In this document: in pieces, positions 1 to 22,521 of the stretch | Position numbering within the stretch: position 1 is the stretch's first letter | Layout: each line of letters begins with the position of its first letter | Made by a program: the position numbers and the translations under genes | Origin: a virus | Reading direction: 5' to 3' (one strand) | IMG/VR virus record: IMGVR_UViG_3300033151_000135 | Location: 1-22,521 of that record | Length of the DNA: 22,521 bases | Notes under the pieces: model-generated | Seen by the model: the letters and a program-made list of their open reading frames with translations, nothing else | Database searches by the model: none | What the model was told of the DNA's origin: nothing

Positions 1-40
1 CTTTCCCGCCTCTCTGTTTGTTGTATGAATACAAAAACGT

Positions 41-58
41 CTAGGTTTAAGCTCCTAG
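41..58. repeat. Short inverted repeat CTAGG/CCTAG left of the repeat array
   Basis: CTAGG (41-45) and CCTAG (54-58) can form a 5-bp stem with an 8-base loop. It directly abuts the first 22-base tandem repeat at 61. The same CTAGG half-sites recur between the leftward genes (1618-1630, 2005-2018, 2258-2272). It is too short to call a terminator on its own. Bases 1-40 show nothing recognisable. Confidence 0.4.
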
Positions 59-60
59 AA

Positions 61-219
61 CCTTGGTGTATTAATGTTCAGACCTTGGTGTATTAATGTT
101 CAGACCTTGGTGTATTAATGTTCAGACCTTGGTGTATTAATGTTCAGCCCTTGGTGTATTAATGTTCAGACCTTGGTGTATGGTGGCCTTTGTGTATTAA
201 TGTTCAGCCCTTGGTGTAT
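61..219. repeat. Tandem array of a 22-base unit (six full and two truncated copies)
   Basis: Full units lie at 61-82, 83-104, 105-126, 127-148, 149-170 and 187-208. Each begins CCTTGGTGTATTAATG and ends GTTCAGA or GTTCAGC; the copy at 187 has one T-for-G change. Truncated copies at 171 and 209 keep only CCTTGGTGTA and are both followed by TGGTG. No spacers separate the units, so this is not a CRISPR array. No reading frame of note runs through it. The compact, near-perfect, AT-rich repeats resemble iterons, which bind replication initiators or partition or repressor proteins, but the function here is inferred. Bases 220-285 contain nothing else I recognise. Confidence 0.95.
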
Positions 220-285
220 GGTGTGTTAAATCATCAATTGTAGGAATATAGGAGCTTGATAGACCTCCCCGGTGCCAGCTACCAT

Positions 286-327
286 TAAAAACTTAGAAGC
301 TCCGAGAGCCCTAGACTCTCGGAGCTT
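286..327 (-). terminator. Rho-independent terminator of the leftward operon
   Basis: A perfect 12-bp stem (AAGCTCCGAGAG at 297-308, complement at 316-327) with a 7-base loop lies 6 bases past the stop codon of the zinc-ribbon gene. Read on the minus strand, the stem is followed after five bases by five Ts (291-287). The strong GC-rich stem plus U run at the end of a leftward gene chain makes termination of minus-strand transcription the obvious reading. Confidence 0.85.
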
Positions 328-333
328 TGCTTG

Positions 334-546
334 CTATATCAAGCCTTCGATGATTAGCGCGCTTGATAGTGCCTTTTCGCCGCATTCAGGACAAGTGACC
401 TTTTCGGCATCAGGCTCTAGTTGGTCAACATATTTGCACCTTGTGCAAATAGCCCAACATATGCTGTCACTTGTCCCTTCCTCTAGAATCTCCATTAGGG
501 ACATTCCTGTCACTTCCTCTAGTACCCTTTCGAATTCTTCCTGCAT
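334..546 (-). CDS. Small zinc-ribbon protein of unknown function (70 aa)
   Basis: The product is a 70-residue acidic protein. An N-terminal helix-rich part contains EEVTGMSLMEILEEGT, followed by a zinc ribbon with C34-x2-C37 and C52-x2-C55 (CTRC, CPEC). Small proteins of this layout are common in large phage genomes; such ribbons usually bind nucleic acid or proteins, but no specific role can be assigned. The ATG at 546 is preceded by a strong Shine-Dalgarno sequence (AAAGGAGG, 6 bases away). It is the last gene of the leftward operon and is followed by a terminator. In the mRNA, CTCC just upstream can pair with the GGAG of its ribosome binding site; CTCC is also part of the 3' arm of the inverted repeat around the preceding gene, so its translation may be coupled to that structure. 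Confidence 0.8.
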   Translation of the reverse strand: MQEEFERVLEEVTGMSLMEILEEGTSDSICWAICTRCKYVDQLEPDAEKVTCPECGEKALSSALIIEGLI

Positions 547-606
547 TGGTTCCTCCTTTAGGGAGCCTTAATGGTGGCCACTGTGCACTCTATTGAGGAT
601 TCTTAA

Positions 607-1575
607 TTAGACCCGGTATTCTCCGAGTCCGTCAGGGTTGTTATCAAGCACGAGCTTGATAACGTCCACAACAACCTGATCAGGATGCTGTGCGACTACC
701 TGCTCCATGTCCTTTCGGCTCATGGATTTTGGTACTTCGACATCGGGCTTGGTGATGAATGCCTCGACATCTTCGATCTTGACATTCGGTGTTGCATCGT
801 AGAATGCCTTGATCTTTTTGTACCCGAGCCCCTTGAGGTTCAGGTCGCCCTTGACGATTCGGTCAACAATCTTCAGTGACTTCCAGTCACCGTCAAGCTT
901 CAGGATAGCGTGCATATCCTGACGCTGACCACGCTTTGAGATTCCAAGCGTTTCGCCAATTTTGGTCCCACCGTAACATTTCTGATACAGTGTCTTACCG
1001 ATGAGTAGGAAATCGGTTTTGCTCGGAGCTTTCGCACCGAGGACCTTTAAGGTGTTTTCCTTGATGCAAGTGTCCTTGCGATCTTGGGGGTCCGTATAAC
1101 TCTGGACCTGCACCTTTACATCATAGAATCCCGGCATTGATCGCTTTGACGCAATGACATTTGCATCCAAGACGACGTGATTCCGCCGGAATCCGAACAC
1201 ACCTTCATACTTCGGCTTGATGATTTTGCCATCGGCCATGAAGGTCTTCTCGAAGGCGCGCAGCCTTTCAGCCGGGCTTGCCGTGACCAGTTCGCCATCG
1301 ATGACATACTTCGTCTCTTTGACGTTTTCGTCAACGGCCTTTTTGAGAGCGTCAAGACGCTCCTGTCTTGCAGCCATGACAATCTTGGCATCTTCGGGCG
1401 TTATTGCTAACACCTTCAGATATGCACAAGTATCGTCCAGCCAGCCCTTATGCATGGCTTGGATCAAATCCTGCTGATCCTTACGCTCAACGCTCAAGAC
1501 CCCAGTAGGTCTTGAGTAATTCCTGTCGGCGATGTAACCAATCGCTGACATTTTGGTCTTGATGATCTCTGACAT
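607..1575 (-). CDS. ParB-like / helix-turn-helix protein (322 aa), putative
   Basis: The product has 322 residues from the ATG at 1575, preceded by GGAAGGAAC. A TTG start at 1599 would add eight residues but lacks a ribosome binding site. The middle-to-C-terminal part resembles the ParB/KorB DNA-binding module: an ENTLKVLGAKAPSKTD segment, a candidate helix-turn-helix in GTKIGETLGISKRGQRQ, then KIVDRIVKGDLNLKGL. ParB relatives bind DNA in partition or regulation; some phage versions are nucleases or transcription factors. No ParA gene is visible, so partition is not demonstrated. It is the longest gene of the leftward operon and is enclosed by a 25-bp inverted repeat. The family call rests on pattern recognition only; an unrelated early phage protein remains possible. 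Confidence 0.7.
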   Translation of the reverse strand: MSEIIKTKMSAIGYIADRNYSRPTGVLSVERKDQQDLIQAMHKGWLDDTCAYLKVLAITPEDAKIVMAARQERLDALKKAVDENVKETKYVIDGELVTASPAERLRAFEKTFMADGKIIKPKYEGVFGFRRNHVVLDANVIASKRSMPGFYDVKVQVQSYTDPQDRKDTCIKENTLKVLGAKAPSKTDFLLIGKTLYQKCYGGTKIGETLGISKRGQRQDMHAILKLDGDWKSLKIVDRIVKGDLNLKGLGYKKIKAFYDATPNVKIEDVEAFITKPDVEVPKSMSRKDMEQVVAQHPDQVVVDVIKLVLDNNPDGLGEYRV

Positions 1576-1597
1576 CTTTAGTTCCTTCCAAAGTGTC
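1571..1597 (-). promoter_or_regulatory. Start-codon hairpin with Shine-Dalgarno in the loop (ParB-like gene)
   Basis: In the minus-strand mRNA GACACTTT (1597-1590) pairs with AAAG-A-TGTC (1579-1571), an 8-bp stem with one bulged A. The 10-base loop GGAAGGAACT displays the ribosome binding site, and the ATG (1575-1573) lies in the 3' strand of the stem. The 5' strand begins at the last base of the right arm of the bracket repeat, so the two structures abut. Confidence 0.6.
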
Positions 1598-1656
1598 AAT
1601 GACCACCATTAAGGCTCCCTAGTTTCTAGGACGGCTATTGTGTTGCCTCTTGGGTG

Positions 1657-1968
1657 TTAAATATCTAATGTATCTGGGTAGTCCTTGGCCACTTCTTCAG
1701 CAGTTGTGATATCCCGCCATAACATTTTCGAGAATTCTTGAAACTTAGAATCCCAGTCACCGCGACCAAGCCACAGATACCCGCGTGCAATTTCCGTACG
1801 GGCTTGCTGCAAGTGAGCTATTGCATGTGCTACACATTTGAAGCGTTCGGATATAAATAGTTCATCCGAAAGGTTACTTTGCTCTATATAGTGCAGTGAT
1901 GATTGCGCACTATCTAGTTCAAAGATTGCCCCAGTGAACGGGTTAGTGTGTTTTTGTGGTATTCCCAT
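1657..1968 (-). CDS. Hypothetical protein (103 aa)
   Basis: I do not recognise the family. The 103-residue product is soluble and mixed alpha, with HAIAHLQQARTEIARGYLWLGRGDWDSKF in its centre, which looks like two amphipathic helices. There is no signal peptide, membrane segment or cysteine motif. The ATG at 1968 has GAGG five bases upstream, in a 7-bp hairpin (1971-1991). It sits between two other small leftward genes and is enclosed by its own 25-bp inverted repeat. Its place in an early-type operon, opposite to the virion genes, suggests a host take-over or regulatory function, which is inference only. Confidence 0.72.
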   Translation of the reverse strand: MGIPQKHTNPFTGAIFELDSAQSSLHYIEQSNLSDELFISERFKCVAHAIAHLQQARTEIARGYLWLGRGDWDSKFQEFSKMLWRDITTAEEVAKDYPDTLDI

Positions 1969-1970
1969 GT

Positions 1971-1991
1971 TTGCCTCAATTCTAGAGGCAA
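1971..1991 (-). promoter_or_regulatory. Ribosome-binding-site hairpin of the 103-aa gene
   Basis: TTGCCTC (1971-1977) and GAGGCAA (1985-1991) form a perfect 7-bp stem with a 7-base loop. In the minus-strand mRNA the 3' strand GAGGCAA is the Shine-Dalgarno segment, two bases before the ATG at 1968, so the hairpin would occlude it. The 5' strand (TTGCCTC in RNA sense, from 1991 to 1985) is also the inner end of the right bracket arm, which can instead pair with 1643-1649 beyond the stop codon. Confidence 0.7.
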
Positions 1992-2049
1992 CATAATAGC
2001 CGCCCTAGTGTTTTCTAGAGCGGCTGATTCAGAGTGTCCTGAAGGTTAT

Positions 2050-2223
2050 CTAAATGTGTCCTACGGTTCTCTTCGCTATGGTAATTTCCGCAATGCTTAA
2101 CGTCAGATTCCGGTCAGTTATCGGCAAGCCTAAATCTTCACACATTTTCTTGCCGGCTAGTACGAGCATAGCCCGTGCTGATTGTTTCTTGGTGAATTTA
2201 GGTTTGTGATTGAGTATTTTCAT
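2050..2223 (-). CDS. Hypothetical small basic protein (57 aa)
   Basis: I do not recognise this protein. It is 57 residues, lysine-rich at the start (MKILNHKPKFTKKQSARAM), followed by helix-forming sequence. The ATG at 2223 is chosen because CGAGG lies five bases upstream; an in-frame GTG at 2244 would add seven residues but falls inside the ribosome-binding-site hairpin and has no Shine-Dalgarno. It is enclosed by the longest bracket repeat in the window. Basic small early proteins often bind nucleic acids, but nothing here proves that. Confidence 0.65.
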   Translation of the reverse strand: MKILNHKPKFTKKQSARAMLVLAGKKMCEDLGLPITDRNLTLSIAEITIAKRTVGHI

Positions 2224-2245
2224 GGTGTCCTCGTTTCTGGACACC
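2224..2245 (-). promoter_or_regulatory. Ribosome-binding-site hairpin of the 57-aa gene
   Basis: GGTGTCC (2224-2230) and GGACACC (2239-2245) form a perfect 7-bp stem with an 8-base loop directly against the ATG at 2223. In the mRNA, GGACACC contains most of the GAGGA Shine-Dalgarno. The opposite strand GGTGTCC belongs to the right bracket arm and can pair instead with GGACAC in the 3' arm (complement of 2035-2039), freeing the ribosome binding site. Confidence 0.7.
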
Positions 2246-2351
2246 CTGAATCAACCGCCCTAGTTTCTAGGGTTTTCTAACAATCGGTGTTAGGTCCGTG
2301 AAACTCTGTCCGGTCGACGGCGAAACGCCAGTCTATGCTACCCCGACAGTC

Positions 2352-2369
2352 GGCTAGTCTGTGCTAGCC
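2352..2369 (-). repeat. Hairpin over the stop codon of the 81-aa gene
   Basis: GGCTAG (2352-2357) and CTAGCC (2364-2369) pair perfectly around a 6-base loop. The TAG stop (2356-2354) is in the stem. No U run follows on the minus strand, so this is not an intrinsic terminator. CGACAGTCGGCT (2344-2355) overlaps it and recurs inverted at 2613-2624 with one change. Confidence 0.5.
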
Positions 2370-2599
2370 TCACGTTTCGCAGTGCAGAGCACTGCAAAGT
2401 TATGTTGTGCAGTTGCCAGGCGTACAAGTCTCTCGGTGTGCTTGCGCGCCCGTTCGTTACGTTTCTGACGTCTTGTTAGCGTCGACGTCCTAGCGTCCTG
2501 TTGCTCTGCTAGGGCTTGCGAGCTTAGGACGTGACCACCTAGCTTGCGGTTCCAGTGCTTGCAAGCTTTGGCGGTTAGGGTTCTCTGTTTTGTTCTCAT
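2354..2599 (-). CDS. Hypothetical basic protein (81 aa), possibly leaderless
   Basis: The product has 81 residues, rich in Arg and Lys (RRQKRNERARKHTERLVRL in the middle), with no cysteine or membrane motif. I do not recognise it. It is the promoter-proximal gene of the leftward operon. The ATG at 2599 has no Shine-Dalgarno and lies seven bases past the -10 hexamer of a good promoter, so the transcript from that promoter would begin at or very near the start codon. The stop codon sits in a 6-bp hairpin (2352-2369). GC content looks higher than in the neighbouring genes. The reading frame could be spurious, but its position between promoter and operon and its end at the hairpin support it. Confidence 0.55.
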   Translation of the reverse strand: MRTKQRTLTAKACKHWNRKLGGHVLSSQALAEQQDARTSTLTRRQKRNERARKHTERLVRLATAQHNFAVLCTAKREASTD

Positions 2600-2605
2600 A
2601 CTGAT

Positions 2606-2634
2606 ACTATACAGCCAACTGTCGTAAAGGTCAA
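2606..2634 (-). promoter_or_regulatory. Leftward sigma70-type promoter, proximal
   Basis: On the minus strand TTGACC (2634-2629), a 17-base spacer and TATAGT (2611-2606) match the sigma70 consensus closely. The expected start of transcription, about seven bases downstream, coincides with the A of the ATG at 2599, predicting a leaderless mRNA for the 81-aa gene and expression of the whole leftward operon. Confidence 0.7.
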
Positions 2635-2663
2635 GGGAAATGTGAATAATAATAATAGTGTAA

Positions 2664-2681
2664 CCTACCTAATCGGGTAGG
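2664..2681. promoter_or_regulatory. Inverted repeat, possible operator
   Basis: CCTACC (2664-2669) and GGTAGG (2676-2681) flank a 6-base spacer, a perfect dyad 30 bases upstream of the proximal leftward -35 box and within the leader of the distal promoter. The size fits a dimeric repressor or activator site, but no cognate protein is identified. Confidence 0.4.
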
Positions 2682-2750
2682 ATACAGAGAAAGTGAGAAA
2701 AATAATAATTTTGTTTACTTTAATATCCATAGAATCTAGGTTCTAGGAGG

Positions 2751-2780
2751 TTGACCGGCGGAATACGTATCTCGTATATC
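2751..2780 (+). promoter_or_regulatory. Candidate rightward promoter for the late operon
   Basis: TTGACC (2751-2756), an 18-base spacer and TATATC (2775-2780) give a moderate match to sigma70. Transcription would start near 2787, inside the -10 box of the opposing leftward promoter. The match is imperfect and late phage operons often use other factors, so confidence is low. Confidence 0.35.
2763..2777. promoter_or_regulatory. Dyad ATACG-N5-CGTAT at the overlapping promoter starts
   Basis: A perfect 5-bp dyad sits at the predicted start of the distal leftward transcript and inside the rightward promoter spacer. A protein bound here could affect both. It could also be chance, given its small size. 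Confidence 0.3.
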
Positions 2781-2783
2781 TCT

Positions 2784-2813
2784 ATTCTAGTATAGGGTTG
2801 ATGATTTTGTCAA
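2784..2813 (-). promoter_or_regulatory. Leftward sigma70-type promoter, distal
   Basis: On the minus strand TTGACA (2813-2808) is a perfect -35 box, followed after 18 bases by TAGAAT (2789-2784), five of six matching TATAAT. The predicted start is near 2777, giving a leader of roughly 180 bases before the 81-aa gene. A perfect palindrome (2828-2842) lies 14 bases upstream of the -35 box. Confidence 0.65.
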
Positions 2814-2827
2814 GGTGTTAGAGTATG

Positions 2828-2842
2828 CTGTTACAGTAACAG
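2828..2842. promoter_or_regulatory. Palindrome CTGTTACAGTAACAG, candidate operator
   Basis: Seven-base arms CTGTTAC and GTAACAG surround a single central base. This geometry is typical of a dimeric regulator site. It lies just upstream of the distal leftward promoter, a position suited to activation or to repression of rightward transcription. The binding protein is unknown. Confidence 0.5.
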
Positions 2843-2922
2843 GGTGGGTGATACCGGCGTGGTAAGTGGATTAAGGGCACATAATGCTGTCAGAGGGCAC
2901 CCTATTTTGCTACCACCAAAAA

Positions 2923-2990
2923 TCCTAGAACCTTAGTATCTGCCTGTGCAACCTCTAGGAACCTAGGAACCTTAGTGCATATCATCAATT
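2923..2990. repeat. CCTAGAACCTTAG-type degenerate repeats before the terminase genes
   Basis: TCCTAGAACCTTAGT (2923-2937) and CCTAGGAACCTTAGTGCAT (2962-2980) are related to each other and to TCCTAGAACCTTGGTGTAT (53-71), the junction with the first unit of the left repeat array. ATCATCAATT follows at 2981-2990 and also closes the left array (230-239). The shared block may be a binding site on both sides of the leftward operon. Confidence 0.6.
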
Positions 2991-3103
2991 AACACACTCC
3001 ATTGACAAAAGGATTTTTAGTGGAATTGTGGAAAATAATCGAAAAAAGAATGTTACTACAATCGGGAAAGCAACACACTAGATTGTCAAGGGAGCGTGTC
3101 AAA

Positions 3104-3643
3104 ATGGCCGACGTAACTAAAACACACTGTGATGACCCAGATCGCTGTCAGGCAATGACTCAAATTGGTCAGTGTACTAATCTATCAGCAGAAACATCAG
3201 ACTATTGTGCGTTACATGGTGCCAACAGAGCAGCAAAGCGGGATTTTAAGAACTATAGTCTCGGTATGTGGCGAGCCAAGATGAACGCCAAACTTGAGAA
3301 CCCAGAATTCAAAAGCCTGAGAGAAGAGGTTGGGCTTATACGGATGTTGGTTGATTCTCGTTTTACAAAAATTAAAAATGACACCGACCTTATGTTAGAA
3401 AGTCAGGCTATCGCCGACTTGATGATGAAAGCCGAACGCCTGGTCATGAGCTGCAATAAGCTAGAAGCCTCAACCGGGCAACTTATGGACAAGCAAGCTA
3501 TTCTCGTGTACGCTAGCAAGCTCATAGGGTACATTGATGAAACGATCACACACTTCGTGACAGACAAAGAGTTAGCTAAGAAAATCGTGAGCGCCTTGGG
3601 TGACAAAATCATCGAAGCTGCTGCTAATAACGAGTCAGAGTAA
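3104..3643 (+). CDS. Putative small terminase subunit / zinc-binding packaging protein (179 aa)
   Basis: The start at 3104 is chosen because GGGAG lies nine bases upstream; an in-frame TTG at 3002 would add 34 residues without support. The N-terminus carries a zinc-type motif C15-x8-C24-x10-C35-x2-H38 (RCQAMTQIGQC, YCALHG), followed by a long alpha-helical region with conserved-looking KSLREEVGLIRMLVDSR and GQLMDKQAILVYASKLIG. Its position directly before the large terminase gene is that of TerS, which recognises packaging sites on phage DNA. The helical body and possible DNA-binding zinc motif agree with this role, but sequence alone does not prove it. It is the first gene of the rightward operon. 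Confidence 0.7.
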   Translation: MADVTKTHCDDPDRCQAMTQIGQCTNLSAETSDYCALHGANRAAKRDFKNYSLGMWRAKMNAKLENPEFKSLREEVGLIRMLVDSRFTKIKNDTDLMLESQAIADLMMKAERLVMSCNKLEASTGQLMDKQAILVYASKLIGYIDETITHFVTDKELAKKIVSALGDKIIEAAANNESE

Positions 3644-3667
3644 CCCTACAGCCCTACAGCCCTACAG
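3644..3667. repeat. Three tandem copies of CCCTACAG between TerS and TerL genes
   Basis: CCCTACAG occurs at 3644-3651, 3652-3659 and 3660-3667, directly after the stop codon of the TerS-like gene and before the AAGGA of the terminase ribosome binding site. It may be slippage expansion of a spacer or a protein-binding site; nothing decides between these. Confidence 0.9.
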
Positions 3668-3686
3668 CCTAAGGACGGGAACCTTG

Positions 3687-5321
3687 ATGACAGAACTGTC
3701 CCAGCTCTTAACCGATCGCTTAGTCTCTGGCCTGAAAAGGTCAGCGATCACGAAGTGTAGTGAGTGGGCGAACAGATACAGAGTAATGGGTAGCCCATAC
3801 CCAGGTCCATGGACCTTTGATCATCATCCGTGGTTGCGAGAGATGCATGACGCTGAAGGCGAACTGATCATTGGGCAAAAAGGCGCACAGCTAGGCTTTA
3901 CAGAATATGCCCTCAATGAAACTTTCTATGCCATCGATATGAAAGGCCAGAGCGTCCTCTATATATTGCCCGCGAGCACACCTGACGCGAAAGACTTTGC
4001 AACAAGTCGTTTCGATCCGGCACTGGAAGGGTCCAAGCACCTTAGAGAACTATTTACTGACGTAAAGAATATTCACCACAAAAGAGCCGGTCACGCAAAT
4101 TTATTCATCAGAGGAAGCCGCAGTCGGTCGCAACTCAAAAGTGTTCCAGTAGCCAAAATAATTTTGGACGAAGTAGATGAAATGGTCCAAAGAAATATTC
4201 CATTAGTATTTGAGCGTGTAAGTGGCCAAATCGAAAAACAGATTATGATGATAAGTACACCCACAATCGAGAACATGGGCATCAATGAATACTATAATAG
4301 ATCAACACGGGAACACTTCTTTTTCAAATGCCCACACTGTAGCAAACTAACAGAATTGACTTTCCCCGATTGTCTGGTTATTACAAGCGAAGACCCTGAT
4401 GATGCAGACATCATGAATACACATATCGTATGCAAAGAGTGTAAGCATCCATTAGATCACACTACAAAACCCGACTGGCTGAAAGACGGTCAGTGGGTTG
4501 CAGAAACTCCGGACAAAATGTCTCGCGGATTCCACGTTAATCAACTATATAGCTGCACGGTAGAACCATATAAGCTTGCGATACTATACTTGCAGAGCCT
4601 TACAGACCAGACCAAAGAGCAAGAATTCTACAATAGTAAGCTAGGGCTTCCACACGCCGTTAAGGGTGCGCGCGTAACCGAAACCGAAATCAAAGAAGCA
4701 ATGCGCGAATATATGATGGGACCAGTGCAAGGCTTGATAACAATGGGCATCGACGTTGGTAACACTCTTCACTATGAAGTATGCAGCTGGGAAATTATAC
4801 CTTCACAGACAGCTGACTTAAATAGCAGTGCCAAGGCTAAAGTAATCTGTTCAGGAGGCGTCCAGCACTTTGAGGAGCTTGATGACTTACTCAGAGACTA
4901 CAATGTAGTTACGGCTGTAATTGATGCCAACCCCGAAAAGCGTAAAGCCTTCGAATTCGCACAGCGCAACTACGGTAAAGTGAAACTTTGTTATTACGGT
5001 AGAAACGTACGTGGCAAAGACATCAGCGTAAGCGCCAAGGAATCACACGCAATCTCCGTGGACCGAACAAGTTGGCTTGATGCCTCACTGGGTCGGTTCC
5101 GCAACAAAACTATTACATTACCACGAGACATTGCCCAGGAATATAAGACACATATAATGGTACCCACACGCATATACGAGAAAGATGCAGATGGCAACCA
5201 AGTGGGTAGGTACGTCAGTGGCACAAAAGCTGACCACTTGGCCCATGCACGAAATTACTGTGAGATAGCTCTGCCGTTGGCGGCAGGGGCTGTTGCTAAC
5301 TACGACATACAAAATTACTAG
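3687..5321 (+). CDS. terL: Terminase large subunit, GpA-like (544 aa)
   Basis: This is the ATP-driven motor and nuclease that packages phage DNA through the portal. The start at 3687 follows AAGGA. The ATPase part has a deviant Walker A, GQKGAQLGFT (residues about 63-72), with the lysine at the front of the loop as in lambda gpA relatives, and Walker B IILDEVDE (D161, E162). A zinc-binding insert has C215-x2-C218 and C249-x2-C252. The C-terminal nuclease with RNase H-like fold shows candidate acidic residues D356 (MGIDVG), D413 (VIDANPE) and D516 (KADHLAHARN). Family (phage terminase GpA type) and gene order, followed nine bases later by the portal gene, agree. Length is within the family's range though shorter than lambda gpA (641). 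Confidence 0.95.
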   Translation: MTELSQLLTDRLVSGLKRSAITKCSEWANRYRVMGSPYPGPWTFDHHPWLREMHDAEGELIIGQKGAQLGFTEYALNETFYAIDMKGQSVLYILPASTPDAKDFATSRFDPALEGSKHLRELFTDVKNIHHKRAGHANLFIRGSRSRSQLKSVPVAKIILDEVDEMVQRNIPLVFERVSGQIEKQIMMISTPTIENMGINEYYNRSTREHFFFKCPHCSKLTELTFPDCLVITSEDPDDADIMNTHIVCKECKHPLDHTTKPDWLKDGQWVAETPDKMSRGFHVNQLYSCTVEPYKLAILYLQSLTDQTKEQEFYNSKLGLPHAVKGARVTETEIKEAMREYMMGPVQGLITMGIDVGNTLHYEVCSWEIIPSQTADLNSSAKAKVICSGGVQHFEELDDLLRDYNVVTAVIDANPEKRKAFEFAQRNYGKVKLCYYGRNVRGKDISVSAKESHAISVDRTSWLDASLGRFRNKTITLPRDIAQEYKTHIMVPTRIYEKDADGNQVGRYVSGTKADHLAHARNYCEIALPLAAGAVANYDIQNY

Positions 5322-5329
5322 GAGCCCTG

Positions 5330-6982
5330 ATGGCTACATCAATAAAAACTTTGGTTCACCCAGACTATAATGCGTCTGAAATGGCAAAGCATCGTCTCAC
5401 ATACGAGGGTGGGGACACATTCAAAGAAGAGTATTTGGCTAAGTTCTCAGCACGTGAGGACGCAACCGAATTCAGTGACAGAAAACAGATGTCCTACGTT
5501 CCTGCACACGCAAAAGCGGCTATCAATGACATCAAGAATGCAATCTATCAGCGCATGGTGGACATATCCCGATCAGGCGGCACAGAACAATATCAGCAAG
5601 CAGTGATTGGGCGAGAAGGTGGCGTTGATAATGGTGGCAATGGTATGTCAAGCTTCATTGGTAGAATTGCGTTACCAGAGTTGCTTTCTATGGGTAGGGT
5701 GGGTGTGTATGTTGACCGGCAAGAGGTTCTTGGTGATAGTCTCTTGGATTTCAAAAATAAGGACCCCTACATTTATAAGTATAACATCGAAGATATACGT
5801 TCATGGACGTTTGATACTAACAACATACTCACTAGTGTTCTGCTGAGAGATAATGCATACACAGTTGATGATGATACAGGTTATAAGGTTCCTTCTGACA
5901 CAACCGTAACATATCGGTACCTTGAGCTTACTAATGAAGGCGTGATTGTTAAGATAACTGATGAGAATGACGAGATATTACAAAGTGCGCTACTTAATCT
6001 AGTACGCATCCCATTCGTTATGATGGACATTGGCACCAGTCTTCTTAAAGACATAGCTGATTACCAGATTGCACTATTGAATCTGGCTTCTAGTGACGTC
6101 AACTACGGTTTCAAAGGCAACTACCCCTTCTACGTTGAACAATTCTCGCCGCATACAGCTATGCTCTCACGTACAAGTGAAGATGGCACTTCTGCTGATG
6201 CCGCTTCTGATCGAGAGATCAAAGCAGGGATATCAAAAGGTAGAGCATACCCAGTTGGAACAGATCAGCCGGCATTCATCCATCCGAGTCCTGAGCCTCT
6301 TGACATCTCGATGCAGAAGCAAGAACAGATGAAGCAAGAGATTCGGCAGCTAGTGAACCTTAACATCACAAATGTTGAGCCACGCAGAGCAAGTGCCGAA
6401 GCTAAGTCTTTTGATGAACGCGGCCTAGAGGCTGGGTTATCATTTATTGGGTTGGAACTTGAGTACGGTGAGAATCTTATTGCACAAACGTGGATGGATT
6501 ATGTAAATAAGGGTGAGATGAAAAATATCACAGTATCTTATCCAAAACGCTATAGTCTTAAAACTGAAACTGAGACACAGGAAGAATCATCAGTCATATT
6601 AGAAACTGCAGCCAAGATTCCGTCAAACACTTACAAGCGGCAAGCTGCACTGAAAGTCATTGACTTAACAATGGGCACAAGCGTAGATGCTAAGACACTA
6701 GAAGTAATGAAGGAAGAAATCTTAGATGCGAAATTTGTACTCACTGATAGAGAGACGCTTGATCAAGACATCGAAAATGCACTTGTGAGTGCTGAGACTG
6801 CTTCGTTGGCTTGTGGTTACCCGAAGGGCGAAGTAGATAAGGCACAAGAAGAGCGGGCTGTCAGAGCCGCAGCCGTTGCAGAAGCACAGAGTACGGCTAG
6901 TGGTAAAGGCGTCTTAGAGATTGAGAACGCATTTAAGAAGGGAAATGACAACAAAGGAGTAGACACCAATGCCGGAGCATGA
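5330..6982 (+). CDS. Portal protein (550 aa)
   Basis: The portal forms the dodecameric ring at one capsid vertex through which DNA passes. The identification rests on size, position directly after the large terminase, and a portal-like pattern: an N-terminal HPDYNASEMAKHRLTYEGGD segment, a region beginning LPELLSMGRVGVYVDR, and a long helix-rich C-terminal half with QKQEQMKQEIRQLVNLN (stem/wing type). It resembles DUF4055-like portals of environmental siphoviruses. AGGAG six bases before ATG 5330 sets the start. The C-terminal tail is Ala/Glu/Lys-rich. The last 14 bases overlap the next gene. Confidence 0.88.
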   Translation: MATSIKTLVHPDYNASEMAKHRLTYEGGDTFKEEYLAKFSAREDATEFSDRKQMSYVPAHAKAAINDIKNAIYQRMVDISRSGGTEQYQQAVIGREGGVDNGGNGMSSFIGRIALPELLSMGRVGVYVDRQEVLGDSLLDFKNKDPYIYKYNIEDIRSWTFDTNNILTSVLLRDNAYTVDDDTGYKVPSDTTVTYRYLELTNEGVIVKITDENDEILQSALLNLVRIPFVMMDIGTSLLKDIADYQIALLNLASSDVNYGFKGNYPFYVEQFSPHTAMLSRTSEDGTSADAASDREIKAGISKGRAYPVGTDQPAFIHPSPEPLDISMQKQEQMKQEIRQLVNLNITNVEPRRASAEAKSFDERGLEAGLSFIGLELEYGENLIAQTWMDYVNKGEMKNITVSYPKRYSLKTETETQEESSVILETAAKIPSNTYKRQAALKVIDLTMGTSVDAKTLEVMKEEILDAKFVLTDRETLDQDIENALVSAETASLACGYPKGEVDKAQEERAVRAAAVAEAQSTASGKGVLEIENAFKKGNDNKGVDTNAGA

Positions 6983-7250
6983 CAATATCCCAGGGTTCAA
7001 AGACTTACCACTTGATGAACAGATCATCATTGACGCACTCAAAGACAATCCAATACAGAATGCCGTCTTTACAATGACAAAAGTTTCAGAGATTCGGCAA
7101 GAGCAAATGAAGATGCAGAGGAAATGCACGGCAACACACAAGACGGTTGACAAGCGAATAGACTGTCTGTTCAGTTACAAAAATAAAATAATGGGCGCGC
7201 TAGCCGTGATAGTGTCAGTGGCTGCCGTCATCAAAATAATCTTCTTTTAA
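6969..7250 (+). CDS. Small C-terminally anchored membrane protein (93 aa)
   Basis: A soluble, charged N-terminal part of about 65 residues, predicted helical (KVSEIRQEQMKMQRKC), is followed by a C-terminal hydrophobic segment (IMGALAVIVSVAAVIKIIFF) that reaches the last residue. The start overlaps the portal gene by 14 bases and has GGAG upstream. Layout resembles XhlA-like or other one-span phage membrane proteins. A lysis role is possible but it lies within the head module without a lysin next to it, so the function is left open. Confidence 0.75.
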   Translation: MPEHDNIPGFKDLPLDEQIIIDALKDNPIQNAVFTMTKVSEIRQEQMKMQRKCTATHKTVDKRIDCLFSYKNKIMGALAVIVSVAAVIKIIFF

Positions 7251-7260
7251 GGAATAAGCC

Positions 7261-7557
7261 ATGAACGTAGCAAGCGTAGAAATTGCAGTAACGGTTAAAA
7301 GTCTTAAAGCCATAGTTGCAACGCTACCGGATGAAGTAGCATCATTAACGATGCAAGCACCTGCTGGCAATGCAGCGGCAGTCGTGTTTGGTAATTCAGC
7401 ATTGCAGATTTTTGAAATGAATGCCGGCGACCCGTGGATAACGATACCGGCCCAGGTTGTTGGCGGTAGAATCAACTTGAACGAAATTTATGTTGGTGGC
7501 ACAGCTACTGATACAGTGTCAGTCAACTGGATTGAACTCGGGAAGGTCGAGCAATAA
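7261..7557 (+). CDS. Small virion-associated protein, putative (98 aa)
   Basis: The 98-residue product is rich in beta-type sequence (IPAQVVGGRINLNEIYVGG, TDTVSVNWIELG) and ends like many small phage structural proteins. I do not know its exact family. GGA upstream of ATG 7261 is a weak ribosome binding site. Its stop overlaps the next start as TAATG, showing translational coupling with the large adhesin-like gene that follows. A capsid decoration or fibre-base role is inferred from context only. Confidence 0.7.
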   Translation: MNVASVEIAVTVKSLKAIVATLPDEVASLTMQAPAGNAAAVVFGNSALQIFEMNAGDPWITIPAQVVGGRINLNEIYVGGTATDTVSVNWIELGKVEQ

Positions 7558-8918
7558 TGGCAACTATCCATAGTTGTATTCTTAGCCTAACAGCCAACAA
7601 GACAATACTAGTAAACACGGCTTCACAGCTTGTGGAGTACGATAATGTCATCAAAGACACTGGTAGCTGGTACAACACAAGTACAAAGCAGTACAAACCC
7701 GATGTCGCTGGGTATTACATAGTAGATAACACTTGTGGGCTGTATGCTGCTGCAAATACAACGCAAAATCGTGCAAGGATATATAATATCACGACACTTA
7801 GGTCGATTGGCGGATGGCCATCTTACAATGATACAAAAATACCCACGACAGCAACACATGATCTTGTGTACCTCAACGGCTCGACAGACTATTTGCAGTT
7901 CAAGGTTGATAACTATAATACTACACGAACTGTTTTATTTGCTAGTATTACTAAGGCGACGATTATGGGGCCATTTACCGCAGCGGACGGTTTTGATGCC
8001 GTTCGTGTAAGGATGTCAGCAAATACTACTAGCCCGACCAGCGATGACCCAATTGATTTCGATACCGAGGATTTTGATACGAACAATATTTATGCCGCCA
8101 AAACATTAACGCCTAAAAAGGCTGGTTGGTACCTTGTAGGCGTGAGTGCAGCAATAAAGATAAACAACTATAGCACAGTATGCAAAACAAAAATAAAGAA
8201 GAACACAGTTGATGCGGCTGTGTTTGATGGGCTTGTAGGTAATCGGGGCTTTACAACATACCCAACGACTCTTAGTTGGCAGTATTTTAATGGGACAACA
8301 GATAGTGCGCAGGGAACTATATATAATGATGATGGTGGTAATGCCTTATATGCTTACCCGTCTAGCACATACATGTATGCAATAGGCCCATTTGTAACAG
8401 CTAGCAATTTCTCTGCAGCCCAGGTGCAATTAACATCTAACCAGTCAATATCATCAACAGGGGTGGTACTTGCCCTAAATGATGAAGTAGCTGATACAGG
8501 TAACAACTGGAACTCAACATCAAAGCAGTTTGTTGCACCAGCAGATGGCACATACCACGTAAATTTGATGGCACTAGGAACCTTTCAAGCCGGTTACGAG
8601 TGGTTCGTGTATATACGAAAAGACGGTTCAGACTACCGGATGGGCAGGTTACATAGTGCGGCAGCTAGAACTAATACAGTACAGGCATATGGTGCTGTGT
8701 ATCTTTCAGCCGGTGATATAGTAGATGGGTGGGCAAAGCAAACATATGCATCAACGAGACTAGCTATGGCTAGCGATTCGGAAACATACATCCAGGTTCT
8801 CGGTCCGATGGAAGTTCTTGGTAGCGGTGGTGGCGGAGGCGGTGCAATAGGTACTAATAAGAATAGACCAAATAGCTTAGGTGTTGGTAACGGTTTGACA
8901 CCGAACAGATTGGGGTAA
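7557..8918 (+). CDS. Fibre or decoration protein with tandem C1q/TNF-like beta domains (453 aa)
   Basis: The product contains three related modules of about 140 residues, each starting with a beta strand before a 'D-TG-WN' element (DTGSWYNTSTKQYKPDVAGYY; DTGNNWNSTSKQFVAPADGTY; the middle copy is more diverged, KAGWYLVGVSAA). The pattern 'PxxxGxYxV' in each is characteristic of C1q/TNF-like jelly-roll folds, which trimerise and act as adhesive heads in phage fibres. A run of Gly (about residues 422-429) precedes a short tail NRPNSLGVGNGLTPNRLG. Start overlaps the previous stop (TAATG). It is likely displayed on the virion; receptor binding is inference. Confidence 0.75.
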   Translation: MATIHSCILSLTANKTILVNTASQLVEYDNVIKDTGSWYNTSTKQYKPDVAGYYIVDNTCGLYAAANTTQNRARIYNITTLRSIGGWPSYNDTKIPTTATHDLVYLNGSTDYLQFKVDNYNTTRTVLFASITKATIMGPFTAADGFDAVRVRMSANTTSPTSDDPIDFDTEDFDTNNIYAAKTLTPKKAGWYLVGVSAAIKINNYSTVCKTKIKKNTVDAAVFDGLVGNRGFTTYPTTLSWQYFNGTTDSAQGTIYNDDGGNALYAYPSSTYMYAIGPFVTASNFSAAQVQLTSNQSISSTGVVLALNDEVADTGNNWNSTSKQFVAPADGTYHVNLMALGTFQAGYEWFVYIRKDGSDYRMGRLHSAAARTNTVQAYGAVYLSAGDIVDGWAKQTYASTRLAMASDSETYIQVLGPMEVLGSGGGGGGAIGTNKNRPNSLGVGNGLTPNRLG

Positions 8919-9449
8919 ATGATGACAATTAGAACGCGTGCACAGCTTGATACTATCTTGGCTGATAATATTATTGGGGCAATTAGTCCTGCTGATATTC
9001 GTGATGTACTAGATTCAACGGACTTGATCGGTGAGATCAAGACTGTGGATGGTTCTACTGCACAGGCAAGCCTCAGCACTACGCCTGTCAAGCTCACTTG
9101 TTTTGCAGCAAATGGTGTGAATAAGGGTGTTACGCCTGACCACACGAATGACAAACTAACAATTGATGCTGGTGGCGATGGTGATTATGAAGTAGCAATT
9201 CAACTGAGCTTCTCAGGAAGTAACTCTACGGGATTTACATTCAAAGTGCGTAAGAACGGTGTAGAAACTGACGCAGGGTGTGAACGCAAACTAGGTGTTG
9301 GTGGGGATGTTGGTTCATGCTCAATTGCTGGAGTGATCCCGAGTCTCGTGGCAACTGATTACCTTGAGATATACGTTGAGGCTGATGCGGCATCAAAATC
9401 TGTAACAGTGACACAGGCGCAGTTCATCGCTAAAAGGAAACTAGCGTAA
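8919..9449 (+). CDS. Fibre-like protein with N-terminal anchor and jelly-roll domain (176 aa)
   Basis: The first 40 residues (TRAQLDTILADNIIGAISPADIR in two parts: TRAQLDTILADN and GAISPADIRDVLDS) match a motif seen at the N-termini of many phage fibre proteins, thought to attach them to the particle. The rest is a single C1q-like beta module (VKLTCFAANGVNKGVTPD, GDYEVAIQLSFSGS). The ATG at 8919 follows directly on the previous stop; ATG 8922 is an equally possible start. It is coupled to the next gene by a TAATG overlap. Confidence 0.72.
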   Translation: MMTIRTRAQLDTILADNIIGAISPADIRDVLDSTDLIGEIKTVDGSTAQASLSTTPVKLTCFAANGVNKGVTPDHTNDKLTIDAGGDGDYEVAIQLSFSGSNSTGFTFKVRKNGVETDAGCERKLGVGGDVGSCSIAGVIPSLVATDYLEIYVEADAASKSVTVTQAQFIAKRKLA

Positions 9450-11611
9450 TGACTACTGGCTTTTCTTCCGGATTCTCTACTGGCTTTGGTGCACCTAGAA
9501 AGTACGCCATAGGGGCCGATTGGAATAATGCTAATCATTGGTCAAACAATGATGGCGGCATAGGTGGTGCCGGTGTACCAACAAGCGCAGATCTTGTATC
9601 ATTCACTAGTAATAGTATTGATATGTCATTATCGGCTAATGGCACTTGTGATGATATTCTAATGGCTCCTGGATTTGCAAATAAGCTGTCAGTGCTAACG
9701 CACACTTTAACAATTGATAGTGCTTCACTCGGTGGTGGCACATTTGACCTTGGAAGTGGAACAGTGTCATTCATCAAGGACTGGCTAAACACTGGCACGA
9801 CAGTCATTTATGGCACATCTACGGTCTACATGCGCCATTCAGCGGCATATTATACAATCACACCAGGAAGCGGTGAATTCTATGCGTTTGATCAACAGGT
9901 GTCAGCGTTCAACACTACGCTTGTTGGCAATTTGGTAACACATGGAAAGTTGTCGCTTCGCAAACCATTCTCAGGGACGGGTGTATTTAAGCCAGCAGGT
10001 GATTATTCAGGGTATGTTAGTGGAGTTTGGAATCAGTATTATGCAACATCTATGTTGATTGATACAAATGCAACACATACGCTTAAAGCTGAAGTTGTGG
10101 GCGCATGGTTACCACCGATTACGATTAATAAGACTGGCGGTATGTCTACTTTCGAGGACACGTTTGATGTTGCTGGCGATCTTGCAGACTCAGGATTTAT
10201 TATCACTCACGGCAGGGCATTTACAGACTTGTCAGCCTCAACGATGCGTATGCTTCCGTTCCACAGGACACTAAGTGGTGTAACTTTTGGGGCATTAGAC
10301 ATACGTGCAGGGGCATATGATATCATCATAAGCGGGGATAATACAGTTGAAGGATTATTGACGCTGACATCCCTGCAGGAATTAAAAGGGACAGGTATCT
10401 TACGTGCGAGAGGTGCTGTAACACAAACGGATGCAACATCAATAATCGGAACGGGGACAACAGAGTTCATCATTGATGGTTCAGCAGGTGATCAGGTAAT
10501 TACGAACCTCAAATGGGGCTCTCAGGGAACCTTTGAGATTGATAAGCCAGTTGGTGATGCCGTAATCGTCGGTAACTTACAGATTGGCAATGATACTGTC
10601 CATTCCACGCTATCCGGTGACATAGATGTAAAATTCCAGTCGGACATTGATTTTACTACACATAACACAACATTTGAGCTAATACCACATAACCAAACAA
10701 TCAATGTACATAACCCTTTTATTACGCATCATTTGAAGTACCGTTCAGATAGAAGTTATTATGACGGGAATGTGAATTTGTTAGGCAACACAATTTATGT
10801 TACCGATTGGTATGAACATATTGCTTCATCAAGTGGAACAACTTACGAACGAAAAATCAACAATGGAACAATTAGGATTTGCGGGAATCTGTCGGTCACG
10901 ATGGACCGAGCAACTGCTGAGTACCGTGGTACAGCATTGGTTATGATTAATGGTTGTTGTGGATCGTTGCTTACTGGTGACGGGAATACCGACAGATACT
11001 TTAATGACGTTACGGTTCAGAAAGACACGACTCCGATCAATGTTGAGATTGCGGCTGCAATTGGACTAAGAGGCGCCACACTGACGATTAATACTGGTCG
11101 TTTGTTGGCCGCTAATGCTTTCCGCTGTGAGGACCTAGACAACCACGATGAACTCTGGCTTAGGACAGGCAGTGAGCCTACAGTGGATGGCGTGGATACT
11201 AAGAATGCTGGCAGTCGTGTCACATTTTATGATGTGGCTGTTGACGCTATCATCAACGACTATGCAACAACTTTCAAACGGTTGCGGTTTGGCACTGGAC
11301 TAAAGACTTATAACTTTGATGCTGGGGTATTAACGACTGTTGTAGAAGGAATGTGTACTGATGGTAACAGTAGTCAACGAGCAGTGTTGCGATCAACAGT
11401 AACTGGAACACAATGGGAGCTTGACCTGCAAGGTATCAGTGCCTTAGATGCAGGTGTAGATGTACAAGACTCGGATGCCAGTGCTGGGAATAAAGTGAAT
11501 GTGTTAGGCTCTGTCTTGAATAATACTGTAAACTGGGAAAATGGGACATCAGGAAATGTCGTGGGAGAAACTAGAGTTGCTGTCAATAACGCAGTAACGG
11601 GAGTGGCATAA
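9449..11611 (+). CDS. Beta-helical adhesin-like virion protein (720 aa)
   Basis: An N-terminal GFSSGFSTGFG segment is followed by ADWNNANHWSNNDGG...GVPTSADLVSF, a pattern common at the start of secreted beta-helix and autotransporter-like passenger domains. Most of the rest is built of short beta strands with G/T/N/D turns and few charged residues, typical of a right-handed beta solenoid. No catalytic motif for a depolymerase is recognised. Start and stop overlap neighbours as TAATG. The protein is probably part of a head fibre, appendage or surface decoration; a carbohydrate-active function cannot be excluded. Confidence 0.7.
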   Translation: MTTGFSSGFSTGFGAPRKYAIGADWNNANHWSNNDGGIGGAGVPTSADLVSFTSNSIDMSLSANGTCDDILMAPGFANKLSVLTHTLTIDSASLGGGTFDLGSGTVSFIKDWLNTGTTVIYGTSTVYMRHSAAYYTITPGSGEFYAFDQQVSAFNTTLVGNLVTHGKLSLRKPFSGTGVFKPAGDYSGYVSGVWNQYYATSMLIDTNATHTLKAEVVGAWLPPITINKTGGMSTFEDTFDVAGDLADSGFIITHGRAFTDLSASTMRMLPFHRTLSGVTFGALDIRAGAYDIIISGDNTVEGLLTLTSLQELKGTGILRARGAVTQTDATSIIGTGTTEFIIDGSAGDQVITNLKWGSQGTFEIDKPVGDAVIVGNLQIGNDTVHSTLSGDIDVKFQSDIDFTTHNTTFELIPHNQTINVHNPFITHHLKYRSDRSYYDGNVNLLGNTIYVTDWYEHIASSSGTTYERKINNGTIRICGNLSVTMDRATAEYRGTALVMINGCCGSLLTGDGNTDRYFNDVTVQKDTTPINVEIAAAIGLRGATLTINTGRLLAANAFRCEDLDNHDELWLRTGSEPTVDGVDTKNAGSRVTFYDVAVDAIINDYATTFKRLRFGTGLKTYNFDAGVLTTVVEGMCTDGNSSQRAVLRSTVTGTQWELDLQGISALDAGVDVQDSDASAGNKVNVLGSVLNNTVNWENGTSGNVVGETRVAVNNAVTGVA

Positions 11612-12348
11612 TGGCTAGGAACATCACAGTAACCAACTACGAGAGCGGGATTCCTACTGACGCATCAGCAGTAACGCTTGCTGACCCAACTGCTGCATAT
11701 GGCATACGGGAAACAATTACTGGCAATGTGGTTGTTGCTTCCGGTGCCGCTACAGTCAATGAAGACACTGGCCTATACACTTACGACATCACACTGCTGG
11801 ACACCACTCTTGAGTATGAATACTATTTCAGAATTGCTCGCACAAGTGGTGATGTTGAATTCATCAGTGGCACAATACCTATAGCAACATTCTTGCCAAC
11901 TGGAACATCATACTCAACAGTCCTAGAAGCAGATATCTATTTTTCAAACAGACTAAACACTAGCGTCTGGGATGATTCAACTGAAACTGAGAAAACCAAA
12001 GCCCTGATAATGGGCACACAAATCATTGACCGTCTGAATTACAAAGGCGACAAAACTGTTGATACACAAACGGCACAGTTCCCAAGAGGAGGTGACACTG
12101 ACGTACCTGATGACATAAAATATGCCAATGATGAAATAGCACTGGCACTGCTAGATGGTGTTGACCCTGAGTTAGAATACGAGAATCTGTTTATGACTTC
12201 TCAGGGATACTCAAATGTGAGGTCTACCTACAATAGAGAAATAATGCCCGGACATGTTGTGGCTGGTGCCCCTAGCGTCACTGCTTGGCGTTACTTGCAA
12301 CCGTATGTTCGCGATAACGCTTATTTTGACATTAGTAGGGTTTCTTAG
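11611..12348 (+). CDS. Head-tail connector (DnaT-like/PF20557-type) fused to an N-terminal beta domain (245 aa)
   Basis: Residues about 1-90 form a beta-rich domain (NITVTNYESGIPTDAS, VNEDTGLYTYDITLLDTTL) common as an N-terminal module in phage proteins. Residues about 100-190 (EADIYFSNRLNTSVWDD, ALIMGTQIIDRLNYKGDK, PDDIKYANDEIALALLDG) resemble the 'DnaT-like' phage domain, which corresponds to head-tail connector or adaptor proteins that bind the portal. A C-terminal arm (SVTAWRYLQPYVRD) follows. The gene lies between adhesin-like genes and scaffold/capsid, earlier than connectors usually lie. Start overlaps the previous stop (TAATG). Confidence 0.7.
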   Translation: MARNITVTNYESGIPTDASAVTLADPTAAYGIRETITGNVVVASGAATVNEDTGLYTYDITLLDTTLEYEYYFRIARTSGDVEFISGTIPIATFLPTGTSYSTVLEADIYFSNRLNTSVWDDSTETEKTKALIMGTQIIDRLNYKGDKTVDTQTAQFPRGGDTDVPDDIKYANDEIALALLDGVDPELEYENLFMTSQGYSNVRSTYNREIMPGHVVAGAPSVTAWRYLQPYVRDNAYFDISRVS

Positions 12349-12357
12349 GAGAAAATG

Positions 12358-13155
12358 ATGAGTAACAAACAGTTAAAAATTTGGCTTACTGTCTACGACG
12401 ATGATGATGGTGGCACTGCTGCCGCTGCTGAAGCCGCAGCCGCAGCCGCAGCCGCAGCCGCAGCCACGGCTGATCCTCCGGCTGGCGATAATTTCACACA
12501 GGACCAGGTTAATACATTCTTGAAGAAAGAGAAAGAAAAAGACAGAGCCAAGTATCAAAAGGTCATTGATGAGCTTGAGGCTTTTAAGTCTAGGTCCTCA
12601 TTATCTGACACACATCGTAAAGACCTTGAAAAACAGATCGAGGGATACAAGTCTCAGATGATGACAAAAGAAGAACTTGCTGCTAGGGACAAAGACAAAC
12701 TTGTTACCCAGCACAAGGGCGTAGTTGATGAATTAACAAATGAACGGGACACATGGAAGACGCGCTACACTTCGTCTACTATTACTCGTTCTATCCAAGA
12801 TGCCGCAATTGAAAATGGCGCCTTCTTCCCCGAGCAGGTTGCTGCTATAATTGCGCCCAAAACAACTCTGTTAGAGGCTGTGGATGATGACGGTGAACCT
12901 ACTGGTGTCCTAGTTCCTTCTGTAGAATTTTCAGATGTGGACTCAAAAACCAGTAAGCCGGTTACTCTTACGCTGTCCGTTGGAGAGGCAGTAAAGAGGA
13001 TGACTGAGATTGACAAATACTTCAATCTCTTTAAGACCGATGGCTCAAGCGGTGTAGGCAGGACTAATAGAGGCGGTGGCAAGACTTTGGATATGGCCGC
13101 CCTCGCTAAAGACCCTGTTGCATATCGCAAAGCCAAAAAAGAAGGCAAGATTTAA
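12358..13155 (+). CDS. Capsid scaffolding protein (265 aa)
   Basis: Scaffold proteins guide prohead assembly and leave before maturation. Evidence: position directly before the capsid gene, high content of charged residues, and a long coiled-coil segment (about residues 55-140: LKKEKEKDRAKYQKVIDELE, KDLEKQIEGYKSQMM). A polyalanine linker (around residues 21-38) follows an acidic DDDD tract. Start 12358 is favoured over the adjacent ATG 12355 because AGGAG is then six bases away. The N-terminus MSNKQLKIWLTVYDD contains the WLTxY segment shared with the capsid and tail-tube candidates. Confidence 0.85.
   Translation: MSNKQLKIWLTVYDDDDGGTAAAAEAAAAAAAAAAATADPPAGDNFTQDQVNTFLKKEKEKDRAKYQKVIDELEAFKSRSSLSDTHRKDLEKQIEGYKSQMMTKEELAARDKDKLVTQHKGVVDELTNERDTWKTRYTSSTITRSIQDAAIENGAFFPEQVAAIIAPKTTLLEAVDDDGEPTGVLVPSVEFSDVDSKTSKPVTLTLSVGEAVKRMTEIDKYFNLFKTDGSSGVGRTNRGGGKTLDMAALAKDPVAYRKAKKEGKI
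12433..12462. repeat. Hexanucleotide repeat (GCCGCA)5 coding polyalanine
   Basis: Five perfect GCCGCA units inside the scaffold gene encode consecutive alanines between the N-terminal leader and the coiled coil. Such tracts expand and contract by slippage. In-frame changes of two codons would only alter linker length. Confidence 0.9.
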
Positions 13156-13167
13156 TAGGAGCATAAG

Positions 13168-14562
13168 ATGAAAAACACTTTTCACAGCGTATGGCTTACT
13201 GCATACGCAAACGATAATGACGCACTGATCCCCGAAGTCTGGGCGCAGGAAGCATTGTTATTCCTTGAGAATAGCCTTGTTGCTGCAAATCTCGTTCACC
13301 GTGATTTCGAAGACGAAATTGCTGAATTTGGTGACGTTGTTAACACTCATCGTCCGGATGGCTTCACCGCCAAACGCAAGACCGATGCTGATGATGTCAC
13401 TGTTCAGGACGCAAGTGTTACTAATGTACCTGTGAAGCTCGACCAGCACTGGCACACTTCGTTCAAAATCAAGGACGGGGAACAGTCCAAGAGCTTCAAG
13501 GACTTGGCCAGGTTGCACCTGTATCCGGCTGTTGCGTCAATCGCCCAGGCTATTGATGAACTGGTTCTGATGCAGGCTTATCGCTTCATTCCTTCTGGGA
13601 ACGTAGTTGGTAAGCTCGGAACTGCTGTCAGCAAAAGCACTCTCACTGCCGCCAAGGCACTCATGAGCCGGAATAAGGCTCCTGTGGCTGGACGTAACCT
13701 CATTGTTGGTCCTACCATGGAGGGGTCATTCCTTGACATTGATGACTTTACCAACGCCAACACTGTTGGTGATGACGGTACCGCTCTGCGTACTGGTAAC
13801 TTGGGACAGAAGATCGGCTTTGAAGTCTTCATGGACCAGAACGCTCCTGAAGTAGCCGTTGGTAGCACTATCCTCTCCGGTCTCGTCAACAATGGTGCTG
13901 GCTATCCTGCTGGTACTGTGACTATGACCGTTGATGGTGGCGTTAATGCTATCGCTGGCTCGTGGATGACTGTCGCTGGTGACATGACTCCGCATAAGAT
14001 CACTGCTCACACTGGTACTCCTGCAACTAGCATTACTTTTAGTCCTGGACTGACTACTGCGGTAGTTGATAATGCAGCGGTCACTTACTACACTCCTGGC
14101 GCAATTGACAATGTTGCGGATTACGCTGCTGGCTACACCAAGGAACTGGTTGTTGACGGTTTCTCGGTTGCTCCTAAGAAGGGCCAGTTGGTTGACTTCG
14201 GTGCTGCTGTTGCTCCGACTCTCGCTAATACTCACGGCATCCTGACTGGTGCGACTACTACTAGCATCTTGCTTGACCGTGCTACTAGTGCTGCGTTGGT
14301 TGATAACTCGCTCGTGGGTGTTGGCCCCGCTGGTAACTACGGGATGGCATTCAACAGAGAGGCCATTTCCTTGGTAACTCGGCCTCTTGCCCTTCCGCCG
14401 ACTGGTGTGGGTGCGATGTCCTCGGTTGTGAATTATAACGGCCTTTCCATTCGTGTCGTCATGACTTACACCGGTACTGGACAGGCTCTGCTGGTTACCG
14501 TAGACGTCTTGGGTGGCATTGAAGTTCTTGATGCTAACCTTGGTTGTCTGGTTCTTGGATAG
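13168..14562 (+). CDS. Major capsid protein, P22 coat-like (464 aa)
   Basis: The first 200 residues carry the P22 coat family pattern: NDALIPEVWAQEALLFLENS, LVHRDFEDEIAEFGDVVNTHRP, FTAKRKTDADDVTVQDAS, KDGEQSKSFKDLARLHLYPA. The HK97-type fold of this family builds the icosahedral shell. Length is 464 against 430 in P22, with a Gly/Thr-rich beta region (about 230-320) that may be the insertion domain. TAGGAG eight bases before ATG 13168 fixes the start. The first 14 residues, MKNTFHSVWLTAYA, are an extension in front of the usual beginning and share WLTxY with two other virion proteins. Codon choice is strongly biased, as expected for a highly expressed gene. Confidence 0.92.
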   Translation: MKNTFHSVWLTAYANDNDALIPEVWAQEALLFLENSLVAANLVHRDFEDEIAEFGDVVNTHRPDGFTAKRKTDADDVTVQDASVTNVPVKLDQHWHTSFKIKDGEQSKSFKDLARLHLYPAVASIAQAIDELVLMQAYRFIPSGNVVGKLGTAVSKSTLTAAKALMSRNKAPVAGRNLIVGPTMEGSFLDIDDFTNANTVGDDGTALRTGNLGQKIGFEVFMDQNAPEVAVGSTILSGLVNNGAGYPAGTVTMTVDGGVNAIAGSWMTVAGDMTPHKITAHTGTPATSITFSPGLTTAVVDNAAVTYYTPGAIDNVADYAAGYTKELVVDGFSVAPKKGQLVDFGAAVAPTLANTHGILTGATTTSILLDRATSAALVDNSLVGVGPAGNYGMAFNREAISLVTRPLALPPTGVGAMSSVVNYNGLSIRVVMTYTGTGQALLVTVDVLGGIEVLDANLGCLVLG

Positions 14563-14571
14563 TCTCTTAGT

Positions 14572-14593
14572 GGGGAGGGCTTCGGCCCTCCCC
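14572..14593 (+). terminator. UUCG-loop hairpin after the capsid gene (processing/attenuation)
   Basis: GGGGAGGGC (14572-14580), loop TTCG, and GCCCTCCCC (14585-14593) form a perfect 9-bp stem closed by the exceptionally stable cUUCGg tetraloop, nine bases after the capsid stop. No U run follows and the next ribosome binding site (AGGGG, 14596) is adjacent, so it is more likely a 3'-end stabiliser or partial terminator than a full stop. Confidence 0.75.
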
Positions 14594-14606
14594 ATAGGGG
14601 TTAATG

Positions 14607-15068
14607 ATGACTTTTAGAAATGTCCTTAGACAAGTCCGCCCAATCCTTTACCGTCTCAAGCGGAACTATGGATTGCCAATGTACATTAGGTACACTGACA
14701 CTCCTGATAGTTTTAATTACGAGACAGGTGAAATAGTACGTGATCTTACAGAAGTGTACGTTCGTCGTGGCATTCTACTTCCAGTAGACATAAAACGAAT
14801 CTTTGCCTATGACCTAGCGTACATTGCTGCAGGGAAGAACTTCACATATGGTGGGTTCTTTGATAAGGCGACTCGGATGGTTATCATTGATGCCAAGGAT
14901 CTACCTACTGGATTCATAATCACAAGGAACATGTACATTAACTTTCAGTCAAGACGTTACGAGATCAAGGACACAAAACAAATTCCAGAAGATGGAGTTG
15001 ACGGTTATGGTTGGTTACTTCAAGTACATGCAGTCACAAGTTCAGCGGATCACGTGGTGACGCCATGA
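14607..15068 (+). CDS. Head completion / connector protein, putative (153 aa)
   Basis: The 153-residue product is basic at the start (RQVRPILYRLKRNYG) and then mostly beta (YIRYTDTPDSFNYETGEIVRD; INFQSRRYEIKDTKQ). Position between the capsid and tail genes and the small beta fold fit a head-closure or joining protein of the HK97 gp10/SPP1 gp16 kind, but I do not see a diagnostic motif. ATG 14607 is favoured over 14604 because AGGGG then lies six bases upstream. It overlaps the next gene by ATGA. Confidence 0.6.
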   Translation: MTFRNVLRQVRPILYRLKRNYGLPMYIRYTDTPDSFNYETGEIVRDLTEVYVRRGILLPVDIKRIFAYDLAYIAAGKNFTYGGFFDKATRMVIIDAKDLPTGFIITRNMYINFQSRRYEIKDTKQIPEDGVDGYGWLLQVHAVTSSADHVVTP

Positions 15069-15538
15069 TGAGACACTGGCCTAGATGGATACTTGCCTCC
15101 ATACAAAAACATTTTGATGACCGTAGAGATGGCCTAAAACTATTTGTGGAAGGCACCTACCGTAACACATCAGAAGACGCAAATTTCATTGAACTGCGTG
15201 TAGATGGACCTAGCCTAACTGAAATAAGTAAAGACTGGTGGAAGATCTATGTTGAAGTGAACATCTTGGTTCAAGCAACAATGTCAGACACTGACTTCCA
15301 CAAGATATACACAGATGTTGGAACTGTTTTAGCTGCCTTCACCAACATCGAACTATTCAAGTACGGAACGGAAAGTTACGACAATGGCTCACAATTTGGT
15401 TGCCTGCGATTACTGTCTGATGCTCGGGGAAAACAGCCAGTTCGCATTTATAATTTTGGCCAAGTCGAAACAAGTATTCCGCTTATGCAGTCTACGCTCG
15501 AAGGCCATTACGTCACTAACTTAGAGGAGGGCATTTAG
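15065..15538 (+). CDS. Tail terminator / completion protein, putative (157 aa)
   Basis: Starts with the ATGA overlap at 15065 (a further upstream in-frame ATG at 15011 would lie inside the preceding gene). The product is alpha/beta: a leading helix MMRHWPRWILASIQKHFDD, then GLKLFVEGTYRNTSEDANFIE and ELRVDGPSLTEISKDWWK. Gene position between head completion and tail tube is that of tail terminators, which cap the tail at the head-proximal end. The assignment depends on synteny. Confidence 0.6.
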   Translation: MMRHWPRWILASIQKHFDDRRDGLKLFVEGTYRNTSEDANFIELRVDGPSLTEISKDWWKIYVEVNILVQATMSDTDFHKIYTDVGTVLAAFTNIELFKYGTESYDNGSQFGCLRLLSDARGKQPVRIYNFGQVETSIPLMQSTLEGHYVTNLEEGI

Positions 15539-16078
15539 ATGCTCATGATGAAAAGGTCAAGAGTCTGGCTGACTACTTACGCACAGATTGACCTCAAGTA
15601 TGCAACCATCGAGATCTTAGATGGTACGGCCACTCCGAATTCGATTGAGATCAAAATCGGAGAGGGTAATTTTAATTACACAGAAGCTAAGAACATTGAT
15701 TACACGCTTGATAGGGGTGTTCTTGATGACGTGCGTGAAGGGGACCAGATTCCAATTAATGTGTCTACTGTCTTCACGTGGGAGTACCTCAAGGGTGCCA
15801 CTGGTAGCGGTGTCCCGACTGTAGAAGATGCCTTGAAAAAACGCGGAGAAGCTGCCGCTTGGGTGTCTACAGATGCAGATGCATGTCGCCCGTATGCTGT
15901 TGATCTGCGTATCAACTATGCACCTCAGCCTTCAACTTGTGGCGATAGAGAAGTAATCTTGCTTCCGGATTTCAGGGTCGAGAACTTTGACCATGACCTT
16001 CGGGCTGGCACTGTAACTTTCAGTGGCAAGTGTAACGTCACTGACGCTACCATAACGCGTTCAAATCAGTCTAGCTAA
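15539..16078 (+). CDS. Major tail tube protein, putative (179 aa)
   Basis: The 179-residue, beta-rich product starts MLMMKRSRVWLTTYAQIDLK, followed by ATIEILDGTATPNSIEIKIG and a VSTVFTWEYLKG segment; C110-range Cys residues (DACRPY, PSTCGDRE, GKCNVT) are present. Length, beta pattern and position directly before the tail chaperone pair and tape measure fit a siphovirus tail tube subunit that polymerises around the tape measure. GAGGAGG eight bases upstream supports ATG 15539. The WLTxY N-terminal segment links it to scaffold and capsid. Confidence 0.72.
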   Translation: MLMMKRSRVWLTTYAQIDLKYATIEILDGTATPNSIEIKIGEGNFNYTEAKNIDYTLDRGVLDDVREGDQIPINVSTVFTWEYLKGATGSGVPTVEDALKKRGEAAAWVSTDADACRPYAVDLRINYAPQPSTCGDREVILLPDFRVENFDHDLRAGTVTFSGKCNVTDATITRSNQSS

Positions 16079-16096
16079 CCATTAACCAGTAACCTA

Positions 16097-16116
16097 CTTG
16101 TCGGTGTGTAGACAAG
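16097..16116 (+). other. Weak hairpin between tail tube and tail chaperone genes
   Basis: CTTGTC (16097-16102) and GACAAG (16111-16116) pair with an 8-base loop in the 58-base gap after the tail tube stop. No U run follows. It may help set transcript levels after a highly expressed gene. Confidence 0.4.
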
Positions 16117-16136
16117 GACTTTAAGGAGAATTCAAA

Positions 16137-16667
16137 ATGCGTATTAACGGTAAGAATCTCGATGGACCTGTTCCTCTCGTAGTTGTAATTCCTCGTGCTA
16201 ATGGCAATGTAGTCTTCAAAGCTAAAGCTGTCCAAGACTACAGTGATTTTGATGCCCTTTGTCCCAAGCCAGAGGCTCCGCAAATAATGCGGCCAGGTGG
16301 TGCCACATCTGTTGATGTTACAGACAAAGACTACCTTGCAGCTATGGGTGAGTATTCTACCAAAAAGGTTGATTGGATTATCCTTGAGTCCTTGTCTGCC
16401 ACTGATGACTTAGAGTGGGAGACTGTTGTTAAGAGTGAACCGGACACGTGGGGAAACTACGAAAAGGAATTGACTGTTGCTGGCTTCCTAGATTCTGAGC
16501 AGCAAAAGATTGTTGGAATAGTCGTTGACATCAATGGATTAAATGAGTCTCTCATTGAGGAGGCGACCAAAGGTTTTTTAGCTTCTCAGCAGGAAGCGCG
16601 AGAAAAAGAATCATCCCAGGTTTCAGAACAGAACGGTACGCAATCTGGCGCGCCTGCGAACGAATAG
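16137..16667 (+). CDS. Tail assembly chaperone, short form (gpG-like, 176 aa)
   Basis: The product lies between tail tube and tape measure, as lambda gpG does, and like it keeps the tape measure protein soluble before tube polymerisation. The sequence is mixed (AKAVQDYSDFDALCPKPEAP, DYLAAMGEYSTKKVDWIILESL) with a Gln/Glu/Ser-rich C-terminal tail after the slippery site (SQQEAREKESSQVSEQNG). AAGGAG seven to eight bases before ATG 16137 sets the start. The reading frame contains the T TTT TTA site from which the longer form is made. Confidence 0.8.
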   Translation: MRINGKNLDGPVPLVVVIPRANGNVVFKAKAVQDYSDFDALCPKPEAPQIMRPGGATSVDVTDKDYLAAMGEYSTKKVDWIILESLSATDDLEWETVVKSEPDTWGNYEKELTVAGFLDSEQQKIVGIVVDINGLNESLIEEATKGFLASQQEAREKESSQVSEQNGTQSGAPANE

Positions 16668-16792
16668 GAACATTGCCACCTCAAGTGTCGTCTGCGTGGG
16701 ACGACAATAGTGGTTGGTCACATGCAATGATAATTGCTTACAGCCAACTAAGAGAATACGAGGATGCAGAAAGATGTTCACCACCGATGTAG
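16137..16792 (+). CDS. Tail assembly chaperone, -1 frameshift fusion (gpGT-like, 218 aa)
   Basis: The -1 frame is open from 16559 to the TAG at 16790-16792. If ribosomes slip at 16574-16580, 148 residues of the short form are joined to 70 new ones. The added part includes RYAIWRACERIGTLPP, VSSAWDDNSGWSHAMI and IAYSQLREYEDAE, which has the look of the T domain in phage tail chaperones. Gene order is that of lambda G/GT. The first base in the new frame is 16580. Coordinates given here are the outer limits; translation is not continuous in one frame. Confidence 0.85.
16574..16580 (+). promoter_or_regulatory. -1 frameshift slippery heptamer T TTT TTA
   Basis: In the chaperone frame codons read GGT TTT TTA, giving the classical X-XXY-YYZ heptamer with X=Y=T and Z=A. 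A 5-bp stem (GCTTC 16581-16585 with GAAGC 16593-16597) follows without spacer, so its help in pausing is uncertain. No other heptamer in the 16559-16664 overlap fits the rule. Confidence 0.85.
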
Positions 16793-17298
16793 TCTGGCAA
16801 CCTTTCAAAGTAGATGCCGAGAGATACAAGCGTAGCGTCAGGGCGGCCATGCACCGTCTCTGGCGCGATGCGCTTGGAGAATTTGTTACTGCAATAGTCT
16901 TTGATGATTTAATCGGTGTAGATACAGGCGAGTCTGCTGCAACCCTACATGATGTAGCTGTTGAAGCAAGAATCTGGGGTGCAGTAAAGAATGTTATTAG
17001 GTTGAAAAGAAAAAGAATCAAGGCACGTGGAGTAAAAAGTGCCAGTGGTTCTTATGATAGGAGTAGGTATAGAAGCATCAAGACGGGTATGGAAGTTTCA
17101 GATGGGGCTACAACCATCAAAAGTTATGGTATGGATTTTTCGTTCTCATTTAAGATAGTAACATTCCAATGGTACTACCATGAGGTTCTTGGTGGCGAAG
17201 GTTGGAACGCTTTAGAAATAGCTGGTTCACGAATGATAAATTTCATCAACGAACATTCTGAAAGTTACATGCCAGATATTTCAGAATTAATTCGATAG
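16774..17298 (+). CDS. Minor tail-associated protein, function unknown (174 aa)
   Basis: ATG 16774 is chosen because it lies 10 bases past GAGG and near the end of the overlapping frameshift product (overlap to 16792); a longer in-frame start at 16714 would sit fully inside that product. The protein is basic in the middle (RLKRKRIKARGVKSASGSYDRSRY) with aromatic beta-rich sequence later (SFSFKIVTFQWYYHEVLGGEGW). I do not recognise a named family. Position between tail chaperone and tape measure suggests a tail assembly or HK97 gp10-like role. It lies 9 bases before the tape measure gene. Confidence 0.65.
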   Translation: MFTTDVVWQPFKVDAERYKRSVRAAMHRLWRDALGEFVTAIVFDDLIGVDTGESAATLHDVAVEARIWGAVKNVIRLKRKRIKARGVKSASGSYDRSRYRSIKTGMEVSDGATTIKSYGMDFSFSFKIVTFQWYYHEVLGGEGWNALEIAGSRMINFINEHSESYMPDISELIR

Positions 17299-17307
17299 GA
17301 GATACTG

Positions 17308-20300
17308 ATGCCAACAAAAGTAACAGACATCAAACTTAAAGTATCAGGGCTAGGTGACCTTGAAAGACTTGTCGGTACCAGTGCTAAATATGTACAAGTA
17401 CAAAAGTTACTTGAGAATGAACTCAAAAAAGCCAATGCAACAAGTTCAAAATATCTATCAACAGTAAAATTAGTATTGGGTATTGGTGAGAGACTTGAAA
17501 TACAAACTAAGAAAACAGAAGAAGGCATTACAAAACAAACTGCCGCGTTGCAGATTAATATTGCAGCAAAAGAAAAAGCGGCTGCTGCTGCAAAGAAACT
17601 AGCAATATCAGAATCAGAAGCCGCCTCAAAGATGGCAGCAACTGCAGCAGCAATGTCATCAAAAACAGCACAGCGTGTTGGTGCGCGCCTCACACGCGTA
17701 ACATCTACAGAAGGTGGCACAGTTGATGAAATAACACGTCTCAAAGAATCTATTTCTGCAGTAAGAGAGTATGTAAAAGTTAATGAGATAAGTTACGCCA
17801 AAGTCGAACAAATCAGGAAACGGGTTGCAGAAGGGGATATTAGACAGTATGATAAACAGGATGCGGCATTACAGAAACATTTACAGGCGGTAAAGAAGGC
17901 AAACGATCAACTTGGTGCGTCAGGAAGAAAGTTAGCAGCCCAACGCACTAGGCTACATGCGCAGGCAATTGCAGAAGATAGGCGGCTGAATGCTGTCCGT
18001 GCAACATTACACGCTCAGGCAATTGCAGAGGATAGGAAACGACAAGCATCATCAGCGGCACTTGTGGCACAACGTAAGCACGAAGCCGCTGCACTATTAG
18101 CATTGCAAGCACGTACAAAAGCGTTGTCTGTAAGCGGTGGTGCGGCAAAAGCAGATGTAATCAGCTACCATGCACAGATAACTAAATTGCGTGAATATGT
18201 TAGAGCAAATAAGATCAGTGCGGAGGACATCAACAGAATATGGGGCAGGGTTAAAGACGGAAACATTCGGACATATGGTAGAGTGTTAGATGGCTTGCAA
18301 TCTAAGATGTACAAACTACAGAATGCTACAGCCTTGTCAACTACAAAAGCCAAGAAGCACGTTGAGTCACTAATATTATCTTGGAAGAATATGTCACGGC
18401 TCATAGTTGCCCAGTTGGTGCGTCGAGCGATTAGTTCATTCTTAATTTCAATGCGTAGGGCTATTGATGAAACTAGACAATTTAGCATGGCAATTGCTGA
18501 ATTGCGTACAATATCCCAGAGTGCACAATTGTCACAAGAGCAGTGGCGAGAAGGCATATTGTCTTTATCAGATGCCTTTGGCTTCACAGCCTTAGATCAA
18601 GCAGAAGCTGCATACCAAACACTTTCTAACCAGGTGGCAGAAGGCGCAAAGACTTTTGAATTCTTAGCCGAAGCAAATAAGTTTGCTGTGACAGCAGCAA
18701 CAGACTCCGCAACAGCGGTCAATTTGCTTACTGCAGCCATTAACTCTTTTGGCATGACGACTAATGACACTGAGCATATTGCAGCCGTACTGTTTAAGAC
18801 TATTGAACAGGGGCGTGTACGTGCGAGTGAGATGGCTAACAGTCTTGGTGATGTTGGTATCTTGGCGCATCAGCTTGGTGTGACTCTTGAAGAACTTACT
18901 GCCACTATCTCAACGCTAACAATCAACGGTGTCAAATACAATAAGGCGTCGACACAGCTTCGTGGCATAATGATCAAACTCATCAAGCCCACTAAAGAAA
19001 TGAAAAAGTTCTTTAGAGAACTTGGTGTTGCTACTGGCGAGCAAGCCATCCAAGTGTATGGACTATCTGGGTTCTTGGCAGAAATGGCAAAGAGAACTAA
19101 AGGCTCAACAACTGAACTTGGTAAGCTCATCAATAGGGTACGAGGCATTTCTGGTGCACTAGCCCTTACTGGCAATGGCTTTGAAACATTCCAAAAGAAC
19201 TTAGCACTTAACATCAAGAGTATGGAATCCTACAAACAGGCAGCTAAGGATGCTTTTGACAATGTTGGTCGCAGAGCCACAATCCTGCAACAACGTCTCA
19301 AGAATGTGTTTGTACGTGAGATAGGAGTTAACTTACTAGACGGTATTGTTAAGTTCTCTGAGTCTGTTGGTGGGTTAGATACAGTATTATCTGGGATGAT
19401 AAAGACAATAGCCTCACTGCCAGCAGTATTGGCACTTGCTGGTGCGGCAGTCACATTGTTGACAAGGCGGCTTATTGCAATGGCTGCTGCTAATCCAGCC
19501 GGTGCAATTTTAGTTGGCTTTACACTATTGGCAACTGGAATAACAGCAGCACTCAATAAAATGGTTGACGATATAAATAAGCTTGAGCGTGCAGAGGTAG
19601 CTGCACGCAAGAGAGCTGTGCAACGAGCTAAGAAGCAAGTAATAGCAACACATCGAATATTCTTGCAGAGCGCGATTGCACGAGTTGGGATAACTAGTAG
19701 AGCAATTGCTAGTATGATTGGTGCAGAGAATAAATACTTTGACAAAGTTGCGGCCAATTATGTTAAATTAGACAAAGTGGTAAAGAAGACGTATGCAAGC
19801 ATAATAAAATCAGCAACCAAGGCTCTAAGTAAAATGGACAAAGCCATTGACAAAAGTCGCAGCGCGTTGTCAACGATTGAAAGTGACATTGTTGATTTGG
19901 CATTAGAACAAGTTGAATTTAAGTTTGAGTTAAAATTAAAGGGTCTTGATGATGTTGGCAAACTAAAAGAACTGCGCGCAGAGATTCAGCGTGTACAGAA
20001 AATTGCATCAGAAGAGGCACGTGGTGGGGATACAGCATCAGCCAGTGAAACATTAAAACGAACGCTCACACTTTGGGATAAGATCAGTGACATCAATGAT
20101 AGGATTGCAGAGCGTAAAGAAAAGCAAGAAGAAGACCTACAGAACCTGCAAACAAAAGGTGTGGAGGATGTTGGCAAAGCGAGTGAAAAGCTTGTAAAAA
20201 TTAGAGAAGCTGGCGTAAAGAAAATATTGGACATTGAGAACAAAATATTTATCATACGCCAACAGATTGCTGCGCGTGATGAAGCAAAACGTAGAGGCTT

Positions 20301-21756
20301 AACAACAGATAGGCAAGAGACAGGCAGTTCTCTTGGCTTGCAATTAGCTAAAGCACAAGGCAAACTAGCACAGGCAAGATACTCTCTTGAGGACAAGCTA
20401 ACTGCTGCAGTGACAGCAAGAAATAACATAGAGTTCAAGAACACGGAAGCAAAGCGTGTTGCTAAGCAGTTGATTGAGAAAACCACTGCTGCAGAGATAA
20501 GCCAGAATGATATCATAAAAGAAAAGGATAAGTTAATAGCTGGAATTCAAAAGATGCGCTACGAAATGTTGGCGCAAGAGCGAACACGCTTGCAACTTAT
20601 GGAGAAAGAACGAGCAATATTGCGGGCTAATAGTGCGGAACTTACTGCCTTGGTTGGTAAGACTGCTGGGTATGACGTCACTGGTAAGACTGCTGATGAA
20701 TTATCTGGGCATGCAAAATTACTAGAGCGTCAGCTTGTGTTGGCTAAGCGCATGAATATTGAAGAGAGTGTACGTACCAAAGAGATTAAAGAACAAATTG
20801 CAGCTGTACAAAAATTGGCAACGACAACAGTGCGTACAGATGAATTACAGAAAGCGGCAAAAAATATCCAAATAGGCTTGGAAACTTTCAAAAAGACAGT
20901 GGCTGCACAGAAAGCAGTTGATGTTGAAATAGCAAAGAATCTTGCAGGCCGGCAAGTAACTTCTGAGAGAGAACTTACTGCGTTATTAGCCGCCGTGGCA
21001 AAAGCAAAGGCGAGTGCAATAGGCGATTTACCAGCATTACCAACCTTGGGTACAAGTGAAATAAAAGAAAGAATCAAGGACCTTACTGCCTTAGAAGCAA
21101 TCATCAAGAAAATAAAGCTTGACCCAAAAGCCTTCAAGGATGTGGCAGCAGTTAGCGCAGCGCTAGCACAGCTACAAACTGCTTCGGCGATACCTTTTAA
21201 TGCCAAAGATTTGGTAGTAAGTTTTGGACTACTGCGTGTTAACCTAGAGAACATAAAGAAAATACTCATAGACCAAACGGCTACTGGAAATTTACAGACA
21301 CAGTATGAGGATTTAGCTAAAAAGTATTCAGCGTTGACGGCAAAAATGCTCAAGACTGAGGCAGCAGCAAAAGAAACACAGAAGGCTACAGCAGGAACTG
21401 CTTCTAACTACATAAGCATAGTCAAGAGCATGGAAAGGCTTAACAACTTACTAAATTTTACTAATGTAGATGCTAAAAAGAATTTTGCAACTGGTGGGCA
21501 GGTTGGTCAGGACACTGTGCCAGCAATGCTTAGCCCAGGTGAGTTTGTGATGAATGCTTCAGCTAGTAAACGGTTCTACAGCCAACTACAGACAATGAAC
21601 AACCAGCCTGTGCAACGATTTGCTGATGGTGGCCCAGTGAACAACTACGGTGATTTTAACATCAGCGTACCGTCGAATGGAAATAAGAATCTAGACATTG
21701 TTGCAATAGGCCGTGGGCTACAGAGAGCCATACGTCAAAGGAGTGTAAAACTGTGA
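17308..21756 (+). CDS. Tail tape measure protein (1482 aa)
   Basis: This protein sets tail length and is ejected with the DNA. AGGAG precedes ATG 17308. Residues about 1-340 are coiled-coil rich with two internal duplications. Residues about 390-620 match the TP901-type tape measure core (FSMAIAELRTISQSAQLSQE, TALDQAEAAYQTLSNQVAEG, KFAVTAATDSATAVNLLTAA, GVTLEELTATISTLTINGVK). A hydrophobic stretch at about 690-765 (TIASLPAVLALAGAAVTLLT) probably inserts in the host membrane. Long coiled coils follow. The C-terminus has the typical GGQVGQDTVPAMLSPGEFVM followed by a second FADGGPV. At the usual 1.5 angstrom per residue it predicts a tail of about 220 nm, an estimate by proportionality only. 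Confidence 0.95.
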   Translation: MPTKVTDIKLKVSGLGDLERLVGTSAKYVQVQKLLENELKKANATSSKYLSTVKLVLGIGERLEIQTKKTEEGITKQTAALQINIAAKEKAAAAAKKLAISESEAASKMAATAAAMSSKTAQRVGARLTRVTSTEGGTVDEITRLKESISAVREYVKVNEISYAKVEQIRKRVAEGDIRQYDKQDAALQKHLQAVKKANDQLGASGRKLAAQRTRLHAQAIAEDRRLNAVRATLHAQAIAEDRKRQASSAALVAQRKHEAAALLALQARTKALSVSGGAAKADVISYHAQITKLREYVRANKISAEDINRIWGRVKDGNIRTYGRVLDGLQSKMYKLQNATALSTTKAKKHVESLILSWKNMSRLIVAQLVRRAISSFLISMRRAIDETRQFSMAIAELRTISQSAQLSQEQWREGILSLSDAFGFTALDQAEAAYQTLSNQVAEGAKTFEFLAEANKFAVTAATDSATAVNLLTAAINSFGMTTNDTEHIAAVLFKTIEQGRVRASEMANSLGDVGILAHQLGVTLEELTATISTLTINGVKYNKASTQLRGIMIKLIKPTKEMKKFFRELGVATGEQAIQVYGLSGFLAEMAKRTKGSTTELGKLINRVRGISGALALTGNGFETFQKNLALNIKSMESYKQAAKDAFDNVGRRATILQQRLKNVFVREIGVNLLDGIVKFSESVGGLDTVLSGMIKTIASLPAVLALAGAAVTLLTRRLIAMAAANPAGAILVGFTLLATGITAALNKMVDDINKLERAEVAARKRAVQRAKKQVIATHRIFLQSAIARVGITSRAIASMIGAENKYFDKVAANYVKLDKVVKKTYASIIKSATKALSKMDKAIDKSRSALSTIESDIVDLALEQVEFKFELKLKGLDDVGKLKELRAEIQRVQKIASEEARGGDTASASETLKRTLTLWDKISDINDRIAERKEKQEEDLQNLQTKGVEDVGKASEKLVKIREAGVKKILDIENKIFIIRQQIAARDEAKRRGLTTDRQETGSSLGLQLAKAQGKLAQARYSLEDKLTAAVTARNNIEFKNTEAKRVAKQLIEKTTAAEISQNDIIKEKDKLIAGIQKMRYEMLAQERTRLQLMEKERAILRANSAELTALVGKTAGYDVTGKTADELSGHAKLLERQLVLAKRMNIEESVRTKEIKEQIAAVQKLATTTVRTDELQKAAKNIQIGLETFKKTVAAQKAVDVEIAKNLAGRQVTSERELTALLAAVAKAKASAIGDLPALPTLGTSEIKERIKDLTALEAIIKKIKLDPKAFKDVAAVSAALAQLQTASAIPFNAKDLVVSFGLLRVNLENIKKILIDQTATGNLQTQYEDLAKKYSALTAKMLKTEAAAKETQKATAGTASNYISIVKSMERLNNLLNFTNVDAKKNFATGGQVGQDTVPAMLSPGEFVMNASASKRFYSQLQTMNNQPVQRFADGGPVNNYGDFNISVPSNGNKNLDIVAIGRGLQRAIRQRSVKL
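17953..18036 (+). repeat. Internal duplication in the tape measure gene (LHAQAIAEDR)
   Basis: Bases 17953-17982 and 18007-18036 encode the same ten residues (216-225 and 234-243), 26 of 30 bases identical, period 54 bases. A longer-range duplication of about 31 residues (residues 151-181 and 293-323, both with REYV and a G-[DN]-I-R-x-Y ending) brackets it. Confidence 0.85.
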
Positions 21757-22238
21757 GGCTAAAATTAAGAGGCGAGTACACAATCAAGCAGTACCGTTGT
21801 GGCAAACTGATTAACAGTTTCATCAAAAGCAATATGATTGTAAATGAAGGCAAGGACTACTTACTAGACGTTATGTTCCATGGTACTGCGGCAGCAGCTA
21901 CATGGTATGTTGGGCTAATAACAAATACTGGGGTTCCGGCACTTAGCGCCACTGACACTATGGCTAGTCACGCTGGATGGGTAGAGTTCATAGGCTACTC
22001 ACAAGCTACACGTGTAGCTTGGGTAGAAGGTGCAGCAAGTGGCCAAGAGATTGTTTCAACAGGACCGTCAACATTCAACATAACAGCCACTGCTAGTATG
22101 TTTGGTGCTTTCATCACAAGTGATAGCACCAAGAGCGGGACGGCTGGTAAACTGTGGTCAACGAATGACTTTGTTGGATACTTTACTGTTGTGAACGGGG
22201 ATGTTGTAACCGTAGAGTATAAGGTGATAGCTGGATGA
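21753..22238 (+). CDS. Tail-associated protein, conserved hypothetical (161 aa)
   Basis: The GTG at 21753 overlaps the tape measure stop (GTGA) and has AAAGGAG nine bases upstream. The sequence (KDYLLDVMFHGTAAAATWYV, GWVEFIGYSQATRVAWVEG, then LWSTNDFVGYFTVVNGD) belongs to a type seen repeatedly in environmental phages near tail genes, beta-rich and fibre- or baseplate-like, without known biochemical role. It overlaps the next gene by ATGA. Confidence 0.7.
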   Translation: MRLKLRGEYTIKQYRCGKLINSFIKSNMIVNEGKDYLLDVMFHGTAAAATWYVGLITNTGVPALSATDTMASHAGWVEFIGYSQATRVAWVEGAASGQEIVSTGPSTFNITATASMFGAFITSDSTKSGTAGKLWSTNDFVGYFTVVNGDVVTVEYKVIAG

Positions 22239-22521
22239 TTAAAGTAGAATACCCAGTTGTGACGCCAACCAACACAGTGGAGCTTCGCGGCCCAGAACTT
22301 GGTAATGCACAACAATATCATCACGAACAGGTATTGCACTCAATACGAAGTGGTGAGTTGCGCGGTGTCAGTGACTGGCCTAAGTACGTCATCATGGTGT
22401 ACTCATTCAACACGCTTACTAAAACAATTCGTGACCAGTTTGAAACACTGTACAAAGTATCTGCTGGGTTGTTAGTTAAACTGACAGACCACAACAGTGT
22501 TGCAATGACAGGTTATATCAC
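22235..22521 (+). CDS. Tail protein, partial at the window edge (at least 95 aa)
   Basis: An ATG at 22235 overlaps the preceding stop by ATGA, and the frame stays open to the last base, so the C-terminus is missing. The visible part starts MIKVEYPVVTPTNTVELRG and contains DWPKYVIMVYSFNTLTK and KLTDHNSVAMTGYI. This resembles small tail proteins with a 'L-x-DH-x3-x-TG-I' ending found after the tape measure gene in many siphoviruses; no exact function is known. Confidence 0.7.
   Translation, partial: MIKVEYPVVTPTNTVELRGPELGNAQQYHHEQVLHSIRSGELRGVSDWPKYVIMVYSFNTLTKTIRDQFETLYKVSAGLLVKLTDHNSVAMTGYI

Follow-up and report, generated by a model that had tools for sequence, protein, structure and literature searches.

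What could enclose three successive genes of a phage, one by one, between the arms of long inverted repeats, and do such arms act in the DNA or in the transcript? The question is raised by the leftward genes of the window, by which we mean the whole 22,521-base stretch of DNA analysed here, corresponding to one complete IMG/VR record. The window contains rightward head-tail genes, with TerL at 3660-5321 (PHROG terminase, E=4e-84) and an ORF of tape-measure size at 17308-21756. To the left of the head-tail genes lies a cluster of leftward genes at 2354-2599, 2050-2223, 1657-1968, 607-1572 and 334-546. The three central genes are bracketed by inverted repeats; the upstream gene (2354-2599) and the last one (334-546) have no bracket. 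The last gene, on the minus strand, encodes a zinc-ribbon-like protein of 70 aa, and its Shine-Dalgarno sequence (AAGGAGG) directly adjoins the 3' arm of bracket 1. A sigma-70-like candidate promoter of the leftward unit was located on the minus strand at 2784-2813 (11/12 consensus), in a region where the number of promoter-like sites is not above chance, and an intrinsic-terminator-like hairpin of 14 bp with a T-rich tail (297-327, minus strand) would close the unit. Just past it, at positions 60-219, a 22-bp unit (ACCTTGGTGTATTAATGTTCAG) is repeated about 7.5 times in what may be a set of iterons or an origin. CTAG-rich near-palindromes occur outside the brackets at 38-60, 2725-2750 and 2920-2980 (for example CTAGGTTCTAGG and CTAGGAACCTAGGAACC), and the enrichment of CTAGG across the window was not significant. 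An Rfam search of the window gave no match, and PADLOC returned weak zinc-ribbon matches only.

All bracket arms are given in the sense of the minus strand. Bracket 3 is formed by a 5' arm at 2235-2263 (RNA CTAGGGCGGTTGATTCAGGGTGTCCAGAA) and a 3' arm at 2015-2043, with 25/29 Watson-Crick pairs plus three G-U pairs, around a small gene of 57 aa at 2050-2223 whose start lies 11 nt inside the 5' arm and whose stop lies 6 nt ahead of the 3' arm; searches of Pfam and PHROG gave no significant match for this gene. Bracket 2 joins the 5' arm at 1984-2008 (RNA CTAGGGCGGCTATTATGTTGCCTCT) to the 3' arm at 1626-1650, with 23/25 Watson-Crick pairs, and encloses a gene of 103 aa at 1657-1968. In bracket 1, the 5' arm at 1597-1621 pairs with the 3' arm at 559-583 at all 25 positions, 23 of them Watson-Crick and two G-U, and the enclosed gene at 607-1572 encodes 321 aa from an ATG. 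These are the three arm pairs of the original prediction, with one leftward ORF in each, and they were recovered exactly as it described them. Their inverted-repeat scores are 21, 21 and 20. The remaining inverted pairs in the 300-2700 region score 10 or less, and 1000 dinucleotide shuffles of the same region gave a top score of 16 and a 99th percentile of 14. The shared CTAGGG outer ends, also part of that prediction, are indeed present in the window; they are specific to this phage, as its relatives end otherwise. At the junction between brackets 3 and 2 (1998-2025, minus strand) the common CTAGGGCGG outer ends would allow a hairpin of 11 bp between the 3' arm and the next 5' arm. Pairing of this kind, between a 3' arm and the 5' arm that follows it, is possible at 5/19 junctions, mainly among paralogous arms, and an attenuator was rejected as a general arrangement.

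Based on TerL searches we collected about 100 distinct contigs, in which inverted repeats were then sought without bias. The design recurs in 14 phages with related terminases, none of them an isolate and with TerL about 50-60% identical (L005, L006, L007, L013, L014, L019, L020, L031, L033, L039, L064, L078, L128 and L131). Altogether about 39 gene-enclosing stems surround leftward genes upstream of TerL. The maximum of six bracketed leftward genes per phage was reached in L033 and L078; L019, L020, L031 and L131 have three brackets each, the first ones of L019 and L020 and the middle one of L131 being without a clean ORF assignment. The arm sequences are wholly different between phages and usually also between genes. 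The large bracketed proteins of L019 and L020, for instance, are 51% identical and their arm sequences share nothing. Comparison with related phages gave the outcome anticipated for an RNA stem, namely brackets that are kept with both arms altered together. L005 and L006 each have a small gene whose bracket is nested in a wider one that spans both this gene and a large one; otherwise successive brackets adjoin, separated for the most part by -3 to +15 nt and in a few cases by as much as about 70, and crossing brackets are absent. Most large leftward genes (at least 290 aa) upstream of TerL are enclosed. L008 and L037 have a comparable large leftward gene and no long stems, and in L090, L078 and L128 a large leftward gene has merely 12-13 bp around it. 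On the TerL tree the presence and absence of brackets is scattered, with 10 changes, not different from the result with shuffled labels, in a sample where several of the "absent" contigs end before the bracket region.

The affinities of these phages and of their leftward proteins are distant. Isolates reach at best 26% identity to the window TerL, and a DNA-level search of the leftward region against phage isolates gave no match. Genome-contig matches were limited to three MAG fragments whose labels disagree. At the position equivalent to that of the 321-aa gene, L005 and L007 encode a ParB_N-like protein; homology with the 321-aa protein was not established, the alignment being weak and the identity to others 15-22%. 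An alignment of five large leftward proteins left no usable stretch. Scans with the large leftward proteins yielded few kin, too few for orthologous arms to be compared by ordinary covariation statistics, and the arms themselves are too divergent for a column-wise analysis; the evidence for pairing comes from the architecture, a G-U bias and one paralogous pair of brackets.

Several local features accompany the leftward genes of the relatives. Right past the stop of its 354-aa leftward gene, which has no long bracket, L008 carries a local hairpin of 25 bp (3148-3201), and it has further local repeats at 1242-1933. L011 holds, at 476-1510, an unbracketed relative of the ParB-like gene of L005 on the same strand as TerL. 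A 749-aa leftward ORF of L004 (5304-7553) is rich in GGTCC-type codon repeats in a collagen-like pattern and produces many spurious inverted repeats. Palindromic TAAGTCCTTATGTAGCAAGGACTTA elements are repeated beside the bracketed genes of L128 (4303-4873). In L033, GGCCTCCGGCCTC is found at 1764-4191 in many dispersed copies; several 5' arms have it as their inner half, and there it is complementary to the SD sequence GGAGG. A GGATAGACCAACA-like motif recurs between successive brackets of L078 (2600-4010) and, being complementary to the first 5' arm in its outer half (GTTGGTCTATCC), would allow alternative multi-gene closures there.

In 49 sequences, made up of the window and 48 loci, we then scored how well the 5' flank of each ORF pairs with its 3' flank. 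Among leftward genes upstream of TerL, 20/141 reached a score of at least 14 vs 1/414 for swapped flanks; the first fraction is approximate because the 141 genes include spurious ORFs and mis-chosen starts, which caused several clear brackets to be overlooked, and because the repeat array of L068 accounts for one of the positives. TerL and the downstream rightward (structural) genes gave 0/501 with a comparable stem, and the upstream rightward genes gave 3/367, taken unsorted from loci that include repeat arrays such as that of L068. The stems span 12-32 bp and are typically of 25 bp (mean 25.8 bp, sd 3.1, for 30 stems), short ones of 12-18 bp being those of L078, L128 and L031_g1. Their arms lie 140-1580 nt apart. 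The 5' arm ends just upstream of the Shine-Dalgarno sequence, with the start codon 10-21 nt inside it in 30/35 genes (median 17 nt, for start codons chosen by eye from SD and position), and in most genes the stop lies about 0-30 nt ahead of the 3' arm. Several of the statistical tests reported here draw on common data.

Arms placed just outside the genes could also be the inverted ends of mobile or invertible gene cassettes (morons) acting at the DNA level, an alternative already raised in the original prediction, and in some phages the arms are paralogous within one genome, as in L033, L131 and the outer ends of the window. This model predicts shared ends or genes in both orientations. The ends are common neither to phages nor to the same kind of gene, however, and wherever a pairing clearly spans a gene, that gene is a leftward ORF. 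The nested brackets of L005 and L006 and the bias towards G-U pairs in the sense strand described below are likewise at odds with cassettes, and no recombinase or transposase was recognized in a search of the leftward ORFs of the window. We regard this origin as highly improbable. Oppositely oriented copies of an operator or promoter that flank genes by chance would give a similar picture. They do so in the isolate FP_Epona (L143), where inverted 21-bp copies in the leftward cluster at 48106-49556 surround leftward genes and resemble parts of repeated promoter/operator sites, which makes this locus a useful look-alike control. Yet FP_Epona reuses one sequence, whereas the window and most of its relatives have a gene-private pair at the two ends of each cistron, and for these an explanation by operator copies is extremely improbable. 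The isolate MT835543, included as a further control, showed no inverted repeats around a gene.

The differences between the arms point to the transcript. In the minus-strand RNA of the window six of them become G-U pairs, one becomes A-C and one more is a transversion. Over 39 stems, the transition differences in the sense RNA are G-U rather than A-C by 35:10 (p=1e-4), or by 29:9 (p=8e-4) when the window is left out, both types of transition having been given equal penalty. Counted stem by stem, 18 favour G-U and three favour A-C. Strand-biased mutation could account for part of this bias; a strong mutational asymmetry is unlikely because, at fourfold sites within bracketed genes, the skews of the sense strand are small (GC -0.15, TA +0.13). 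The paralogous brackets 2 and 3 of L131 share a core with three differences, each a G-C pair changed to A-U and each compensated in the opposite arm. Such near-perfect arms might be neutral quasi-palindromes whose likeness is maintained through template switching or gene conversion, without a role for the pairing, since copying between arms would also preserve complementarity. That process is hard to reconcile with the restriction of the arms to leftward genes and cistron ends, with their tight spacing and with the bias of their differences to G-U in the sense strand, and we consider it quite improbable. The designed stems are also predicted to be stable. Their mean pair probability is 0.96 in 25 cistrons of less than 800 nt, and the minimum free energy structure of the entire 2-kb leftward RNA of the window holds 28/29, 24/25 and 25/25 designed pairs, that is 77/79, all three stems being present. 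Every test that could be run agrees with the proposal of one RNA stem per cistron under selection for pairing in the transcript, and the arms are very probably RNA elements that close each cistron at the RNA level.

We propose that a long-range stem of its own would close each protein-coding cistron on the leftward polycistronic transcript, so that the message would be a chain, and sometimes a nest, of separate closed loops. The 3' arm, once transcribed, would capture the 5' arm of its own gene, and both ends of the cistron, being thereby base-paired, would be isolated from their neighbours in translation and decay. The stem may in addition be an entry site for the host double-strand RNase III, freeing individual messages as in rRNA operons. 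In about one gene out of three the 5' arm might, with its inner part, mask the SD/AUG until the 3' arm exists, and in this subset the long stem would also unmask the start, because the 5' arm would hide SD and AUG before the 3' arm is made. As a whole explanation, transcript-level enclosure of cistrons with insulation, RNase III entry and partial unmasking is the one towards which we lean, by a modest degree. That RNase III processing or stability/insulation is the main role is nearly, though not quite, an evenly balanced proposition. Processing into single messages would be the most economical specific function, because stems of about 25 bp with arms at most 1.6 kb apart resemble the rRNA stalks. 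It would not be obligatory, because the stems of L078, L128 and L031 have just 12-18 bp, which looks short for RNase III, whose processing stems take some two helical turns, or about 22 bp.

The partial unmasking can be followed in the window itself. In the 57-aa gene the inner 5' arm (GTGTCC) could form an alternative local hairpin (2218-2245, minus strand) with the SD region (GAGGACACC), which is followed by the ATG; its duplex of -18.2 kcal/mol was equalled in 0/200 shuffles. The predicted unpaired probability of the initiation region of w_g3 is 0.70 with the 3' arm and 0.36 without it. A second alternative hairpin, TTGCCTC/GAGGCAA, would cover the SD of the 103-aa gene (1969-1993, minus strand), and gene 1 of the window showed no initiation-region complementarity. 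Over the 35 genes, the complementarity of the 5' arm to the initiation region exceeded that to windows in the interior of the same ORF in 9/35 at p<=0.05 (Fisher 2e-4, or 4e-4 without two paralogs), and the mirror-image test at the stop side gave no signal. Scrambling of the 3' arm in silico gave 7.3 pairs between arm and initiation region vs 3.5 on scrambling of the 5' arm (p=0.004), and mean start accessibility dropped from 0.49 to 0.43, a small change (p=0.04). Predicted masking is strong in w_g3 and L064, where in-silico removal of the 3' arm lowers start accessibility from 0.56 to 0.14, and weaker in L006_s, L128_a and w_g2. As a set, the candidate metastable SD-masking hairpins are significant in these models, and about one gene in three shows a clear case.

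Taken further, these observations would make the main role of the brackets that of a cis toehold switch, in which the 3' arm displaces a hairpin hiding SD and AUG so that complete cistrons alone are translated. In its favour are the GTGTCC/GGACAC and TTGCCTC/GAGGCAA complementarities of the window, a stretch in L064 that extends over about 14 bp, and the pair ATCCTACCC/GGGTAGGAT in L007, together with the excess over same-ORF windows, the negative stop-side control and the predicted masking of w_g3 and L064. About two thirds of the genes, gene 1 of the window included, nevertheless have no significant complementarity, the change in accessibility is small on average, and free 5' arms mask overall no better than shuffled arms (p=0.14). 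We therefore find it unlikely that the switch is the main role; since the complementarity is confined to a subset of genes, unmasking is better seen as a real but non-universal addition to cistron enclosure.

The recurrence of the wrapping in distant relatives with unlike sequences suggests that single genes within a common message are isolated or controlled by a means that has so far not been described. Rather tentatively, dsDNA phages might have a new operon control with private 5' and 3' strands, in which closure of the cistron by the 3' strand, the last to be made, would unlock its start or isolate it. Each cistron would then be translated, processed or protected only as a finished unit, independent of its neighbours, and the arm strands could evolve free of sequence under structure only. 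If the working that we infer is correct, these phages make each cistron of a common message self-contained by structure alone, which would be a simple natural design rule for gene insulation in synthetic operons. The brackets also make testable a long-standing question, the independence of neighbouring genes of bacterial mRNAs in translation and decay, and as the arms seem free to vary while pairing holds, tests by compensatory mutation would be straightforward.

Among known systems, the closest in geometry are the rRNA operons, for which one-stem-per-gene folding is textbook knowledge. Young and Steitz, in a 1978 paper listed among the references of PMC8708148, are said to have described that the genes of an rRNA operon are closed by long-range stems that serve as RNase III processing stalks. 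As in the phages, a private long-range stem closes each gene of a polycistronic transcript and the arms lie hundreds to thousands of nt apart. The rRNA stalks, however, enclose structural RNA, whereas the phage stems enclose ORFs, the SD and the stop of which lie within the loop; RNase III cleavage is known for the rRNA stalks and would be a predicted step for the phage stems. The idea that no operon with one stem per gene had been described therefore has to be narrowed, as it fails for the rRNA operons and stands for protein-coding genes: in a full-text search of the open-licence literature gene-private stems around protein-coding cistrons were not described. The synthetic toehold switch works through a trigger strand, by which the hairpin over SD and AUG is displaced; in the phages the trigger would lie in cis past the stop codon, and in a subset of genes only. 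Type I toxin mRNAs such as hok and aapA combine a long-distance interaction of the 5' and 3' ends with metastable SD-masking hairpins (PMC6733600), and the phage cistrons resemble them in the pairing of their ends and, in a subset, in a predicted co-transcriptional SD hairpin. Yet the full-length toxin mRNA is inert, with its SD sequestered in the long-distance pairing, whereas the phage SD lies inside the loop and free of the stem; the phage brackets concern several genes of one operon, and the antisense RNA and 3' truncation of the toxin systems have no known counterpart here. The ribosome termination structure found downstream of stop codons (PMC7518266) is similar in that stable pairing right after the stop could insulate a cistron, but it is local, whereas the phage 3' arm has its partner 140-1580 nt off, at the 5' end of its own gene. 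Finally, in E. coli operons mRNA structure is ORF-centric and diffuse, each ORF being its own structural unit (PMC5318159). The phages share this principle of one structural unit per ORF and differ by a discrete closing stem. The novelty is the per-gene closing stem around protein-coding cistrons, in a geometry that is known from rRNA operons.

Follow-up and report, generated by a model that had tools for sequence, protein, structure and literature searches.

We uncovered, in a 22.5-kb contig of an uncultured tailed phage (22,521 nt in all; hereafter the window), three consecutive genes of a small operon, coding for proteins of 57, 103 and ~322 aa, each of which lies inside its own inverted repeat of 25-29 bp. 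Based on folding models, we consider it probable that each of these cistrons is a natural toehold switch acting in cis, whereby the completed cistron gates its own translation. Their location is upstream of the terminase genes. The structural genes and TerL (3687-5321) are on the plus strand, and the operon runs in the opposite direction on the minus strand, in the order 81 aa, 57 aa, 103 aa, ~322 aa (ATG 1575) and 70 aa. The three gene-bracketing stems score 54-62, against 38 for the next best helix in the window. The elements concerned, all on the minus strand, are:

2606-2634, minus: sigma70-like promoter TTGACC-17-TATAGT before the operon, a consensus match only
2235-2263, minus: 5′ arm of the 57-aa cistron, with its outer ~18 nt free (the candidate toehold) and its inner end complementary to the ribosome-binding site (RBS) and start codon
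2224-2245, minus: local RBS hairpin of the 57-aa gene, 7 bp with an 8-nt loop, with the Shine-Dalgarno sequence (SD) GAGG at 2232-2229
2050-2223, minus: 57-aa ORF, no family found
2015-2043, minus: 3′ arm of the 57-aa cistron, 6 nt past the stop codon, repeating the RBS segment (GGACAC)
1998-2025, minus: alternative junction hairpin of 11 bp, joining the 3′ arm of the 57-aa cistron to the 5′ arm of the 103-aa cistron, -19.7 kcal/mol, z -4.2
1984-2008, minus: 5′ arm of the 103-aa cistron, 6 nt past the 3′ arm of the 57-aa cistron
1971-1991, minus: local SD hairpin of the 103-aa gene, 7 bp, competing with an intra-arm hairpin
1657-1968, minus: 103-aa ORF, no family found
1626-1650, minus: 3′ arm of the 103-aa cistron, 6 nt past the stop codon, repeating AGAGGCAAC of the RBS
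1597-1621, minus: 5′ arm of the ~322-aa cistron, pairing with 583-559
1560-1608, minus: local hairpin of the ~322-aa gene, with the SD (AAGGAA) in the loop, the AUG in the stem and the 5′ arm paired with the codons after the AUG
607-1575, minus: ~322-aa ORF (ATG 1575), distantly linked to the long bracketed proteins of the relatives L018 and L019 (hhalign probability 78%)
559-583, minus: 3′ arm of the ~322-aa cistron, pairing with 1621-1597

The 57-aa cistron provides the clearest rendition of the proposed device. Its 5′ arm and RBS can form the helix TTCAGGGTGTCC/GGACACCATGAA, and GGTGTCC (2245-2239) pairs with GGACACC (2230-2224) flush with the ATG (2223-2221); this local hairpin folds at -12.9 kcal/mol (z -1.97). 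The long bracket (2263-2235 with 2043-2015), wherein all three positions of the 25-nt core that depart from Watson-Crick pairing are G-U, reaches -48.1 kcal/mol, far beyond the -16.0 kcal/mol of the local fold. When the transcript is folded as it grows, the cost of opening the stretch from SD to ATG falls from ~12 to 3.9 kcal/mol once its 3′ end passes 2030-2025, and shuffling the 3′ arm removes this fall. Thus, the modeled switch of the 57-aa gene is sharp.

The 103-aa cistron has the same elements, its SD being covered by a hairpin of TTGCCTC (1991-1985) with GAGGCAA (1977-1971), and its bracket (2008-1984 with 1650-1626) is again far more stable than the local fold (-41.4 against -13.9 kcal/mol). 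Hence, the earlier note on this DNA, which had described the hairpins and long brackets of these two genes and the repetition of the RBS sequence in their 3′ arms, is borne out on these points, and the folding energies favor the bracket over the local hairpin, a test that the note had set. Its further proposal, that the 3′ arm frees the RBS, stands in the folding calculations for the 57-aa gene, and for the 103-aa gene only if the upstream 3′ arm is available for the junction hairpin. If the 5′ arm can be held by that hairpin (2025-1998), the opening cost drops from 12-14 to 6.0 kcal/mol; with the 57-aa cistron intact upstream it goes from 4.2-9.2 to 6.0, a change that is small or absent, and with the 5′ arm standing alone there is hardly any switching. 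The reason in both of the latter situations is that the arm pairs internally and the SD stays free: alone, it favors the intra-arm hairpin (-13.9 kcal/mol), while the SD hairpin is the centroid structure (-8.2). The toehold is likewise occupied by the intra-arm or the junction hairpin, as against the 18 nt that are free in the 57-aa gene. In the model, then, the 103-aa switch is dependent on its upstream context.

The ~322-aa gene, absent from the earlier note, constitutes a clear third instance in the folding model. Its 5′ end (1621-1545) folds at -24.3 kcal/mol, and the predicted opening cost is 11.7 kcal/mol for the truncated transcript and 7.0 for the full one, returning to 11.4-11.5 when the 3′ arm is shuffled. 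We found no Pfam or PHROGs family for its product and, by pattern search and tblastn, no viral or cultured-phage match; beyond L018 and L019, the weak profile or pairwise links extend only to the relative L027.

To place these brackets in a wider context, we turned to the relatives of the phage. In IMG/VR these have TerL proteins of about 43-60% identity, besides closer matches to other members of the query set; cultured-phage TerL proteins are at most 26% identical among the matches listed, the best hits among assembled bacterial genomes come from metagenome bins of mixed phyla, and a distant DNA search of cultured phages returned no match. Scanning 137 contigs for helices after removal of redundancy, we recovered 59 stems scoring at least 50 in the 401 kb upstream of TerL and none in the 792 kb of TerL and structural genes. 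Dropping repetitive or non-gene stems by inspection left 45 stems in 18 loci, including the window, all of them within this operon: brackets are present in 16 of the 41 relatives whose upstream sequence exceeds 4.5 kb, as well as in the window and in L191, which have less upstream sequence, and are not detectable in the other 25 of the 41. Elsewhere in large contigs (about 255 kb) there are a few isolated stems and no tandem cluster. In 31 of the 45 stems the loop is a single, closely enclosed sense ORF (antisense in 3; random placement gives 5%), with medians of 16 nt from 5′ arm to start codon and 14 nt from stop codon to 3′ arm. The arms measure 21-48 bp (median 27), and successive stems abut, with 14 junctions of 10 nt or less, most of them 3 nt or less. 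Arm sequences are unrelated between phages, while those of neighboring genes within one phage are sometimes similar (the window, L193). In L004 and L006 the product of the long bracketed gene resembles ParB, with matches to Pfam ParB_N (E 1.5e-4 and 0.03) that fall short of the curated cut-off; when bracketed ParB-like genes were used to search for further loci, two alignments returned only known loci, and a third had no conserved stretch.

Two further features of the 45 stems speak to the level at which they operate. On the coding strand, departures from Watson-Crick pairing comprise 66 G-U against 23 A-C (p=5.7e-6), and stem by stem 26 favor G-U and 5 do not (p=1.9e-4); in the 25-nt cores of the window stems there are seven such departures, six of them G-U on the coding strand and one A-C. 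Stem trimming treated G-U and A-C alike, and since both strands were scored identically in the scan, the bias is not a product of detection. The G-U excess thus indicates that pairing is selected in RNA, and we regard both the bracket structures and their selection in RNA as near certain. The second feature is the complementarity of the inner 5′ arm to its own RBS: the helix score averages 14.6, against 11.5 when the RBSs of other brackets are permuted in (z=7.3, 0 of 50,000), and the identity of the 3′ arm to its own RBS is similarly elevated (z=6.3). The complementarity resides in the small genes (n=23), the 11 long genes as a group giving p=0.125. Clear arm/RBS pairs are AGTGTACC/GGTACACT-ATG in L193, AATCATGGGCACC/GGTGTCTATGATT in L195 and ATACTACCCT/AGGGTAATATG in L077, and there are further clear cases in L014, L006, L030 and L039. 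That the relation between 5′ arm, RBS and 3′ arm recurs in non-homologous sequence across the family argues against coincidence.

Folding energies across the family point the same way. For the 23 small genes, opening the stretch from SD to ATG costs 9.5 kcal/mol if the 3′ arm is missing and 5.0 if it is present; shuffling the 3′ arm gives 9.4 and removing the 5′ arm 4.3 (p=2.6e-5). The drop is 4.6 kcal/mol with a gene's own arms as against 1.2 with those of other phages (p=1.3e-4); the cognate-arm effect is not significant in the long genes (n=11, p=0.21), and two of the 23 small genes change in the opposite direction by more than 0.5 kcal/mol (L030, 8508; L127, 4357). These values are equilibrium calculations that ignore ribosomes and transcription speed, and many genes retain a predicted cost of 4-8 kcal/mol after opening.

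Taken at face value, the models suggest the following course of events. The inner 5′ arm of the nascent message would fold onto the RBS or start codon and block initiation, while the outer 5′ arm would remain single-stranded as a toehold. Once the polymerase has passed the stop codon, the 3′ arm would be made and would act as the trigger, pairing first with the free outer 5′ arm and then migrating inward to displace the RBS; being complementary to the whole 5′ arm, it perforce repeats the RBS sequence. In the end state the gene would sit in a closed loop with its RBS open, and translation would start mainly on transcripts of the complete cistron. The 3′ arm lies outside the ORF and hence is not unwound by elongating ribosomes, though a terminating ribosome would stand beside it. 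A message lacking the 3′ arm, whether transcription stopped short or the 3′ end was eroded, would have its RBS closed, whereas an internal cut would probably go unsensed, as the fragments would stay joined through the ~25-bp duplex. The formation of the bracket in vivo, this order of events and the effect on protein output are what we infer from the above; likewise, the purpose of such a switch could be to avoid translating unfinished or 3′-eroded messages, or to delay expression. We would give even chances to the stronger formulation, in which each gene carries an AND gate with its trigger beyond its own stop codon, such that completed transcription licenses translation gene by gene and the two processes are uncoupled from each other during the first round on each mRNA.

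Among the alternatives, we take most seriously, albeit as an unlikely one, the possibility that the stems are processing or stability elements, i.e., ~25-bp duplexes cut by RNase III into monocistronic messages in the manner of precursor-rRNA stems, or shields for both ends against exonucleases. The lengths of the arms suit RNase III, the expectation for its processing stems being a duplex of at least ~20 bp around the RNA, a length found here, and tandem abutting stems at gene boundaries are what one would expect of processing sites. Processing predicts neither the match of the inner 5′ arm to its own RBS nor the dependence on cognate arms; nevertheless, RNase III processing or RNA stabilization may be an added role beside the switch as much as a rival to it. 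Less likely still is a two-state switch controlled by a factor, such as a phage protein from the operon, an antisense RNA or temperature, in place of the completion of transcription. The ParB-like protein encoded by the operon in several relatives could be such a factor, and alternative structures do exist, for example the junction hairpin at 2025-1998; yet arms unrelated between phages share no binding motif, and with the bracket far more stable than the hairpin, switching needs no factor.

A function at the DNA level, with the genes as invertible or mobile cassettes, might be entertained on the grounds that every bracketed gene sits between inverted repeats and that neighboring genes of one phage (again the window and L193) can have similar arms. 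The strand-specific tolerance of G-U (p=6e-6), the complementarity to the RBS and the divergence between paired arms all point instead to RNA, and make cassettes very improbable. We attach marginally less weight again to chance or the picking of striking cases: the initial case was indeed chosen by eye, but across the family this account is refuted by the confinement of the stems to the region upstream of TerL and by their placement around single sense ORFs.

The proposed cis switch finds its closest parallel in synthetic biology. In a synthetic toehold switch, a single-stranded toehold is followed by a hairpin over the RBS and AUG, which a complementary trigger opens. The ~322-aa gene, with the SD in the loop and the AUG in the stem, has this layout; in the other two window brackets the SD is in the stem. 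In silico, the phage messages hide the RBS and AUG when the trigger is missing (9.5 kcal/mol lacking the 3′ arm, as against 4.3 lacking the 5′ arm; cognate arms exceeding foreign ones) and free the RBS when the complementary trigger is present (5.0 in full, 9.4 shuffled, and the 57-aa series). They differ in having a cis trigger, placed past the stop codon of the same gene, and we know of no natural cis toehold switch triggered from there. Yang et al. in 2021 reportedly used a trigger at the 3′ end of a message to open a hidden RBS. Synthetic protein quality control (doi 10.1038/s41589-021-00736-3, as cited in PMC11602170) employs toehold switches to enrich for full-length protein; that system is engineered, while the phage brackets are natural, one per gene and in tandem.

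The known natural long-distance 5′-3′ interactions in mRNA have the opposite sense. In the MS2 maturation-protein gene, kinetic RNA folding links translation to the age of the transcript, with the nascent RNA open and the finished one closed; the present DNA phage operon would follow the reverse order. In precursor rRNA, processing stems formed from inverted repeats pair across each long RNA, but these are not mRNAs and, unlike the phage brackets, do not gate an RBS. The aapA3 type I toxin mRNA forms a metastable SD hairpin during transcription and then a long-distance 5′-3′ interaction, and the hok mRNA is related to it in principle (PMC6733600). There, the finished message is inert and is activated by 3′ trimming, whereas the finished phage message is predicted to be open; indeed, the full-length fold opens the SD where in hok and aapA it is hidden. 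To our knowledge, no natural system has this sign or tandem per-gene brackets. Extended start-associated sequences of cluster K mycobacteriophages are inverted repeats at the translation starts of many genes (PMC3203893). Both of their 17-bp copies precede the start and follow a common consensus, neither of which holds for the brackets, with one arm beyond the stop codon and gene-specific sequences. In a limited literature search we found no paper describing gene-bracketing stems in phage mRNA.

If the proposed cis switch is correct, it would offer a natural precedent for a design known to us only from synthetic biology, with a sign opposite to that of the known natural long-distance 5′-3′ mRNA interactions, and would mean that a phage delays coupled translation gene by gene. 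The family would then supply dozens of independent, sequence-unrelated natural switches for testing and reuse. Such tandem stems are missed by homology searches and Rfam (whose covariance models gave no matches with E<=1 in positions 1-3700 of the window), and can be detected by structure scans of uncultured viral sequence.

The remainder of the operon shows several further features. The 81-aa gene, first in the operon and devoid of a bracket, has its ATG 6 nt past the -10 box (2634-2597, minus); given the predicted promoter (2634-2606), its mRNA would be leaderless. The 70-aa gene (334-546, minus) also has no bracket of its own; its product, probably a zinc-ribbon protein, has four cysteines and weakly matches the C-terminal part of the anaerobic ribonucleotide reductase NrdD (E 7e-4). 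A strong 14-bp hairpin with a T-rich tail follows it (327-297, minus) and is likely the operon terminator. Beyond the operon, at the window's left end, 22-bp tandem repeats (ACCTTGGTGTATTAATGTTCAG) occupy 60-220 and are possibly iterons or binding sites.

Relatives display variations on the bracket theme. The junction hairpin between successive brackets, considered as a general feature, is strong in the window (27.5) and not in the family (p=0.18). In L004 (4754-6256) and L005 (5519-7163) the brackets are nested, with an outer stem around both a small and a long gene, and pairing is possible in L004 between the outer and the inner 5′ arms (TTGGCCCC/GGGGCCAG). Several brackets of L127 (2069-4688) have arms with a common GAGGCCGGAGGCC-like palindromic core, so that a single stem seems to have been copied to several genes within one phage. 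Outside the gene brackets, L012 (1982-2123) and L016 (132-278) contain related inverted repeats (ATGATTC...AATCC..GACAAAAA) with ~80-nt loops, and L003 bears a long gene with collagen-like Gly-X-Y repeats (5361-7534).
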